DNA from: Verrucomicrobiia bacterium
Lineage (GTDB): Bacteria > Verrucomicrobiota > Verrucomicrobiia > Verrucomicrobiales > Akkermansiaceae
Direction: 5' to 3'
Assembly: GCA_947462875.1 (NCBI GenBank)
Contig: CANHQJ010000011.1
Span: 1-64,000, forward strand
Length of the DNA stretch: 64,000 nucleotides
Within the stretch, counting starts at the first letter, position 1; the number at the start of each line of letters is the position of its first letter. Below the pieces are notes generated by a model. That model did not search any database and was not told where the DNA came from. It saw only the letters and a program-made list of their open reading frames with translations. The position numbers and the translations under genes were made by a program. Positions 1-64,000 of the stretch are shown in pieces.

Positions 1-76
1 CACTGACTTTGATGCCGCTATCGGCTTCTTTGAGAATCGAGACAATCTGTGTCTCGGTGAATCGACTTTTTTTCAT
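1..76 (-). CDS. IS3-family transposase OrfA, N-terminal fragment
   Basis: The minus strand from the ATG at 76 reads MKKSRFTETQIVSILKEADS and continues GIKVS to the window edge. This is the characteristic start of the helix-turn-helix OrfA of IS3-family elements, which binds the terminal repeats and is joined to the DDE integrase OrfB by programmed frameshifting. Only 25 codons are inside the window, so intactness cannot be judged. No clear Shine-Dalgarno sequence precedes the ATG. Identification rests on the N-terminal motif alone, but this motif is very distinctive. Confidence 0.8.
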   Translation of the reverse strand, partial: MKKSRFTETQIVSILKEADSGIKVS

Positions 77-101
77 AGTGGTGTTTGGAGTGATCCCTAC
101 A
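1..101 (-). mobile_element. IS3-family insertion sequence, partial (left end at about 101)
   Basis: The leftward reading encodes the start of an IS3-type OrfA just inside a plausible element end. Read on the minus strand, the DNA from position 101 begins TGTAGGGATCACTCC, and IS3-family inverted repeats begin with TG. The rest of the element lies beyond the window start, so the other terminal repeat, the target duplication and the OrfB integrase cannot be seen. The exact boundary at 101 is inferred from the TG dinucleotide and the 25 bases separating it from the ATG. Confidence 0.6.
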
Positions 102-118
102 ACCTCTCTACTCTATTT

Positions 119-805
119 ATGCCCTGTCGCGCAATCAGGGAAGTCGACAAACTCACCGCGCATCAGGCGATCAAGCAACAACTTGATGACTTGGCCGCTG
201 AACTGAACCAAATGCTCTTGGGATCGAATCCCTATTCAACTTGCAGTGCTGCCATTGATGAATTCATCGCATCTCATCCCGATCTTTCTGTCGAAGTAAC
301 GGCATGTGTGATCATGGGAAAAGTAGAGGTAGCTCTGGTATCGCGGGATTATCCCTTAGCTCTAACGCTAGTGGATGAGTTGCTCGCGACTCCCAGGGCT
401 ATGTATGGCAGTGATTTTTTGAAAAGCTCATTAAAGCCTGAAGTTGAAAAAGCTATCAAGCGAGCCAAAGAAGGAATGGACTCATCTGCGACAGCTTATT
501 CGATCAGCCTATCCAGTTCATCATGGGACCAACTTCTTGATGCAGAGGGACGTGAGACGCGCGAAAAACTGGGAAAAATAGAAAAGGCGGATGAGGCATA
601 TTATCTGGTTGAAGATCGCATGAATCATATTTTAACGAAAATACAGCTTTTGCTGCGTTTGCATGATTATGAGCAAGCGCTCACTCAACTCGATGCCTTT
701 ATCAAGATGGGAGGAGGATCCAAACAAGCACAACTGCGAGATCGCGAGCTACGACCATACATTCTTCTTGGTCTGGATAGAAAAGCCGAAAACCAAGGCA
801 AATGA
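119..805 (+). CDS. hypothetical protein, TPR-like helical, possibly 5'-truncated by the IS
   Basis: 228 residues from the ATG at 119; no family recognised. The sequence is mostly helical. Two segments (about residues 75-95 and 180-200, the latter containing LLLRLHDYEQALTQLDAF) have the A/G/A-Y-L spacing of tetratricopeptide-like hairpins, suggesting a small protein-interaction repeat. There is no signal peptide or membrane segment. The reading frame stays open leftward through the IS end to the window start, and the ATG lies only 18 bases from the proposed IS end. The visible ORF may therefore be the 3' part of a gene interrupted by the element. It ends before a strong terminator. Confidence 0.55.
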   Translation: MPCRAIREVDKLTAHQAIKQQLDDLAAELNQMLLGSNPYSTCSAAIDEFIASHPDLSVEVTACVIMGKVEVALVSRDYPLALTLVDELLATPRAMYGSDFLKSSLKPEVEKAIKRAKEGMDSSATAYSISLSSSSWDQLLDAEGRETREKLGKIEKADEAYYLVEDRMNHILTKIQLLLRLHDYEQALTQLDAFIKMGGGSKQAQLRDRELRPYILLGLDRKAENQGK

Positions 806-830
806 ATTGAGATCTTAAGGAGAAAATCAG

Positions 831-846
831 GCGGACTGAAGTCCGC
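831..846. repeat. short perfect palindrome (possible REP-like element)
   Basis: GCGGACT-GA-AGTCCGC is a perfect 7-bp inverted repeat with a 2-base loop, in non-coding DNA just after the TPR-like gene. It is followed by GCTCCGT. It has no T-tract, so it is not itself an intrinsic terminator. Dispersed palindromes of this size are common REP-type repeats. Only one copy was noticed in this window. Confidence 0.4.
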
Positions 847-857
847 GCTCCGTAAAC

Positions 858-905
858 CTCACAAAAAAACGCGGACGTGATCGCACGTCCGCGTTTTTTT
901 GTGAG
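858..905. terminator. bidirectional intrinsic terminator
   Basis: A 22-bp perfect inverted repeat (858-879 and 884-905) with an ATCG loop. Its GC core CGCGGACGTG/CACGTCCGCG is flanked by A7 on the left and T7 on the right, so each strand produces a hairpin followed by a U-tract. It lies between the convergent TPR-like gene (ends 805) and efp (ends 915) and can terminate both. Confidence 0.9.
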
Positions 906-914
906 AGCAAAGTA

Positions 915-1478
915 TCAAGCGCGACCGAGGTAGCTGCCGTCTTCGGTCTTGACGATGAGTTTTTCGCCGGGGTTGATGAAGAGCGGGACCTGCATCGACA
1001 GGCCGGTTTCCATGATGGCGGCTTTGTAAACGTTGTTCGCGGAGTCGCCTTTGACGCCTTCCGGAGAATCGGCGACGGTCATGATCATCGAGGGAGGCAG
1101 TTCCACGGCGGCGACGTTGGAGTCGGTGAAGAGAAGGGTGTAGGTGTGTCCCTCGATCAGATAGAATTTCACCGGAGTGATGAGTTCCTCGTGCACCACC
1201 ACGTCCTCGTAGGTGTCGTTGTTGAGGAAATGATAGCCGCTGGAGTCCTTGTAGGAGTACTCGTGCGGGATGCGCTCCAGCAGGACGCTGTCCATGGAAT
1301 CATTCGAGGTGAGGCGCAGGTTGAAGACCTTTTGGGTATTGACGCTGCGAACGGACATTTGCACGTAGGAAGCCATGCGCGGCGGAGTCTTGAGCTCGTG
1401 ACTGATCACGATGCAGACTTCGTTGTTGTGACGGACGGCATGTCCTTTGCGGAGATTGATGACGGGAGTACTGGCCAT
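915..1478 (-). CDS. efp: elongation factor P
   Basis: 187-residue EF-P, the tRNA-shaped factor that binds between the ribosomal P and E sites and relieves stalling at polyproline. It shows the KOW-like N-domain and two OB domains, including the conserved ...GHTYTLLF..., MTVADSPEGVKGDSA and NPGEKLIVKTEDGSY segments, which give the standard family length. The start MASTPVINLRKG at 1478 was chosen because EF-P proteins begin there; the frame is open further upstream but that extension looks like shadow sequence. The modified loop reads LKTPPRMAS and places Arg at position 34, where many EF-Ps carry a modified Lys. This would suggest no EpmA-type lysylation. The gene ends at the bidirectional terminator and stands alone. 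Confidence 0.95.
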   Translation of the reverse strand: MASTPVINLRKGHAVRHNNEVCIVISHELKTPPRMASYVQMSVRSVNTQKVFNLRLTSNDSMDSVLLERIPHEYSYKDSSGYHFLNNDTYEDVVVHEELITPVKFYLIEGHTYTLLFTDSNVAAVELPPSMIMTVADSPEGVKGDSANNVYKAAIMETGLSMQVPLFINPGEKLIVKTEDGSYLGRA

Positions 1479-1653
1479 GGTATCGTAGGTTGCGGCGCGC
1501 GGTATAGTCTGCGCCCGCGACCCACGCAAGCTCTTTTTCTGCATCATGCGCATGAATCGTTTCAGCCGGAAAAGCACGATGTCCCGGCGAAGTTCGCATG
1601 AATTTTGCGAAAAAGACTTAAGCAAATGATGCGCATGGGCGCGTTTCATTCAC

Positions 1654-3156
1654 GTGAAAAAATCGACACTATTCTTCTCTTGTTCCGTAGCCCTCGCAGG
1701 GTCGGCATTCTCCGCGGAATACCTGGCCCTGGTGGAAAAAACCTGCGCCGCCGATCCGGCGTGGCAGAGCGTGGGTGACACCCTCGCGAAGAACCACTCG
1801 GGTGAATGCAAAGCCTGGGACGGCACCGAGTCCGGCTTGCTGGCCTTGCTGAAAGAGCACAAGCCACGCTATCTCGCGATCGTCGCGAAGCCTGATACGT
1901 TCTACGCAGGCACCGTGCGCGGCATCAATCGCGCGACCCGCTCGGTGGATGAGGATCCATGGACGGATTGCCGCTGGGGCCTGATCACGGGTCGCACGGC
2001 GGAAGACGCCATGAAGCTCGCCAAGACCACCGAGCCGCTGGTGATTCAGCGCGCTCTGTGCACGACCGGTATTGATCTTGGTCTGGTGGACTCCGCGTTG
2101 GTGCTCAGCGATGGCGGGAAAGGGGGCTTTACTCTGAAAAATCCCGGTGAAGCGCCCAAGCAAGACAAGTGGTCCGAGGAAAAAGAGCCATCGGGCACGG
2201 TGACGATGTTTGCCGATTACTGGAATCAGAACGATCCGCAGTTGGTGGTATCCAGCTCGCATGCCACGCAGTTCAATTTGGAAATGCCGTTTGGCTTGGG
2301 CCTGCTCGCCAGTCATAATGGCCAGTTCCATGTGCTGACGCAGCAACAGCGCAACACGTTTGCGAAGTTTCTCGGCGGGGCGATGTTTACCGGGGAAGTG
2401 GAGGAACTGGGCAAGTGGATCGACTCCACCAAGGCACCGACCTTGAAACTTTCCGATTCCGCCTCGCGCGTGTGGGTGGCGAGTGGCAATTGCCTGATCG
2501 GCGATGCGCGCGGCACGTCCGAATCGATGGTGGTGACGGCGCTGAGCTCCGCCGGTTTCAAGCAATTCGTCGGCTATGTGGTTCCCACGTGGTTTGGTCG
2601 CGGTGGCTGGGGCACTTCCGGTTTGTGGCAGGCGAGCCGTGGCGGGCTTTCGCTCTCGGAGGCGTATTTTCTCAATCAGCAGGCGCTCATCGATGAAACC
2701 ATCACGCGCTTTCCCGGTGCGGACAAAGTCAATTTCAACAGCGACGACATCGAAGAGGGCATGAAAAAAGATCGCCATTTCATCATGGGGCTCAATCAAC
2801 TGCACGCGCAAGGCATGAAAGTGGAAAAGGATGTGGTCGGCCTGATTCACGATCGCGACGTGATCGCCTTCTGGGGTGATCCGCTGTGGGAGGCGCGGTA
2901 CGATGCCAAGCGCAAACCGCACGCCTTGGAATCGAGCTGGAAGGAAAAAGACGGCAAGTGGGTGCTGACGCTCACCGCGCGCGAGGACTACAGCGGCAAT
3001 TATCCCCTGTGGCTGCCCAAGCGCCTGAACGCACCGAAACTCAGCAAAGCGGACGGTGCCGAGCTGGATGCGTTTGTGGCCGATGATTTCCTCATGATCC
3101 GCAAGGTCACCATGAAAAAAGGCGCGACCATCGATCTGGAAATCACGGGTGCCTGA
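1654..3156 (+). CDS. secreted clan CD (C25/gingipain-like) cysteine protease candidate
   Basis: 500 residues from a GTG at 1654, with a Sec signal peptide (KKSTLFF..., cleavage near AFSA|EY). Three features resemble the caspase/gingipain fold: a hydrophobic strand ending in His (QLVVSSSHAT, His203), a second strand ending in Cys (RVWVASGNCLIG, Cys280), and a late IAFWGDPLW segment (GDP at 408-410) like the GDP motif closing C25 domains. A beta-sandwich-like tail follows. The protein is probably exported, with a His/Cys dyad. The family assignment is my inference from motif order; overall similarity to known peptidases is low. It runs divergently from efp and ends one base before ftsY's stop. 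Confidence 0.5.
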   Translation: MKKSTLFFSCSVALAGSAFSAEYLALVEKTCAADPAWQSVGDTLAKNHSGECKAWDGTESGLLALLKEHKPRYLAIVAKPDTFYAGTVRGINRATRSVDEDPWTDCRWGLITGRTAEDAMKLAKTTEPLVIQRALCTTGIDLGLVDSALVLSDGGKGGFTLKNPGEAPKQDKWSEEKEPSGTVTMFADYWNQNDPQLVVSSSHATQFNLEMPFGLGLLASHNGQFHVLTQQQRNTFAKFLGGAMFTGEVEELGKWIDSTKAPTLKLSDSASRVWVASGNCLIGDARGTSESMVVTALSSAGFKQFVGYVVPTWFGRGGWGTSGLWQASRGGLSLSEAYFLNQQALIDETITRFPGADKVNFNSDDIEEGMKKDRHFIMGLNQLHAQGMKVEKDVVGLIHDRDVIAFWGDPLWEARYDAKRKPHALESSWKEKDGKWVLTLTAREDYSGNYPLWLPKRLNAPKLSKADGAELDAFVADDFLMIRKVTMKKGATIDLEITGA

Positions 3157-3157
3157 A

Positions 3158-4006
3158 TCAGATCACCTCGTTGACAAACGAATCGCGATCAAACGGGGAG
3201 AAGGCGCTGGCTTCCTCCCCGGTTCCGATGAAACAGGTGGGGATTTTCAGTTGTTCGTGAATGCTCACGACGATGCCGCCCTTGCCCGAGCCATCAAGCT
3301 TTGTCGCGATCAGTCCATCGAGCGGGCAGGCCTTGTGAAATTCCTTCGCCTGTTGCAAGGCGTTCGCGCCGGTGGTGGCATCGACGACGAGCAGCGTGAA
3401 ATGCGGCGCGCTGGGATCGTTCTTCGCGATCACGCGGCGGATTTTCGTCAGCTCCTCCATCAGGTTGTGGCGCGTATGCAAGCGGCCCGCCGTATCGCAA
3501 ATGAGGAAATCGGTTTTCTGCGCGATGGCTTTCTGGTGAGCGGTGAAACAAACGGAGGAAGGATCGGCATTGGGATTGCCCTTGATGACGGGCACGCCGA
3601 TCTTTTCGCCCCAGCGTTCGAGCTGCTCCACCGCGGCGGCGCGAAAGGTATCGGCGGCGGCGAGAATCACCGAGTGACCTTGGCGCTGCATCCAGTGGGC
3701 GAGTTTCGCCGATGACGTTGTCTTGCCCACGCCATTGACGCCTACCACCAGAATCACGCAGGGCATGCCGTCTTCGCGCTTTTGCGGCATCGGCTGACGA
3801 TCAGGAAGTCGACGGGAAATGTGGGCACGCGCGACGTCGATCACGTCCTCGGCGGTCACCTTGCGACCGAGATCCTTGAGTTCATCCACGATTTCCATGG
3901 CCCCGCGCACACCGAGATCGGCGGCGATGAGGTCGGCCTCGATCTCATCCCATTCGATCTCGGCACGGTTGGTGATTTTATTGAAAAGCGATTTGAAAAA
4001 GCCCAT
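3158..4006 (-). CDS. ftsY: signal recognition particle receptor FtsY
   Basis: 282-residue SRP GTPase that docks ribosome-SRP complexes at the membrane. A short N-terminal helix (MGFFKSLFNKI) leads into the N-domain. The G-domain carries P-loop GVNGVGKTT (about 89-97), AADTFRAAA, DTAGR (about 171-175), and TKLDGSGKGG (about 235-244). The C-terminal FIGTGE...F..F motif is present (GTGEEASAFSPFDRDSFV). It lacks the long acidic A-domain of E. coli FtsY, giving the minimal NG form seen in many bacteria. The start is fixed by the amphipathic helix. It is convergent with the protease-like gene and transcribed away from the DUF1080 gene. Confidence 0.97.
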   Translation of the reverse strand: MGFFKSLFNKITNRAEIEWDEIEADLIAADLGVRGAMEIVDELKDLGRKVTAEDVIDVARAHISRRLPDRQPMPQKREDGMPCVILVVGVNGVGKTTSSAKLAHWMQRQGHSVILAAADTFRAAAVEQLERWGEKIGVPVIKGNPNADPSSVCFTAHQKAIAQKTDFLICDTAGRLHTRHNLMEELTKIRRVIAKNDPSAPHFTLLVVDATTGANALQQAKEFHKACPLDGLIATKLDGSGKGGIVVSIHEQLKIPTCFIGTGEEASAFSPFDRDSFVNEVI

Positions 4007-4046
4007 GATGTGTTCTAACGGAAAAAAGTGCGGTGCGGTTGCTGAA

Positions 4047-4721
4047 TCAGAGTTCCTTGATCATCAGCTTGCGCCAGCGCACTTTGCAAGACTTTCCGGC
4101 GTGGACTTGCAGGGCGAAAAAACCTTCCGGGGTGAATTCCGGGCCTTCGTCTTTGTAATCCACACGCACTTCACCATTGAGCCAGATTTGGATGTGATTG
4201 CCCTCGCAGCGGATGCGGATCTGGTTCCAGTCATCCCAGCGGAAGATTTTTTGCCCCTGTTCGGTGAACGCCTTGGACTTGGCGATTAGCTCCGGGCTGC
4301 TTTTTTTATCGGTCTTGGCAGGGGAAAGCCATCCGCGGCGCGCTTCATCGTAAAGGCCCGCGGTCCAGGCGCGTGCCTTGCCGTTGTCGTGTTCGCACTG
4401 GTAGCCGTGCACGCGACCGTCCTTGCCCTCTTTTTGCAAGCCACGGAACATCATGCCGGAATTGCCGGAGAGGTCATCGAACTTCATCTCGAAGGTGAAG
4501 TCGAAATTTTTGTAGGTCTTGTCCGTGCGCAGGAAGGTGTTGCTTTTGACGTTTTCACCGGCACCGACGATGCAGTCGCCCTCGATCTTGAACTGGCCAT
4601 TGCCATTGACGACGGTCCAGCCGCTGAGGTCTTTGCCGTTGAACAAGGGGGTGAAGCCTTCCTGGGCAGAGGCAAGTGTGCCGAGGAAACAGGCGAGAGT
4701 GAGTGAGAATAGGATTTTCAT
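4047..4721 (-). CDS. secreted DUF1080 (3-keto-disaccharide hydrolase-type) protein
   Basis: 224 residues starting MKILFSLTLACFLGTLASAQ, a clear signal peptide with cleavage after SAQ. The mature protein opens with FTPLFNGKDLSGW, the hallmark of the DUF1080 concanavalin-like jelly-roll family abundant in Planctomycetes and Verrucomicrobia. Members include 3-keto-glycoside hydrolases acting on oxidised disaccharides. Other family segments are SGMMFRG, HGYQCE, WNQIRIRCEGNHIQIWLNG and GFFALQVH. The single domain, without fused partners, matches the usual short form. An in-frame ATG at 4790 exists, but the signal peptide supports 4721. The substrate cannot be read from the sequence. Confidence 0.88.
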   Translation of the reverse strand: MKILFSLTLACFLGTLASAQEGFTPLFNGKDLSGWTVVNGNGQFKIEGDCIVGAGENVKSNTFLRTDKTYKNFDFTFEMKFDDLSGNSGMMFRGLQKEGKDGRVHGYQCEHDNGKARAWTAGLYDEARRGWLSPAKTDKKSSPELIAKSKAFTEQGQKIFRWDDWNQIRIRCEGNHIQIWLNGEVRVDYKDEGPEFTPEGFFALQVHAGKSCKVRWRKLMIKEL

Positions 4722-4786
4722 GATGGGTAAGAGACGGGTGATCGGAGCGCCGATGTGAATGATACGCTGGCAGATACTCCGGCATT

Positions 4787-5929
4787 TCAACAGGATGCAA
4801 GGCGTTTCAGTTGATCGCGCAGGGCGTGGAGAGCCGATTCCTGATGCGCGGCGGATACGGAAATGCGCAGGCGGGCGGTGTTGCGCGGCACGGTGGGGTA
4901 GCGGATGGCGGGCACGACAAAGCCTGCTTCGGCGAGTCGTGACGAAGCCTGCATGGCGTTTTCATTGCTACCCAGGATCACGGGAATGATGGGCGTGAGA
5001 AGGGAAGAAACAGGGGACTCGCGCAAAATACAAACGTTTGTTTGCAATTGCTTGCGCAGGGCGCGTCCTTCCGCGCTGGCGATCAATTCGACGGAGCGCA
5101 AGGCCGCGTGGGCCAGTGCGGGTGGGGGAGCGGTGGAGTAGATGAAGGATCGGGCGCGATTGATGAGCAGGTCGATCAGAGCGGAGGACCCGGCGATGAA
5201 TCCACCGGCCAGACCAGCGGCTTTGCTGAGAGTGCCCATTTGCAATTCGATGTCCTGCTGCAAGCCCAGCTCTTCCGCCAAGCCGCCGCCCTGCTCGCCA
5301 AAGACCCCAAAGCCGTGGGCCTCGTCCACCAGCAGCCAGGCGTCGTAGGATTGTTTCAGCGCGATGATTTCGCGCAGCGGGGCGATGTCTCCATCCATGC
5401 TGAAGACCGACTCCGTGACGATGAGAATGCGTGGCTCACTGCCGTGCTGCGAGCGGATCGATTCTAACAGTTTTCCGAGTTTTTCCACGTGATTGTGGGG
5501 GAAAACGCGAATCGTGGCCCCGCTGAGTTTGGCGGCATCGATCAGGCAGGCGTGGCTGAGTTTATCGACGATGATGAAATCGGATTTGCCCATCAGCGCG
5601 GGAATGGTGCCCATGGCGGCGGCGTATCCCGTGGAAAATGTCAGTGCCCGCGCGGTGCCCTTGCGCTCGGCGATAGCGGCCTCCAAGGCCACATGCGCGT
5701 GACTGGTGCCGCAGACCAAGCGGGAGGCGGCTGCTCCGTGGCCGTGGATGCGCAGTCCCTCCTGAAATGCCTCGGTGATCGCCGGATGATGCGCCAGGCC
5801 CAGGTAGTCGTTGCTGGCAAACTGCTGCATGCCATCGCTGGTCTGCCCGCCCATCTTTCGATAGGGCGTGAGTTTTCGCCACAATCCATGCTGCCGAATC
5901 TCTTCCAGTTCTTCCTTAATGCCTCTCAT
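4787..5929 (-). CDS. bioF: 8-amino-7-oxononanoate synthase-like PLP enzyme
   Basis: About 380 residues of the alpha-oxoamine synthase family. BioF condenses pimeloyl-ACP/CoA with alanine in biotin synthesis. Motifs: SNDYLGLAHHP near the start, GHGAAASRLVCGTS, TESVFSMDGDIAPL, VDEAHGFGVFG (the Asp pairs with the PLP ring nitrogen) and GTLSKAAGLAGGF with the Schiff-base Lys. C-terminal PTVPRNTARLRISVSAAH is typical. The start at 5929 (MRGIKEELEEIRQ) fits the family; an in-frame ATG at 5974 would add 15 residues. No other biotin genes are nearby, so the related enzymes KBL and serine palmitoyltransferase are alternatives, although the compact length favours BioF. Its product would be relevant to the biotin-dependent pyruvate carboxylase encoded at 25.3-28.8 kb. 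Confidence 0.85.
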   Translation of the reverse strand: MRGIKEELEEIRQHGLWRKLTPYRKMGGQTSDGMQQFASNDYLGLAHHPAITEAFQEGLRIHGHGAAASRLVCGTSHAHVALEAAIAERKGTARALTFSTGYAAAMGTIPALMGKSDFIIVDKLSHACLIDAAKLSGATIRVFPHNHVEKLGKLLESIRSQHGSEPRILIVTESVFSMDGDIAPLREIIALKQSYDAWLLVDEAHGFGVFGEQGGGLAEELGLQQDIELQMGTLSKAAGLAGGFIAGSSALIDLLINRARSFIYSTAPPPALAHAALRSVELIASAEGRALRKQLQTNVCILRESPVSSLLTPIIPVILGSNENAMQASSRLAEAGFVVPAIRYPTVPRNTARLRISVSAAHQESALHALRDQLKRLASC

Positions 5930-6123
5930 GGGTCGGCGCGAGCATACGTCTGAAACGGCAATTGCTCCAGACATTCCTTCGTTGATGAGAATTGGTTTTC
6001 CTTCGATCGGGAAAATACTTATCTGACATAGTGAATAGGGCTGATTGATTCAAGCGTCTGAGTGGCCATTGATTCATTTTTTCATTTTCCTTTGTAACAT
6101 CAAGGGTTGCGCGGTAGTGTCAT

Positions 6124-6151
6124 TTGTAAAAATTTGTATTTACATGATAAA
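6124..6151 (+). promoter_or_regulatory. possible sigma-70 promoter for the first pseudopilin cassette
   Basis: In an AT-rich stretch, TTGTAA (6124-6129) and GATAAA (6146-6151) are separated by 16 bases, each matching 4 of 6 consensus positions. The ATG of the giant pseudopilin gene lies 46 bases downstream. This is a weak match, and no activator site is recognisable. Confidence 0.3.
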
Positions 6152-6197
6152 ACGATGTGCTAGGGTGTCAACGTTCTCCGCAATCAAACCCTTTTTT

Positions 6198-9100
6198 ATG
6201 AAAAAAATTTCACACATCACAGCTTTCCGGCGATCACTGGCGGAATCGCGTGGTTTTACCCTGATCATCACGATCAGCCTGCTGGTTTTGCTGACGTTGG
6301 TAGCGATCGGGATTTTGTCGCTTTCCACTGTGACCTTGCGCAGTTCCGCCCAGGGCAATGCGATGTCGCTGGCCCGCAGCAATGCCAAGCTAGCGCTGAT
6401 GCTGGCGATTGCCGATTTGCAAAAAACCATGGGACCGGACAAAGCGATCTCCGCCACATCGGAAATCCTCGGTGCCAATCCCGCGAAGCCGAATTTGATG
6501 GGCGCTTGGGAATCCTGGGATGCGAATCCCTCCAGCACGACTCTGAACTATGCTTCGGAAAAAACGACACGTTTTCGCAGATGGCTCGTTTCGGATGCGG
6601 ATCCTCTGGCCACGTCCGCGCGCAATTATGCGACTGCCGGTGCGGTGAATAATCCGATCACTTTGGTCGGCGAGGGCTCGTTAGGCGCAGGTGCCGTGGA
6701 TGCGGATCGGGTGAGGGCGGGACTCGTGCCGATCTCCCGCAATGGCATTCGCGAAGGCCAATTCGCCTGGCATGTGGCGGACGAGTCCGTCAAAGCCCGC
6801 GTCAACAGCTATCGCGATCCTGCGCAAAACACGAGCCTGGCCCAGCGGCGCGCCCTGCTCACCGGGCATCGTCCGGAACCGCGCTTGGTCACATCCCGTG
6901 ATGGCACGATGCTCGATTACCTGCCCAGTGACCAAACCGCCCAGACCTTGACCACCGCGCGCGCGGCCGAGGGGAAATTGGTGGACTTGAGTCAGATCGA
7001 TTTGTTCAGCGCGAATCGTCAAACGGGGAAATTCCGCCATGTGGTCACTCCTTACTCGATGGGACTCTTGACCGATGTGAGAAACGGCGGGCTCAAGCAG
7101 GACCTGACCTCATTGATGGAAATGGCGACCATGCCCACGGAATACAACGGACGCAGGCTCTATCAATCGACCCACAACATCACCGGCGTGTCCGATCCGT
7201 TCTGGTCCACCTTGCAGTCGTATTACACCGTCTATCGGGACGTGAGTGCGCCCGATGCGGCGCCCACCTACTACCGCCCGCCGCTCGAAGCCGTCTCTCC
7301 GGGCACTCTAACGGCTCCCCGCCGTTTTTACCCCGCGCCGGTGATTGCCAAGGTGGAGATCCTTTTCACCTACGTGACGCGTGATTCCCACGCGAACTGG
7401 GTAGGCTCTCTGCTCAACGTCAGTCAAGAACATCGCCGTATGGGACATTTGCTCTACACGCCTCTGGTGACCCTGCACAACCCCTACAATATCAGCATTC
7501 AGTTTGATGAAATGCAGGTGGTCATTCGCAATGTCCCTGTGGCGTTCAATTTTTATGTCAACAACCAACCGCAAAGCGCCGGCCTGGTTCCCATCAACGA
7601 AATGTTTGTGAACAACGGCCAAAAAGGGGAAAAGTCTTTCGCTCTCAACATTGCGAACTGGACGAGTCCCACCTCCCGCGATTCCACACCGATGACTCTG
7701 AGGCCCGGGCAGACGGTGGTGTGTGGTCCGTTTCTATCCCCGAGTGCCAGCTTTTCCAACACGCAGGGAACACCCATTTTCGACTGGCAAAACAATCTCA
7801 CCGGTGTCGATCAGTTCGGTAACGTTACCAATCCCGTGCCCGGACGCCCCGGTTTCACCGGCAAAGCCGTCGGCTTCGATATCGACTGGATTACTCCGAC
7901 GCACGCCCCATACAACAACCCCGGACAAGCGACGGACAACAATATGGGCGTTCTCGGGCTGAGGGACAATGATCTTGTTCACATCGAGTATGCGGTGCGT
8001 CAACCGTCACGGGGCCAAAACGATCGCTTCGATGTGCAAGCGACCATCACCTCGCGCGGTCGGCAGATGGCCTATGGCGGATTGACTTTTGTTTACAATG
8101 ACGCATCCACGCTGGGCCGCTATTTCAATACGGTGCATCGCTTTCCCTTGTCCGGCGCGTTTCCGGCATCGGAGGCGTATCATTCGAATACCACACCGAT
8201 CTCGGCACAGGGCAACGCGAAATCGTTTGCCTTGTTCTCCGCCTATGCGAGAACCACCAATGGCGGCGTATTTGAAACCAACTCCCGCAACCAAACCGCC
8301 GGAGCCCTCAACGTGCAGCGCGATGGCCGCCTCGCGGGCAAGCCGATGATGCACCACAATCCCGCCCGTTCGGTGGTGTTGATGGATTACCGAACTGAAG
8401 TGCCCGGCATGCAATCGCACGAGCTCAATTTCGTGCCGCTGCCCGGTCACGTGGATGACGTGTTTGAAATCGATGCCGCCAACCGCAACAACGTGCTTGC
8501 CGGCAATACCACGCAACGCGGCATCAAGTCGGGTTCGTATTTGGAACTGCCGACGGGACCGATGCAGACCATCGCCGACTTCCGCCGTTCGAATGCCCTG
8601 ACATCGCCCTATCTGCCGAATTTTGTGCAGCCGGTAGCCAATTCCAGCGTTTCCCCCCTGATGAGCACCACTCGTGTGAGCGAGACGGGATTGACGAGTT
8701 ACGCCTTGCTGGATCACAGCGTGCTGGCCAACTACGCGCTCTACGATCGTTTCTATTTTTCCACCATCGCGCCGGTGGGTTCCAAGACGGCTACCAATGT
8801 GCTCAATGATTTCCTCGGCAATCGCGCCCCTTTGCTCACGCAGTCCTTCGCGCCATACGTTCCTTCAGGCAAAACGACGACCACGATCGCCACTGAGCTC
8901 CTCAATGCGGGCAGACCGGCAGCGAACGCCTACCGTCTGGCTGCCGAATATCAAATGGTCAAGGGGGCTTTCAACGTGAATTCCACCTCCGTGGCGGCGT
9001 GGAAAGCCATCCTGGGGTCGATGCGGAACACTCCCGTACCGGTGATGTGGTCGCGTTCGGGAACACTTGAGAACAGGAACACCGCCTATACTCCCGTAAC

Positions 9101-9770
9101 GCCGATGACGCTCACCAATGGCGGTGTTGCCACGGATGCGGCCGTGAACAGTGCCCAGACTGACAACGCGCGGACCAACCAATGGAACGGTTTTCGTGAT
9201 CTGACCGACGCACAACTGGATACGCTGGCGCAAAGAATCGTCGAGCAAGTGCGCTTGCGCGGTCCGTTTTTGTCGATGCATGAATTTGTCAACCGCCAGA
9301 TCGGCGCGAATTCGAATCTGACCCGCATGGGTGCCCTGCAAGCGGCGTTGGAAACCTCCCAGGTGAACAATGCTGTTTTCGCCACCCAGGTTCCCATTAC
9401 CGCCGCGAATGTCTCGGATGTCAATTTGTATCGCAACAGGACGGTGGAAGCGAACGTGGGGAATCCCGCGGAAGGTGCGCCGGGCTGGATCACCCAGGGC
9501 GATCTCATGCGTATCATCGAGCCGCTGGCCACCGTGCGCTCGGATACCTTTGTGATCCGTGTGTGCGGCGAGGCATTGAATGCGAATGGCGGCGTCAGCG
9601 CCCGTGCGTATGCGGAAGCCGTGGTGCAGCGCATGCCGGAATATGTCAATCCGATCGACAGACCCTCGGTCAATGTTTATACGGCCGCCAACGCATCTCC
9701 GCTGAATAAAGCTTTCGGCCGACGCCTCCAGGTGGTATCGTTCCGTTGGCTCTCGCAGCAAGAAGTGTGA
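6198..9770 (+). CDS. giant pseudopilin-like protein (Verru_Chthon cassette protein A type), copy 1
   Basis: 1190 residues. A prepilin-type leader (MKKISHITAFRRSLAESRG) precedes FTLIITISLLVLLTLVAIG, a class III signal with cleavage expected after Gly19. Position 5 of the mature protein is Ile rather than the Glu of major pilins, as in the tip pseudopilin GspK. A conserved helix (MLAIADLQKTMGPDKA) and a large beta-rich middle follow. The last third has FNVNSTSVAAW (925-935), RGPFLSMHEFVNR (1021-) and SDTFVIR...AEAVVQR (1115-), which parallel the NxNTA, F-S-x-x-E-F and S-x-x-F...VV-R elements of GspK. It is a close paralogue of the 37.6 kb gene. The ATG at 6198 was chosen for the leader. No pilus or type II secretion core genes are adjacent. 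Confidence 0.82.
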   Translation: MKKISHITAFRRSLAESRGFTLIITISLLVLLTLVAIGILSLSTVTLRSSAQGNAMSLARSNAKLALMLAIADLQKTMGPDKAISATSEILGANPAKPNLMGAWESWDANPSSTTLNYASEKTTRFRRWLVSDADPLATSARNYATAGAVNNPITLVGEGSLGAGAVDADRVRAGLVPISRNGIREGQFAWHVADESVKARVNSYRDPAQNTSLAQRRALLTGHRPEPRLVTSRDGTMLDYLPSDQTAQTLTTARAAEGKLVDLSQIDLFSANRQTGKFRHVVTPYSMGLLTDVRNGGLKQDLTSLMEMATMPTEYNGRRLYQSTHNITGVSDPFWSTLQSYYTVYRDVSAPDAAPTYYRPPLEAVSPGTLTAPRRFYPAPVIAKVEILFTYVTRDSHANWVGSLLNVSQEHRRMGHLLYTPLVTLHNPYNISIQFDEMQVVIRNVPVAFNFYVNNQPQSAGLVPINEMFVNNGQKGEKSFALNIANWTSPTSRDSTPMTLRPGQTVVCGPFLSPSASFSNTQGTPIFDWQNNLTGVDQFGNVTNPVPGRPGFTGKAVGFDIDWITPTHAPYNNPGQATDNNMGVLGLRDNDLVHIEYAVRQPSRGQNDRFDVQATITSRGRQMAYGGLTFVYNDASTLGRYFNTVHRFPLSGAFPASEAYHSNTTPISAQGNAKSFALFSAYARTTNGGVFETNSRNQTAGALNVQRDGRLAGKPMMHHNPARSVVLMDYRTEVPGMQSHELNFVPLPGHVDDVFEIDAANRNNVLAGNTTQRGIKSGSYLELPTGPMQTIADFRRSNALTSPYLPNFVQPVANSSVSPLMSTTRVSETGLTSYALLDHSVLANYALYDRFYFSTIAPVGSKTATNVLNDFLGNRAPLLTQSFAPYVPSGKTTTTIATELLNAGRPAANAYRLAAEYQMVKGAFNVNSTSVAAWKAILGSMRNTPVPVMWSRSGTLENRNTAYTPVTPMTLTNGGVATDAAVNSAQTDNARTNQWNGFRDLTDAQLDTLAQRIVEQVRLRGPFLSMHEFVNRQIGANSNLTRMGALQAALETSQVNNAVFATQVPITAANVSDVNLYRNRTVEANVGNPAEGAPGWITQGDLMRIIEPLATVRSDTFVIRVCGEALNANGGVSARAYAEAVVQRMPEYVNPIDRPSVNVYTAANASPLNKAFGRRLQVVSFRWLSQQEV

Positions 9771-9771
9771 C

Positions 9772-10488
9772 ATGATCGCTATGATTCGTTTGTTTTTTGT
9801 ATCTCTGTTGTTTCCATTCCTCGGAATGGCCCAGGAAGCGCCGGCTCCGCTGATGATCCGTGCGGCCTATCACAATCCCGTCAAACCCTTTGCGGAACTC
9901 TTCATCGCGGATCAAACCGGATTGGTGGTGCCGCTTCCCCTGGTGGCGGAGGGCCTGTCATCGCCGCAAGTGACCCTTCCGGTGAACGGCTCGCTGGTGC
10001 TTTACAAGGACAAGGTCGTGGACCCCAAAAATCCGCAGGCTTCGGTGGCGGCCAGCGCCAAAATTCCCGCCGATTGGAAAAAAGTGATCGTCTTGATTTT
10101 TCCCGCTGCCACAGCTGCGGAAAATGCCGGCTATCGCATCCTCCTGATCAACGATGCGCCGAACGCCTTTAAAAAAGGCGAGTCGCGCGTCATCAACCTG
10201 ACCCAGGCGGACACGGCCATGCAGGCCGGGGAACATAAGATCCCTCTGCCCTCCGGCAAGGTCTCGGAGCTGCCCGCGGTGAAAAAAGTCAACGAATACA
10301 ACATGGCGCAGACCAATTTCTATTACAAGGAGGGCGAGGAGTGGGTCGCGTTTACCGAACGACAGCTCCAGTATCTCGACACCACCAAGCGGATTTTCCT
10401 GATTTATCTGACTCCTGGCTCAACCCAACCGTTTGTGACGACCATCGTGGACAACACCCCCGAATTTATTCCGAAAGTGGAAAATTAG
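9772..10488 (+). CDS. secreted partner protein of the pseudopilin cassette, copy 1
   Basis: 238 residues with a Sec signal (IRLFFVSLLFPFLGMAQ, cleavage near MAQ|EAP), beginning one base after the pseudopilin stop, so surely co-transcribed. An internal ATG at 9781 is an equally good start. The mature part looks all-beta: alternating hydrophobic strands such as KKVIVLIFPA, YRILLIND and RIFLIYLTPG, with no catalytic motif or lipobox. The protein encoded at 41169-41828, behind the second giant pseudopilin, shares length, order and pattern (LIFFP, YLVNATKDQIGVKIG, GEEW, RAYLFAYTS). It is therefore a conserved second member of the cassette. Function is unknown; a periplasmic or surface partner of the pseudopilin is an inference. 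Its 3' end was copied during the duplication that follows. Confidence 0.75.
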   Translation: MIAMIRLFFVSLLFPFLGMAQEAPAPLMIRAAYHNPVKPFAELFIADQTGLVVPLPLVAEGLSSPQVTLPVNGSLVLYKDKVVDPKNPQASVAASAKIPADWKKVIVLIFPAATAAENAGYRILLINDAPNAFKKGESRVINLTQADTAMQAGEHKIPLPSGKVSELPAVKKVNEYNMAQTNFYYKEGEEWVAFTERQLQYLDTTKRIFLIYLTPGSTQPFVTTIVDNTPEFIPKVEN

Positions 10489-10613
10489 CTCCATTGATTC
10501 ACAAATCTCGATCATTTGATTTTTTGACTTGCGTTTTCCTCATATGTGCGTCACACTGCCCCCGAACATGACATTTTTGTCATAAAAAAATTCATCCCCA
10601 ACCACTTTTTTTC

Positions 10614-11267
10614 ATGAAACTCACCCATCGTGTTTTGCTGATTACCATCACTACGTTGCCATGGGCAGCCGCGCAGAGCGTATATGATCTGGGCAAGGAC
10701 GCGCCTGTGATGACGTCTCCGAAGGGTGTCTATGAGGCTGGCGATTTGATCGAAAAGGAAACAGCGCCTGCGACCGAGAGATCCAGCGCGGTCGCTACGG
10801 ATGGTGTGCATTTTTTTGAAGGTTTTGCCAGTGAGAGCAGCGAGGAAGCCCTGCTGAATCAGGTGGAAAAAGCCATCCTCAAGGATCCCGATCACGCTTG
10901 TGAGATTGTCAAAGAGGCGATCGTGGTTTCGCGTGCGAATGAAAAATTGGTGGCTAAGATTGTGGAAACCGCCTGTTTGGCAGCTCCGGAAAAAATGCGT
11001 ATCATCGCCCAGTGTGCGATTGCCGCTTATCCCGATGGATTGGCTGCCGTGCAGCAAGTGCTGGCAAAGCTGGATCCGGCAACGGGTGACGGCGACACAG
11101 TAGGGGTCAAATCCGGCAAGGAAACCGTCGAAAAAGGGGGACTCGAAAAAACCACGATTCCCACTCCTCTGAGAAAAGCCAGCCCGATCGATTATCTTCC
11201 TCCCATCCCGCTTCCTTATCCTCCCACGATCAACCCGCCGCCTGCGACGGACAATCGCGCGAGATAA
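10614..11267 (+). CDS. small secreted protein with helical core and Pro-rich tail, copy 1
   Basis: 217 residues, family not recognised. Signal peptide MKLTHRVLLITITTLPWAAAQ. Residues about 60-145 are predicted helical (EEALLNQVEKAILKDPDHA and following) with several Cys. Then come KSGKETVEKGGLEK and a Pro-rich tail PPIPLPYPPTINPPP ending in DNRAR. The tail could span or contact the cell wall, but there is no lipobox or sorting signal. It lies about 125 bases after the secreted-partner gene, in the same direction, so it may have its own promoter. The paralogue at 11959 retains the signal peptide, the KSGKETV segment, the Pro-rich stretch and the NRAR end but lacks the helical core. Confidence 0.65.
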   Translation: MKLTHRVLLITITTLPWAAAQSVYDLGKDAPVMTSPKGVYEAGDLIEKETAPATERSSAVATDGVHFFEGFASESSEEALLNQVEKAILKDPDHACEIVKEAIVVSRANEKLVAKIVETACLAAPEKMRIIAQCAIAAYPDGLAAVQQVLAKLDPATGDGDTVGVKSGKETVEKGGLEKTTIPTPLRKASPIDYLPPIPLPYPPTINPPPATDNRAR

Positions 11268-11348
11268 ATTGGTGTCTGCGATAGGTGAGAGGTCGCATTC
11301 GCCATGGATACGCCTAGAAAGCTGCCCGGACCTGTGACACAGTCGCGC

Positions 11349-11762
11349 CGATGAGGTTGCGCTTTTTACGGTCACATGTGTTTATCTGGCTCTTGGCGGG
11401 TTGTGGATTGTCAAGTATTTCCAAACCGCAGCACTCTCTCAGGATCAACACGCCCGAGGTGCGGCAGGGAATCGGACCAATCAACAGATTTCCCAAGGCT
11501 GGCTGAGCGAGTTCCATGACTCCAGCATGCGCACCACGGTGCTGGAGGCGCAGAAAAGCAACCAGAATCTGCAAGCCACGGCGGCACGGTTGCGCGTCGC
11601 GAAAGAACTGACCAATGAGGGGGTCGGAAACTTCCGAGCGCTCCGGCCTCTCGCTGGCGGCCTCGACGGCCAAGAGTTATTGCAATCTGATCAGCGCGCA
11701 GCAGCAGTTGGTTCTGGCGCAGACCACCTGGATTCGTTTGAAAAAAATCTTCGCATGATCAA
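11349..11762 (+). pseudogene. broken copy of the NodT/TolC-family lipoprotein gene
   Basis: Nearly identical over most of its length to the 5' part of the intact gene at 12452, from the same ATG and lipobox region (LLAGCGLS). A 7-base loss after the codons for Val-Arg-Gln shifts the frame. Two further deletions match short direct repeats in the intact copy: GCTGACCA at 12715/12775 (60 bp lost) and CTGGCGGC at 12821/12932 (111 bp lost). The sequence then stops after about residue 195 of the parent, where it joins a remnant of the secreted-partner gene. No functional barrel can be made. It is a relic of the tandem duplication. Confidence 0.88.
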
Positions 11763-11871
11763 ACTCACCCAGCGATCGACCCAGCAGTTTGTAACGACTA
11801 TTTTGGTCAGCACTCTAGCGCTCATCCCCAAGCAGAAAATTGACACACTTTCTATGACACAATCAATGTGA
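11763..11871 (+). pseudogene. 3' remnant of the secreted-partner gene
   Basis: In the frame ending at 11871 the DNA encodes LTQRSTQQFVTTI...LIPK, matching the last residues of the 238-residue partner (LTPGSTQPFVTTI...FIPK). Only the C-terminal tip was carried into unit 2 of the duplication, fused behind the truncated tolC copy. It has no start of its own. Confidence 0.75.
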
Positions 11872-11958
11872 TTTTTTTTTGACCTACGCATTGATGTAGT
11901 ATAGGTATCGTTTCCTATTGTTCAAGTTGCACATTTTACATTCTAAACCCAATTATCG

Positions 11959-12357
11959 ATGAGTTTTGTTCATGCTTTTTTGCTGATTACGATTTCACTA
12001 TTGCCACTGTCGTCCGCTTATCCCCCAGGCTTGATTGTAGCGCAGCAGTCAATTACAACGTTTGATGCGGTAAAAGGAGGAGGCGAAAAAGTCGGGGCGA
12101 AATCGGGCAAGGAAACTGTGGGAAAAGGTGGACTCGATAAAAATTCACAGGGCGGTTCAGTGGGAAAGCCTGGCCTGCCGCCGATTCCACCGCAGAATCC
12201 TCCATACATTAAACCGCCATCAGCGACGAAAAATTGTCCTAAAGACGATCGAGAAAAGGAAAAGGAAAAGGAAAAGGAAAAGGAAAAGGAAAAGGAAAAG
12301 GAAAAGGAAAAGGAAAAGGAAAAGGAGAGTCGAGAGAAAAACAATCGTGCGAGATAA
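11959..12357 (+). CDS. small secreted protein with (Glu-Lys)n repeat, copy 2
   Basis: 132 residues; paralogue of the gene at 10614. The signal peptide (MSFVHAFLLITISLLPLSSA) is joined directly to YPPGL, which aligns with YPDGL at about residue 138 of copy 1, so the helical core has been deleted. VGAKSGKETVGKGGLDK, a Pro-rich stretch (LPPIPPQNPPYIKPP) and the final NNRAR are retained. Between the Pro-rich stretch and NRAR, where copy 1 has only a few residues, there are twelve Glu-Lys pairs encoded by a hexanucleotide tract. The result is a highly charged, probably helical or disordered tail. The ORF is intact with a plausible signal, so expression is possible, but it may be a decaying copy. 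Function unknown. Confidence 0.55.
   Translation: MSFVHAFLLITISLLPLSSAYPPGLIVAQQSITTFDAVKGGGEKVGAKSGKETVGKGGLDKNSQGGSVGKPGLPPIPPQNPPYIKPPSATKNCPKDDREKEKEKEKEKEKEKEKEKEKEKEKESREKNNRAR
12253..12324 (+). repeat. GAAAAG hexanucleotide microsatellite, 12 perfect copies
   Basis: Twelve uninterrupted GAAAAG units inside the small secreted protein gene encode (Glu-Lys)12. The unit is six bases, so gain or loss of units changes tail length without a frameshift. The perfect identity suggests recent or ongoing slippage, because synonymous drift has not yet accumulated. Confidence 0.97.
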
Positions 12358-12451
12358 ATTCTCACCCTATCCCGGTGTGCAATGATGAGAGATCGGGGCC
12401 CTGGCGTGATACGCCTTGAAAGATGATCCTTCGTGTGAGACTCTTCTGCCG

Positions 12452-13825
12452 ATGAGGTTGCGTTTTTTACGGTCACATGTGTTTATCTGGCTCTTGGCGG
12501 GTTGTGGATTGTCAAGTATCTCCAAGCCGCAACACTCTCTCAAGATCAATACGCCCGAGGTGTGGCAGGTGGCGGGGAATCGGACCAATCAACAGATATC
12601 CCAAGGCTGGCTGAGCGAGTTCAATGATTCCCGCATGCGCACCACGGTGCTGGAGGCGCAGAAAAGCAACCAGAATCTGCAAGCCACGGCGGCACGGTTG
12701 CGCGTCGCGAAAGAGCTGACCATCCAGTCGCGTGCGGAGCTTTTGCCCACATTTCGAGTGGGAGCCAGCGGCGGGCTGACCAATGAGGGCTCTCAAACCT
12801 CCGAGCGCTCAGGGCTATCTCTGGCGGCTTCCTGGGAGCCTGATTTGTGGGGAAGGCTGCGCGATCTGAATCGGGCGGTGGCGGCGGATTTTGATGCGGC
12901 GGTGGCCGAATTCCGCAACGCGCGGTTGTCGCTGGCGGCCACGACGGCCAAGAGTTATTGCAATCTGATCAGCGCGCAGCAGCAGTTGGTTCTGGCGCAG
13001 ACCACTCTGGATTCGTTTGAAAAAAATCTTCGCATCATCGAGCGAAATTACAAGGCAGGGGTGCCGAATGTGCGGGCGCTTGATGTGCAACTCGGCCGCA
13101 CCAACGTCTCCGCCGCGCAGCGCACGGTCAAGGCACGCGAGCTGGATCGTGATGATGCCGCCCGCAGTCTGGAGGTTCTGCTGGGCCGCTATCCCTCCAC
13201 CACCCTGCAGCCCGGCAGGGACTTGCCGGTGCTTAACAGCCGCATCCCGGTGGGCCTTCCCGCAACGCTGATCGAGCGCCGTCCCGATCTGGAATCGGCC
13301 CGCGCCCGCATCATGGCCACGGCGCAAAGAGCGAGCGCCGCGCGCAAAAATCTCTTGCCCAATCTCTCGCTCACGGGAAGCGGGAGCTCGACACAGGGGA
13401 ATTTCGCCCGCTTGCTCAGCCCGACGGATCTGGTGACCAACATCACCTTGAATCTGACGCAGATTCTTTATGCTGGTGGCGCGCTGGAGTCCGAGGCGCG
13501 TCTGGCGGTGGAGCGCAACAAGGCGGCCATTCACGATTATGCCCAAGCGGCGCTGGAGGCCTTTCGCGAGGTGGAGTCCGCTCTCGGCGCGGAGTCTTCT
13601 CTCGCCGCACAGGAGGGATTCCTGGAGAAAGAAGTCGAGCAAGCGGCCCTGGCCGAGCGACAGGCGGAACGCGACTATTCCGAGGGCATCGAGGGCGTGG
13701 ACATTCTTTCCGTGCTGGAATCCCAGCGCCGTGCCAACAACGCGCGTTCCTCGCTGATCCGTTTGAAAAACGAGCGCTTGCAAAATCGCATCGATCTTCA
13801 CCTGGCGCTCGGTGGTTCCTTCTGA
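12452..13825 (+). CDS. NodT/TolC-family outer-membrane efflux lipoprotein
   Basis: 457 residues. N-terminal lipoprotein signal MRLRFLRSHVFIWLLAGC with the lipobox Cys at 18, then the TolC/NodT trimeric barrel-tunnel fold as two repeats of long helices. Family landmarks: ASWEPDLWGRLRDLNRAV, the RYKAGV-like RNYKAGVPNVRALDV, LIERRPDLESARARI, LPNLSLTGSGS and FREVESALGAE. It forms the outer-membrane exit duct of RND/ABC/MFS tripartite pumps or type I secretion. No adaptor or inner-membrane pump gene is adjacent, so its partner is elsewhere. The ATG at 12452 gives the lipobox at the right place; the frame extends upstream without support. The truncated copy at 11349 is its duplicate. Confidence 0.9.
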   Translation: MRLRFLRSHVFIWLLAGCGLSSISKPQHSLKINTPEVWQVAGNRTNQQISQGWLSEFNDSRMRTTVLEAQKSNQNLQATAARLRVAKELTIQSRAELLPTFRVGASGGLTNEGSQTSERSGLSLAASWEPDLWGRLRDLNRAVAADFDAAVAEFRNARLSLAATTAKSYCNLISAQQQLVLAQTTLDSFEKNLRIIERNYKAGVPNVRALDVQLGRTNVSAAQRTVKARELDRDDAARSLEVLLGRYPSTTLQPGRDLPVLNSRIPVGLPATLIERRPDLESARARIMATAQRASAARKNLLPNLSLTGSGSSTQGNFARLLSPTDLVTNITLNLTQILYAGGALESEARLAVERNKAAIHDYAQAALEAFREVESALGAESSLAAQEGFLEKEVEQAALAERQAERDYSEGIEGVDILSVLESQRRANNARSSLIRLKNERLQNRIDLHLALGGSF

Positions 13826-13903
13826 TTTTTCCTTCCGGGCGATGCCAGCTTGCGCAAGCCTGTGCTTTACAATTTCCGCCCGCTGTGGCAAGCGTGCGGC
13901 GCG

Positions 13904-16570
13904 ATGTCAGAGTTACCCAAAGGATACGAACCGAAGGATGTGGAAGCCAAGTGGTATGCCGCGTGGATCGAAGGCCGTTGTTTCGAGGCCGATCCGCGTT
14001 CAGCCAAGCCGGGGTATTCGATCGTGATTCCGCCACCGAACGTGACGGGCATCCTGCACCTCGGGCACGTGCTCAACAATGCCTTGCAGGATATTTTGGC
14101 TCGCCGTGCGCGGCAGAAGGGCTTTGAAGTGTTGTGGCTACCGGGCACCGACCACGCGGGCATCGCGACGCAGACGAAGGTGGAGCAACTCATCCGCAAG
14201 GAGGAGGGGAAAACCCGTCGTGATCTGGGGCGCGAGGAATTTCTCAAGCGCGTCTGGGCATGGAAAGAGCAATACGGCGATATTATCATCGGCCAGCTGA
14301 AACGGCTCGGTTGCTCGTGCGACTGGAGTCGTGAGCGTTTCACGATGGATGCCGATTACACCCGCGAGGTGCAGCAGGTGTTTGTGAAGTTGTTTGAAAA
14401 AGGGCTGATCTATCGCGGACTGCGCATGGTCAATTGGTGTCCGGTCTCGCTCACCGCCCTCAGCGATGAAGAGGTGATCCCGAAACAACAGAACGGCAAG
14501 TTCTACACCATGCGCTATGAAGTGGTGGAAGAGCCGGGGCGTTATCTGGAAATTTCCACCACGCGCCCCGAGACACTCATGGGCGACACGGCTGTGGCGG
14601 TGAATCCGTTGGACGAGCGTCATCAGGATTTGATTGGCAAGCACGTGTGGCGTCCGTTTCCGCGTCTGGCGATTCCCATCATCGCCGATGAAGCGGTGGA
14701 TAAGGAATTCGGCACCGGTGCGCTCAAAGTCACGCCGGCGCATGACCGCATCGACTTCGAAATCGGCCAACGCCACGACCTGCCCATCATCGATGTGCTG
14801 CATCCCGATGGTCGCATCAACTGCCCCGATTGCCCGGACCTCGATGGCATCGATCGTTTCAAGGCCCGCAAACTCGCCGCCGCCAAGCTCGCGGAAATGG
14901 GTGCGCTGGTGAAGGAGGAGGATTACTCGAACAACGTCGGCTTCAGCGAGCGCGCGGATGTTCCCATCGAACCACGCCTTTCGCTGCAATGGTTCCTGCG
15001 TTATCCTTCCGTCGACCGCACCGCCGCTGCGGTGGAAAACGGCGAGATCGTTTTCCGTCCGGATCGTTGGAGAAAAACGTTCGCGCACTGGATGGAGAAC
15101 TTGCAGGACTGGTGCATCAGTCGCCAGTTGTGGTGGGGACATCGCATCCCCGTGTGGTATCGCAAGGATAAAGCGGCCGATTTGCAAAGCGCGGAAACGC
15201 TGGACCTCGGTGATCGCAACAAGGGCGATATCCACGTCGGCACCGAGCCGCCCTCCGATCCGGAAAACTGGGTGCAGGATGAGGACAGCATGGACACCTG
15301 GTTCAGCTCGTGGCTTTGGCCATTTGCGACGATGGACGAAGAGACACGCAAAAAATTCTATCCGACGAATGACCTCGTCACCGGGCCGGACATTATCTTT
15401 TTCTGGGTCGCACGCATGATCATGGCGGGCTATGAATTCATGGACGAGCTGCCGTTCCGCAACGTCTATTTCACTTCCATCATCCGCGACTTGCAGGGCC
15501 GCAAGATGAGCAAGCAGTTGGGCAATTCACCCGACCCGCTCGATCTCATGGATCAGTTCGGCGCCGATGGTCTGCGCTTCGGTTTGTTGCGCATCGCGCC
15601 CGTGGGCAGCGACGTGCGCTTTGATGAATCGCAGGTCGAGGAAGGTCGCAACTTCGCCAATAAAATCTACAACGCCTGCCGGTTCCGCCAGATGGCGAGC
15701 GAAGGCCGAGCGCTGGCCCTGCCGCCGCTGGATTCGCTGCCGCCGTATCACCTCGATATCATGGCGAAGCTCGATGCGCTCACGGCTCAGTTGGAGGAAT
15801 CCTACGGCGAATACCGCTTCGGCGAGATCGCGCAGAAAATGCACGAGTTCCTCTGGAGCGAACTCTGCGATTGGTTCCTCGAGGCTGTCAAAGGCGACCT
15901 GCGCAACACCGCGAATGCCGCAGAGCGCGATCGCACACTCGCGGTGTTCGATGCCGTGATGAGCCGCTTTTTGCAACTCCTGCATCCCTACATGCCGCAC
16001 GTCACCGAGGAACTGTCCGCCCGCATGGGCTACGTGCCCGAGGGCGAGTTTCTGATGAATCAATTGCTCCCCGCCGAGCCCTTGCTCGCCGGATTCGATG
16101 CCGCTCCCGCCCAGCAAAAAGCCGCCGCGATTTACGAAGCGACCGGACGCATGCGCAACTTGAAATTTGAATACAACGTCGCCACCCGTCGCGATGTCAC
16201 CTTCATCGTGAAAAACGCCCCATCGTGGTTGGCCGACGAAAGCGACGTTCTGGCCTTGCTCGCCGGAGCAGGGGAGATCCGCATGGACGATGCCTACGAG
16301 TCGCCCAAAGGCACCCCCGTGGCGATCACGCCCGTGGGCGAAGTCTATCTGCCGCTCGAAGGCCTGATCGATGTGGAAGCCGAAAAAATCCGCCTCGGCA
16401 AGGAGATCGATAAGCTCAGCAAAGAAGTCATCAAGTGCGAAGCGAAGCTCGGCAATGCCAGCTTCGTCGACCGCGCCCCCGCCGAAGTCGTAGAGCAGGA
16501 AAAAGCCCGTCTCGCCGAATGGAAGGGCAAACTCGCCCAGCTAGGGGAAATGCTGGAGGCATTGCGTTGA
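13904..16570 (+). CDS. valS: valyl-tRNA synthetase
   Basis: 888-residue class I synthetase charging tRNA-Val. PPPNVTGILHLGH carries the HIGH signature; KMSKQLGNSPDP is the KMSKS loop. The editing (CP1) domain has STTRPETLMGDTAVAV and the catalytic region continues with GTDHAGIATQ, WCISRQLWWGHRIPVWY and the Val-specific DEDSMDTWFSSWLWP. An anticodon-binding helical bundle and a C-terminal coiled coil (LIDVEAEKIRLGKEIDKLSK and following) complete the family architecture. The start at 13904 (MSELPKGYEPKDVE) matches the usual N-terminus; the frame is open 54 bases upstream without support. It is probably a single-gene transcript. Confidence 0.97.
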   Translation: MSELPKGYEPKDVEAKWYAAWIEGRCFEADPRSAKPGYSIVIPPPNVTGILHLGHVLNNALQDILARRARQKGFEVLWLPGTDHAGIATQTKVEQLIRKEEGKTRRDLGREEFLKRVWAWKEQYGDIIIGQLKRLGCSCDWSRERFTMDADYTREVQQVFVKLFEKGLIYRGLRMVNWCPVSLTALSDEEVIPKQQNGKFYTMRYEVVEEPGRYLEISTTRPETLMGDTAVAVNPLDERHQDLIGKHVWRPFPRLAIPIIADEAVDKEFGTGALKVTPAHDRIDFEIGQRHDLPIIDVLHPDGRINCPDCPDLDGIDRFKARKLAAAKLAEMGALVKEEDYSNNVGFSERADVPIEPRLSLQWFLRYPSVDRTAAAVENGEIVFRPDRWRKTFAHWMENLQDWCISRQLWWGHRIPVWYRKDKAADLQSAETLDLGDRNKGDIHVGTEPPSDPENWVQDEDSMDTWFSSWLWPFATMDEETRKKFYPTNDLVTGPDIIFFWVARMIMAGYEFMDELPFRNVYFTSIIRDLQGRKMSKQLGNSPDPLDLMDQFGADGLRFGLLRIAPVGSDVRFDESQVEEGRNFANKIYNACRFRQMASEGRALALPPLDSLPPYHLDIMAKLDALTAQLEESYGEYRFGEIAQKMHEFLWSELCDWFLEAVKGDLRNTANAAERDRTLAVFDAVMSRFLQLLHPYMPHVTEELSARMGYVPEGEFLMNQLLPAEPLLAGFDAAPAQQKAAAIYEATGRMRNLKFEYNVATRRDVTFIVKNAPSWLADESDVLALLAGAGEIRMDDAYESPKGTPVAITPVGEVYLPLEGLIDVEAEKIRLGKEIDKLSKEVIKCEAKLGNASFVDRAPAEVVEQEKARLAEWKGKLAQLGEMLEALR

Positions 16571-16627
16571 TTGTGATGCCTTGCCTGATTTTTTGACATT
16601 TTGATTTGCAATCTTTGCCGGGCATGT

Positions 16628-17329
16628 ATGATGCGTTTGCTCATGAAAGTAGTGTTTTCCTTGGCTTTGTTGCCCGCGATGGTGTGGGCGGAGGTGGAAT
16701 CGAACATCCCCTGGGGGGTGGAGGCGGTGACGGGGTATCGCAGTGAGTCGGTACACCGGGGATTCCAGGTGGCGGATGATGTGTTTGATTTCCAGTTGGA
16801 AACGGAAGTCGCCCTGTCGGATGAATGGACTTTCAATTTCGGCGCGTGGTATGCCACGGGGACGGGGACAGAAAATGATTTTTCGGAAGTCTCCGGACTG
16901 GCGGAGTTGCGCTACGATACCAAACAATGGAGTGCCGGATGGATGCTGGGCTATCGCGATTTTACCGAAACCTTCATTCAGGACGGCTGGGAGACGGGAC
17001 CGTTTTTCACGTATCATTTCAATGAAGATCTCGATCTGCGCACGGAGTTGCTCTACGATGAGGGAGCGGAATCGTTTTATGCCACGGTGGCTCTTTCGTG
17101 GAGCAAGGCGCTGAACCCGAAGTCGTTTGTCGCGGTCAAGGGCGGCGTGAGCGTGGTGGATGATTTTTATGGAAGCGAGGGCTTCCATGCGGCGGACCTG
17201 CGGTTTTCCTACACCTATCTGGTGGCGCCGAACGTATCGTTCACACCCTTTGTCGGAACCTCGTTAGGCCTTGACGACGTGGCGGATGACGCGCTGTTTG
17301 GCGGCGTCTGGTTTGAGGTGACCTTTTGA
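16628..17329 (+). CDS. predicted small outer-membrane beta-barrel protein
   Basis: About 233 residues from tandem ATGs at 16628/16631 (a third at 16643), with signal peptide LLMKVVFSLALLPAMVWAEV. The mature protein is a series of alternating amphipathic strands rich in Trp/Tyr/Gly (WTFNFGAWYATG, QWSAGWMLGYRDF, GPFFTYHFNEDLDL, SFYATVALSW, LRFSYTYLVAPN) and ends in FGGVWFEVTF. A terminal Phe on an amphipathic strand is the signal for BAM-dependent barrel insertion. It resembles the bacterial TorF-type or 'outer membrane beta-barrel' hypothetical proteins. Specific transport or adhesion function is not evident. Monocistronic between valS and the convergent rpoN. Confidence 0.7.
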   Translation: MMRLLMKVVFSLALLPAMVWAEVESNIPWGVEAVTGYRSESVHRGFQVADDVFDFQLETEVALSDEWTFNFGAWYATGTGTENDFSEVSGLAELRYDTKQWSAGWMLGYRDFTETFIQDGWETGPFFTYHFNEDLDLRTELLYDEGAESFYATVALSWSKALNPKSFVAVKGGVSVVDDFYGSEGFHAADLRFSYTYLVAPNVSFTPFVGTSLGLDDVADDALFGGVWFEVTF

Positions 17330-17334
17330 GCGGA

Positions 17335-18741
17335 TCAGCGCTTGCGCAGGTGCGACGGGAGAATGTGCAGTTGTTCGCGATACTTCGCGACGGTGCGGCG
17401 TTTGATGTCGATGCCATCCTTGTTGAGGGCCTTGGTGAGGGCGTCATCGGAGAGCGGCTTGGCGGGGTTTTCCTGGCTGATGAGCGTCTGGATGGCATCG
17501 CGCACGGCGGCATTGGAAAACTCCGCGCCGCTGGATGTCTGGTAGCCGGTGGCGAAAAACGCGCGCATCTCCATCATGCCGTGCGGGGTGAGGATGTATT
17601 TCCCCGATACGGCGCGGGAGATGGTGGTGGCGTGCATGCCGAGGTCCTCGCCCACTTCCGCCATGGTCATGGGCCGGAGCTTGGCATGGCCGAAACGCAG
17701 GAAAGGCTCCTGGCGGGCGATGATGCGCTGGGCGATGGAAAAAATGGTTTCCTGCCGCAGGGAGATGGAGCTGATGATGGAGCGGCCGTCGCGAATGTGA
17801 TCACGGATGTATTCCATCGCTTTTTTATCGCTGCCCATTTTCGCCAGCAGTCCCTTGTAGAAATCGCTGATGCGCAGGCGGGGGATGTGGTCGTTGGTGA
17901 GTTCGGCCTCGAAGCCGCCGTCGAGAGTGCGTTTTATGATGACATCGGGGGTGATGTGCGGATTGGCGGTCGGACAAAAGGAGCCCCCGGGATCGGGATC
18001 GAGCCGGGCAATGCGCTCGGTGGCCTCGGTGATGCGCTCGACGGTGGTGCCGAGCGCGCGGGCGATCTGGGAGAGATGGCGGCGGGCAAGGTCGTTGAGG
18101 AATTGATCACAAATCTTGTATTCCAACGAATCCTCGCGTTGCAGCCGCCGCAGCTGGATGAGCAGGGAGTCGCGCAGGTCGGCAGCGCCGATGCCTGGCG
18201 GATCGAATGACTGCAAAAGTTCCACTGCTCGCTTCATGATCGCCGGACGGATCGAGAGGCGCTCGGCCAGAAGGTCCGCCGGGATATCGAGAAAGCCGCG
18301 TTCGTTCAGGTTGCCGATGAGAGCCATGACGACTTGTTTGATCTCATCCGGGACGATGGATTGCTGCACCTGCTGCGCGAGGAATTGTTGCAAGGTTTCC
18401 GGTGCGACGATCGAGTCGTAGAGAAACTGCCGTCTTTCCTCATCATCGGACGAGCTGGTGTTTCCGGCGTTCTGCAAGATATCGCGCTCGCGCCTGTCAT
18501 CGTCGGTCTGCGAAAGCTCGCGGTATTCGCTGAGATCATCGTCCTCCGCATCATCCTTGGACTCCGCCATTTCCTCCCAGTCGTCCTCGAGTTGCTCCAG
18601 CACCGGATTGAGCTCCATCGCCTGGTGGATCATCTGGCTCAGCTCCATGCTGTTGGATTGCAAGATCTCCAGACTCCGGCGCATTTGCGGAGTGAGGGTT
18701 TGCTGCTGATTCAGCGACTGATGGAGAGAGGCATCTGCCAT
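17335..18741 (-). CDS. rpoN: RNA polymerase sigma-54 factor
   Basis: 468 residues. Region I is Gln/Leu-rich (QQQTLTPQMRRSLEILQSNS, then ELNPVLE) and contacts enhancer-binding activators. An acidic region II (about 55-95) follows. The core-binding domain contains GNLNERGFLDIP, LQSFDPPGIGAADLRDSLL and LDPDPGGSF. The DNA-binding region has the helix-turn-helix (MTMAEVGEDLGMHATTISRAV...KYILTPHG) and the RpoN box KRRTVAKYRE near residue 450, which reads the -24 element. Length and order are those of a complete factor. No activator or hpf/ptsN-type rpoN neighbour is present. Divergent from the yeiH-like gene. Confidence 0.97.
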   Translation of the reverse strand: MADASLHQSLNQQQTLTPQMRRSLEILQSNSMELSQMIHQAMELNPVLEQLEDDWEEMAESKDDAEDDDLSEYRELSQTDDDRRERDILQNAGNTSSSDDEERRQFLYDSIVAPETLQQFLAQQVQQSIVPDEIKQVVMALIGNLNERGFLDIPADLLAERLSIRPAIMKRAVELLQSFDPPGIGAADLRDSLLIQLRRLQREDSLEYKICDQFLNDLARRHLSQIARALGTTVERITEATERIARLDPDPGGSFCPTANPHITPDVIIKRTLDGGFEAELTNDHIPRLRISDFYKGLLAKMGSDKKAMEYIRDHIRDGRSIISSISLRQETIFSIAQRIIARQEPFLRFGHAKLRPMTMAEVGEDLGMHATTISRAVSGKYILTPHGMMEMRAFFATGYQTSSGAEFSNAAVRDAIQTLISQENPAKPLSDDALTKALNKDGIDIKRRTVAKYREQLHILPSHLRKR

Positions 18742-18861
18742 GGGGCGGAGCCAGTGTGCATCATTTGGGCGCGTTGAAAAGCAGTTTTCATGCCACGCCT
18801 AGAAAAAATGACAGAATGCGTGCGAAAGACCGCCGATGTTTGCGGCGTATGCGCTCTGCCC

Positions 18862-20184
18862 ATGAGCGAAATCGATCAACCTGACACCACGCCTGATCCT
18901 GCGAATGAGTTGCGCCCGGAGACTGTGCGGAAGATGCGTTGGTATGACTCGGAGGATTGGCTCGCGGTGCTGGTGGGTGGGATTCTGTTAGGTTTGGTGC
19001 TGTGCGGGTGGAAGGTGAAACTGCCGGCTTTCCAGTGGACATCGGCTGCGGATCTGGGCTTGCTTTTTTCGTCAGGAAATGTCGCGGCCATGTGCTTCAC
19101 GAGCATCGTGCTGGTATTGCTCGCTGCGGCGGCGCTGGCACCGGGCATAGGGCGGAAATGTCTGCCTTTTTTGGGCGGGGCCGTGGTGGTTTTCCTGTTA
19201 GCCTGGACCGCGCAGGCCCTGGCCGCGCATGCGGTAGTCAAAGAACTGGGGTTGGAGTATGTGCTGTTCGCGCTGGGCCTGGGCTTACTGTGGAGTCATT
19301 TGCTGCCTACTCCGGCGTGGCTGATGATCGCGGTGCGCACGGAATTTTTCATCAAAATCGGCATCGTGCTGTTAGGTGCTGGCATGCTTTTCGGCGATCT
19401 GCTCAAGGCGGGGGCACCGGGGATGATTCAGGCGGTGTTGGTGATCCCGGTGGTATGGTATCTCACGTTTTGGCTGGCGCGTCTGCTGAAGGTGGATGAT
19501 GAATTCGGCGTGATGCTCTCCACGGCTGTCTCGATCTGCGGCGTTTCCGCAGCGATCGCGGCTTGCGGGGCGATTCAGGGGGATAAGAAAAAACTATCGT
19601 ATGTGACATCGGTGGTCTTGCTCTGCGCGGTTCCGATGATGATCCTGATGCCGTGGGTGGTAAAATGGATGAGACTGAGCGAGGAAGTGGGTGGCGCTTG
19701 GCTGGGAGGTACCCTCGACACCAGTGGTTCCGTACTCGCCGCAACGGAAATGCTGGGAGAAACGGCATCGCGTACCGGAACCGTGGTAAAGCTATCGCAA
19801 AACGTGCTGATCGGCATCGCGGCCTTCGTGATTTCACTGTGGTGGGCGCTGCGTGATCGCAAAAGGAGTGGCACTCAGGTGAAAGTCGGCATCGGTGTGA
19901 TCTGGGAGCGTTTTCCGAAGTTCGTGCTCGGCTTTGTCGCCGCATCGCTGGTCTTTTCCTTTTTGTTGCATGCCGAAACGGTGTCGCAAACGAAAAACGC
20001 GCTCAAGGGACTGCGCGAAATCTGGTTCGCGGCGGCCTTTGTTTCGATCGGGCTGGAAACCCGTCTGGGCGATTTGGCGAAGCTGGGCGGCGGCAAGCCG
20101 GCCCTGGCATTCATGGGTGGACAGTTCGTGAATATCCTCTGGACCTTGCTTCTGGCGTGGATGTTGTTCGGTCTCTGGAAGTAA
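18862..20184 (+). CDS. YeiH/UPF0324 family integral membrane protein (putative sulfate exporter)
   Basis: 440 residues with about 11 hydrophobic segments. Family markers include IKIGIVLLGAGMLFGD, VMLSTAVSICGVSAAIAACGAI, LGGTLDTSGSVLAA, VKLSQNVLIGIAAFVISLWWA and FVSIGLETRLGDLAKLGGG. The family is annotated as a putative sulfate exporter, but its transported ion is not firmly established. The start at 18862 (MSEIDQPDTTPDPANEL) gives a short soluble N-terminus; an ATG at 18790 would add 24 unsupported residues. It is slightly longer than E. coli YeiH owing to an N-terminal extension and an extra hydrophobic pair. It is divergent from rpoN and convergent with folP. Confidence 0.88.
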   Translation: MSEIDQPDTTPDPANELRPETVRKMRWYDSEDWLAVLVGGILLGLVLCGWKVKLPAFQWTSAADLGLLFSSGNVAAMCFTSIVLVLLAAAALAPGIGRKCLPFLGGAVVVFLLAWTAQALAAHAVVKELGLEYVLFALGLGLLWSHLLPTPAWLMIAVRTEFFIKIGIVLLGAGMLFGDLLKAGAPGMIQAVLVIPVVWYLTFWLARLLKVDDEFGVMLSTAVSICGVSAAIAACGAIQGDKKKLSYVTSVVLLCAVPMMILMPWVVKWMRLSEEVGGAWLGGTLDTSGSVLAATEMLGETASRTGTVVKLSQNVLIGIAAFVISLWWALRDRKRSGTQVKVGIGVIWERFPKFVLGFVAASLVFSFLLHAETVSQTKNALKGLREIWFAAAFVSIGLETRLGDLAKLGGGKPALAFMGGQFVNILWTLLLAWMLFGLWK

Positions 20185-20193
20185 TGCGGATCT

Positions 20194-21051
20194 CTATCGG
20201 GATTGCAGCAGCGCCTCGGTCATGCGCAGCGCCTGGGCATTGCCCTTCACTTCGTGCACGCGGTGAATCATGGCGCCGTGCTCCCGTCCGAAGGCGGTGA
20301 GCGCGACCGTAGGCCACGAACGATGGCCGATGTCCGGATCGCGCAGGCGATGTCCGATGAACGACTTGCGCGATACACCGAGAAGCAAGGGCCGCTGATG
20401 AATCATCAGATCCGGCAGGTGCTCGAGCAAGATCCAGTTGTGTTCCGGGGTTTTTCCGAAACCGATACCGGGGTCGAAGCACAATTGCTCCGCCGCCACG
20501 CCCGCGCGGGTGATGGTGGCAAACCGCTCTTCAAAAAAACTCCGCACCTCGCCGACCACGTCCTCATAGGTAGGGCATTGCTGCATCGTCTGCGGTGTGC
20601 CTTGCATGTGCATGACGATGACTCCGCAACGGCTGCGTTGGCAGACGTGGATCATTTCCGGATCCGCCCGCAGGCCGCTGACGTCATTGACGATATCGGC
20701 ACCGGCTTCCAACGCTTGCGCGGCGACGAGGGCTTTTGCGGTATCGATGGAAATCAATCCATCCCACGAGGCGCGCAGTCCGCGAATCACCGGGATCACC
20801 CGCTGCAGTTCTTCCTCCGCTGTCACCATGGGCGCTCCCGGGCGGGTGGATTCTCCGCCGACATCGATGATCTCCGCGCCTTCCCCGATCATCTGAAACG
20901 CGTGCCGCAGGGCTCCTTCGCCATTGTGGTGGAGTCCGCCATCCGAAAACGAATCCGGCGTGGCATTGAGAATGCCCATGATCAAACCGCGCTGCGAGAG
21001 ATCAATGGTGTGGTTGCGGGCGCGCCATATCATGTCATGGCAAACAAGCAT
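20194..21051 (-). CDS. folP: dihydropteroate synthase
   Basis: 285 residues. It condenses p-aminobenzoate with dihydropterin pyrophosphate in folate synthesis and is the sulfonamide target. Signatures: LIMGILNATPDSFSDGG, AEIIDVGGESTRPGAP, ISIDTAKALVA, DIVNDVSG, MHMQGTPQTMQ, DPGIGFGKTPEHN, LLGVSRKSFIG, and the closing REHGAMIHRVHEV. The start at 21051 avoids overlap with the upstream terpene-cyclase-fold gene (ends 21075); an ATG at 21033 is possible. The longer open frame reading back into that gene is not supported. The two genes run in the same direction, 23 bases apart, and are probably co-transcribed, although no functional link is evident. Confidence 0.96.
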   Translation of the reverse strand: MLVCHDMIWRARNHTIDLSQRGLIMGILNATPDSFSDGGLHHNGEGALRHAFQMIGEGAEIIDVGGESTRPGAPMVTAEEELQRVIPVIRGLRASWDGLISIDTAKALVAAQALEAGADIVNDVSGLRADPEMIHVCQRSRCGVIVMHMQGTPQTMQQCPTYEDVVGEVRSFFEERFATITRAGVAAEQLCFDPGIGFGKTPEHNWILLEHLPDLMIHQRPLLLGVSRKSFIGHRLRDPDIGHRSWPTVALTAFGREHGAMIHRVHEVKGNAQALRMTEALLQSR

Positions 21052-21074
21052 AGCGCCCCGCGGAGTGCAAGTGT

Positions 21075-22550
21075 TCAGTGCGTTTTCAGGTAGCGATAGT
21101 ATACCTCCAGCGAGAGTGTCGCCAGGCAGGTGCGATAGTGCATCGCGGTCGCTGACTGCTGGGCGAACAAGGCACCGGGCGAGCGCACGGCTTGCCCACC
21201 GCCCGGCACCGGCCACGAGCCATCGGCTTGCTGCCGTTGCATGAGTGCCGGAATGAGGCGGCTCTGGTAGTTTTTCCACTCCTCGCCGCCGCGTTGAAAC
21301 ATGGCCAATGCGAGATAGTAATGCGCATAAAGATCGCAGTCCGCGCTATCGTAGGAAAAGGGGGCCGACTTCAGCACATAACGCGCCGCCTTCCGCACCG
21401 CCGCGCTGGATGGCTTGTCATTCATTTGCAAACAAAGCATGCCTGTTCCGGTAAGCGTATGCCATGGAGCCTGGCCCGCTACGTTGGTGCCGGTGTAGCC
21501 GAAACCACCCTCGCGATCTTGTAATGTCTCTATGTAGCGGACAGCCTTGCGCAGGCAGGTTTCGCGATTTTTGAAATCGAGTTTTGTTGCGGCGCAGGCA
21601 TGCAGCGCCTGGACATGCCAGCCGGTGATCGAAAGATCGCCGCCGCGCGCGCTGCTTTCCTCGTAGCCATAGTCCCATCCGCCGGAGGCGTGTTGGTTGT
21701 CGATGAGGAATTGCCCTGCGGCCTGCACGGTCTCGCGCAGATCCGGGATCTGCATGTTCCTGCACATGCCATAGGCCTCGGCGAGCGCATAGGTGGCGAT
21801 GGCCTCTTCGTAGGGCATCTGATGCGTATCACGGGTGCCGGACAAGCGTCCGTTTTGTTTCTTGGCCTGATTGATGAGGTAAACCATCGCCGCGAGACAG
21901 GACTCGCCGAACTCCTCCGACTCGGGCGTTTCACAGTGCCCCAGATAGGCTAACAGTGCCAGAGCTGTCATCGCGCTGCGATGTTGCGTGCCCCAGCCAC
22001 CGTCGGCTGCCTGGGTGGATTTGAGGAAACGCAGGGCATTGACCACGTGTTCATCGAGCTTCGGATCGCCGTCCGCTTCCTTGATGAGAGAAAGGCGCTC
22101 GCTCTTCGAGCAACGGTTTTTCAATCCACCATGCATGGGTGCGAACAATCCCTCGCCCTGGTCATTGCCACCTCCATCGTAACCACTATCACCGTAACCG
22201 CCGACGCCAACCCTGTCGCTTTCCGTCGTTGAGACGGGCACGGGCGGCAAGGCCAGATCGGAAGTTGTTTCTGCGAGCAGAGTCCGCGCTTGGCCAGAGG
22301 GACGGGAAGCGGGCTTGGTTCGCAATTGGATTTTTGGCTGATCGATGGGTTCAACGATTTTTCGATCATCCACATACCCCGTGAACTCGACGAAGGTGTC
22401 AGGCGGCTTGGGCAGGAAGATGAATGCCAGCAGCAGCGCGACAAGCGAGAGGCTGAGAAAAGCAATCACGATGCTGGTGATCGTGCTGTGGCGTTTTTGG
22501 TTTTCCAAAGCTTGGAGCGCTTCGGCCGATGGTAGTGCGTGTATGCTCAT
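21075..22550 (-). CDS. membrane-anchored prenyltransferase/squalene-oxidase-repeat protein
   Basis: 491 residues. A cytoplasmic N-terminus and one membrane helix (about 26-46, TSIVIAFLSLSLVALLLAFIF) lead to a low-complexity linker and then an alpha/alpha-toroid from about 150. Four repeats carry the Q-x-x-x-G-G-W/F signature of terpene-cyclase-like folds (QAADGGWGTQ, QHASGGWDYG, QDREGGFGYTG, QQADGSWPVPG). The DxDD catalytic motif of squalene-hopene cyclases and the farnesyltransferase Zn ligands are not evident. It is therefore probably a non-cyclase member, a common planctomycete/verrucomicrobial type of unknown role. It would be anchored with the repeat domain in the periplasm. Followed after 23 bases by folP. 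Confidence 0.8.
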   Translation of the reverse strand: MSIHALPSAEALQALENQKRHSTITSIVIAFLSLSLVALLLAFIFLPKPPDTFVEFTGYVDDRKIVEPIDQPKIQLRTKPASRPSGQARTLLAETTSDLALPPVPVSTTESDRVGVGGYGDSGYDGGGNDQGEGLFAPMHGGLKNRCSKSERLSLIKEADGDPKLDEHVVNALRFLKSTQAADGGWGTQHRSAMTALALLAYLGHCETPESEEFGESCLAAMVYLINQAKKQNGRLSGTRDTHQMPYEEAIATYALAEAYGMCRNMQIPDLRETVQAAGQFLIDNQHASGGWDYGYEESSARGGDLSITGWHVQALHACAATKLDFKNRETCLRKAVRYIETLQDREGGFGYTGTNVAGQAPWHTLTGTGMLCLQMNDKPSSAAVRKAARYVLKSAPFSYDSADCDLYAHYYLALAMFQRGGEEWKNYQSRLIPALMQRQQADGSWPVPGGGQAVRSPGALFAQQSATAMHYRTCLATLSLEVYYRYLKTH

Positions 22551-22732
22551 GGTGTTCTGTTTCCGATGCGCTGACGAGGTGACCCGGCAGCAGGGTTGGT
22601 GACGATCGACGGAGTGCCGGTCGTATTTTGTTAGGGAAACAGAAGCGCGGCGAGTTTCCCGATTCGTGACGCGTTTCCATCTTGAGAAACGTCAGGGAAC
22701 CGGAAACCCTTAGAGCCAATTTTTGCGTTCGC

Positions 22733-23059
22733 TTAGGAACGCTTCTCGCGGATGAGCGGAAGGGTCTGGGCGACTTTGGCTTTCAGCTCCTTGCCAGCCT
22801 TGAACTTGACCACGGCGCAGGCGGGAATGGGAATGTCCTTGCCGGGATCGCGGGGATTCCGGCCGACTTTGGCTTTCACTTCCGTAGCCTGGAACACACC
22901 AAAATTACGGATGATCACTTTTTCCCCTGTGCACAGTCTTTCCGTAACCGAATCCATGAATTGATCGATGATCTCGGTCACGAGGGACTGGGTTAATTCT
23001 AGGTGGCTGAGTTTGTTGGTGATATCGACAATGAGGTCTCGCTTGGTCAATGAGGGCAT
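22733..23059 (-). CDS. HU/IHF-family DNA-bending protein
   Basis: 108 residues. The fold begins TKRDLIVDITNKLSHLE, continues through GEKVIIRNFGVFQ, and has the DNA-inserting beta arm VGRNPRDPGKDIPIPACAVVKFKAGKELK with the Pro that intercalates at the kink. The RNPRDPGKDIPIPA spacing resembles IHF-alpha more than HU. Such proteins compact and bend DNA and assist recombination and sigma-54 promoters; rpoN lies about 4 kb away. The ATG at 23059 (MPSLTKRD) is the family start. The long frame extending 30 codons upstream is unsupported and overlaps the leader. A TATAAT hexamer lies about 130 bases upstream. Confidence 0.93.
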   Translation of the reverse strand: MPSLTKRDLIVDITNKLSHLELTQSLVTEIIDQFMDSVTERLCTGEKVIIRNFGVFQATEVKAKVGRNPRDPGKDIPIPACAVVKFKAGKELKAKVAQTLPLIREKRS

Positions 23060-23188
23060 AGTTAGGTTGGGTGCTAATAGGTAATTTGCGCGGGGGAGAG
23101 CACGTTTGCTAGGGGGAGGGCGCGCAACCTTGTAACCAGAAAACTTCATTATTGTCTCGCAAAATATGTCATCGGCAGAAAAAAACTA

Positions 23189-23194
23189 ATTATA
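23189..23194 (-). promoter_or_regulatory. candidate -10 element upstream of the HU/IHF gene
   Basis: A perfect TATAAT on the minus strand in the AT-rich 23060-23288 spacer, preceded at 17 bases by only a weak -35 (TTCCAC). It would give a leader of about 120 bases for the HU/IHF gene. The rest of the spacer shows no gene. Confidence 0.35.
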
Positions 23195-23288
23195 CATGAC
23201 ACACTCTACCCGTGGAAAAAGCATGTCGTTGTTTTAGGATAAGTAGTAAAAGTGTAGGCAAAAAGAAGGGGAATACCTGAAAATCCCC

Positions 23289-24203
23289 TCATTCGAACAA
23301 GTCGTGCACCTGCGCTGTCGTTTTGAAATGCAGTTTGGCCACTTTTTCCAGCGAGTCCTTGCCGTGTTTTTCGATGACGGCGCGCGCGGCGGGCAGGATG
23401 CCGGCGGAGGCGCCCAGGGGGAGTTTGACGCCCCCGGCCGCGGAGGTCTTGTCCATCCATTCCACAAAGCGCTCGCGGGCGAGTATGGATGCGGCGGCCA
23501 CGGCAATGTCCGACTCCGCTTTGGTGCGTTGATCCAGCGCGATCGTCAGTTTTTTTCCTGCGAGGGCTTTTTGTAGCACGAACGGTTTGGCGAACTGATC
23601 GCTCAGGCTGCGCGGGCAATCCGGCACTTGCAGCAGTAGTTTTTCGATCACCGCGACGTGTGCCCAGGCCAGCATGCGGTTGAGATTGCGGAACTCGGCG
23701 TAGAGTTCATTGTAGCGCAGCGGGGGAAGGGTGAGTATGTGATAGGCGATGCCCGGAGTGTCCCGGATGATGGCCGCGAGCTTGCGGATTTTATCGGCGG
23801 AGGAGATGCGCTTCGAGTCCATGATGCCCGCGGCCATGAGATGTCTGGTGATGGCGGCATCGGTATAAACGCCGGCGATCACCAGCGGACCGAAATAATC
23901 CCCCTTGCCGCTTTCATCGATGCCGAAGTGCGGGGCGAACATTTCCGGTTGATGGACTTCCTCATAGCCGAGCTTCGCCACGCCGAGGATTTCCGGTTCG
24001 AGGTGGAACTCGATGAACTCCGCCGTGCCCTTGCCCTGGATGAGGACCTTGGGACCTTTTTGATAGACGCTGATGGAGAGCTTGCCCTTTTTTGCCGCGA
24101 ACATGGTGTAAGGTTTCTCCACAAAGTCAAAACCGAGAGTGACGAGCAGGTCGCGCAGTTTTTTTGCCTGTAGAGTCGTGAGTGCTGCGGTATAGGATGT
24201 CAT
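23289..24203 (-). CDS. rnhC: ribonuclease HIII
   Basis: 304 residues. It cleaves RNA in RNA/DNA hybrids in the cytoplasm. An N-terminal TBP-like substrate-binding domain (about 1-85, including SISVYQKGPKVLIQGKGTAEF) distinguishes HIII from HII. The catalytic domain starts with FGIDESGKGDYFGPLVIAG (Asp and Glu of the active site), then GIMDSKRIS (Asp) and ALDQRTKAESDIAVAAASI (Asp). The DEDD-type set is complete and the GKGDYFG signature is that of HIII. The C-terminus (LHFKTTAQVHDLF) is typical. Tandem with the upstream phosphatase/exonuclease-family gene, 142 bases apart. Confidence 0.95.
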   Translation of the reverse strand: MTSYTAALTTLQAKKLRDLLVTLGFDFVEKPYTMFAAKKGKLSISVYQKGPKVLIQGKGTAEFIEFHLEPEILGVAKLGYEEVHQPEMFAPHFGIDESGKGDYFGPLVIAGVYTDAAITRHLMAAGIMDSKRISSADKIRKLAAIIRDTPGIAYHILTLPPLRYNELYAEFRNLNRMLAWAHVAVIEKLLLQVPDCPRSLSDQFAKPFVLQKALAGKKLTIALDQRTKAESDIAVAAASILARERFVEWMDKTSAAGGVKLPLGASAGILPAARAVIEKHGKDSLEKVAKLHFKTTAQVHDLFE

Positions 24204-24345
24204 GTGACGTACGACGGGATGTTATCCGTCCCGGTGCCCCAGCGATAGGAAAAAATACGGAGGGGCTTCAGGTAGGGATGTCAGTTGGGAAAGCGACATC
24301 CTGCGGGCTGGAGGCATTCCTGTCCTTGTGACAAGGCATTACCTC

Positions 24346-25281
24346 TCACCATACGATTTCCGCCACGACGGGACGATGGTCGGAGCCAAGGTCGGGGCCG
24401 ATGTGGAAATTCTGGCAGCTCATGCCTTGTCCGCGGTAGAGAATGCGATCGATGGGGATTGTCACCAGCGGATTGCCGCGCATCCACGTGGGACCCGGTG
24501 ATTTGCCGCGAGAGGCATCGAGGAGTAGCGCGCGCTCCAGCGGTTTGGCGTTTTTGCTCCATCGCGTGATATTGAAGTCGCCCGCCACGATGAGTGGACC
24601 TTTTTCGCGCTCCGCCTCCTGAGCGAGGATTTCCATTGTTTCCGTGAGCGCGTGCGCCCATCGCTGGCTCACGGGCGGCAGCGGATGGATGCCGTAAAAA
24701 GCGACTTCGCCCTGCGGCGTATCAAGATACGCGATGAGCAAGGGAAAGCGGAATTCGCTGCAACGGACAATTCGATGGCGGTTGATGGGACGTTTCGAGT
24801 AGAAGGCAAAGCCGCTTTTTTCCTCGATCGAGTAGGGGTAATCCATCGCCAGCGCTTGCAGTGCCTTCGCCCATTTGTCGGTGGTTTCCGAAAAGAAGAT
24901 GTAGTCCGGTTGGGACTCACGGACCCAGCGCAACGTATCGTCATAGCGGTCATTGGAAACCAATACATTGAATGACGCCACGCGGATCGGCTTGTGCGAG
25001 GTGGCGACGCCAGCTGGAGCAAAATAGGAAGGAGCGATTCTCGACAGTGGCAGCAGTAGCAGCACCGCCAGCGTCACTGCCTCACCCCGCGCCTTGATCG
25101 CAAGCAGCAACACCAGGCAACAGGAAAAGAAGGCGAGGTATTGGTATTGGAAATGATTGAACAGATCGAAGATCCAGTACTGCCCTCCGATCCAGCCGAC
25201 AACAGGAAACAAAGCGACCACCACGGCAAAGCGAAGGACCCATTGTCGAGGTTTGTGGGAAAATAGAGAGCGCCAGGTCAT
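24346..25281 (-). CDS. membrane-anchored endonuclease/exonuclease/phosphatase-family protein
   Basis: 311 residues. Three hydrophobic segments (about 15-33, 45-62 and 68-82) precede an EEP hydrolase domain beginning IRVASFNVLVSN. The metal-binding and catalytic landmarks are visible: Asn in SFNVL, Glu in FFSETTD, His in YGIHPLPP, GDFNITRWS, and the closing GSDHRPVVAEI with the catalytic Asp-His. This is the 'membrane plus EEP' family often loosely called YafD-like. The substrate (nucleic acid, phospholipid or another phosphodiester) cannot be deduced. It starts 13 bases after the pyruvate carboxylase stop, so it is probably co-transcribed with pyc. Confidence 0.85.
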   Translation of the reverse strand: MTWRSLFSHKPRQWVLRFAVVVALFPVVGWIGGQYWIFDLFNHFQYQYLAFFSCCLVLLLAIKARGEAVTLAVLLLLPLSRIAPSYFAPAGVATSHKPIRVASFNVLVSNDRYDDTLRWVRESQPDYIFFSETTDKWAKALQALAMDYPYSIEEKSGFAFYSKRPINRHRIVRCSEFRFPLLIAYLDTPQGEVAFYGIHPLPPVSQRWAHALTETMEILAQEAEREKGPLIVAGDFNITRWSKNAKPLERALLLDASRGKSPGPTWMRGNPLVTIPIDRILYRGQGMSCQNFHIGPDLGSDHRPVVAEIVW

Positions 25282-25294
25282 GTCCTCCAGCGTC

Positions 25295-28200
25295 TTACTT
25301 CACCAACTTCATCATCAGGTCCTTGCTTTCGAGAGTGTTGCCGACTTCGACAAAAATTTCCTGCACGGTGCCGGCGCAGGGGGCTGTCACGGTGGTGAAC
25401 ATTTTCATCGCTTCGAGCGTGAGCAGCGGTTCGCCTTCTTTGACTTTTTGGCCGATGCTGACCGTCATGCTGGCGACCATGCCGGGCATGGGGGCGGCGA
25501 TTTGATAGGGATCGGCGGCATCGGCTTTGGGGCGGGCGGTGCTGGCCTTGACGGCGCTCTTGTCATCGACTTGCACGTGGCGCGGGTAGCCGTTGAGTTC
25601 GAAGATGGCGGTGCGTTGACCAGCGGCATCGACCTCGGTGATGTTGTGCAGGCGGATGAACAAGGTCTTGCCCGCCTCGAGGCTGAGGGTGACTTCTTCC
25701 TTGTCTTTCAGGCCATAGAAAAACGCAGGTGTCGGCAGGACGGAGAGGTCGCTGAAGTTTTTGCGCGATTTGATGAGATCCTTGAAGACTTGCGGATACA
25801 TCAGATAGGAATACAGCTCATCATCACTGGTGTTTTTGTGGCCGGTGATTTTGGCGACTTCGAGTTTGGTTTTTTCCAGATCGACTTTTTCCGCGCGTTC
25901 GCCGGGGCGATTGGTGAAAGGCTTTTTGTTGCCGAGGATGATTTTCTGGATGTCCTTCGGCCAGCCGCCCATCGGTTGGCCGAGACCGCCCTGGAGCATG
26001 TCGATGACGCTTTCGGGGAAGTTCGTGCCAGCGGGGAGGCTTTGCAGGTAGCTGCGCGCATCGCCGGGTTTCACGCCGCGCGAAATGAGGAACATGCACA
26101 TGTCACCGACGACTTTTGACGACGGGGTGACTTTTACGATGTCTCCAAAAAGTAGATTGACCTCGGCATACATGCGGGCGATCTCCGGCCAGCGGTGGCC
26201 GATGCCCATGCTCTCGGCTTGCTCTTTGAGGTTGGTGTATTGGCCCCCCGGCATTTCGTGGAGATAGACCTCGGCAGTGCCGTGTGGCTCGGCAGTGTCG
26301 AAAGGTTTGTAATAGGTGCGGACATGCGCCCAGTAGTCCGAGTATTCATTGAGGGCATCGAGATCGAGCTGGGTATCGCGCGGGCCGTGCTGCAGCGCGG
26401 CGACGACGGAATTGAGATTCGGCTGCGAGGTGCATCCGCTCATGCTGGCGATGGCGGCATCGCAGATATCCACCCCGGCCTCGGCGGCCATGAGGATGGA
26501 GCTGGCATTGATGCCGGAGGTGTCGTGGGTGTGGAAGTGGATGGGCAGACCGATTTCCTCCTTGAGCGCCTTGACGAGTTTTTTCGCGGCCATGGGGCGG
26601 CAGAGGCCGGCCATATCCTTGATGCAAAGCATGTGCGCGCCCATTTTTTCCAACTCCTTGGCGAGTGTGACGTAATACTTGAGATCGTACTTGTCGCGCT
26701 TGGGATCAAGGATGTTGCCGGTGTAGCAAATCGTGCCTTCGCACAAGGAGGAGGTTTCCTCGCGCACGGCCGTCATGGCCTCGGTGAGATTCGGCAGGTA
26801 GTTGAGGCTATCGAAAATGCGGAAGATATCCATGCCGTTCTCGGCGGAATGTTTGATGAAGCCGCGCACGACGTTGTCAGGATAGTTGGTGTAGCCGACG
26901 GCATTCGAGCCACGGAAGAGCATCTGGAAGAGGATGTTCGGCACGCGTTCGCGCAACTGGCGCAGGCGTTCCCACGGGCATTCCTTGAGGAAACGCATGG
27001 CGGTGTCGAAGGTGGCGCCGCCCCACATTTCCATCGAAAAGAGATTCGGTGTGCGATGGGCGACGGCATCGGCTACTGCCAGCATGTCGAAGGTGCGCAC
27101 GCGGGTGGCGAGCAGCGACTGATGGGCATCACGCATGGTGGTGTCCGTGAGCAGCAGGCGTTTTTGCTTGGTGACCCACTCGGCGAATTTTTCGGGTCCG
27201 AGTTTGGTGAGAAGCTGCTTGGTTCCCTCGGCGGGCGGTGTGAGGTGATCGTAGGCGACAGCGGGAGCGGGGGCGAAAATTTTCTCGGTGACGTAGCCTT
27301 TGGTGTTCGGGTTGCCATTGACCGTGACATCGGAAAGGTAACTGAGCAGTTTGGTGGCGCGGTCTTTTTTCGAAGCGAAGGTGAAAAGCTGAGGGTTGGT
27401 ATCGATAAAACGCGTGGTCGCATCACCGGCGCGGAAGATGGGGTCGTGAATGACGTTTTCGAGGAAGGGGATGTTGGTCTTCACGCCGCGGATGCGGAAC
27501 TCACGCAGCGCGCGGTCCATGCGGTCGAGAGCGATTTGATAGGTGCGTCCGAAAACGGTGACCTTGACGAGCATGGAGTCGTAGTAAGGCGTGATCACGG
27601 CGTTTTGCGTGCCGAGCGCGCCATCGAGACGGATGCCGAAACCACCGGCGCTGCGGTAGGTGAGGATTTTACCGAAGTCCGGTGTGAAGTTGCTTTCGGG
27701 GTCCTCGGTGGTGATGCGGCATTGAATCGCGAAGCCGGATTTTTCGACCTTTGACTGCTTGGGCAGGTCCATGACCTTGTCGTGGAGTTGATGGCCCATG
27801 GCGATCTGGATCTGCGATTGCACGATGTCGATGGCGGTGATTTCTTCGGTGACCGTGTGCTCGACCTGGATGCGCGGATTCATCTCGATGAAATACCACT
27901 CGCCCGATTCGACATCGACAAGGAACTCGACGGTGCCGGCGTGGGTGTAGTTCACTTCCTTGGCGATGGCGAGCGATGCATGGCAAAGGCCCTCGATGAT
28001 GGCGGGATCGATGCCGTAGCTGGGGGCCATCTCGATCACCTTCTGGTGACGACGCTGCACCGAGCAATCGCGCTCGTGAAGGTGGAGCACGTTGTCGTGT
28101 TTATCGGCGAGGATTTGCACCTCGATGTGTTTCGCGCGTCCGACGAATTTTTCGAGGAACACCGCGCCATTGCCGAAAGCGCGCTGTGCTTCCGTTTGCG

Positions 28201-28774
28201 CTTCCTCCAACAGACCTTCGAGATCTTTCTCCTCGCGCACCACACGCATGCCGCGGCCACCGCCACCGAAGGCGGCCTTGATGATGAGCGGGAAGCCGAT
28301 TTTTTTCGCGGCCTTGATGGCATCCTTGCGGTCGCTCACAGGTTCCGGGGTGCCCTGCAGGGTGGGTACCTTGAGTTTTTCCGCGACATTGCGCGCGGCG
28401 GTCTTATCGCCCATGCGGTCGAGGATGTCCGCATCCGGTCCGATGAAAATGATGCCATTTTTTTCGCAAGCGCGGGCGAAGTCGGGGTTCTCCGAGAGAA
28501 AGCCGTAGCCTGGATGAATGGCATCCACGCCTTTTTCCACCGCGAGTGCGACGATGCCCTCGATATCGAGATAAGCGCCGAGCGGTCCTTTGTCCTTATT
28601 GAGCTGATAGGCCTCGTCGGCCTTGAAGCGGTGCGGGCAGAAGCGGTCCTCGTAGGCGTAAATGGCGACAGTGCGGATGCCGAGTTCGGTAGCGGCGCGC
28701 ATCACGCGGATCGCGATTTCAGAACGGTTGGCGACGAGAAGTTTTTTGATCGGACGAATCGCGGTCTTGGGCAT
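25295..28774 (-). CDS. pyc: pyruvate carboxylase
   Basis: 1159 residues, single-chain alpha4-type enzyme making oxaloacetate from pyruvate and bicarbonate with ATP. The biotin carboxylase domain (about 9-465) has KLLVANRSEIAIRV, the ATP-grasp loop KAAFGGGGRGMRVV and YFIEMNPRIQVEHTVTEE. The carboxyltransferase domain (about 545-820) has LLTDTTMRDAHQSLLATR, MEMWGGATFDTAMRFL, CIKDMAGL with the carboxylated Lys, and HFHTHDTSG metal ligands. The carboxyl-carrier domain carries biotinyl Lys in LEAMKMF (about Lys1124). All three domains are intact and full length. The anaplerotic role fits an organism that also encodes acs in this window. bioF, 20 kb away, is a related requirement. Confidence 0.98.
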   Translation of the reverse strand: MPKTAIRPIKKLLVANRSEIAIRVMRAATELGIRTVAIYAYEDRFCPHRFKADEAYQLNKDKGPLGAYLDIEGIVALAVEKGVDAIHPGYGFLSENPDFARACEKNGIIFIGPDADILDRMGDKTAARNVAEKLKVPTLQGTPEPVSDRKDAIKAAKKIGFPLIIKAAFGGGGRGMRVVREEKDLEGLLEEAQTEAQRAFGNGAVFLEKFVGRAKHIEVQILADKHDNVLHLHERDCSVQRRHQKVIEMAPSYGIDPAIIEGLCHASLAIAKEVNYTHAGTVEFLVDVESGEWYFIEMNPRIQVEHTVTEEITAIDIVQSQIQIAMGHQLHDKVMDLPKQSKVEKSGFAIQCRITTEDPESNFTPDFGKILTYRSAGGFGIRLDGALGTQNAVITPYYDSMLVKVTVFGRTYQIALDRMDRALREFRIRGVKTNIPFLENVIHDPIFRAGDATTRFIDTNPQLFTFASKKDRATKLLSYLSDVTVNGNPNTKGYVTEKIFAPAPAVAYDHLTPPAEGTKQLLTKLGPEKFAEWVTKQKRLLLTDTTMRDAHQSLLATRVRTFDMLAVADAVAHRTPNLFSMEMWGGATFDTAMRFLKECPWERLRQLRERVPNILFQMLFRGSNAVGYTNYPDNVVRGFIKHSAENGMDIFRIFDSLNYLPNLTEAMTAVREETSSLCEGTICYTGNILDPKRDKYDLKYYVTLAKELEKMGAHMLCIKDMAGLCRPMAAKKLVKALKEEIGLPIHFHTHDTSGINASSILMAAEAGVDICDAAIASMSGCTSQPNLNSVVAALQHGPRDTQLDLDALNEYSDYWAHVRTYYKPFDTAEPHGTAEVYLHEMPGGQYTNLKEQAESMGIGHRWPEIARMYAEVNLLFGDIVKVTPSSKVVGDMCMFLISRGVKPGDARSYLQSLPAGTNFPESVIDMLQGGLGQPMGGWPKDIQKIILGNKKPFTNRPGERAEKVDLEKTKLEVAKITGHKNTSDDELYSYLMYPQVFKDLIKSRKNFSDLSVLPTPAFFYGLKDKEEVTLSLEAGKTLFIRLHNITEVDAAGQRTAIFELNGYPRHVQVDDKSAVKASTARPKADAADPYQIAAPMPGMVASMTVSIGQKVKEGEPLLTLEAMKMFTTVTAPCAGTVQEIFVEVGNTLESKDLMMKLVK

Positions 28775-28857
28775 GCGCGGAGCTTAGGCATTGGGGCGAA
28801 TGCATCAAGCGGAAAAACGAGCGTATGACCTACAGAGTCTAACTGATCAAGAGGCGA

Positions 28858-29025
28858 TCAATACGTGGGAGCTCCGTATGGATCGACGACATCGCCGCCG
28901 CCACCGGAGTTTTGGATTTTGTTTTTCGTCCAGATGAAACCTTGTTTCATGTCGCGATAAAGGCCGATCGAGGTATTGCACGATACCAATGTCAGCGATG
29001 TGATACAGAGCAGGATGTATTTCAT
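28858..29025 (-). CDS. entericidin-like small lipoprotein
   Basis: 55 codons, missed by long-ORF calling. The product starts MKYILLCITSLTLVSCNTSI: a lipoprotein signal with lipobox LVSC and acylated Cys16. The following NTSIGLYRDMKQGFIWTKNKI resembles the entericidin EcnA/EcnB pattern C-N-T-x-x-G-x-x-x-D-x-K-x-x-G. The tail is Gly- and Pro-rich (SGGGGDVVDPYGAPTY). Entericidins are tiny outer-membrane-associated lipoproteins linked to stress and toxin-antidote behaviour in enterobacteria; whether that applies here is unknown. It is divergent from the glycosyltransferase gene and 83 bases upstream of pyc. Confidence 0.72.
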   Translation of the reverse strand: MKYILLCITSLTLVSCNTSIGLYRDMKQGFIWTKNKIQNSGGGGDVVDPYGAPTY

Positions 29026-29180
29026 GGTTCGAATGCTGCCACGCGACGCAATGAAGTCAATAGAAAAATTACGGAAATCTTAAAGAGATCGCGTGTATCG
29101 TCCGATCCATCAATCAAAAATGTGGCAGGAACCGCACTTTGGCATTTGACATAAGTTGGTTCATCCGGTGAAAATGGGCC

Positions 29181-30740
29181 ATGAGTCAGAAGGAGCAGGG
29201 GGGGACGCCATCGCCCTTGAAGTGGTCATTGGCAGGGGAGGACGAGATTGTCATTCCTCAAGTCGATCCATTGTCGAAAAAACGCGAGTATGCCAAAGTG
29301 TTTCGTTTGCCGATCATCCGCGATGTGGGAGCGGAGGAGAGTTGTGTCTGTTACAGCTGGCAGTATGGCGGTGCGCCATGGATTCAGGCGTTTTTGCCGA
29401 GCCTGAGACAGTGGGCAAAACGGCATCGCATCGAGTTGAATATCGATGCCCAGGAGGCGATCCAAAAAGGACTGCGCGAGTCGCCGTATCGCCAATGGAT
29501 CCAGCACTTTCTGGCCGGGGAGTTTGACTGGATGATGCATGTGGATGCGGATGTGATGATTCATCCGCTGGCACCGCATGTGTTGCAAGCCAAGCGCGAA
29601 AGCGGGCTGTGGGCGCACGAGCAAGCCTATCCCGCGGGGCGCTTTGCGGCGTGGCGGAAGTGGGTCAAAGCCAGCTACCAGCGGGATGTTCCCGATGACT
29701 TTCCCTATGCCAATGATGGTGTGTGGTTGATGGATCGGGTCACTGCCGAGCAAATGTTGCCGCTGACCGAGGGATTCATCGCGCCGAATGTGCCGCATGA
29801 ATTTTACTTCAACTGGTGGCGTTTTCTTCTGCGCGAGCGGCAACCGGAGCGGGTGAAATCTCTGGAGATGGTCTGGAACCGACTGCCCGTCGATGCCTCG
29901 AAATTCCAACCTGCCTGGTTCTATCATTGTGCCGGGCGCGACAAGGGGGCGGTGCTCAAGGACTTGCAAACCAATGGATTTCTCCCTGTGCCCCGTCCGC
30001 CGATGACCTTCAAGCCATGGCCGGAAAAGGCGGAGATGGAAAAACTCATCTCGCTGCCGTTCAAACTGGAAGGGGATATCTGGAAAGGCGAACTGCTGCG
30101 CTATGCCCTGCGGTCCCTGGAGCAGTATGGCCCTGCGGATTGGCCCTTGATTGTCTGGGGTACCGAGCGTCCCGAGTGGTTGGATGAATCCGTATTCCGT
30201 TATGAGGACATGCTCCAGCGGGCCTTGCTGCGAACCTACGCGCTGGCGGAAAAAGTCCTGTATATGAACGACGATATTTTTTTTCTGCGGCCTTCGAGTG
30301 AGGCGGATATCGCCGAACCCTTGTATCTGAAAGAAAATCTGATCGGTGACATTCCAAGGATGATGCAATCGGATAACAAATGGCAGCGCGCTCGCGGGGT
30401 CATCGTCTCGCGACTGCATCACGAGCTGGGCATGGATCGAGTGCCTGATTTTTCCACCCATACTCCGTATCTGTTTCATCGCAATCAGGCGCGCAAGGCC
30501 TTTGAATTTTTCGGAGTATGGTTCAAAATGCCGCAGGAGCTGGCATTTTACGGCTTGCTCGGAATCGAAGGAAAACCATGCACTGAAAAAGCCGACATGC
30601 AGACATTGGATGACCCTCTCATGCGCTGGTTCAACGTCCCGGATGATGAAGTGGACAACCAGGAATTCCGCGCTTGGATGGAGAAAAAATTTCCCAAGCC
30701 CTCGCGCTGGGAAAAGCCGGTGGCAGCCAAAAGCGAATGA
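29181..30740 (+). CDS. two-domain protein: DxD glycosyltransferase-like plus Stealth-like phosphotransferase region
   Basis: 519 residues, no signal peptide. The N-terminal half has a GT-A-like core with WMMHVDADVMIHPL (DxD at the HVDAD segment), followed by the ANDGVWLMDR acceptor-side segment. The C-terminal half (about 325-480) has VLYMNDDIFFLRP and THTPYLFHR, resembling the CR2 (LNDD-x-F-F-L) and CR3 regions of Stealth hexose-1-phosphate transferases that build capsule polymers. The usual CR1 DVVYTWVDG is not obvious. The gene stands alone: no wzx/wzy or other polysaccharide genes nearby. A TTGACA hexamer lies at 29146-29151. The domain pairing is an inference from short motifs; surface glycan synthesis is the likely area. 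Confidence 0.6.
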   Translation: MSQKEQGGTPSPLKWSLAGEDEIVIPQVDPLSKKREYAKVFRLPIIRDVGAEESCVCYSWQYGGAPWIQAFLPSLRQWAKRHRIELNIDAQEAIQKGLRESPYRQWIQHFLAGEFDWMMHVDADVMIHPLAPHVLQAKRESGLWAHEQAYPAGRFAAWRKWVKASYQRDVPDDFPYANDGVWLMDRVTAEQMLPLTEGFIAPNVPHEFYFNWWRFLLRERQPERVKSLEMVWNRLPVDASKFQPAWFYHCAGRDKGAVLKDLQTNGFLPVPRPPMTFKPWPEKAEMEKLISLPFKLEGDIWKGELLRYALRSLEQYGPADWPLIVWGTERPEWLDESVFRYEDMLQRALLRTYALAEKVLYMNDDIFFLRPSSEADIAEPLYLKENLIGDIPRMMQSDNKWQRARGVIVSRLHHELGMDRVPDFSTHTPYLFHRNQARKAFEFFGVWFKMPQELAFYGLLGIEGKPCTEKADMQTLDDPLMRWFNVPDDEVDNQEFRAWMEKKFPKPSRWEKPVAAKSE

Positions 30741-30775
30741 ACAAAAAAACGCCGCAACCGGTGAAGGTTGCGGCG
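30741..30775 (-). terminator. intrinsic terminator for the RRM protein gene
   Basis: Perfect 10-bp stem CGCCGCAACC (30750-30759) and GGTTGCGGCG (30766-30775). On the minus strand the hairpin is followed by GTTTTTTTGT, giving a U-tract just after the leftward RRM gene (ends 30797). The opposite side lacks a T-run, so it is not an obvious terminator for the rightward glycosyltransferase gene. Confidence 0.85.
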
Positions 30776-30796
30776 TGGTGATTCGGGCAAGGAGAC

Positions 30797-31663
30797 TTAC
30801 ACGAAGGTTTCCTTCTGCGATTCCGCTTCCAGCGAGTGCACTTCCTCCACGATGGCGGCAGGTGCCTCTGCGGAAGCCACGGTTGCTTCCGCTGCCGGAG
30901 CGGCGGTCGCAACGACGGGCTCAGGATTCTGTGCGGCTTGCTCCTTTTGTTCGCGGGCGGTGATGGCGGCTTCGCCTTCCTCGGCATTTTTCGCCTTGGC
31001 ACCGGACACGATGAGCTGGCGGCCCATGAAATGCTGGTCATGCAGCACTTCTACGGCGCGCTTGGCTTCATCGATGCGAAGCATTTCCACAAAGCCATAG
31101 CCTTTGGATTTGTGGGTGTGCTTGTTATACACGATCTCGACACTGCGCACGGGGCCTACGCCCTTGAACAATTCTTCGATGTCGGACTCGCTGGCGTCAT
31201 ACGAGAGGTTGCCGATATAGAGGCGGGTGGATTCCACATCGTTGAGGGTTGGCTCACGGCGTTCGCGCGGTTCACGGGGTGCTCGTGGCTCGCGCTGCTC
31301 GCGAGGAGGGCGGGCTTCGCCACCGCTGCGGGCATCGCGGGTGTTGGAGCGCGGCGCCTGTTTTTCACCGCGTGGTGGACGTGGGCCGCTGGGCTTTTCC
31401 TCATCGCGCGTTCTGTTGTTTGCCGGTTTGGCATCGCTGCGGCCGGGGCGTACGGGTTCTTTGTAGAGACCGATGGCTTTCAGCAACTTCTGCCAGAAGC
31501 TCAGCTTCGCCGGGGCGCGGTTGACGAACGACTGGTGCTGTGAGACAGGCCGTGGCTTGTTGTGGGAGCCTTGGTTCGGCTTGCGGTCATTGTTGCTGCG
31601 GTTACGGTTGCGATTGCGATTGCGGTTACGATTCGGGTTATGTTCCTGTGTTCCGTTGGACAT
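30797..31663 (-). CDS. RRM-domain RNA-binding protein with Asn/Arg-rich N-terminus
   Basis: 288 residues from the ATG at 31663 (MSNGTQEHNP). The N-terminus has a run of Asn-Arg pairs. A basic, Pro/Arg-rich disordered linker follows (RPPREQREPRAPREPRERRE). A single RRM then spans about 155-235, with RNP2 RLYIGNLSYD and RNP1 KGYGFVEM, both aromatic positions intact. The C-terminus is Ala/Glu-rich. Small RRM proteins of this kind occur in cyanobacteria, Planctomycetes and Verrucomicrobia and are often cold-induced. The flanking disordered tails could drive condensate formation. The long upstream open frame is unsupported. An intrinsic terminator follows the stop. Confidence 0.92.
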   Translation of the reverse strand: MSNGTQEHNPNRNRNRNRNRNRSNNDRKPNQGSHNKPRPVSQHQSFVNRAPAKLSFWQKLLKAIGLYKEPVRPGRSDAKPANNRTRDEEKPSGPRPPRGEKQAPRSNTRDARSGGEARPPREQREPRAPREPRERREPTLNDVESTRLYIGNLSYDASESDIEELFKGVGPVRSVEIVYNKHTHKSKGYGFVEMLRIDEAKRAVEVLHDQHFMGRQLIVSGAKAKNAEEGEAAITAREQKEQAAQNPEPVVATAAPAAEATVASAEAPAAIVEEVHSLEAESQKETFV

Positions 31664-31989
31664 GTTGGTGGTGTTTCTTAATGGATGGCAGCAGTTCCGA
31701 CACGTGGATCCAGTGGGATCGCGGGCTCGCAAGAAATCTTGAGCGGAGTAGCAAGCAAGCGTGAGCGACACGCTCTCCCGAATCACCCGAGTGAAAAATA
31801 GGGTGCGAGGGAGTGCTTGAGATGGGCCGTGGCGCTGCCATGAGTTGAGGGCAGACGTCTTGTAGTGTGGTCTGCACGCCGACAGTCTAGCGGTCATTGC
31901 GCAAAAATCAAGACCAAAGCGCGGAGGCGGGACGATTCTTGGTGAAGGCCGTGTTTCTTGCGTTAAATGAAAGAGAATCAGTCGTTTTC
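31664..31989. other. 326-base intergenic region between serS and the RRM gene
   Basis: No convincing gene on either strand. On the minus strand it forms the leader and promoter region of the RRM gene. The only structure seen is a short hairpin, AGCGTG-AGCGA-CACGCT (31758-31774), about 100 bases upstream of the ATG. A long structured leader would fit cold-type control of RRM genes, but nothing here proves that. Confidence 0.4.
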
Positions 31990-33279
31990 TCAGCAATCGG
32001 AACCGATTTTATCAGTGCCGAAGTAGGGCACGAGAGCCTCTGGAATGAGAATGGAGCCATCGGCTTGCTGGTACTGCTCCAGCAGGGCTACGTAGAGGCG
32101 GGGCAGGGCGGTGCCGGAACCGTTGAGCGTGTGGGGAAAGCGATTTTTGCCTTCGGAGTCCTTGAAACGCAGCTTCATCCGGCGGGCCTGAAAGTCGCCG
32201 AACCACGAGCAACTGGAAACTTCCAGGTACTTGCCCTGTCCCGGGGCCCAAACCTCGATGTCGTAGGTTTTGGCGGAATTGGCACCGAGGTCGCCCGTGC
32301 AGAGCTCGATGGTGCGGTAGTGCAGGCCCAGTTTTTGCAGAATGGCTTCGGCGTGGGCGGTGAGTTCTTCGAGGGCGGTGAGGCCATGGTCGGGATGCAC
32401 CACCTGCACGAGTTCGACCTTGTCAAACTGATGCATGCGGATGATCCCCTTGTTGTCGCGCCCGGCGGAGCCTGCCTCGCGGCGGAAGCAGGGGGTGTAG
32501 GCCACAAGCTTGAGCGGGAGTTGGTTTTCCTGAACAATCGTATCGCGGTAGAGATTGGTGACGGGTACTTCCGCGGTGGGGGCCAGGAACAGTTGGTTCT
32601 GTCCATCATCGCCGCGCTCGGTGCCGTACATGTCGTCCTCGAATTTCGGCAATTGCCCGGTGCCTTCCATGCACTCGCGTTTGACGAGGTGCGGGACGTT
32701 GACTTCCTCGTAGCCGTGCGAGGTCTGGGTATCGAGCAGGAAATTGATCAGCGCGCGCTCCAGTTTGGCGCCGCGGCCGCGATAAACGGCAAAACCGGCT
32801 CCGGATACGCGGGTGGCGTCGTCCCAGTCGATCAAGCGGTGCCGCGTGGCGAGTTCGACATGATCCTTCGGTTCGGGCAAATTCGGTTTCTCGCCCCATT
32901 CGCGGACGACGGGGTTCGCGGTTTCGTCTTCGCCAAAAGGACAAGCCTCATGAGGCAGGTTGGGAATGTGGAGCAGGTGTTCTTGTTGATGCTGCGAGGT
33001 GATTTCCACTTCGGCATCAATGGCATCGATCTTGGCGTTGATCGCGCGTGCCTCGGCCTCGGCGGTGGAGGTGTCCTCGCCCTTGGCCTTTGCCATGCCG
33101 ATTTGTTTGGCGAGTTGCTTGCGCTGGGATTGCAGAGCCTGTTTTTCGGTCTCGGCGGCGCGGCGCTTTTCATCGCAGGCCAGCACATCATTGATGAGTT
33201 TCCAGTGATTGCCGCCGCGGAGTTTGAGGCGGTCTTGAACGGCGGTGGGATTGTCGCGGATGATTCGGATGTCGAGCAT
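31990..33279 (-). CDS. serS: seryl-tRNA synthetase
   Basis: 429-residue class II synthetase. The N-terminal tRNA-binding coiled coil starts MLDIRIIRDNPTAVQDRLKLRG and runs to about 105 (AAETEKQALQSQRKQLAKQIG). The catalytic core contains LAPTAEVPVTNLYRD (TAE serine-binding motif), motif 2 TPCFRREAGSAGRDNKGIIRMHQFDKVE, and motif 3 NGSGTALPRLYVALLEQYQQ. Length and motifs are complete. The ATG at 33279 matches the conserved N-terminus; the frame continues far upstream only as a shadow of the neighbouring TPR gene. It lies 13 bases behind that gene, so the two form an operon. Confidence 0.97.
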   Translation of the reverse strand: MLDIRIIRDNPTAVQDRLKLRGGNHWKLINDVLACDEKRRAAETEKQALQSQRKQLAKQIGMAKAKGEDTSTAEAEARAINAKIDAIDAEVEITSQHQQEHLLHIPNLPHEACPFGEDETANPVVREWGEKPNLPEPKDHVELATRHRLIDWDDATRVSGAGFAVYRGRGAKLERALINFLLDTQTSHGYEEVNVPHLVKRECMEGTGQLPKFEDDMYGTERGDDGQNQLFLAPTAEVPVTNLYRDTIVQENQLPLKLVAYTPCFRREAGSAGRDNKGIIRMHQFDKVELVQVVHPDHGLTALEELTAHAEAILQKLGLHYRTIELCTGDLGANSAKTYDIEVWAPGQGKYLEVSSCSWFGDFQARRMKLRFKDSEGKNRFPHTLNGSGTALPRLYVALLEQYQQADGSILIPEALVPYFGTDKIGSDC

Positions 33280-33292
33280 GAAGGGGATGGAC

Positions 33293-34498
33293 TTAGTGTT
33301 GCGGAAGATTTTGGTATTCGGGCGGAACCGGCAAGGGCGTTGCCTCATCAGGGGGGAAATCCGGAGGAGGGGGCGGTAGGTCTTGCTGGGAATAGTCGGG
33401 TTTGTTGCCGGGATTGGCCTCGTCAGTGGGGGCGTTGGGCAAAAGCGGGTTGTCCGGATTGTAGCCTGCGGGCATTTCGCGATCGAGAAAGACGGGCGGC
33501 GTATCGGGTTTGTTGAGCTTGTGTGCCAGGATGCGCGGCCACGCCTGGGCATCGATGAGCTCGCCTTTGTAGGAAAGCTCCACGACTTGGCCATAGTAGT
33601 GCTTGTCGCCGAAAAGGTGTTCGTCCTGCCTGTTTTGGGTGGGGATGGTGTAGCTGACTTGCAGCAGTTCTTCGCCAGCGGACCAATCGAGCGGCTCGGT
33701 GATCCATTTCGATTCGACGAGGCAATGCACCGTATCCGCCGCGGAGATTTCCTTGCGGGCGCCGACTTCGTCGAAAAAGTTGACACTGACTTCCAGATCG
33801 CGGCCGTCGATTTGCTCGCCGGGCACGGACTGCACCGGGATCGTGATGATGACCTTTTCTCCATTTTCCGCACGAGGATCCTTGAACACACGCACCCGGC
33901 CCAACACGATGCGGTTGATCTTGTCCTGCGGTTGTTCGAATCCTTGTTTCAATTTATCGGCTGCCTGGAGATAGAGTCCGCCAGCGCCTGTGGTGCCAAG
34001 CTGATAGACCTGATGGTAATAGCCGCGGGCGCGGTCGTAAATGCCCATCGCTTCATGGCAGAGGCCCAATTCATAAAGGGCATTGGCGTCTCTGGGGGAG
34101 CTTTGCAAGGCTTGTTCGAGCTTGGTGATGGCGGACATCATGTCCTCGGCCACCCGTGCGGCTTTGGCCTCCTTGACCAGTTTTTCCGTTACCGGATCCG
34201 CGATCTCCGGTGTGTTCAAGGGACGTGGGGGCGGGAGAGGGGCGGTGGCTACTTGCTCTGCGGGAGCGGGAGTGGGAACCTCGGCCGGAATTGAAGCTGC
34301 GGAGGGGCGTTCGGGTGGACGATTGATGACCACTTGCGGCGCTGCGGGTATTATTTTTTCCACAATCTTGACAGTGCGCGCGTTCTCCATGCGCATCGCA
34401 AGCGCCACACCCGAAACAATCAATTGAGCGAATGCCGTGACGGCGATGAGCCAGCACGAGATCCGGAAAATCAGGGTATGGGAAGAGGCGCGAGCCAT
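33293..34498 (-). CDS. membrane-anchored TPR protein with Pro-rich segments
   Basis: 401 residues. MARASSHTLIF leads into one membrane helix (ISCWLIAVTAFAQLIVSGVALAM). A Pro/Ala-rich linker (about 60-105) follows, then a tetratricopeptide pair (about 115-175) with ITKLEQALQSSPRDANALYELGLCHEAMGIYDRARGYY. Next is a beta-rich domain of unknown type (KVIITIPVQSVPGEQIDGRDLEV, VHCLVESKWI, VVELSYKGELIDAQAW) and an extremely Pro-rich tail (LPPPPPDFPPDEATPLPVPP). The bulk is expected to be periplasmic. The start at 34498 was chosen for the membrane helix; an ATG at 34582 is less likely. Shares an operon with serS. I do not recognise a characterised homologue. Confidence 0.7.
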   Translation of the reverse strand: MARASSHTLIFRISCWLIAVTAFAQLIVSGVALAMRMENARTVKIVEKIIPAAPQVVINRPPERPSAASIPAEVPTPAPAEQVATAPLPPPRPLNTPEIADPVTEKLVKEAKAARVAEDMMSAITKLEQALQSSPRDANALYELGLCHEAMGIYDRARGYYHQVYQLGTTGAGGLYLQAADKLKQGFEQPQDKINRIVLGRVRVFKDPRAENGEKVIITIPVQSVPGEQIDGRDLEVSVNFFDEVGARKEISAADTVHCLVESKWITEPLDWSAGEELLQVSYTIPTQNRQDEHLFGDKHYYGQVVELSYKGELIDAQAWPRILAHKLNKPDTPPVFLDREMPAGYNPDNPLLPNAPTDEANPGNKPDYSQQDLPPPPPDFPPDEATPLPVPPEYQNLPQH

Positions 34499-34613
34499 GG
34501 TGGTGGGCGCAGATGATGCGGCAATTCCGAACAAAGTCAAGTGATCAAGCTCGTGTTGAGACGCGAGAGTAATGCTTCGCATTCACCCCGTCGGTTTCGC
34601 GGAATGATGGTGG

Positions 34614-35483
34614 TTATTTGAAATCCGCCAACTTGTGATTCATGGCAATTGACATCCGCAACATGCGCATGACCTCCACCATCGTGCGTTCGCATCTGGC
34701 GACTTTTCCGCATTCTGGATTTCGTTTGTGGTAACGGCTGATGTAGCGACCGACTTCTGCCTGCAAGTGACGTATTTGAGCCTCAATGCTGCCGATTTCC
34801 GACCGGATATTCGATAGATCACGATTGATGAAACCCATTTCCTGGAACACCACGGCGGCGCGATCGCGTTTTTCCTGTTTCAATTCCAACAATTTCTGAT
34901 CGATTGCGTCCACGGTGCGATCGCCATCTTCCAGTTGATCGGCTACCTTTGTTCGTTGTTCCTTGAGCAAGTGGAATTCGTTTTTCAGATTGCTGATCTC
35001 ACTCTTCACCATTTCGATCTCTTTTTCCTTGTGACCATCCCGTTCGAGAACCTCGATTTTCGTAAGATGACCCTCATGAATGCGGCGGATCTCCTTCGCT
35101 CGTCGCACCAGCTGATCCCGTTGGTTGGCAAATTTTTCGAGTTTCAGCAACAGATCCGCCCGTTTTGCCTCGAGCGCCTCCTGTTCCGCTGAGGCTTCGT
35201 TGAGAATGCCTGCGCGTTCATCATGAAGGACTGCCAGCTTTTCATTGAGCCGGTTCATCGAATCGCGCTTCTCCAGCAGTTCCTTGATATACTTCCGCAA
35301 ATTCCAGTATTCCACCGACAGTTCCTCGATGGGTTCGATTTTTTCCCACAACATACTGCCAAGCTGATACTCGGCCTCGCGCAGCAGCGCCATTTCAGAC
35401 GATGCGTCCGCCAGGCGTTTCGCCCGCCGATCAAGGCCAAATGATTTGGCGATCAGTGCAATGTAGTAGGAGGTAGGAGTCAT
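34614..35483 (-). CDS. coiled-coil protein of unknown function
   Basis: 289 residues; almost entirely heptad-rich coiled coil from about 55 to 245 (KLAVLHDERAGILNEASAEQ, KLEKFANQRDQLVRRAKEI, EISNLKNEFHLLKEQR). A short N-terminal domain (MTPTSYYIALIAKSFG) and a basic C-terminus with two Cys (RNPECGKVARCERTM) flank it. There is no signal peptide or membrane segment, so it should be cytoplasmic. It begins 4 bases after the acetyl-CoA synthetase stop and is therefore very probably translated from the acs mRNA. The link to acetate activation is unexplained. Structural or scaffolding roles are possible, but nothing in the sequence identifies one. Confidence 0.7.
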   Translation of the reverse strand: MTPTSYYIALIAKSFGLDRRAKRLADASSEMALLREAEYQLGSMLWEKIEPIEELSVEYWNLRKYIKELLEKRDSMNRLNEKLAVLHDERAGILNEASAEQEALEAKRADLLLKLEKFANQRDQLVRRAKEIRRIHEGHLTKIEVLERDGHKEKEIEMVKSEISNLKNEFHLLKEQRTKVADQLEDGDRTVDAIDQKLLELKQEKRDRAAVVFQEMGFINRDLSNIRSEIGSIEAQIRHLQAEVGRYISRYHKRNPECGKVARCERTMVEVMRMLRMSIAMNHKLADFK

Positions 35484-35487
35484 TAGA

Positions 35488-37443
35488 TCAGGCGGGTGGT
35501 TGCATCGACGCCTTAAGATTGGTGATCACGTTGACATCGTCAAGTGTCGTTACGTTGCCGGAAATGTCACCGGTGGTGACCAGTTCTTTCAGCAAGCGGC
35601 GCATGATCTTGCCGGAGCGGGTCTTGGGCAGGGCGGGTGCGAAAAAGACATCGTCCGGCTTCGCGATGGCGCCGATGGATTTGCCCACATGTTCGCGGAG
35701 CTCTTTGCGCAAGGCTTCCGAAGGTTGATGTGTTTCCTTGAGCGTGACAAAACAAACGACACCCTGGCCCTTGAGTTCATCGGGGCGACCGACCACGGCG
35801 GCTTCCGCCACAGCAGGGTGGGAAACGAGCGAACTTTCGACTTCTGCGGTGCCGAGACGGTGACCGGAGACGTTGAGCACGTCATCGATACGGCCGACGA
35901 TCCAGAAATTTCCTGCTTTGTCGCGACGGGCACCGTCACCCGCGGTGTAGATACCGGGATAGTCCGACCAGTAAGTTTTCGCATAGCGGGCCTTATCGCC
36001 ATAAATCGTGCGTGTCATCGAGGGCCAAGGTTTGCGGATGACCAGCTTCCCGCCTTCATTCGCTTTGCACTCGTGGCCGCTCTCGTCGAGGATGGCGGCA
36101 TCCACGCCGAAGAAGGGAAGAGTGGCGGTTCCGGGCTTGGTCGGTGTGCAACCGGGCAGGGGACTGATCATGATGGCGCCAGTTTCCGTTTGCCACCAGG
36201 TATCGACAATCGGGCAGCGCTTGCCGCCGATTTTTTCATGATACCACATCCATGCTTCCGGATTGATCGGCTCGCCTACCGAGCCCAACAAGCGCAGCGA
36301 CGAGAGATCGTGATTGGCGGGGAAATGATCGCCTGCCTTGATGAAGGCGCGAATCGCGGTGGGTGCGGTGTAGAAGATCGACACGCCGTTTTCCTCGATG
36401 ATTTTCCAGAAACGTCCGAAGTCCGGCTGGTTGGGCGCGCCTTCATACATCACTTGGGTCGCGCCGTTGGCGAGCGGACCATAGACGATGTACGAGTGCC
36501 CGGTGATCCATCCGACATCGGCGGTGCACCAGTAAATGTCTTCCTCGCGGATGTCGAAAATGTACTTGAAGGTCGAATAGGTGCCTGTGAGATAACCGCC
36601 GCTGGTGTGAAGAATTCCCTTGGGTTTTCCCGTGGAACCGGAAGTGTAAAGGATGAATAACGGATGCTCGGAATCGAAGGCTTTGGCCTTGTGCGTGTGT
36701 TTCACATTCGACACTTCCTCATGCCACCAGACATCGCGCCCGGGGCTCATGCTCACGGGGTTCGAGCAACGCTGAAAGACCACGACTTTGCGCACGTGGC
36801 TGTACTTTTGCAGCGCGGCATCCACATTTTCCTTGAGCGGCACCACCTTGCCGCGGCGCCATCCGCCGTCCGCGGTGACGATCACAGTCGCTCCCGAATC
36901 TTCGAGGCGATCGACAATCGAGTCCGCGGAAAATCCGCCAAATACCACCGAGTGCACAGCGCCAATGCGGGCGCAGGCGAGCATGGCGACAGCGGCTTCG
37001 GGAATCATCGGCATGTAGATCAGCACGCGGTCCTTGGCCTTGACTCCATTTTTTTCGAGCACGTTGGCGAACTGACACACTTCGCGTTGCAATTGGCCGT
37101 AGGTGATGACGCGTTTGTCTCCCGGTTCACCTTCGAAAATGATGGCGGCTTTGTTGCGCCGCGCGCTGTTGGCGTGGCGATCGACACAATTTTCCGCAAC
37201 GTTCAACTTGCCGCCGACAAACCATTTGGCGAAGGGCGCCTTCCATTCGAGAGCCTTGGTCCAGGGCTGACGCCACTCGAGTTCTTTGGCCTCGCGTCCC
37301 CAGAACACTTGCGGTTTCTCGATCGATTCCTTGTAGAGTTTTTTGTATTGGGAGAGAGAGGAAATGCGGGCTTTGGCGGAAAACTCCTTGCTCGGCAGGA
37401 AAACGCGCTCTTCGCTGAGATGACTTTCAATGGATTTGCTCAT
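35488..37443 (-). CDS. acs: acetyl-CoA synthetase (AMP-forming)
   Basis: 651 residues, the usual length. It activates acetate to acetyl-CoA through acetyl-AMP. The ANL motifs are complete: [20 protein letters not shown] (phosphate loop), [47 protein letters not shown] hinge, and the C-terminal [13 protein letters not shown] with the Lys that is reversibly acetylated by Pat-type enzymes in other bacteria. [15 protein letters not shown] and the CoA-binding Trp residue (MWYHEKIGG) region agree with Acs rather than longer-chain synthetases. Co-transcribed with the downstream coiled-coil gene. Upstream, 147 bases separate it from the divergent second pseudopilin cassette. Confidence 0.97.
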
Positions 37444-37590
37444 GTGGGTTGTGTATCAAAGTGCGGCGCTACTGTATGCTGGCTGGCGGCTGAGGTAAAT
37501 GGTAAATTGACGGACTTTGTTTTATCGATTCTTCGGGATTCCCCTTGACGCTGCGGGGTGGTTGTTGACAATACGAAGTGTTTACTGACT

Positions 37591-40500
37591 ATGAAATATT
37601 TCACCCCATGTTTTGATCACACAATCTTGCGACGTGATGCTGGTCGCGGGTGGGGAGACGGAAAAAGTCATGGACAGCGAAACTCAGGCTTCACTCTAGT
37701 GGTGACGATTTCGTTGCTGGTGTTGCTGACCTTGGTGGCTGTGGGATTTTTGAGTTTGTCCTCGCTGACCTTGCGACGATCCTCCCTCGAGTCGGCGAAT
37801 GCGGAAGCCCGTGCGAACGCGCGCATGGCCCTGATGCTTGCCTTGGGTGAGCTGCAAAAAAATCTCGGCAGGGATCAGGCGGTCACCGCGCCTGCCACTT
37901 TGCTCGATTCGGAACCGAACACGCCAGAGGCCAATGGCGTGCGGAATCCGCATTTGACGGGCGTCTGGACGTCACGGCGGGATGCGCTGGGCAGTCGTCC
38001 GAGCTATGACCGTGCCACGCCGTTTCGACGGTGGCTTGTGTCGGACAGCAATGCAAATGTTCTCACGCGTCTTGATTTCGCTCAGACTGGTTCCCTTACG
38101 GATCCGATCGTGATGGTGAAAACGCCGACAGGCCAAACGGGAAGCCTGAATCACGAAACGCAAGCCGGGCGGGTGAAAATGGGACGTGGCGGCTTTGCCT
38201 GGTGGGTGGCGGATGAAAATTGCAAAGCGCACATCGGCTTGCGCGACGATGTCAATCGCACGGACACGGCGACCATCGCCGAGCGTTTGGCATCCGCGGC
38301 GACACCGGGAGCGAATGGCGTTCGGGCGCTTCAGGGCTTCGAGGCATTTCCTTCCAACTCCACCACCAGTGACAAATTGATCACCCGGGCGGAGATTGAT
38401 CTCGCACAGTCGGCGGGAACCACCAGGTCGGCGGACCTTTTTCATGATATCACGCCTCACTCCGAGAGTGTTCTGGCGGATGTGAGCAATGGAGGGTTAC
38501 GGCAGGATCTGAGTCTCTATTTGGAAAGGCAGGACATTGATTGGCTGGAGGAGTGGGGCTGGCCCGGTGGTAAATCCGGTCAGCCGGCAGGCCCGCGTGG
38601 ACCGAACAATGACTACGCGCTGAGCAATCCGCAGCAATATGACATACTCTCGTGGAAATCCCTGCATCATTGGTATAACATGCATCGCAGACAGATCTCG
38701 GCATCCGGCGGATTCCCGCTGACCGCGATGAGAAACTATGTCGCTTATGATCCCGTCAGCAATCCCTTGTGGAATTCCGGTGTCATGCGAATCAGTCCTG
38801 TTCTTGTGAGGATGCAGATGATTGTTTCCTACGGTGTGCGCCAGACGGGAACTTCCGGCAATCAGGGAACCTATGACCTGTTGATGTACAGTTATCCCGT
38901 GCTGACCTTATGGAATCCGTACAGTGTGCCTCTGCAGGTGGATCAATGGAGCGTCTTTCTCCATACACTCCCGTTAGAGCACACGGTTTATCATAACGGA
39001 GTCAAAGTCAACCTGACGGGAGGCGGTTCGCGCAATGGCAACTACAACTGGGGTTGGCCGCATGGAAACATGGTCATGCGTTTCGGCGAGGGGACGCCGT
39101 CCGTGAGTCTGGCACCCGGCGAGTCAAAAATCCTCACCTACTCGACTTCACAGGCCGGTGGATTTAACGCCCATGACATGGTGGCGGAATTGCGACCGTG
39201 GATGCCCCCCGGACCCTCGAACCCGCAGGGTCAAATGGGGCAGGTGCGCAATCTCGGCAGCATTACCGGATCTGCGACTGACCGGATTGCCATTGAGACC
39301 GCTGGGTCGAGCTGGCATACGTCCGCCAATTCCTACAGCAATTTCCAGACGACCTTCTGCTTCCGTGTCGAATCGAAAGCCGTGCACCGCGGGCATCCGG
39401 ACGCATTCCGACGGCAAATGTTCACCAGTCAGGTGGCTTGGCGCTGCGAGTCGGATGCGGGCAACCCCATCCCCGATGTGATTTCGCGGAGCAATTTCCC
39501 CAGTATGACTCTGGGCCAGCTCACCAACTACGGTTCGCCCTTCCTCCACTTGGACATACGTTTGAAGACCCTTGACGAAGTCGGACTGCCTAACAAAACA
39601 TGGCTGCACAATATTCCGCACCATCCCTTTGTGGCTGCCACCTCCACGCAGAAGCATTCCAGCCAGGTGGATGCGGCGACCAATTTCTTCGCCCATCCCT
39701 ATACGCTTACGTTTGAGCAGATCAATGGCATCGAGGGCGTGATCCAGAATCGTCCCTTCTTTGGCCCGAGCAATCGGCCGGGCGGACGCGGCACCATCAT
39801 CGCGCAAGACATCCCGATGGCACCTTTGACGTCATTGGCGCAGTTGCAAAACCTGCCTCAGGTGCCGATTGAGGCGTTAAACTGGAGTGGGTATTATTTC
39901 CAGAACCAAGCGATCGGAAATTCCTACGCCTCCCCGGGATTGCCACCGCAGAGCATCAAAGAGCGTTCGTTTCCCTTTTATCTGGGCGAGTATTTCGCAT
40001 GGCAAGGAGGGGACATCGCCGGTAATTTTTACAATGACTGGACCTGGTTCAACAATTCCGAATATGAAATCGCCAGCGCTCCGGCTGCCGTTGTGGATCG
40101 TAGTTATGTGGCCAATCAGTTGCTTTTCGATACGTATTTTTTCTCATCGCTCGCCGCGCAACAGGGCGAAGTTTTTTCGCGCTATGGCAGGCAACGCACG
40201 GTGCGTGAGGTGGTTCAGCAATTTCTCGATGGCACAAGACCGGCACCGAATCCCGCCTACCGCCGGCATCTGGGCACGGCCACTGCGGCCAGTGTGATGA
40301 CCACTCTTGTGCCCAGTCGCGTGACACCCACCGCACACCAGCGGGTGGCGGCGAATATCATGGCGACCGTTGGGTTTAACGTGAATTCCACTTCCGTCGC
40401 GGCCTGGACGGCGATGCTGGCATCCTCACACTTGAAGCGTCCGGTGACCCTCGACAACCGCGGCACGCTGCGTGCACAACCGCAGGCACGGTATGTTGTT

Positions 40501-41172
40501 TCACGATTCAGCGCTCCCGTCGGCGGCTCGGCTGATGGCAAACCCGCTTCGGAAAACAACCGCTGGCTCGGGTATCGGGAGCTGACAGAACAGGAAATTC
40601 GCGAGCTGGCGGAGGCGATTGTGAAGCAAGTGAAAAAGCGCGGGCCATTCCGCTCGCTCGGCGAATTTGTGAATCGGCGGCTCACGACGGACCGCGAGCT
40701 GGCTCTCTATGGTGCCTTGCAGGCCGCGTTGGAAGACCCGGCCGTGAGCATCAATGCCGCGTATCGCAATCAATCCATCACCAAAGCCGATCTGAAAAAG
40801 GCGAAGTATGCCGCGAATTACAACTTCGAGGAAGCGGCCCTCGGCTCTCGCTACCAGGGAACACCTGCCTACATTTCCCAAGCGGACATTCTCACGCCCA
40901 TCGCGCCGATTCTCAATGCGCGCTCGGATAGTTTTGTCATCCGCAGCTATGGAGAGGCCCGCTCGGCTGACGGGCGCAGCATCACGGCCAGAGCCTGGTG
41001 CGAGGCGGTGGTGCAGCGTATGCCGGAATACACGGATGCTATCGACGCCGCGCACATCGCTCCCACGGCTTTGCGCTCCGCGATCAATCGCGTCTTTGGT
41101 CGTCGTTTTATCATCCGGTCATTCCGTTGGATTCCTACGACAGAAATCGAACCCATCATCGCCACTTCATGA
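37591..41172 (+). CDS. giant pseudopilin-like protein (Verru_Chthon cassette protein A type), copy 2
   Basis: 1193 residues, paralogue of the protein at 6198. A long leader (33 residues, ending RNSG) precedes FTLVVTISLLVLLTLVAVGFLSLSS; mature position 5 is Val, not Glu. MLALGELQKNLGRDQA follows as in copy 1. The middle is beta-rich and divergent. The C-terminal third is well conserved: FNVNSTSVAAWTAML (929-), RGPFRSLGEFVNRRL (1017-), SDSFVIRSYGEARS...EAVVQRMPEY (1112-) and FGRRFIIRSFRW at the end. Residue numbers of these motifs agree within four with copy 1. An earlier GTG at 37558 is less likely than the ATG at 37591. The stop overlaps the next gene's start by 4 bases (ATGA). No secretion core genes are adjacent. 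Confidence 0.82.
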   Translation: MKYFTPCFDHTILRRDAGRGWGDGKSHGQRNSGFTLVVTISLLVLLTLVAVGFLSLSSLTLRRSSLESANAEARANARMALMLALGELQKNLGRDQAVTAPATLLDSEPNTPEANGVRNPHLTGVWTSRRDALGSRPSYDRATPFRRWLVSDSNANVLTRLDFAQTGSLTDPIVMVKTPTGQTGSLNHETQAGRVKMGRGGFAWWVADENCKAHIGLRDDVNRTDTATIAERLASAATPGANGVRALQGFEAFPSNSTTSDKLITRAEIDLAQSAGTTRSADLFHDITPHSESVLADVSNGGLRQDLSLYLERQDIDWLEEWGWPGGKSGQPAGPRGPNNDYALSNPQQYDILSWKSLHHWYNMHRRQISASGGFPLTAMRNYVAYDPVSNPLWNSGVMRISPVLVRMQMIVSYGVRQTGTSGNQGTYDLLMYSYPVLTLWNPYSVPLQVDQWSVFLHTLPLEHTVYHNGVKVNLTGGGSRNGNYNWGWPHGNMVMRFGEGTPSVSLAPGESKILTYSTSQAGGFNAHDMVAELRPWMPPGPSNPQGQMGQVRNLGSITGSATDRIAIETAGSSWHTSANSYSNFQTTFCFRVESKAVHRGHPDAFRRQMFTSQVAWRCESDAGNPIPDVISRSNFPSMTLGQLTNYGSPFLHLDIRLKTLDEVGLPNKTWLHNIPHHPFVAATSTQKHSSQVDAATNFFAHPYTLTFEQINGIEGVIQNRPFFGPSNRPGGRGTIIAQDIPMAPLTSLAQLQNLPQVPIEALNWSGYYFQNQAIGNSYASPGLPPQSIKERSFPFYLGEYFAWQGGDIAGNFYNDWTWFNNSEYEIASAPAAVVDRSYVANQLLFDTYFFSSLAAQQGEVFSRYGRQRTVREVVQQFLDGTRPAPNPAYRRHLGTATAASVMTTLVPSRVTPTAHQRVAANIMATVGFNVNSTSVAAWTAMLASSHLKRPVTLDNRGTLRAQPQARYVVSRFSAPVGGSADGKPASENNRWLGYRELTEQEIRELAEAIVKQVKKRGPFRSLGEFVNRRLTTDRELALYGALQAALEDPAVSINAAYRNQSITKADLKKAKYAANYNFEEAALGSRYQGTPAYISQADILTPIAPILNARSDSFVIRSYGEARSADGRSITARAWCEAVVQRMPEYTDAIDAAHIAPTALRSAINRVFGRRFIIRSFRWIPTTEIEPIIATS

Positions 41173-41828
41173 TCCGCTCTCTCATTCACGCTGTTGTCGT
41201 CGCATCGACATTGTTCGCCCAGGAACCCGCCAAAGAATCGTCACAAGTGGAGTTCCGCGTGACTCGTTTCGATCCCGGTGATCGACCACCGCCGAAATTC
41301 AAAGCAGGCGCTGCAGGTGGGCAGGTGGATGTAGAGGTTCCTCTCACTTTTATCGAAGGTCCGCACAAAGTCACACTGCGTGAGAATCGGTTTTTGGATT
41401 TTTGGCGCGGTGCGGCAGAAAAACCCGAGATATCCGTGCCCATCGAGGCGAACGAACGCAAGGATTTGCTGCTCATTTTTTTCCCCACTGGCGAGACCTT
41501 CAAGGTCATCAAGGTGCTCACTCCAGTCACACAATTGCGTGGCACGGACCGCTATCTGGTCAATGCGACCAAGGACCAGATCGGGGTGAAAATCGGCAAC
41601 GGTGAGCCGGTGTTCATCGATTCGGGCAAGTCCGGTGTGTTGCGCGGACCGGGCGGGAATGACGTCGTCAGTTTGCCGGTGTTGATCAGCCAGAAACAGG
41701 GAGAGGAATGGAAACCGTCGAGCACGGAGAATTGGCACTTCGATCCCCGGGCGCGGGCGTATCTATTTGCTTACACTTCCGAGAGAACCGGGCACATGAC
41801 ATTTCACGTGATCACCGAGCGGCTGTGA
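41169..41828 (+). CDS. secreted partner protein of the pseudopilin cassette, copy 2
   Basis: 219 residues, translationally coupled to the pseudopilin through an ATGA overlap. Signal peptide IRSLIHAVVVASTLFAQEP. The mature all-beta pattern (VDVEVPLTFIEGPHKVTL, RKDLLLIFFPTGETFKVI, YLVNATKDQIGVKIG, GEEWKPSSTENWHFDPRARAYLFAYTSERTGHMTFHVI) follows the same order as the copy-1 partner at 9772, although identity is low. There is no lipobox and no recognisable enzyme motif. It is conserved in position and design, so it is likely to act with the pseudopilin at the cell envelope. A longer in-frame ORF starting at 40998 lies inside the pseudopilin gene and is not the real start. Confidence 0.72.
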   Translation: MIRSLIHAVVVASTLFAQEPAKESSQVEFRVTRFDPGDRPPPKFKAGAAGGQVDVEVPLTFIEGPHKVTLRENRFLDFWRGAAEKPEISVPIEANERKDLLLIFFPTGETFKVIKVLTPVTQLRGTDRYLVNATKDQIGVKIGNGEPVFIDSGKSGVLRGPGGNDVVSLPVLISQKQGEEWKPSSTENWHFDPRARAYLFAYTSERTGHMTFHVITERL

Positions 41829-41891
41829 TGGTCAGAATGGACGCAGTATTGCTGTTAGCTCAACGGAGAAAGAATCCGCATAAATTCACGT

Positions 41892-41896
41892 AGGAG
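41892..41896 (+). promoter_or_regulatory. Shine-Dalgarno site of the DUF1549/DUF1553 gene
   Basis: AGGAG, seven bases before the ATG at 41904, is one of the few clear ribosome binding sites in this window. It fixes the start of the cytochrome-domain gene. Confidence 0.75.
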
Positions 41897-41903
41897 CATG
41901 TGA

Positions 41904-44900
41904 ATGATTCGGACTCCGTTCATCGCCAGCACGATTTTCTGGATCGGTTGTTTTCTCCCTGCCGCCGCCAGGGGTGACTCCACGCTCTCGTACAATTTCG
42001 ATGTGCGCCCCATCCTCAGCGAAAAGTGTTTCGCCTGTCACGGATTTGATGCCAAAACACGCAAGGCGGATCTTCGCCTGGACACCTATGAGGGAGCCAC
42101 CGATCCGCAGCGCGAGGAAAAAGCCATCGTTCCCGGTAATGCCGCCGCCAGCGCCGTCATTCAGCGCATCATGAGCAAAGATCCCGATGAGGTCATGCCG
42201 CCACCCGATGCCGTGCACAGGATCCAGCCAAAGGAAGGGGAAATTCTCACCCGATGGATCAATGAGGGTGCGAAATACGAAGTTCACTGGGCCTTTTCAC
42301 CACCGAAAAAACAGCCGTTGCCTGCGGTGAAATCGTCCTCCTGGGTCAGAAATCCGATCGACGCCTTCATTGCGGAGCGTCATGACAGAGAGGGCTTGCA
42401 AGCTTCCCCTGAAGCGGACCGCGCCACTCTGCTGCGAAGGCTCAGTCTCGATCTAACAGGGTTGCCGCCCACGCCCCGGGAACTGCAAGAGTTTCTCGCG
42501 GATGAATCGCCGCAGGCTTATGAAAAAGCCGTGGATCGTTTGCTGGCGAGTCCGCATTTCGGCGAACGCATGGCACTTCCCTGGCTCGATGCCGCGCGCT
42601 ACGCCGATAGCAATGGCTTCCAGCAGGATGGCGACACGCATCAGTATGTCTGGCGCGATTGGGTCATCAAGGCGCTGAATGACAACATGCCTTTTGACCA
42701 GTTCACGATCGAACAAATCGCAGGTGATCTGCTGCCGAATGCCACGCTATCGCAAAAAGTCGCGACGGGCTTTCACCGCTGTCACATGCTCAATGGCGAG
42801 GGCGGCGCGATCGCCGAGGAACAGCGCAATATCATTTTGTTCGATCGTGTCGATGTCACCGCCACGAACTGGCTGGGACTGACTTTGGCGTGCGCGCAAT
42901 GCCACGACCACAAATACGACCCATTGAGTCAGAAGGATTACTATTCCATGATGGCATTTTTCAATCAGGTTCCCGAAAAGGGAGTGCCCGGCGGCAGCGG
43001 CCAGTACCGCATCGCCGATCCATGGATTCACGCGGGCAGCGAGGAACAAACGCGACAGTTGGCGGATCTGGCGAATCAAATCGAACTGACGCAGACTCTG
43101 GAGCGGGAGATACAAAAAAGTAAGGAGTTCATCGGGACAATCGAGCAAATGGAAAAATCCCTGATGCGTGGTGATAATGAAGTCTGGAAAACCGTCACGC
43201 CTGATTCGATGCAAGCGAGCCATGGAGTGGAGCTCCAACTACAACCGGATCAATCCATCTTTTCGGCCGGTGCCACTGCGGCGAAGGCCGACTACACCAT
43301 CGAGATTCCCGTGCCCGCCGAAGGATTGACTGGCCTGCGTTTTGACGTGATTCCTGACAAGCGTTTTCCCATGGGCGGATCCGGTCGTGCGGAAAGCGGC
43401 AATGCCGTGTTGAGCAAGCTAACGCTGGAATCCAACGGAAAGGCTCTGCCTATCTCCATGACCACCGCCAGCTACACCCAAGGCGGTTTTTCTCCCGATG
43501 CCATTCTGGATAACAACCCTCAGACGGGCTGGGCGTATGTGCCGAAAGTCAATGAGCCTCATTACCTCGCGGTCCAACTGAAAGACAAACTCTCCGCGGG
43601 AGGTCATTTGCGCATCGTTTTATCGTTCCAATCCAACCACATCGCTCACATGTTCGGTCGTTTCCGAATCTCGGTGAGTTCGGAAAATGATCCGGTTGCG
43701 AAAGCGCAGGTGCCTGCTGACGTTCGTGCCATTCTCAGCAAGTCTGCGGATCAACGCAGTCCCCAGGAGCGGGAAAAATTGTATCAGGCGATGCTGGCAC
43801 GTCATCCGGAAATCATGAAGATCAGAGCAAAGGTGTCCCAACTTGCAGCGGAGGCGGATGCTCTGAAAAACCAACTCCCGCGTGTGATGGTGATGTCCGA
43901 TGCTCAGCCGCGCAAAACGTTCATTTACGATCGAGGAAGTTATGAAACGCCGAAGGGGGAAGTCCGCAGTGACACCCCCGCCGTTCTGCCGCCCATGCCA
44001 GCGGATCAACCGAAAAATCGACTCGGCTTGGCGAAGTGGATCATGAGTGACAGCAATCCACTCACCGCCCGCGTGCAGATGAATCGTGTGTGGCAACTCT
44101 ACTTCGGCAAAGGGATCGTGAAGACCTCGGAGAATTTCGGCCTCGGTGGCGATCTTCCGACACATCCGGCGCTGCTCGACTGGCTCGCCGTGGAATTCCG
44201 CGAAAGCGGCTGGAATGTTAAACACATGCACCGTCTCATCGTGACCAGTGCGACCTATCGCCAGAGCTCGAAAGTCACTGCCGAAATGCTCGAACGCGAT
44301 CCGGAAAACAAGCTCTACGCGCGGGCGAGCCGATTCCGCATGTCATCCCTGATCCTGCGCGATTACGCCTTGCACACCAGCGGACTGCTACAGGGGAAAC
44401 TGTATGGCAAGCCGGTCTATCCCTATCAACCCGCCACCATCTGGGATGGTCTCAGCATCACGAAGGAGCGTGATTTCACCTATCCCTTGTCGCAGGGCCC
44501 GGATCTCTATCGGCGCAGCGTCTATACCTTTTGGCGTCGCACCGTGGCACCGGGCAATTTGTTTGACACCTCCGCGCGGCGCACTTGTGAAGTGAAAATG
44601 AATCTCACCAGCACGCCACTGCACGCGCTGACGACGATGAACGACCCCACCCGGGTGGAGGCGGCGCGGGTTCTCTCTGAACGGGTGATGCAGAAGGGCG
44701 GCGATGCGGAAGCTTGGCTGGACGAGGCGTTTTTACGCGTGTGTTTGCGTGATGCGGACGCCGTCGAGAAGGGCTTGCTGCGGAATGCCTGGAAGAAATC
44801 GCTGAAACATTTTCAAAACAATCCCATGGCCGCGCAAGAATTGTTAGGCATCGGTGCCGCGCCACGCGATGCGAAGCTCGATGCCCTGCAACACGCGGCA

Positions 44901-44957
44901 CTGGCCCATGTATGTCTCACCATCTATAATCTCGACGAAGCCCTCACACGCCAATGA
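41904..44957 (+). CDS. DUF1549/DUF1553 protein with planctomycete-type cytochrome c domain
   Basis: 1017 residues. Signal peptide (FIASTIFWIGCFLPAAARG), then a planctomycete-type cytochrome c domain, with NFDVRPILSEKCFACHGFD providing the CxxCH haem site. The DUF1549 domain follows (NPIDAFIAERHDREGL...DLTGLPPTPRELQEFL...ARYADSNGFQQD). A carbohydrate-binding-like insert lies at about 430-600, with a coiled segment around 395. The C-terminal DUF1553 domain carries RLGLAKWIMSDSNPLTARVQMNRVWQLYFGKGIV and the closing LLGIG. The family is abundant in Planctomycetes and Verrucomicrobia with sulfatases and is thought to take part in polysaccharide oxidation; this is not proven. Its stop overlaps the DUF1501 start by 4 bases. 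Confidence 0.93.
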   Translation: MIRTPFIASTIFWIGCFLPAAARGDSTLSYNFDVRPILSEKCFACHGFDAKTRKADLRLDTYEGATDPQREEKAIVPGNAAASAVIQRIMSKDPDEVMPPPDAVHRIQPKEGEILTRWINEGAKYEVHWAFSPPKKQPLPAVKSSSWVRNPIDAFIAERHDREGLQASPEADRATLLRRLSLDLTGLPPTPRELQEFLADESPQAYEKAVDRLLASPHFGERMALPWLDAARYADSNGFQQDGDTHQYVWRDWVIKALNDNMPFDQFTIEQIAGDLLPNATLSQKVATGFHRCHMLNGEGGAIAEEQRNIILFDRVDVTATNWLGLTLACAQCHDHKYDPLSQKDYYSMMAFFNQVPEKGVPGGSGQYRIADPWIHAGSEEQTRQLADLANQIELTQTLEREIQKSKEFIGTIEQMEKSLMRGDNEVWKTVTPDSMQASHGVELQLQPDQSIFSAGATAAKADYTIEIPVPAEGLTGLRFDVIPDKRFPMGGSGRAESGNAVLSKLTLESNGKALPISMTTASYTQGGFSPDAILDNNPQTGWAYVPKVNEPHYLAVQLKDKLSAGGHLRIVLSFQSNHIAHMFGRFRISVSSENDPVAKAQVPADVRAILSKSADQRSPQEREKLYQAMLARHPEIMKIRAKVSQLAAEADALKNQLPRVMVMSDAQPRKTFIYDRGSYETPKGEVRSDTPAVLPPMPADQPKNRLGLAKWIMSDSNPLTARVQMNRVWQLYFGKGIVKTSENFGLGGDLPTHPALLDWLAVEFRESGWNVKHMHRLIVTSATYRQSSKVTAEMLERDPENKLYARASRFRMSSLILRDYALHTSGLLQGKLYGKPVYPYQPATIWDGLSITKERDFTYPLSQGPDLYRRSVYTFWRRTVAPGNLFDTSARRTCEVKMNLTSTPLHALTTMNDPTRVEAARVLSERVMQKGGDAEAWLDEAFLRVCLRDADAVEKGLLRNAWKKSLKHFQNNPMAAQELLGIGAAPRDAKLDALQHAALAHVCLTIYNLDEALTRQ

Positions 44958-46417
44958 TCCTCGATCCCATCCAGCGCCAGCAACAGCTCATCACGCGACG
45001 TCAGTTTTTCGGCAAGTCGTCGACAGGCATCGGCACCGTGGCGCTTGCCTCTTTGCTCAACCGCGATCTGTTCGCCGCGCCAGCCGTGAACATGAATCCG
45101 TTAGAAGGGTTGCCGCATCTCGCGCCGAAGGCGAAAAATGTGATCCTGTTGTGGCAAGGCGGCGGCCCGTCGCAGATCGATCTGTTCCAGCACAAGCCCG
45201 GTTTGGAAAAGCTGCGCCTCACCGAACTGCCTGCTTCGGTGCGCGGAAACACACGCCTCTCCACGATGACGGCATCGCAGGGCAAATATCCCATCCTTTC
45301 CGCGCTTAAGCCTTTCCAATCCTACGGCAAATGCGGGCGCATGCTCTCAACCCTGATACCGCACATCGGCTCCATCGCCGATGACATTTGTTTCATCGAT
45401 TCGATGCACACCGAGGCCGTCAATCACGCGCCGGGCGTAACGTTTTTCCTCACTGGCAGCCAGGTTCCGGGGCGCCCGAGCCTGGGCGCGTGGGGAACCT
45501 ACGGTCTGGGCTGCTTGTCGCAGGATCTGCCCTCGTTCGTGGTCATGACGTCATCGGACAAGGATAAAACCTGCGGCCAGTTGTTTTTCGATTACTACTG
45601 GGGCAGCGGCTTTTTACCCTCGAAGTATCAGGGTGTGCGTTTCCGCGGCGACGGTGATCCCGTCTTGTATCTGAACAATCCCGCGGGTGTTGATCGATCC
45701 CTGCGCCGCAGCGCGTTGGATGATCTCGCGGCGATGAACCAGCATCACCTGGAACGATACGGTGATCCGGAAATTGACACGCGTATTTCGCAATACGAAA
45801 TGGCCTATCGCATGCAGATGAGTGTGCCGGAACTCACCGATTTATCGAAGGAAAGCCCGGAGACACTGGCGATGTATGGCCCGGATGTGCATCGCAATGG
45901 TTCCTTTGCCCGCCATTGTTTGTTGGCTAGAAAACTCGTGGAGCGCGGCACCCGTTTTGTGCAGTTGATGCACGCTGGATGGGATCAACACAAAAATCTT
46001 TCCTATCAACTGGAGCACCAGTGCCGGGATACGGATCAACCGGCCGCTGCTTTGGTGAAGGATTTGAAACAGCGGGGTTTGCTCGATGATACGATCGTGC
46101 TGTGGGTCAGTGAATTCGGACGCACGGTGTTTGTGCAGGGCGATATCAATAATCCGCGTGCTTATGGGCGCGATCACTTCGGCGTGGGCTTCACCATATG
46201 GGGCGCGGGTGGGGGATTCAAGCCGGGCCACAGCCATGGAGAAACCGATGACTTTGCCTATCACGTTACGAAAGATCCGGTGCACATTCATGACATGCAG
46301 GCGACCCTGCTGCACATGCTGGGCATCCATCATGAAAAACTCACGTTCCGCTACCAGGGCCGGGATTTCCGACTCACGGATGTGCATGGAAAAGTCGTAT
46401 CGGCAGTGGTGGCATAG
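44954..46417 (+). CDS. DUF1501 family protein, Tat-exported
   Basis: 487 residues, translationally coupled to the upstream DUF1553 gene (ATGA overlap). The N-terminus has a twin-arginine signal (TRRQFFGKSSTGIGTVALASL), implying folding, perhaps with a metal cofactor, before export. The DUF1501 core shows NVILLWQGGGPSQIDLFQHKPGL, CFIDSMHTEAVNHAPG and DTIVLWVSEFGRTVFVQG. This is an alkaline phosphatase/sulfatase-like fold with conserved Asp/His metal-ligand positions (DPVHIHDMQATLLHMLGI). The two genes are almost always paired in this phylum and presumably form an exported redox/hydrolytic complex. The exact substrate is unknown. Confidence 0.93.
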   Translation: MILDPIQRQQQLITRRQFFGKSSTGIGTVALASLLNRDLFAAPAVNMNPLEGLPHLAPKAKNVILLWQGGGPSQIDLFQHKPGLEKLRLTELPASVRGNTRLSTMTASQGKYPILSALKPFQSYGKCGRMLSTLIPHIGSIADDICFIDSMHTEAVNHAPGVTFFLTGSQVPGRPSLGAWGTYGLGCLSQDLPSFVVMTSSDKDKTCGQLFFDYYWGSGFLPSKYQGVRFRGDGDPVLYLNNPAGVDRSLRRSALDDLAAMNQHHLERYGDPEIDTRISQYEMAYRMQMSVPELTDLSKESPETLAMYGPDVHRNGSFARHCLLARKLVERGTRFVQLMHAGWDQHKNLSYQLEHQCRDTDQPAAALVKDLKQRGLLDDTIVLWVSEFGRTVFVQGDINNPRAYGRDHFGVGFTIWGAGGGFKPGHSHGETDDFAYHVTKDPVHIHDMQATLLHMLGIHHEKLTFRYQGRDFRLTDVHGKVVSAVVA

Positions 46418-46490
46418 TTTCTGAATTTACCGGGCGCGCTCATATGGCGTTTTTCATTGAACTCGACGTGGCGAGTGATAGAGTCAGGGG

Positions 46491-47966
46491 ATGAATGCGG
46501 TCACTGCAGCACAAATGCGTTCGTTGGAGCAGTCGCTCTTCACCAAGGGTGTGGATGCGGCGACATTGATGGCCCAGGCCGGATGGGGGATCGCCCGTTC
46601 CGTGCGGAAATTTTTCCCGAATCCCGGTACGTTGCATCTGTATCTCGGCAAAGGCCACAACGCGGGCGATGCGCTGAGTGCCGCTCAGCATCTGCGCCGA
46701 TGGGGTTGGCAGATCGAACTTCACCGCGTCTATCCGGAAATCGAGTGGGCCACGCTCACACGACAACAGTTGCGTGAACTGGAAGCGATTCCGCAGTCGT
46801 GCTCTAGCGGACGGGGACCCACGGTGATCATGGAAGCTCTGTTAGGAATTGGTGCGTCAGGCCCGCTGCGCGAGCCGATACGCGAGGCTGCACTCTCCAT
46901 TCATGCCCAACGTTCCTCCCATGCCATTCCTGTGATCGCGCTGGATCTGCCGACAGGAGTGGACGCGGATAGCGGTGCCGTCGATCCCGCGGCAGTCATC
47001 GCCGATTTCACCTTCTTCATCGGAGCTCCGAAAATTGGTCTGTTGCGTTCCTCCGCCGTCAATCATGTCGGACGCCTGGAATGCATACCGTTGGAAAATC
47101 TGGCTCTCGCCGACTACGATTCCGGCTTGCGCCTGATCACGCCGGGTTCCTTTCCCCAATCGTTGCCGCTGCGGGCGCATGATTTTCATAAGGGCGATGC
47201 CGGGCGCGTCACAGTCGTGGCCGGTTCGTGCGGCATGGAGGGCGCGGCCTTGCTCTGTGCCACGTCTGCCTTGCGCGCGGGAGCCGGACTGGTGACATTA
47301 TGGGTGGGTGAAAAAGCTCACGCTGCCGTGGTCGCGCGTGCCTGTCCGGCCTTGATGGTGCGGTCGTATGCCGATTGGGAGGAAATTTCGTTAGGAAATG
47401 CCGATGCCTTGGTCATGGGTCCGGGGCTTGGTGCATTGAGTGAAGGTGAATTCGATGCGATGGTGGATTTGTTAGGAAAACACCATGGCAGTGCCGTTTT
47501 GGATGCGGATGCGCTGAATGCGATCGCGCGTTACCAAGGGCATCAGTGCTTGCAGGCACAGCATGTCATCACGCCTCATCCCGGAGAGTTTGCGCGGCTT
47601 GCGCCACTCTCGGCCGAGCGTTCGCGGGAGGATGCCTGTGCGCATTTCACGCAGTTCAATCCCTCGGTTCTTCTGCTGAAGGGAGCCAGAACATTGGTGC
47701 AGCAGCGTGGAAATGCCCTGTATCATAATGGCACAGGCAATGCGGGCATGGCGTCCGCTGGCATGGGAGATGTGCTGGCGGGGGCTATCGCCGGGCTACA
47801 AGCGCAAGGAATGAATCCTCTGACATCGGCCTGTGCCGGGGCGTGGATCTGCGGCCGTGCGGCGGAAATTTCCGTATCCTCCGGTCGACAATCCGCCTTG
47901 TCTTTGGTGGCGACGGATCTTTTCGAGACAATGGGCGCGGCACTGAGCGAGTGGCAGGCCGGGTGA
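46491..47966 (+). CDS. bifunctional NAD(P)H-hydrate epimerase/ADP-dependent dehydratase (YjeF type)
   Basis: 491 residues; repairs NADHX and NADPHX. The dehydratase half (about 235-490) is canonical: KGDAGRVTVVAGSCGMEGAA, VMGPGLG, VLDADALN, TPHPGEFARLAP, and GNAGMASAGMGDVLAGAIAGL with the catalytic Asp. The epimerase half (1-215) is recognisable but altered: GKGHNAGDAL replaces the usual GNGNNGGDG, and MEALLGIGASG has Glu where the catalytic DA-L-F/L-G-T-G Asp is expected, while LDLPTGVDADSG is preserved. The epimerase activity may therefore be weak or lost. The gene stands alone between DUF1501 and the sulfatase. Symbols nnrD/nnrE are used for the separate activities. Confidence 0.9.
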   Translation: MNAVTAAQMRSLEQSLFTKGVDAATLMAQAGWGIARSVRKFFPNPGTLHLYLGKGHNAGDALSAAQHLRRWGWQIELHRVYPEIEWATLTRQQLRELEAIPQSCSSGRGPTVIMEALLGIGASGPLREPIREAALSIHAQRSSHAIPVIALDLPTGVDADSGAVDPAAVIADFTFFIGAPKIGLLRSSAVNHVGRLECIPLENLALADYDSGLRLITPGSFPQSLPLRAHDFHKGDAGRVTVVAGSCGMEGAALLCATSALRAGAGLVTLWVGEKAHAAVVARACPALMVRSYADWEEISLGNADALVMGPGLGALSEGEFDAMVDLLGKHHGSAVLDADALNAIARYQGHQCLQAQHVITPHPGEFARLAPLSAERSREDACAHFTQFNPSVLLLKGARTLVQQRGNALYHNGTGNAGMASAGMGDVLAGAIAGLQAQGMNPLTSACAGAWICGRAAEISVSSGRQSALSLVATDLFETMGAALSEWQAG

Positions 47967-48018
47967 GCGCGCGATTCATTCGTCTTGTCGCTGCGATTTT
48001 GGCATGTAGGATCGTGCC

Positions 48019-49491
48019 ATGTTGAGTCGCGTGATTTTCTGTTTATTGGTGGTCTCGTTAGGCATGGTTCGTGCGGCGAATCGTCCGCGCCATGTGGTGT
48101 TCATTTTGGCGGACGATCTGGGCTGGGGCGAGTTGGGGTGTTATGGACAGGAAAAAATCAAGACTCCTCACCTCGATCAGTTGGCGCGGGAGGGGACTCG
48201 TTTCACCCAGCATTATTCAGGGGCACCCGTGTGTGCGCCGTCGCGCTGCGTGTTGATGACCGGCAAGCACCTTGGTCATGCGGAAATCCGCGGCAACCGT
48301 CAGGCAACCGTGAGTTTGCCGCAGTTCAAAGAAGGTCAGCATCCGATTGCGGCAGAAACGTGGTTGCTGTCGCAGAGCTTCCGCGAGGCAGGATTCGCCA
48401 CTGCGGCGATGGGCAAATGGGGCCTCGGTCCTGTCGGCTCCACGGGGGATCCGAACAAACACGGTTTCGATTTGTTTTATGGCTACAACTGCCAGGCACT
48501 GGCGCATTCGTTCTATCCCAAGTATCTCTGGCGCAATGACCAGCAAGTTCCGCTAAACGAAAAGCCCATACCCGGCCATGCCAAACGCCCCGAAGGGGAA
48601 GTGCGTGCGGAGGAATGGATCGGGAAAAACTATGCGTCCACCACCATCGTCGCGGAGGGCTTGCAATTCATCGAGGCTCACCAAAAGGAACCGTTTTTTC
48701 TCTACCTGCCCTTTATCGAGCCTCACGTGGCGATGCATCCTCCTCTCGACTCGGTGAATCAATATCCCAATGAATGGGACGACAAACCGTATCGTGGACA
48801 GTCGGGCTACCTGCCGCACCCGCGTCCGCGGGCAGGTTACGCCGCGATGATCAGCGACCTGGATCGGCACGTTGGCAAGGTGATGCAAAAACTTCGTGAC
48901 GCGAACATCCTCGATGAAACGTTGATCATTTTCACCTCGGACAACGGCACCACGCACATGGCGAAGGACCCGCAATTCGGCATTGGCGGCGTGGATGCCG
49001 CGTTCTTCCAATCGACAAAGGACCTCCAGGGTTTCAAAGGCAGCGTCTATGAAGGTGGCCTGCGTGTGCCTCTGATCGTGCGATTCCCTCCCGCCATCAA
49101 GGCCGGCGCGGTCAGCGATCTTCCGAGCTATTTTGCCGATTGGTTCCCCACACTCATCGATGCCTGCGGCCTGAAGTCACGCGAAGGACTGGATGGAGAA
49201 AACCTCTGGCCCGCGATGACTGGCGCGGTAACTATGACGTCACGCAAGCCCATGCTCTGGGTCTATCCGGAATACGGTGGTCAGATTGCCGTGCGGATCG
49301 GAGACAAAAAAGTCATTCGTCGTGATCTCAATAAGAAAAAACCCGGCGACTGGGAAGTCTATGACATCGTCAAAGATCGCGCCGAAAAAAACAACCTCGC
49401 AAAAGAGGAAAGCGCGCTCATTCGCCAAGCGCAGGAAATTTTATCACGCGAGGTCAGTGAGAACACGGTGTTTCCGATGAAACTGCCGTGA
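48019..49491 (+). CDS. secreted type I sulfatase
   Basis: 490 residues with signal peptide MLSRVIFCLLVVSLGMVRAA. HVVFILADDLGWGELGCYGQ supplies the paired metal-binding Asp residues. CAPSRCVLMTG holds Cys72 in the C-x-P-S-R signature converted to formylglycine by a sulfatase-maturing enzyme. The metal/sulfate region continues with GKWGLG, PFFLYLPFIEPHV, IFTSDNGTTHMAKD and the C-terminal YDIVKDRAEKNNLA, typical of arylsulfatase/sulfatase family S1 in Planctomycetes-Verrucomicrobia. It is likely to desulfate polysaccharides outside the cytoplasm. No maturase gene is in the window. Substrate not predictable. Confidence 0.95.
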   Translation: MLSRVIFCLLVVSLGMVRAANRPRHVVFILADDLGWGELGCYGQEKIKTPHLDQLAREGTRFTQHYSGAPVCAPSRCVLMTGKHLGHAEIRGNRQATVSLPQFKEGQHPIAAETWLLSQSFREAGFATAAMGKWGLGPVGSTGDPNKHGFDLFYGYNCQALAHSFYPKYLWRNDQQVPLNEKPIPGHAKRPEGEVRAEEWIGKNYASTTIVAEGLQFIEAHQKEPFFLYLPFIEPHVAMHPPLDSVNQYPNEWDDKPYRGQSGYLPHPRPRAGYAAMISDLDRHVGKVMQKLRDANILDETLIIFTSDNGTTHMAKDPQFGIGGVDAAFFQSTKDLQGFKGSVYEGGLRVPLIVRFPPAIKAGAVSDLPSYFADWFPTLIDACGLKSREGLDGENLWPAMTGAVTMTSRKPMLWVYPEYGGQIAVRIGDKKVIRRDLNKKKPGDWEVYDIVKDRAEKNNLAKEESALIRQAQEILSREVSENTVFPMKLP

Positions 49492-49506
49492 AATTCTAAC
49501 GAATCG

Positions 49507-50241
49507 TTAGAAGATCGCACGTTTTTTGATCTCCAGCACGCTCCAGCGGTGCATCGTGACGGGGCTCAAAAACCAGAGATTGTCTGCGGTGCGACCGTCG
49601 AGGGTGGCGACGTGGCCGATGCCGGGGTCGGCTTGGATCCATTTTCCTTCGCCGGCATAGACGATGAGGTGGATGCCGTTGGTGGTGATGGCAAGATCGC
49701 CGGGCTGGAGCGGGGCGGTGTCGATCTCGCGGATGGTTCCGGTGATATCCAGGTCGATGGTGGTTTCGCGGTAGCCTTGGCTCAGGGCTTGGGCGCTGGT
49801 GTCGTACCACCATTGGGCGGCGGCTTTGCGGATGGCGTCGCCGTTGCCGTGACGGATGCCGTAGGCAAAAAGGGCATCGCGCAGGGCGCGGCGGGGGAGG
49901 CCTGAGCAATCGATGCCGTGAGAATTCTCACCACCCCAGACGTAGGGAGTGTTTTCGAACTGGTTCACACGTTTCAGGTAGTCGTCGCGCAGTTCGATGG
50001 GGTTGATCCAGTCGCCTGGCAGGAGAAAAGGTGTTTCGGCCAAGACGGGGATGGCGGCCATCACGTAGCGTGCGATTTTTTTCCGCCACAGCAGAAATGT
50101 GAGAGTCGCCCATGTGCCGACGATGCAGAGCAGAAATGCCAAGTTCAGCAGCTTGCTGTGGATGGGATTGCGCAGGAGAATGACAACGCCGACCGCGCAC
50201 CCGATCAGGAGAATCCAAGCGATGCGGGTGGGGCGGTTCAT
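49507..50241 (-). CDS. membrane-anchored NlpC/P60 family cysteine hydrolase
   Basis: 244 residues. Two N-terminal membrane helices (ILLIGCAVGVVILL; LLNLAFLLCIVGTWATLTFLLW) precede an NlpC/P60 papain-like domain. The catalytic Cys lies in TPYVWGGENSHGIDCSGL, and the His in TNGIHLIVYAGEGKWIQADPG, with PLQPGDLAI before it. Such enzymes cleave peptidoglycan stem peptides or related amides. The anchoring would place the domain at the inner membrane's periplasmic face. It starts 21 bases after nuoF's stop, so it is the last gene of the complex I transcript, though no link with respiration is known. Confidence 0.85.
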   Translation of the reverse strand: MNRPTRIAWILLIGCAVGVVILLRNPIHSKLLNLAFLLCIVGTWATLTFLLWRKKIARYVMAAIPVLAETPFLLPGDWINPIELRDDYLKRVNQFENTPYVWGGENSHGIDCSGLPRRALRDALFAYGIRHGNGDAIRKAAAQWWYDTSAQALSQGYRETTIDLDITGTIREIDTAPLQPGDLAITTNGIHLIVYAGEGKWIQADPGIGHVATLDGRTADNLWFLSPVTMHRWSVLEIKKRAIF

Positions 50242-50262
50242 GGCAGAGGGGGAGATTTCGTT

Positions 50263-51663
50263 CTACACCTCTTGTAAGAACCGACGCTGTGCCTCGGCCT
50301 CGGGATTGTGTGGTTTGTCGGCGTTCTCGGGATTGGTATCGGCGAGGAGTTCGTCGCGGAACTTGGCTACGATCGCTTCCACGGGCCAGGAGCTGGCTTC
50401 GCCGAAGGCGCAGATGGTGCGGCCGTCGATCTGATAGGCCACGCTCTCCAGAGTCTTGATGTCCTCGGGCGAGGCATCGCCGGTGACGAGGCGGTCGGTG
50501 ATTTTTTTCATCCACATGCTGCCTTCGCGGCACGGGGTGCACTGACCGCAGGATTCGTGGGCGTAGAAGGAATTGAGATTGTTCAGCACCCAGGAAATTT
50601 TGCGGGTGTCATCGATGACGATCACGCCGCCGGAACCCGCCATCGATCCACAGGCGGCGAGGCTGTCGAAATCCATCGGGATGTCCCAGAAGCCGAGTTC
50701 ACGCGTCGTGCCATCGGGATTTTTCAACTTGTAGGTTTCATCGCAGCGGAGGATTTTTGAGGAGGAACCACCGGGGATGACGGCTTTGAAAGAACGTCCG
50801 TCTTTCGGGCCGCCGCAGACGTCGTAGAGCAGCTCGCGCATGGTGAGTTTACCGACTTCGACTTCGAAGTAGCCGGGATTTTTCACATCGCCGGAGACGC
50901 AGAGAATGCGCGTGCCGGTGTTTTTGGCGACGCCGAGCTTGGCGTATTCATCGCCGCCCATTTGAACGATGTGTTTCACGTGGCAGAGCGATTCGACGTT
51001 GTTGACGATGGTGGGGCACATGTAGAGGCCCAGTGCCGCCGGGAAATACGGTGGCTTGATGCGTGGGTAGGGGCGCTTGCCTTCGAGCGATTCGATAAGG
51101 CCGGTTTCCTCACCGCAAATGTAGGCACCGGCACCGCGATGGACGTAGATTTCCAGATCGAAGCCGGAACCTAACACATTCGGTCCGACGAAATTTTTCG
51201 CACGGGCTTCGGCGATGGCGTTCTCCACGATTTGCGCGGCGGCGGGGAATTCCTCGCGGATGTAGATGTAGGCGACGTGAGCGCCGACGGCAAATGCCGA
51301 AATGACCATGCCTTCGATAAGCTGGTGCGGGTCCTGGTGAAGAATGTAGCGGTCCTTGAAGGTGCCTGGCTCGGATTCATCGCCATTGCAGATCAGATAG
51401 ACCGGCTTGGTGTTGTTCGGCGGAATGAAAGTCCACTTCATGCCGGTGGGGAATCCCGCACCGCCGCGACCGCGCAGGCCGGACTTTTTCACTTCCTCGG
51501 TGATGTCCTTCGGTGCCATGGTGATGGCTTTTTTCAATTGCTCGTAGCCGCCATTGCGCAGGTAGCAATCGATGGAGGGATCGTAGTCCGCACGATCGAC
51601 GTTTTTGAAAATGAGGCGATACTCGCGAGCGTGAGGTTCTTTGCCGGGAAGGTAAGTGATCAT
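50263..51663 (-). CDS. nuoF: NADH-quinone oxidoreductase subunit F (NADH- and FMN-binding)
   Basis: 466 residues. It is the hydrophilic tip subunit oxidising NADH through FMN and a 4Fe-4S cluster. FMN/NADH sites: GLRGRGGAGFPTGMKW, CNGDESEPGTFKDRYI, GAGAYICGEETGLIESLEG, and the glycine-rich GSSSKIL. The cluster ligands are in ESCGQCTPCREG plus Cys in GRTICAFGEASSW. The subunit is complete. It follows vapC (16 bases) rather than nuoE directly, the toxin-antitoxin pair being inserted between nuoE and nuoF. It is the last nuo gene of the operon. Confidence 0.97.
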   Translation of the reverse strand: MITYLPGKEPHAREYRLIFKNVDRADYDPSIDCYLRNGGYEQLKKAITMAPKDITEEVKKSGLRGRGGAGFPTGMKWTFIPPNNTKPVYLICNGDESEPGTFKDRYILHQDPHQLIEGMVISAFAVGAHVAYIYIREEFPAAAQIVENAIAEARAKNFVGPNVLGSGFDLEIYVHRGAGAYICGEETGLIESLEGKRPYPRIKPPYFPAALGLYMCPTIVNNVESLCHVKHIVQMGGDEYAKLGVAKNTGTRILCVSGDVKNPGYFEVEVGKLTMRELLYDVCGGPKDGRSFKAVIPGGSSSKILRCDETYKLKNPDGTTRELGFWDIPMDFDSLAACGSMAGSGGVIVIDDTRKISWVLNNLNSFYAHESCGQCTPCREGSMWMKKITDRLVTGDASPEDIKTLESVAYQIDGRTICAFGEASSWPVEAIVAKFRDELLADTNPENADKPHNPEAEAQRRFLQEV

Positions 51664-51679
51664 GGTGAGTCGAGAATGG

Positions 51680-52081
51680 TTAGGAGAGTGTGGGAACAGG
51701 AATGAGTTTGACGCCGTAGGGGAGAAAACGTTCGAAGTCTTTGATGTTGCGTGTGGCGATGGATTGACGGGTGCAAAAGGCCGCGGCGGCGATCATGCAA
51801 TCGGCATGCGAACCGCGCTTGCGACCGGTTTGGTGAAAAAGACGCGAGGCGAACTCCGCCTGGTCCTCGGTGAAGGGATGGATGCCGCCGCGAAGGATGG
51901 CATGCACGGCATCCTTCTGTTCCTTGGTATGCGGGCCGTTGCAAAATTCCGACCACGTCACGGCGGAAGCGGCGAGGGGAATCTTGTTTTTCAACCACCC
52001 ATGCACCATCTCCACCTGCGCCGAATGGCAGGTGACGAGGTCGATCAGAAGGTTGGTGTCCAAGTGTATCACGATTCCCAC
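51680..52081 (-). CDS. PIN-domain toxin (VapC type) inside the nuo operon, module 1
   Basis: 133 residues. PIN nuclease with acidic triad/tetrad: Asp in VIHLDTNLLIDLV, Glu in VTWSEF, Asp in SHADCMIAAAA, Asp in ATRNIKDFERF. Members usually cleave initiator tRNA or rRNA and are inhibited by the cognate VapB. The start overlaps the antitoxin's end by 13 bases, the usual translational coupling. It lies in the same direction as, and 16 bases before, nuoF, so read-through from nuoE to nuoF must pass it. All catalytic residues are intact. Confidence 0.9.
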   Translation of the reverse strand: MGIVIHLDTNLLIDLVTCHSAQVEMVHGWLKNKIPLAASAVTWSEFCNGPHTKEQKDAVHAILRGGIHPFTEDQAEFASRLFHQTGRKRGSHADCMIAAAAFCTRQSIATRNIKDFERFLPYGVKLIPVPTLS

Positions 52082-52350
52082 CAGTATTTGCGTTCTTGCC
52101 GTTCCGCGACCACATCAGCGCGGAATTTTTCAGCGTCCTCGGCGACGAGACCGCCGCCATTTTGCAGCCAAGCGAGAGCCTGCAAGGGATCCATGGCCTG
52201 CTCTTCACTGTCAGCTTTTTCCTTGAGCTGACGCACAGCGCGGCGTATCACCTCGGCCTTTGAGATGCTCCATTTTTCACTCAATTCCTTCAGAGCCTGG
52301 ATGGTCCAAGCGTCCAAAGCCATGCTGGTTCTTGTTAGGGAATAACTCAT
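52069..52350 (-). CDS. ribbon-helix-helix antitoxin of module 1
   Basis: 93 residues. The N-terminal segment LTRTSMALDAWTIQALKELSEKWSISKAEVIRRAV fits a CopG-type ribbon-helix-helix. The rest (PLQALAWLQNGGGLVAEDAEK and following) would wrap the PIN toxin's active site; ERQERKYWWES ends it. Antitoxin and repressor of its own operon by family. Begins 44 bases after the nuoE stop. It partners the PIN gene with which it overlaps. Confidence 0.8.
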   Translation of the reverse strand: MSYSLTRTSMALDAWTIQALKELSEKWSISKAEVIRRAVRQLKEKADSEEQAMDPLQALAWLQNGGGLVAEDAEKFRADVVAERQERKYWWES

Positions 52351-52394
52351 GTGGTAATTGTGTGGTAATGGAGCGGGAAGTCAATAGAAAAAGC

Positions 52395-52961
52395 TCAGGA
52401 AGAATACTTTTTCAGCAATTCCTGCGCCTTGTCGGGGCTGACACCTTCGTGGAAATCATCATTCACCATGCATACGGGAGCGGTGCCGCAGGAGGCGAGG
52501 CACTCGGCGAATTCCACGGAAAATCCACCGCAGGGCGAGACGCTGATCGGGTGATGATGGGAATCGGCGTGGGAGCGGTCGATACCGGTGAGTTCACAAA
52601 GTTTCTCCATCAACTCATATGAGCCACCCATCGCGCAGGAGAGTGTGCGGCAGACGCGGATGTGGAATTTTCCGGGAGCCGATTGGCGGAAGCCGGGGTA
52701 GAACGTCACGACTTCCAGGACCTTGATCGGCTGGATGCCCAATTGTCCCGCCACCCAATCGATCGCCGCAGCGGAGATGAAGCCGTGGTGGTGTTGGATG
52801 TAGTGGAGCAACGGCAGCACCGCCGAGCGTTTTTGGTTGTCGGGAAACTGCGCCAGTCGCTTGGCCGCCTCCGCCTCCAATGCGGGAGTGACCGCGAAGG
52901 GAGCGAAGTGCTTGGTGCCGGGCGTTTCTTCCGAGGCGATGTTGTGATCGAGAGTGGACAT
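52395..52961 (-). CDS. nuoE: NADH-quinone oxidoreductase subunit E (2Fe-2S)
   Basis: 188 residues. Thioredoxin-like 2Fe-2S subunit of the NADH dehydrogenase module. Cluster ligands are seen in CRTLSCAMGG and CLASCGTAPVCMVND. Typical segments: NQKRSAVLPLLHYIQHHHGFI, AIDWVAGQLGIQPIKVLEVVTFYPGF and KFHIRVC. The N-terminal 30 residues are an extension relative to E. coli. The gene starts 10 bases after the SHD1-thioredoxin-like gene and is followed by the vapB-like gene. Confidence 0.95.
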   Translation of the reverse strand: MSTLDHNIASEETPGTKHFAPFAVTPALEAEAAKRLAQFPDNQKRSAVLPLLHYIQHHHGFISAAAIDWVAGQLGIQPIKVLEVVTFYPGFRQSAPGKFHIRVCRTLSCAMGGSYELMEKLCELTGIDRSHADSHHHPISVSPCGGFSVEFAECLASCGTAPVCMVNDDFHEGVSPDKAQELLKKYSS

Positions 52962-52971
52962 TTAGCGGATG

Positions 52972-53655
52972 TTATTTGACGATTTTTTTGATTGCGTTGA
53001 GATCGGTGGTTTTGGCGACAATTTTTCCTTCCAAGTCACACACCACAACGCTGGGAATACCGGTGACACCGTGATTGAATTTCTTTTTGAACTTGGTTAC
53101 ATCATCCAAATTCAGTTGTGGCCAAGGCATTGACTTGTCCGCAGCATACTTCGCCATCGCTTTTTCGTCATCATCACTGGTGATCAGGACTAGTTCGAAG
53201 TTATCGTTACCGGGTTTGACCTCATTGTAGAATGTCACCAGTGAAGGGGTAAATGCTTGGCAGGGTCCGCACCAGGATGCCGTGTAGTAGAAGATGTAAA
53301 ATTTTTGAGGTTGTTTCGCATCCTTGTATTTGGCGAGCTTTTTGCCATCAAGCTTCACGAGGTTCCCGTCGAGAACCGCGTCAAATACCGACTCAGCCGC
53401 TGCGGGAGTAGCTGCCTCCGCAGGTTTTGTGGCAGCCTCCTTGAGTTTGGCTGATCCCGCATCATCGAGATCGGATGCCTTGATGGTTACGGTTTTGCCG
53501 TTTTTCATGCGAAACTCGCCCGCTAAGGCATCGCCCTCGCCGGTTGTTTTGACGAGCTCCAGTTGAGCGGTGCGTCCGTCCTTGCTGGTCCAGTCTTCGT
53601 AGCTCCCGAAGCAGAACGAGGTGAATAATGCGGTGAGCAAGATGGTTGATTTCAT
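52972..53655 (-). CDS. exported SHD1 plus thioredoxin-fold protein
   Basis: 227 residues. Signal peptide MKSTILLTALFTSFCFGSYE. An SHD1-like domain follows (EDWTSKDGRTAQLELVKTTGEGDAL...MKNGKTVTIKASDLDDAG), a small beta domain common in planctomycete and verrucomicrobial exported proteins. After an Ala/Pro linker (about 75-95), a thioredoxin/nucleoredoxin-like domain carries YYTASWCGPCQAFTPSL (CGPC active site), the cis-Pro in GIPSVVV and a late LEGKIVAK. It probably acts as a periplasmic thiol oxidoreductase. It sits between nuoD and nuoE, in the operon. The ATG at 53655 gives the signal; an upstream ATG at 53715 would overlap the nuoD stop. Confidence 0.88.
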   Translation of the reverse strand: MKSTILLTALFTSFCFGSYEDWTSKDGRTAQLELVKTTGEGDALAGEFRMKNGKTVTIKASDLDDAGSAKLKEAATKPAEAATPAAAESVFDAVLDGNLVKLDGKKLAKYKDAKQPQKFYIFYYTASWCGPCQAFTPSLVTFYNEVKPGNDNFELVLITSDDDEKAMAKYAADKSMPWPQLNLDDVTKFKKKFNHGVTGIPSVVVCDLEGKIVAKTTDLNAIKKIVK

Positions 53656-53702
53656 GATTTTTGTTTTGTTTTTAAGGGAAGGCAGGAATGCAGGCTGAAA
53701 AA

Positions 53703-54953
53703 TTAGCGGTCGCACTCGCCCATGACGAAGTCAAGCGAGCCGAGAATCGCGGGGATGTCCGAGACCATGTGGCCAGGGAGGAGTTTGGAAACGATGGCGA
53801 GGTTGCAGAAGGAGGGGCTGCGGATTTTCAGGCGATGCGGCACGCCTCCACCGGTGGAGTGGATGTAGAAACCGAGTTCGCCTTTGGGGTTCTCGTGACC
53901 GAAATAGACTTCGCCTGCGGGGGCATTGATGCCTTGGGTGGCGACGATGAAATGGTGGATGAGCTCTTCCATTGACATCAGCACGCGTTCTTTGTCGGGC
54001 AGCATCGATTTGGTATCGGCAAGGTTGACAGGTCCCTCAGGCATGGTGTCGAGCACCTGGCGGCAGATTTTGATCGATTGGCGCATTTCCTCCATGCGGA
54101 CCTGGTAACGCGCGTAGCAGTCGCCCTCCTCGGCGATGGGGATATCGAAATCGTATTTTTCGTAACCGAGGTAGGGCCGATCCTTGCGCAGGTCGCGCGT
54201 GACGCCAGAGGCGCGCAGGTTCGGACCGGTCATGCCCCAGGAAATGGCTTCCTCGCGCGAGATCACGCCAACGTCAGCCATGCGGTCGATGAAGATTTTG
54301 TTTTTATCGAGCAGCTTGGCAATTTCATCGATGGTAGTGGTGCATTCATCGAGGAAGGTGCGCACGGCTTTTTCGAAACCGGCGGGCATATCGCGGAGTT
54401 GTCCGCCGACGCGGGTGTAGGAGGTGGTGAAGCGGGCGCCAGTCAGTTGCTCGCAGAGGTTATAGACTTTTTCACGCTCGGTGAAGGTGTAGAGGAAAAC
54501 GGTCATCGCACCGACGTCCATCGCGCACACGCCGACGCCGAGCATGTGGGCGGAAATGCGGGCGAGTTCGCAGCACAGCACGCGCAAGGCCTGACCGCGC
54601 GGCGGCAGTTCCCAGCCCATGAGTTTTTCCACGGCACAGGCGTAGGCGACATTGTTCGCGAGAGGTGCGAGGTAATCGAGGCGGTCGGTGTAGGGGACGA
54701 ACTGGTTGTAGTGCATGTTCTCGGCGATTTTTTCGTCGCCGCGATGAAGGAAGCCGACGTCTGGATCGGCGCTGATGATCGTCTCGCCATCGAGTTCGAG
54801 AATGAGGCGCAGCACACCGTGCGTCGCGGGGTGGGAGGGGCCCATGTTGAGCGTCATGCGCTCGCCGTGAAGATCGTGGGCCTCGGCATTGTAGTCATCC
54901 TGACCACGGCTGGCTTTGGCGAGAGTATCGGGAGCTTCGTACGATGTTTTCAT
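53703..54953 (-). CDS. nuoD: NADH-quinone oxidoreductase subunit D (49-kDa)
   Basis: 416 residues. It forms the quinone site with NuoB. Motifs: NMGPSHPATHGVLRLILELDGE, DPDVGFLHRGDEKIAEN, FVPYTDRLDYLA, CCELARISAHMLGVG, RVGGQLRDMPAGF and the C-terminal SLDFVMGECDR. Standing alone and not fused to NuoC, it begins directly after a toxin-antitoxin pair (the PIN gene ends 25 bases upstream). Its natural partners nuoB and nuoC are absent between it and nuoN. Start at 54953 (MKTSYEAPDTLA) is the only plausible one. Confidence 0.96.
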   Translation of the reverse strand: MKTSYEAPDTLAKASRGQDDYNAEAHDLHGERMTLNMGPSHPATHGVLRLILELDGETIISADPDVGFLHRGDEKIAENMHYNQFVPYTDRLDYLAPLANNVAYACAVEKLMGWELPPRGQALRVLCCELARISAHMLGVGVCAMDVGAMTVFLYTFTEREKVYNLCEQLTGARFTTSYTRVGGQLRDMPAGFEKAVRTFLDECTTTIDEIAKLLDKNKIFIDRMADVGVISREEAISWGMTGPNLRASGVTRDLRKDRPYLGYEKYDFDIPIAEEGDCYARYQVRMEEMRQSIKICRQVLDTMPEGPVNLADTKSMLPDKERVLMSMEELIHHFIVATQGINAPAGEVYFGHENPKGELGFYIHSTGGGVPHRLKIRSPSFCNLAIVSKLLPGHMVSDIPAILGSLDFVMGECDR

Positions 54954-54977
54954 GCAGTGAGTGAAAGAATAGTTGTA

Positions 54978-55406
54978 TTAAAACGAGTCATGCCCATCGA
55001 CAAAGGTGCCGAGGTAACCGGGTTTGTAAAGGTCGAGTTTGAGAATGGGTGCCATGAGTTCAAAATGCTTGTCGCAGGCGTAGATGCGGCATTTCACTTC
55101 TTTGCCGAGAGTGGCGATCAGCACATCGTTCCAAGGCGTATGGACACCGTTGGCTCGCAGATGGGAGAAATTCAGCGCCGCCTTGCGCCACAGCGTTTGG
55201 TCGTTTCGGAGATAGGGCAAAATGTTGCACCAGGCCTGCAAACGTTCGCGCTCGTGCGGGCGGGCTCCGCCGAGAAACTCCATCTCTACGGGCCCACACA
55301 GCGTGGCTTCATAGGCATCGAGCAGGCCTTGCAATCCGAGCTTTACCTCAGTGCTGCCATCGCGACGATGCATTTCAATCCATACGCTTGTGTCCACGAG
55401 TACCAT
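54978..55406 (-). CDS. PIN-domain toxin (VapC type) inside the nuo operon, module 2
   Basis: 142 residues. PIN nuclease beginning MVLVDTSVWIEMHRR (first catalytic Asp); EMEFLGGARPHER supplies a Glu, PWNDVLIATL and YACDKHFELM the C-terminal Asp residues. By sequence it is a different PIN subtype from the module-1 toxin: the DTSVWIE start and D-V-L-I-A pattern belong to the DUF2191-partnered group. Two bases separate it from its antitoxin. It precedes nuoD and is transcribed with it. Confidence 0.9.
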   Translation of the reverse strand: MVLVDTSVWIEMHRRDGSTEVKLGLQGLLDAYEATLCGPVEMEFLGGARPHERERLQAWCNILPYLRNDQTLWRKAALNFSHLRANGVHTPWNDVLIATLGKEVKCRIYACDKHFELMAPILKLDLYKPGYLGTFVDGHDSF

Positions 55407-55408
55407 AG

Positions 55409-55615
55409 TTAGCGATCAAGTGCTTCAATTTCCGCGTTGGTAAGGGGATAGTCGCCAAACTCTCCTTCTCGCAGCATGTGTCCGAATTTTTTCGACATTT
55501 CCCGTTTGATGTATTCCGTGGCAGCCTTGACGACAGCAGGGCCTTTTTTACGCTCACCGGTGAGATTCATGGCGTCTTGCAGCAAGTTTTCATCGATATC
55601 GATTGTGATTTTCAT
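55409..55615 (-). CDS. VapB-type antitoxin of module 2
   Basis: 68 residues: MKITIDIDENLLQDAMNLTG and the following AVVKAATEYIKRE are typical of the DUF2191/VapB antitoxins (short beta-strand plus helices). EFGDYPLTNAEIEALDR closes it. It begins 54 bases after the nuoN stop in the same direction, and its PIN toxin follows 2 bases downstream. It may repress its own module, but a nuoN-to-nuoD transcript would have to pass through it. Confidence 0.85.
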   Translation of the reverse strand: MKITIDIDENLLQDAMNLTGERKKGPAVVKAATEYIKREMSKKFGHMLREGEFGDYPLTNAEIEALDR

Positions 55616-55669
55616 GCGCCAAAAATAATACTTTTTCTGCTTCCTGTCAACAAAAAATAAAGAATTCCA

Positions 55670-57142
55670 TTATTTTATCAAATTCATCAGAGGCTGCGGC
55701 CAGACGCCGAAGACGAGAATCGCGATGGTGAGGAAGGTCAGGGCGAAGGTGAAAAGGGAGGATCCATCCAATGGAATCGCCTCTTTGTGATTGGGAGTAT
55801 TCCACCACACGGCGCGGAGGATTTTGAAGTAGTAGTAAAATCCAGCGGCGGCGGTGATGGCGGCGATCACGACTGGCACGACCATGCCCGCTTCCATCGC
55901 GGCACGGAAGACGAAGAACTTGCCGACAAAGCCAACAGTCAGCGGCACACCCGCGAGCGAGGCCATGATGATCGTCACGGCGACGGCGAGGATGGGATTG
56001 CGTTTCGAGAGGCCATCGAGGGCATCGATGTTGTCACTGCCGCACTGCACGCGCAGGATGCTGAGGATGAAAAAAGCGGCCATCGTCATCAGCAAGTAGC
56101 TCGCAAGGTAGAAGCCGACCAATTGCGGCGACGACAGGCTGGTGGAGCCATCGCGATTCGCCGCGACGGCGAGCAAAAGGAAGCCGGCATTGGCGATGGA
56201 GGAGTAGGCAAGCAGTCGTTTGAAATTGTTTTGCGGAATGGCCCCGAAGTTACCGACCACCAAGGTGATGCAGGCGAGGATCGATAGCACGCCGAAGAGT
56301 TTTTCTGCATACGGGGTGGCCGAAAAGGGGGCCATCACGGTCATCAGCGCCATGAAACCTGCACCCTTGGAACCAACCGAGAGAAACGCGGTCGTGGGGG
56401 TGGGGGCACCCTGATAGACATCGGGAATCCAGAAATGCATCGGCGCGGCACCGACCTTGAAGCCGAGCGCGATGATCATCAGCGCGATGCCGAAAAGCAG
56501 CGGAGTGGTGGGCGCGGTGGTGTTCGCGGCGAGAGTGATGGCATCCAGACTGAGCGAGCCGGTGGCGCCATAGATCCAGGCCATGCCATAGACCAGAAAG
56601 CCCGTCGATAGCGCACCGAGGATGAGATATTTCACCCCTGCTTCCAGCGAACCGACGTTGCGTTTCATGAAGGCGACGAGAATATAGAACGTCACCGTAA
56701 GCAGCTCCAGCGAAACAAAAAGCATCGAGAGGTTTTTAGCCGATGCCATCCACATCATTGCGGCGGTGGCGATGACGATCAGGGAGTAATATTCGCCTGT
56801 GCCGGATTCGTCGTTGGACTCGCCGGTATAGCGCGCGAGGATGGAGCGGTAGTCGATGGCAAGGATCAGCACGAAGATGGCGGCGACCAGCGCGAGGATT
56901 TTGTAAAAGCGGGCCGTGGCATCGAATTTATACAAGTCCCACAGCGCGAACTTCGTCCACGCTTTGGCTTCCAGCGACTTATCGGGACCGATGGCCCAGA
57001 TCGTCATGCCAAGCACACCGAGTAGGCCGACTACGGCAATGAGGCCGACCCAGGATTTTTGTTTACCCGGCACGAAGGCTTCGGCGATCAAAAGGAAGAT
57101 GCCGAGTGTGACGGTGAAAGCTTCTAAGTAATAAGCGGGCAT
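55670..57142 (-). CDS. nuoN: NADH-quinone oxidoreductase subunit N
   Basis: 490 residues, about 14 membrane helices, antiporter-like proton channel subunit. Family segments: ARYTGESNDESGTGEYYSLI, SLELLTVTFYILVAFMKRN, EAGVKYLILGALSTGFLVYG, HFWIPDVYQGAPTPTTAFLSV (Pro-rich broken helix), NNFKRLLAYSSIANAGFLL and GLSKRNPILAVAVTI. It is complete. Followed by toxin-antitoxin module 2 and preceded by nuoM at 18 bases. Confidence 0.96.
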   Translation of the reverse strand: MPAYYLEAFTVTLGIFLLIAEAFVPGKQKSWVGLIAVVGLLGVLGMTIWAIGPDKSLEAKAWTKFALWDLYKFDATARFYKILALVAAIFVLILAIDYRSILARYTGESNDESGTGEYYSLIVIATAAMMWMASAKNLSMLFVSLELLTVTFYILVAFMKRNVGSLEAGVKYLILGALSTGFLVYGMAWIYGATGSLSLDAITLAANTTAPTTPLLFGIALMIIALGFKVGAAPMHFWIPDVYQGAPTPTTAFLSVGSKGAGFMALMTVMAPFSATPYAEKLFGVLSILACITLVVGNFGAIPQNNFKRLLAYSSIANAGFLLLAVAANRDGSTSLSSPQLVGFYLASYLLMTMAAFFILSILRVQCGSDNIDALDGLSKRNPILAVAVTIIMASLAGVPLTVGFVGKFFVFRAAMEAGMVVPVVIAAITAAAGFYYYFKILRAVWWNTPNHKEAIPLDGSSLFTFALTFLTIAILVFGVWPQPLMNLIK

Positions 57143-57160
57143 AGGGAAAATGATGATTCG

Positions 57161-58618
57161 TTAGGAAAGGAGTTGCAGCAGGATGCGGGGATAGATGCCC
57201 ACCACCAACAGCGCGATGGCCAGCAGGATCGCCGGGATTTTTTCCATCAAGGTAAGGTCGGTGGCGCTGACGGTGCTATTGACCGTGGGACCTTGGAAAG
57301 TGTTGCGGTAGGCGCGCAGCACATAAACCGCACTGATCACCACGCCCCAGAGCGAGAGAATGGTGGCGATTTGCACGGGACCGAGGGATGCCGTAGCGTC
57401 GCGACCTTCAAAGCCCGCGAGGAAAACCATCACTTCACCGGAGAAATTCGCGAGACCGGGAAGGCCGAGCGATGCCATACCGGCGATACCAAACAAGAAT
57501 GCCAGCACTGGTGCGGGTTTCGCGAGGCCACCGAGATCGCTGAAATCGAGCGAGCCCGTGCTGCGTTCGATACGATCGGCGAGACCGAAGAGCATCGCGA
57601 TGGAAATGCCGTGGGCGAACATCAGCACCGTCGCGGCAGGGATGCCGAATTGATTCGTTTTACCCGCTGCATTCGATGCCACCACTGCCGCCAGAGCGAG
57701 GAAAATGTAGCCCATGTGCATCACCGAGGAATGTCCGAGCATCGAGTCGAGGCGCTTCTGATTGATGGTCACCAATCCCACCCAGAGAATGTTGCCTAAC
57801 AACAATACGAGCAAGGGAGTGAGCCACGCGTTCATGCCGATCGGAAGAAGTGGCACGGCGAGTTGCAGTAAGCCATAGAGACCGAATTTTTTCAACACAC
57901 CCGCATGCAGCATGGCGGTCGGTGCCGGAGCGCTGGCGTAGGCGGGCGCGGCCCAGGAGTGGAAGGGGAAGAGCGAGACCAAGGTGCCGAAACCGACAAT
58001 CAACAAGGCCGCGATGGATTTCTGCGTGGTGGGATCGATCTGCAGAGTGCCCGCTTTCTGAGCCGCAAGCATCGTGATGATGTTGTAAGTGCCCGCTTCA
58101 CGAGCCAACCACACCAGACCAGCCAGCAGGATCAGCGAACCGACGCCGAGATAGATGGTGATTTTCCAAGCGATTTCCTTGCGACTGCCGCGCCCTAACA
58201 ATCCGATCATCAGGAAGGTCGGGATAAGCGCGAGTTCGTGGAAGGCATAGAAGAAAAACAGGTCGGTTGAAACAAACGCGCCAATCGCGCCCGCACCGAT
58301 CAACAGGCTAGAAGCGAAATACAATTTCTCCCGACCCTCCGGAGCTTTTCCTGTGAAAACGGCGGCCAGCAACACGATCACAGCGAGTGCGACCATCACC
58401 ACCGAAGTGCCATTGAGAAACCCGAATGCCATATCCAGCGACGGAATCGTCAGTGCGGAAAAGGTAAAGGACCACATGGCATTGGACCAGTCAGTCGCGG
58501 CATACATGCCTAACAGAAACGTCGCGATGGCAGCACCGCGAGCGGTCAGTCGAGCAGGCGAGCCAAAAATGATGGCAATCGCGGCAAGGAAGGGGATGAG
58601 GAAGAGAAATGAGGACAT
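57161..58618 (-). CDS. nuoM: NADH-quinone oxidoreductase subunit M
   Basis: 485 residues, about 14 membrane helices; antiporter-like subunit. Segments: FFYAFHELALIPTFLMIGLLGRG (with the helix-5 Glu), FPFHSWAAPAYASAPAPTAMLHAGVLKKFGLYGLL, NQKRLDSMLGHSSVMHMGYIFL and GLPGLANFSGEVMVFLAGF. The coding sequence is complete. nuoL ends 24 bases upstream and nuoN starts 18 bases downstream. Confidence 0.96.
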   Translation of the reverse strand: MSSFLFLIPFLAAIAIIFGSPARLTARGAAIATFLLGMYAATDWSNAMWSFTFSALTIPSLDMAFGFLNGTSVVMVALAVIVLLAAVFTGKAPEGREKLYFASSLLIGAGAIGAFVSTDLFFFYAFHELALIPTFLMIGLLGRGSRKEIAWKITIYLGVGSLILLAGLVWLAREAGTYNIITMLAAQKAGTLQIDPTTQKSIAALLIVGFGTLVSLFPFHSWAAPAYASAPAPTAMLHAGVLKKFGLYGLLQLAVPLLPIGMNAWLTPLLVLLLGNILWVGLVTINQKRLDSMLGHSSVMHMGYIFLALAAVVASNAAGKTNQFGIPAATVLMFAHGISIAMLFGLADRIERSTGSLDFSDLGGLAKPAPVLAFLFGIAGMASLGLPGLANFSGEVMVFLAGFEGRDATASLGPVQIATILSLWGVVISAVYVLRAYRNTFQGPTVNSTVSATDLTLMEKIPAILLAIALLVVGIYPRILLQLLS

Positions 58619-58642
58619 GTGAAAAAAATGCGTTAGATGAAA

Positions 58643-60436
58643 TCAGAACACCACCAGGTAGATCACGAACAAGACGCCGGCGCCGAGGAAGGCGGCGTAG
58701 GTTTGCAAATTGCCCGACTGCATGCGGCGGATCAGCAAGCCGAGACCTTGGGCACCCCGTGAGATACCACCGACAAACAAGCCGTTGATGAAGAGCTCAT
58801 CGAAGAAATGCACGATGGCCGCAAAGGCATCTTGCAGATACTTCACGATGAAGTTGTCGTAGAGGCGATCGATGTAGAAACGGTTTTGCAGCAGGGGAAT
58901 CGAGAGCGGATCTTTGGTTTTGCCGTTGTAGAGGAGGAATCCTCCCAAGACACCGCCGATCAGAGCGACTAGCGAGACGATCGCGATGAATCCGAAGTGA
59001 AACTCACCCGCATGGTCCGGCAGCGCGGGCGCGAGTTTGTTGATGAACGGATAACCCGCGATCAGCCCCATCACGGCAAGCAAGGCGAGCGGTCCCCACA
59101 TCAGCGGTCCGACTTCGTGCGCGTGATCGGCGTGATCCGATTTCGTTTTGCCGAGGAAGGCGACGACAAACAAACGTGTCATGTAAAATGGCGTCAGCAG
59201 GGCAACAAAGGCGGCGATCCAGAACAGCGGCGATCCGGCTTTGTGCGCGGCTTCGAGGATCAATTCCTTGGAGAAGAAACCGGAGGTGCCGGGAACGGCG
59301 ATCAGGGCGAGGAAACCAATGAGGAACGTGAAGCCCGTGATGGGCATCTTTTTCAGCAGACCGCCCATTTTCCAAATGTCTTGCTCGTGGTGGCAGGCAT
59401 AAATCACGGCGCCAGAGCCGAGGAAAAGAAGCGCCTTGAACCACGCGTGCGTGAAGAGGTGGAACATGCCCGCGTCACCTGCCACGAAGCCGACGGCCAT
59501 CACCATGTAGCCGAGCTGCGAGAGGGTCGAGTAAGCGAGCACGCGTTTGATGTCGTTCTGTTGGATCGCCATCAATGCCGCCACCAGCGAAGTAATGCCA
59601 CCTGTCCACGCGATAATGGTGCTGGCTTGCAAAGTTTGGAAAACCTCGAAGCCCAGTGACAGTTGCATGCGGAAAAGCATGTAAACACCAGCCGCCACCA
59701 TCGTCGCGGCGTGGATCAGTGCGGACACCGGAGTGGGGCCTTCCATGGCATCTGGCAGCCAGACGTGAAGTGGCAACTGTGCCGACTTGCCAACAGCTCC
59801 GCAGAAAATGCAGAGAACCGCAGCGGACAGGATGCCGGTTTCCAAACCTGAGGGAACTTTCATTTCTCCGAAGGTGAATGTTCCGGTGATATTCCACAGC
59901 AGCAGAATCCCGATCATGAAACCGAAGTCGCCGATGCGATTGGTGAGGAAGGCTTTTTTCGAGGCATCGGCGGCGGAATCTTTTTGATACCAGTGACCGA
60001 TGAGAAGATAGGAACTCAATCCGACCAACTCCCAGAAGATGAAGGTCATGATGAAATTGTTCGCCAGCACGATGCCAGTCATCGAGAACATGAACAACGA
60101 CAAGCCTGTGAAATAGCGGGCTTTGGCACTGTCCTCTTTCATGTAGGCCAGCGAGAAAATATGCACCAGCATGCCGACGCCCGTCACCACGATCATCATG
60201 CCCGTGGAGAGCGGATCGAGCGTGATGCCAATGTCCAGTTTCCAGTCGCCTACAGAGATCCATGTGTAGGATTCCGGACTTGCCGTGCTGCCTATCAGAG
60301 AAACGGCAATCGCAAACGTCGCCACCGCCGAAGCAGTCGAGACCAGTGCCGCGATGTTGTGCTGTTTCGAGAGCAGCAAATGATTGACCGCTGCGACGAC
60401 GAGCGGAAGGAGTAGAAGATACCAGGCTGGTGACAT
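58643..60436 (-). CDS. nuoL: NADH-quinone oxidoreductase subunit L
   Basis: 597 residues, about 16 membrane helices with the C-terminal lateral helix and final anchor (TYAAFLGAGVLFVIYLVVF). Conserved: FIFWELVGLSSYLLIGHWYQ, AFLTNRIGDFGFMIGILL, QLPLHVWLPDAMEGPTPVSALIHAATMVAAGVYML and TWSNDIKRVLAYST-like NDIKRVLAYSTLSQLGYMV. It is slightly shorter than E. coli NuoL. Antiporter-type proton pump at the distal membrane arm. nuoK ends 17 bases upstream. Confidence 0.96.
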   Translation of the reverse strand: MSPAWYLLLLPLVVAAVNHLLLSKQHNIAALVSTASAVATFAIAVSLIGSTASPESYTWISVGDWKLDIGITLDPLSTGMMIVVTGVGMLVHIFSLAYMKEDSAKARYFTGLSLFMFSMTGIVLANNFIMTFIFWELVGLSSYLLIGHWYQKDSAADASKKAFLTNRIGDFGFMIGILLLWNITGTFTFGEMKVPSGLETGILSAAVLCIFCGAVGKSAQLPLHVWLPDAMEGPTPVSALIHAATMVAAGVYMLFRMQLSLGFEVFQTLQASTIIAWTGGITSLVAALMAIQQNDIKRVLAYSTLSQLGYMVMAVGFVAGDAGMFHLFTHAWFKALLFLGSGAVIYACHHEQDIWKMGGLLKKMPITGFTFLIGFLALIAVPGTSGFFSKELILEAAHKAGSPLFWIAAFVALLTPFYMTRLFVVAFLGKTKSDHADHAHEVGPLMWGPLALLAVMGLIAGYPFINKLAPALPDHAGEFHFGFIAIVSLVALIGGVLGGFLLYNGKTKDPLSIPLLQNRFYIDRLYDNFIVKYLQDAFAAIVHFFDELFINGLFVGGISRGAQGLGLLIRRMQSGNLQTYAAFLGAGVLFVIYLVVF

Positions 60437-60453
60437 AAGAATTAAATGAGGTA

Positions 60454-60798
60454 TTAACCTTTCAGAGTGGTGAGCTCATCGGTATAGATCGTTTGGCGCG
60501 AGCGATACAAGGCCACGATGATGGCAAGGCCGACGGCGACTTCCGCAGCCGCCACGGTGATGACGAAAAACACCAGCATTTGCCCATGGACATCCGGCAG
60601 ACCTTTTGCGTCCAGATTAAATCGGGAAAATGCGATCAAGGTCAGGTTGGCAGCGCTGAGCATCAGCTCCAGGCACATGAAGACGATGATGATGTTGCGG
60701 CGCAGCACCACGCCCGTGAGGCCGATGGCGAAAAGCAAGCCTGCGACCAATAGGTATTGGCTGAGACCCGCTGTGGGAAGATTGGCGAGTGTGAACAT
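60454..60798 (-). CDS. nuoK: NADH-quinone oxidoreductase subunit K
   Basis: 114 residues, three membrane helices: [41 protein letters not shown] with the two functional Glu positions (the second in the helix containing [15 protein letters not shown]), and a C-terminal YRSRQTI. Standard length, complete. It lies between nuoJ (6 bases) and nuoL. Confidence 0.95.
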
Positions 60799-60804
60799 GG
60801 GAAA

Positions 60805-61359
60805 TTAGTGAATTTGTTTTTTCGAAAGCACCACCACGCCCACCGTGGCGACGAGCAGCAGCGCGCCGAGGATTTGCAGCGGCAGGTTGTATTCGGTGAA
60901 AAGACTTTGCCCGATCAGGTGAACGTCGGGCAGGGTGTTAGAGCTGAGGTTTTTCGCGATCTGAGTGGATGCGTCAAAGTTCTTCGCGGATGCGGGCAAA
61001 TCGAGAGCGGGGAGTTGCTTGCCAGGAGTGGCGCTGATCACGCCGATCAATTGGATCGTGAAGGCAATCACGATACCCAATCCTGCAAACATCGGTGTCA
61101 TTTTGGGCATGCGCTTTTTTTCGGTATTCAGATCCAGCAGCATGATGATGAAAACGAACAACACCATGATCGCGCCGGTATAGACGAGAATCTGGATGAT
61201 GCCGGCGAAGTAGGCATTCAGACCGATGAACAATCCCGCGAGTCCGACAAACGATGCCACCATCGACATCGCGCAGGCCACAGGATTAGGCAACAGCACC
61301 ACGGCGGTAGCACCGAAGAGCATCACGAGAGCAAAAAACCAGAAGATAGGAGAGGGCAT
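60805..61359 (-). CDS. nuoJ: NADH-quinone oxidoreductase subunit J
   Basis: 184 residues, five membrane helices. LVMLFGATAVVLLPNPVACAMSMVASFVGLAGLFIGL and ILVYTGAIMVLFVFIIMLLDLN carry the pi-bulge helix (YTGAIMVLFVF) typical of NuoJ. The extramembrane loop 100-150 is of usual length. Complete. A small membrane protein gene precedes it. Confidence 0.95.
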   Translation of the reverse strand: MPSPIFWFFALVMLFGATAVVLLPNPVACAMSMVASFVGLAGLFIGLNAYFAGIIQILVYTGAIMVLFVFIIMLLDLNTEKKRMPKMTPMFAGLGIVIAFTIQLIGVISATPGKQLPALDLPASAKNFDASTQIAKNLSSNTLPDVHLIGQSLFTEYNLPLQILGALLLVATVGVVVLSKKQIH

Positions 61360-61387
61360 GAGAGTAGAGTGATTGGAAAAAGAGGAA

Positions 61388-61555
61388 TTATTCGTGTTTG
61401 GTGGCGGCCCACCAGGCTGCCGAGGAAAAGATCATGACAGATGCTGAAACGGCTCCGGCGATAACAGTTCCAACTCCCGGCATCGTAGAGAGGCAGCACA
61501 TCGTCATGCAAATCAATGCAACGGATGAGAGTATGGCAGCGGAGAGGCATTTCAT
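61388..61555 (-). CDS. 55-residue predicted membrane protein between nuoI and nuoJ
   Basis: A short ORF in operon orientation, 15 bases after nuoI's stop (61571) and 28 bases before nuoJ's ATG (61359). The product starts MKCLSAAILSSVALICMTMC and contains a second hydrophobic segment (VGTVIAGAVSASVMIFSSAAWW) ending AATKHE, so two membrane helices or a signal plus one helix. It has four Cys and no known family. The tight spacing and full hydrophobicity support a real gene, possibly an accessory subunit; no homologue is known to me. Confidence 0.6.
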   Translation of the reverse strand: MKCLSAAILSSVALICMTMCCLSTMPGVGTVIAGAVSASVMIFSSAAWWAATKHE

Positions 61556-61570
61556 AAAATGAGAGCAGCG

Positions 61571-62137
61571 TTATTTGATTTCGTTCCACTTGTTGACCAG
61601 TCCGACGCGCACGCCGCCGATCTCGTAGAGCTTTTTCTTGTCGTGCACCATCTCGGCGCGGGTGAGGCCGGAAATGAGATAGTCCTTGCGCAGGTAGATC
61701 GCTTGCTCGGGGCAAACTTCCTCGCACATGCCGCAATAAATGCAGCGGATCATATCGATATCGAATTCCTTCGGACGTTTTTCCACCTTCGCCCATGGAT
61801 CATCGGACGGGATTTCGCCGGGAATGATCTTGATCGCTTTCGGTGGGCAAATGAATTCGCACAACTGGCAGGAAACGCAGCGCTCACGGCCTTGTTCGTC
61901 GGTCACCAGCGTGGGCGCACCGCGGTAGTGCTCGGGCATGTGATCATCCCAGCGTTGCTCGGGATACTGCATCGTCACGCCGAGTCCGGAGGATGCCATA
62001 TCCTTGGCACCGCGCGACTTGTTGCGCAGCGACGCAACCGCGTGCTTCATGGTGAGGAAAAATCCTTTGAGGAGCGCACCAAAATAGATTTTCTCTCCGA
62101 CAGAGAGCTTGGGGCGTGTGAGTTTGACGATTGCCAT
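61571..62137 (-). CDS. nuoI: NADH-quinone oxidoreductase subunit I (two 4Fe-4S)
   Basis: 188 residues. Two ferredoxin-type clusters: CVSCQLCEFICPPKAI and CIYCGMCEEVCPEQAI, carrying electrons toward the quinone site. N-terminal GLGVTMQYPEQRWDDHMPEHYRG is typical, as is the C-terminal tail RVGLVNKWNEIK. Complete. nuoH ends 18 bases upstream. Confidence 0.97.
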   Translation of the reverse strand: MAIVKLTRPKLSVGEKIYFGALLKGFFLTMKHAVASLRNKSRGAKDMASSGLGVTMQYPEQRWDDHMPEHYRGAPTLVTDEQGRERCVSCQLCEFICPPKAIKIIPGEIPSDDPWAKVEKRPKEFDIDMIRCIYCGMCEEVCPEQAIYLRKDYLISGLTRAEMVHDKKKLYEIGGVRVGLVNKWNEIK

Positions 62138-62155
62138 AAAAAGAGTGGTTAGGTA

Positions 62156-63415
62156 TTAGGCGAGAGCTTTCACTTTCGGTTCGGAAACTTTGGCGACGTA
62201 GATGATCGCGGCGGTGGTGATAACCAGCAGCACGCCGCCGATGCCCAGGATCAGCGGAGTGAATTTTCCGGAACCCGAGGCGATCACGAGTGCGGCGAGG
62301 AAGACGTTGATCAGCGCGGCTTCAAAAAAGATCACCCAGCCGAGCTTCATCAGTTGGTCGTAGCGGAAACGAGGCACGGTCCAGCGGACGAGGATGAAGA
62401 ACAGGATGAAAGCGATCACTTTCGCGAGGAAGACACCGAGGTGGACCAGTCCGCCGATTTTGAATCCGCCAATCGCGAAGCCGGCGATCGCGGCATCGGC
62501 CCCGAAGCCCACCGACCAACCACCGAAAAACAAGGTCACGATCAAGGCCGAGCCGACCACCATCGCGGCGTATTCGCCCATGAAGAACATCGCGAATTTC
62601 ATCGAGGAATATTCCGTATGGTAACCGCCGACGAGCTCCGTTTCGCATTCGGGAAGGTCGAAGGGCATGCGGTTTGTTTCGGCGAAGATCGAGATCGTGA
62701 AAATCAGGAAAGAAATGAATGCCGGAATCCAGAACAGCAACTTGCTCGTGAGCGAGAGCGCGCCTTCGCCATGACCCCAGAGCGGCAGCAGTAACCAGCC
62801 GTGCTCGGCTTGGTATTGCACGATTTTCGAGAGATTCAACTCACCGAAATACAGCAGCACGGGAATGATCGAGAGGCCTAACGCGATTTCGTAGGAAATC
62901 ATTTGAGCGGTGGAACGCACACCGCCGATGAACGGGAACTTCGAGTTCGACGACCAACCTGCCAGCGTAATGCCATACACGGAAAGCGATGCCACGGCGA
63001 AGATGAACAACGGCCCGACATTGATGTCGGCGATCACCAATTTCACAGGATCCATGCCCGGCAACTGGATGTCGCTGCCGAAAGGAATCACGCAGAGTGT
63101 GATCAGCGCGGGAGCCACGGTGAGCGCGGGAGCCATCCAGTAAAAGGCTTTTCTGACATGAGCAGGGGTGAAGTCTTCCTTCAGGAAAAGCTTGATGCCG
63201 TCAGCCACCGGCTGCACCAATCCGAAAAACGAGAAGTCCTTTTTCCCGCCGAAAAGAGTGAGCGGAATGCCCACGCGGTTCGGACCGACACGGTCCTGAA
63301 TGATCGCGGAAAAGCGTCGCTCGAAGTAAACAGAAACAGGCACCAAAGGCAGCACGACCACGAAGGTGAGCGTTATTATTTTGATGAGGATGGTGAGGAT
63401 GAGTGCAAAGTCCAT
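62156..63415 (-). CDS. nuoH: NADH-quinone oxidoreductase subunit H
   Basis: 419 residues, eight or nine membrane helices forming the quinone channel wall. Conserved: ERRFSAIIQDRVGPNRVG, GLVQPVADGIKLFLKEDFTPA, YGITLAGWSSNSKFPFIGGVR, AQMISYEIALGLSIIPVLL, ETNRMPFDLPECETELVGGYHTEYSSMKFAMFF and VRWTVPRFRYDQLMKLGW. The C-terminus has an extra helix relative to E. coli. Complete; nuoG ends 25 bases upstream. Confidence 0.97.
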   Translation of the reverse strand: MDFALILTILIKIITLTFVVVLPLVPVSVYFERRFSAIIQDRVGPNRVGIPLTLFGGKKDFSFFGLVQPVADGIKLFLKEDFTPAHVRKAFYWMAPALTVAPALITLCVIPFGSDIQLPGMDPVKLVIADINVGPLFIFAVASLSVYGITLAGWSSNSKFPFIGGVRSTAQMISYEIALGLSIIPVLLYFGELNLSKIVQYQAEHGWLLLPLWGHGEGALSLTSKLLFWIPAFISFLIFTISIFAETNRMPFDLPECETELVGGYHTEYSSMKFAMFFMGEYAAMVVGSALIVTLFFGGWSVGFGADAAIAGFAIGGFKIGGLVHLGVFLAKVIAFILFFILVRWTVPRFRYDQLMKLGWVIFFEAALINVFLAALVIASGSGKFTPLILGIGGVLLVITTAAIIYVAKVSEPKVKALA

Positions 63416-63440
63416 GGTGAGGTAGGTGAAAATTTACGAA

Positions 63441-64000
63441 TCAACCGTTAATCACGCCCGCCGCCTTGCGAGCACGCTCATTTTCCAGTAGCGGAATCAC
63501 GTGGTTGGTCTCGGTGATCACGACGCCTTGGTCGGTGATGCGGGAGAGGGTGAGGTTTTCGAACTCGCTGACGCTTTCGCTGAGTTTTTTGAAAACGTTT
63601 TCAATGTTCGGCATCTGCTGGGGATCGCTGCTCACCTTATTCAGAAGATCGCGGAGGATTTCCCAGTCGTCGTGCGCTTGGCCCGGGGCGATGCAGGCGG
63701 CGTTGAGGCGTTGCAGGCGACCGCTGAGGTTGACCATGGAGCCGCGCTTTTCGGCGAATGCCGCGCCCGGTAGCACGATCGCAGCGGCATTGGCGGTGGG
63801 ATTTGCCAAAATGTGGCTGTGCACATGGAAGTCGAGTTTCGCGAGATCATCGGCGGTGAATCCGGCATCGCTGATGAGGTCTTCGCCGAGAGAAATGAGC
63901 GCCTTGATGTTGCCGTTGCGGATGCCGTCGCGGATGGCATTCAGCGAGCCTGCGGGATCGGCGCTTTGCCAGATGAGTTGTGCGCCGGTGGTGTTCGGAT
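63441..64000 (-). CDS. nuoG: NADH-quinone oxidoreductase subunit G, C-terminal part (cut by window)
   Basis: Only the last 186 codons lie in the window; the open frame continues to position 64000. The visible part has the molybdopterin-oxidoreductase-like domain: IKALISLGEDLIS, HVHSHILANPTANAAAIVLPG, AFAEKRGSMVNLSGRLQRLN and HDDWEILRDLL. This matches the C-terminal region of NuoG, which carries electron-transfer clusters in its N-terminal part outside the window. It ends at 63441 with AGVING and precedes nuoH in the operon. Confidence 0.9.
   Translation of the reverse strand, partial: PNTTGAQLIWQSADPAGSLNAIRDGIRNGNIKALISLGEDLISDAGFTADDLAKLDFHVHSHILANPTANAAAIVLPGAAFAEKRGSMVNLSGRLQRLNAACIAPGQAHDDWEILRDLLNKVSSDPQQMPNIENVFKKLSESVSEFENLTLSRITDQGVVITETNHVIPLLENERARKAAGVING

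What the first reader, a model, noticed from the sequence alone, without database searches (positions are those of the whole stretch)
6198..9770. Giant pseudopilin with a GspK-like C-terminal third
A 1190-residue protein has a prepilin leader without Glu5 and, near its C-terminus, FNVNSTS, an F-S-x-x-E-F-V segment and S-D-x-F-x-I-R...VV-x-R, in the same order as the tip pseudopilin GspK. Such a protein would be a hugely enlarged tip subunit. No type II secretion core is adjacent. The family is known only as a 'cassette' protein, to my knowledge without assigned function.
Basis: inference. Interest (0 to 1): 0.75.

Follow-up and report, generated by a model that had tools for sequence, protein, structure and literature searches.

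The report
Giant pilus-tip-like protein with partner gene
This bacterium carries twelve giant versions of the small protein that caps a secretion filament, nearly all paired with a second exported protein of unknown family, which suggests a filament machine with many exchangeable heads.

Summary
Confirmed and extended. window:6198-9770 encodes an intact 1190-aa protein with a prepilin leader and no Glu5. Its AlphaFold2 model (pLDDT 91.5) matches GspK of the GspK-GspI-GspJ tip complex: 3ci0_K, Z 11.0, rmsd 3.9, 246 of 280 residues, over model residues 48-1190; next row Z 5.5. So the GspK fold brackets the chain and most extra residues lie inside it; it is not just a C-terminal third. Sequence profiles alone stay below GspK cut-offs, and Foldseek alone gives E 0.07. 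The genome has a prepilin peptidase, a T2SS operon with its own 324-aa GspK, and a separate H-I-J-K-like cassette; the giant belongs to none of these operons. It is one of 12 giant paralogs (two in this window). Eleven of 12, and 84 of 92 giants with room in own and related loci, are followed directly by a gene for an exported ~235-aa all-beta protein without a Pfam family. Own pairs diverge together (Mantel r 0.64, p 0.0006). Best reading: two-gene modules giving type-4-filament machines alternative giant tips. Tip position, partner role and ligand are inferred. Novelty: new variant of a known kind.

The parts
6198..9770 (+). giant GspK-fold pseudopilin (A), 1190 aa
   Evidence: open frame; model pLDDT 91.5; 3ci0_K Z 11.0, rmsd 3.9, 246/280 aligned
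6198..6254 (+). prepilin leader, residues 1-19, ending in Gly19
   Evidence: sequence; pLDDT under 50 for residues 1-19
6255..6431 (+). long N-terminal helix (pilin alpha-1), residues 20-78, Ile instead of Glu at +5
   Evidence: no Glu5 in 67 relatives
6747..6815 (+). strand and motif around GQFAWHVADESVKARVN (residues about 184-206), paired at low threshold with the GspK stretch just before its helical insertion
   Evidence: low-threshold profile alignment; strand 184-195; G187, W191, D195, K199 conserved
6798..8912 (+). enlarged insertion (residues about 201-905) inside the GspK-like fold; boundaries estimated from secondary structure
7329..8096 (+). Ig-like beta domain within the insertion (residues 378-633), weak likeness to lamin tail domains
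   Evidence: 6ghd_B Z 5.5, rmsd 3.7, 97 aligned; no Pfam LTD hit in 34 segments
8913..9767 (+). conserved C-terminal part (residues 906-1190): FNVNSTS helices, RGPFLSMHEFV, then strands 1117-1127, 1133-1149, 1175-1185
9772..10488 (+). partner B: exported 238-aa protein, all-beta model, first ATG one base after the A stop codon
   Evidence: conserved linkage
37591..41172 (+). second giant paralog in the window; start codon chosen from the leader position
41169..41828 (+). partner B of the second giant, ATGA overlap with its stop codon

Best explanation
The protein is a minor pseudopilin built on the GspK fold and enlarged about 3.6-fold by several hundred residues inserted within that fold. It is one of 12 paralogous giants, 11 of them in two-gene modules: A, the giant, and B, an exported all-beta protein. 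Most likely mechanism: A enters the inner membrane by its N-terminal helix; prepilin peptidase cuts after Gly19; A, lacking Glu5 and too bulky for the shaft, takes the first (tip) place of a type-4 filament built by the T2SS or type IV pilus machine of the cell; B binds the head of its own A in the periplasm as dedicated partner; the filament pushes the head to or through the secretin. Each A-B pair would bring a different receptor head (for a surface, a polymer or a secretion substrate) to a shared machine. Shown by computation: leader, fold match of a predicted model, paralog number, A-B linkage and co-divergence, presence of the machines. Inferred: cleavage, tip position, A-B contact, B's role, ligand.
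For: Leader without Glu5. AF2 model pLDDT 91.5, pTM 0.89; 3ci0_K rank 1, Z 11.0, rmsd 3.9, 246/280, against 5.5 for rank 2. Profile P 0.0017-0.0054 versus 0.22-0.65 for reversed decoys. Machinery: A24 peptidase, T2SS operon with GspG, H-, I-, J-like, K and secretin genes, GspE and GspF genes. 12 giant paralogs. B after 11 of 12 own giants and 84 of 92 giants with room. Mantel r 0.64, p 0.0006, for the 11 own pairs; r 0.48, p 0.01 with one of the closest pair removed. Precedent: ComZ, a GspK-like pilin with a ~380-residue inserted domain, argued to be a tip receptor (PMC6561018, passages).
Against: Foldseek alone ranks 3ci0_K only 5th with E 0.07, among unrelated noise, and VIA-align saw only Foldseek's own candidates. 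No Pfam or NCBIfam GspK model reaches its cut-off, and the C-terminal parts of the 12 paralogs give no NCBIfam GspK hit. hhalign probability is only 6-16%. Models are predictions. Nothing shows that A is in a filament or that B touches A. 8 of 92 giants have no B, five of them nearer relatives of this protein (L074, L075, L086, L093, L094), one the own paralog C18. Two of the 11 own partners (C17a, C6) are only faintly like the rest (best blastp E 0.004), and C17a's drops out with the 71-member model. In ten regions of nine other genomes 8 of 13 giants have B; the Akkermansia-like G021 has none for 3 giants.
Confidence: 0.55

Rival explanations
1. A is an alternative GspK of the T2SS: its head is a substrate receptor, so each module adds a class of exoprotein to the T2SS, and B is the adaptor that hands over the cargo.
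For: A T2SS operon with its own GspK is present. GspG over the cut-off was found in 15 of 20 genomes of the family. Some giants lie beside large exported proteins or sulfatase-like proteins that could be cargo, judged by eye (L074, L075, L093; L193, L196).
Against: In the Akkermansia-like genus g2, giants occur in 15 of the 17 g2 genomes listed, while 13 of 14 g2 genomes have no GspK match at E 0.001 and the one g2 genome tested for GspG (G005) has none over the cut-off. A motif count found only 10 sulfatase-like ORFs in 1.24 Mb of giant loci, without a control.
Confidence: 0.3
2. A is a tip adhesin of type IV pili (like CofB, PilX/PilY1 or S. sanguinis PilB), and B is a periplasmic or secreted accessory of the adhesin.
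For: A second secretin and further GspE/GspF-like genes lie together on C2. Giants persist in g2 genomes without a detected GspK; type IV pilus assembly genes are predicted for the Akkermansia ancestor (PMC10540074, passages). Modular pilins are widespread (PMC8179133, passages).
Against: The closest fold in the list is GspK, not a T4P minor pilin, though only Foldseek's candidates were compared. Pfam recognised no adhesin domain.
Confidence: 0.3
3. A uses a pilin leader only as a membrane anchor and is never built into a filament; A-B is an inner-membrane/periplasmic complex of other function.
For: No filament evidence exists; the own modules stand apart from the assembly genes found.
Against: Most of the GspK fold is kept in the model, and leader, long helix and missing Glu5 are kept in the 67 complete relatives examined, which a mere anchor would not need.
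Confidence: 0.12
4. Ordinary Verru_Chthon cassette protein A.
For: TIGR02600 is of like length (1296 positions); a genome search sees the leaders of all 12 giants with it, and two paralogs (C1, C6) have a second matching stretch (for C6 profile positions 223-281).
Against: P0001: leader only, 18.2 bits in the genome search, no hit by hmmscan; best own paralog 29.3 bits against a cut-off of 332.3. No further pseudopilin genes found beside it; partner B is not a pilin.
Confidence: 0.1

Closest known systems
GspK, T2SS tip pseudopilin (3ci0_K)
   Same: N-terminal helix, pseudopilin core with an inserted domain, no Glu5 (recalled for GspK), motif order; Z 11.0, rmsd 3.9, 246 of 280 residues
   Different: 1190 instead of about 320 residues; not in a T2SS operon; 12 paralogs; a partner gene; below all GspK profile cut-offs
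ComZ of Thermus thermophilus (PMC6561018, passages)
   Same: GspK-like pilin with a large inserted domain, argued to be a tip receptor, with a partner encoded next to it
   Different: the ComZ insertion is a ~380-residue beta-solenoid between the last two strands and its partner PilA2 is a pilin; here the insertion is larger and the partner is not a pilin
Modular pilins such as S. sanguinis PilB (PMC8179133, passages)
   Same: a functional module carried on a pilin, proposed at the tip
   Different: in PilB the module is joined to the pilin part by a short loop and the most extreme multi-domain case named is an 860-residue protein; here the extra mass sits inside the pilin fold
Verru_Chthon cassette protein A, TIGR02600
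   Same: prepilin leader, similar length
   Different: no cassette partners; profile match limited almost wholly to the leader
PepT1/PepT2 extracellular domains and AlgF domains (for partner B)
   Same: beta-sandwich folds: 7pmy_A Z 12.7, rmsd 4.9, 187 aligned; 5a9i_A Z 12.2, rmsd 3.8, 177 aligned; 6d10 (AlgF C-terminal domain) Z 9.6, rmsd 2.3, 82 aligned
   Different: no sequence match to these in 71 members; a common fold that shows no function

Membership tests
GspK (T2SS minor pseudopilin K) | class III (prepilin) leader with hydrophobic alpha-1 | tested here: met
GspK (T2SS minor pseudopilin K) | no Glu at +5 (recalled as typical of GspK) | tested here: met
   Ile5; no Glu5 in 67 relatives or the 12 own giants
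GspK (T2SS minor pseudopilin K) | GspK fold | tested here: met
   predicted model, 3ci0_K Z 11.0, rmsd 3.9, 246/280; Foldseek alone E 0.07
GspK (T2SS minor pseudopilin K) | score over NF037980 / PF03934 / PF21687 cut-offs | tested here: not met
GspK (T2SS minor pseudopilin K) | last pseudopilin of a G-H-I-J-K operon | tested here: not met
   that place is taken by L048:4563-5537, 324 aa, NF037980 75.1 bits (cut-off 130), PF21687 over its cut-off
GspK (T2SS minor pseudopilin K) | tip complex with GspI and GspJ | not testable with these tools
   no complex prediction offered
TIGR02600 Verru_Chthon cassette protein A | score over 332.3 bits | tested here: not met
   P0001 18.2 bits on the leader in the genome search, none by hmmscan; best own paralog 29.3 bits
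TIGR02600 Verru_Chthon cassette protein A | cassette partners B, C, D beside it (recalled definition) | tested here: not met
   neighbours are bioF and partner B; a cassette-like set is at C14
Modular pilin (IPR012902 plus extra module, as in PMC8179133) | recognised N_methyl (PF07963; link to IPR012902 recalled) domain | tested here: not met
   no PF07963 hit at E up to 1 in P0001 or 7 paralogs
Modular pilin (IPR012902 plus extra module, as in PMC8179133) | large non-pilin module on a pilin core | tested here: met
   predicted model
Lamin tail domain (for residues 378-633) | Pfam LTD score | tested here: not met
   no LTD hit in 34 segments (34 of the 68 aligned proteins); structural Z only 5.5
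AlgF family (for partner B) | Pfam AlgF score | tested here: not met
   no such hit in 71 members

The most novel reading that the evidence does not exclude
A new class of type-4-filament tip module: giant GspK-fold heads, each with its own exported beta-sandwich partner, multiplied to a dozen or more copies per genome in Verrucomicrobiota, so that one filament machine can be fitted with exchangeable receptor heads.
Probability: 0.4. Interest if true: 0.8.

Novelty: new variant of a known kind. Interest (0 to 1): 0.62.

Why it matters
Tip subunits are thought to start filament assembly and decide what a type II secretion or pilus machine touches. A family with the GspK core blown up to 1200 residues, in a dozen copies with a tightly linked partner, would be a natural test of whether tips are exchangeable and set specificity. 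The family profile hits 50 of 194 sampled Verrucomicrobiota genomes, including Akkermansia-like ones, yet neither protein matched a named Pfam or NCBIfam family over a cut-off here (A; B).

Tried and rejected
PDB by sequence profile: only a ribosomal protein at E 1.1. NCBIfam and Pfam on P0001, on the C-terminal parts of 12 paralogs and on 7 other full-length paralogs: no GspK or TIGR02600 match over a cut-off. PF03934 against the own genome touched two giants only weakly (15.6 bits, E 0.08; 13.3 bits, E 0.43). Foldseek on the giant: top rows are staphylococcal pore toxins and glycosidases with probability under 0.1, taken as noise. Cassette-like A of contig C14 as a bridge: matches in 2 of 96 genomes, one the own genome, so no profile was built from it. 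Sulfatase neighbourhood: 10 motif-bearing ORFs in 1.24 Mb, no control, dropped. Lamin-tail reading of residues 378-633: not supported by Pfam. Literature, open-licence PMC text only: 'Verru_Chthon' 0 papers, 'chthon cassette protein' 0, GspK + minor pseudopilin + giant 0, verrucomicrob + pseudopilin 6 (listing; one seen in passages), verrucomicrob + prepilin-type 1 (listing), lentisphaera + pseudopilin 1 (listing), planctomycet/DUF1559/pseudopilin 11 (listing), Akkermansia + type IV pil + prepilin 3 (listing; one seen in passages).

Counts to read with care: one search scored mostly only the best 10 candidates per genome, so its per-genome numbers are lower bounds. Match counts are fragments, not genes. 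The GspK alignment was picked by script: 27 of 30 fetched loci plus the own and the E. coli GspK; 3 loci were dropped for want of a leader and at least two rows (L158, L161) look wrongly trimmed. In one search a B model trained on the 11 own partners gives 84 of 92; the 71-member model gives 83 of 92. Giants under 600 aa in the locus or with under 900 bases behind them were left out. Of 96 B-like ORFs, 12 were not next to a counted giant; several look like second tandem copies or lie behind a giant that these filters left out, the rest were not resolved. The ten regions were chosen by me from genomes known to have giants.
Full report
Observation. The frame 6198-9770 is open and codes 1190 residues. 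The leader, missing Glu5 and the three C-terminal motifs are there; the second motif is FLSMHEFV. No Pfam or NCBIfam family matches the whole protein at E up to 1 by hmmscan.

Paralogs. The genome (3.95 Mb in 39 contigs, 97.7% complete) holds 12 giants with open frames of 1127-1297 aa: two in this window and ten elsewhere. Their C-terminal parts are 35-40% identical to this one. A profile of that part hits 50 of 194 genomes of the phylum (scoring mostly capped at 10 per genome). The closest is 78% identical in the C-terminal part. From these kin I infer an uncultured Akkermansiaceae; the genome itself is unnamed, and 'Akkermansia-like' for genus g2 is likewise my inference.

Fold. With 68 rows AlphaFold2 gave pLDDT 91.5 and pTM 0.89: a helix 20-78, several beta regions, a mostly helical part up to about 1107 and closing strands 1117-1127, 1133-1149, 1175-1185. 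VIA-align puts 3ci0_K, GspK of the GspK-GspI-GspJ complex, first: Z 11.0, rmsd 3.9, 246 of 280 residues, 15% identity, model range 48-1190. The next rows are lamin Ig domains at Z 5.5 on residues 378-633. Foldseek alone saw 3ci0_K at rank 5 with E 0.07. Because the aligned range runs from 48 to 1190, the GspK core is split around the extra residues; the exact insertion points are estimated, as no residue-level alignment was given. Profile comparison with 29 script-picked GspK-like rows, including E. coli K-12 GspK, agrees weakly: P 0.0017-0.0054, probability 6-16%, against P 0.22-0.65 for reversed GspK. At low threshold it pairs AWHVADE with GspK KWQLRDA, RGPFLSMHEFV with a GspK helical stretch and VRSDTFVIR with the strand after it.

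Machines. Contig C6 carries an operon: GspG (TIGR01710 116.1 bits, over its cut-off), GspH-like (51 bits, below), GspI-like and GspJ-like (weak), GspK of 324 aa (NF037980 75.1 bits, below 130; PF21687 over its cut-off), further genes not named by profile, and a secretin. GspE and GspF genes are on C2; other secretins are on C2 and C19. The prepilin peptidase is on C6; its two A24 half-matches are below the cut-off singly, but the sequence shows CxxC pairs, FIDAEHQIIP and MGMGD. A second H-I-J-K-like set with an 854-aa K lies on C14; its members match the Verru_Chthon cassette models only below cut-off.

Partner B. Directly after the giant lies a gene for an exported 238-aa protein (signal peptide judged from sequence and model). 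Homologs follow 11 of 12 own giants (the exception is C18, and C17a and C6 are only faintly alike), 70 of 76 related loci with a 3' end and, over all own and related loci, 84 of 92 giants with room. In ten regions of nine other genomes, two of them of the same family, 8 of 13 giants have it. Distances of A and B among the 11 own pairs correlate: Mantel r 0.64, p 0.0006; without one member of the closest pair r 0.48, p 0.01. The model of B (pLDDT 92.8, pTM 0.86) is all-beta. Foldseek and VIA-align find PepT1/PepT2 extracellular domains (E down to 1.4e-6; 5a9i_A Z 12.2, rmsd 3.8, 177 aligned) and the AlgF C-terminal domain (Z 9.6, rmsd 2.3, 82 aligned); many other beta-sandwiches follow, so no function is read from this. 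The 71 B proteins gave only scattered Pfam hits at E 0.07 or worse.

Reading. A is a structural relative of GspK that fails the GspK tests of sequence score, size and operon. It is best called a giant GspK-fold minor pseudopilin. By analogy with GspK and ComZ (PMC6561018, passages) the tip is the place where such a head fits. With 12 heads, all but one with a B-like gene, and one GspG over the cut-off in the own genome, exchangeable tips are the simplest account. Giants also occur in g2 genomes where, in 13 of 14, no GspK match was found and, in the one tested, no GspG over the cut-off, so a type IV pilus machine may serve there. Expansion of pseudopilins in this phylum has a precedent: one Opitutales genome was reported with 67 PulG-like homologs (PMC13274419, passages), which by name are another family.

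Noticed in passing
window:37591-41828: A second giant-plus-partner module in the same window, followed by a PSCyt1/DUF1549/DUF1553 protein (41904-44957) and a DUF1501 protein (44954-46417).
   Followed up: partly
window:11307-13005: Decayed partial duplication of the outer-membrane efflux gene at 12416-13825: blocks at 11307, 11463 and 11651 repeat parts of it at 87-99% identity; small exported proteins at 10614 and 11959 share a KSGKETV.KGGL.K stretch.
   Followed up: partly
L047:8161-12687: Four overlapping pseudopilin-like genes in H-I-J-K order, the last an 854-aa GspK-like protein (NF037980 E 9.1e-7, below cut-off): a mid-size enlarged K in the same genome.
   Followed up: partly
L074, L075, L093 downstream of the giant; L040 flanks: Three giants without B are followed by large exported proteins that look beta-rich (L074, L075) or a sulfatase-like protein (L093); own paralog C2, which has B, lies between two very large ORFs. 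Judged by eye, not tested against a background.
   Followed up: no
L189, L190 (genome G021, genus g2): Three giants without a recognised B, two of them divergent neighbours; the C-terminal ends of the three have the same score, suggesting recent copies.
   Followed up: no
L126, L128, L129, L080: Second, apparently tandem B-like genes behind some modules.
   Followed up: no
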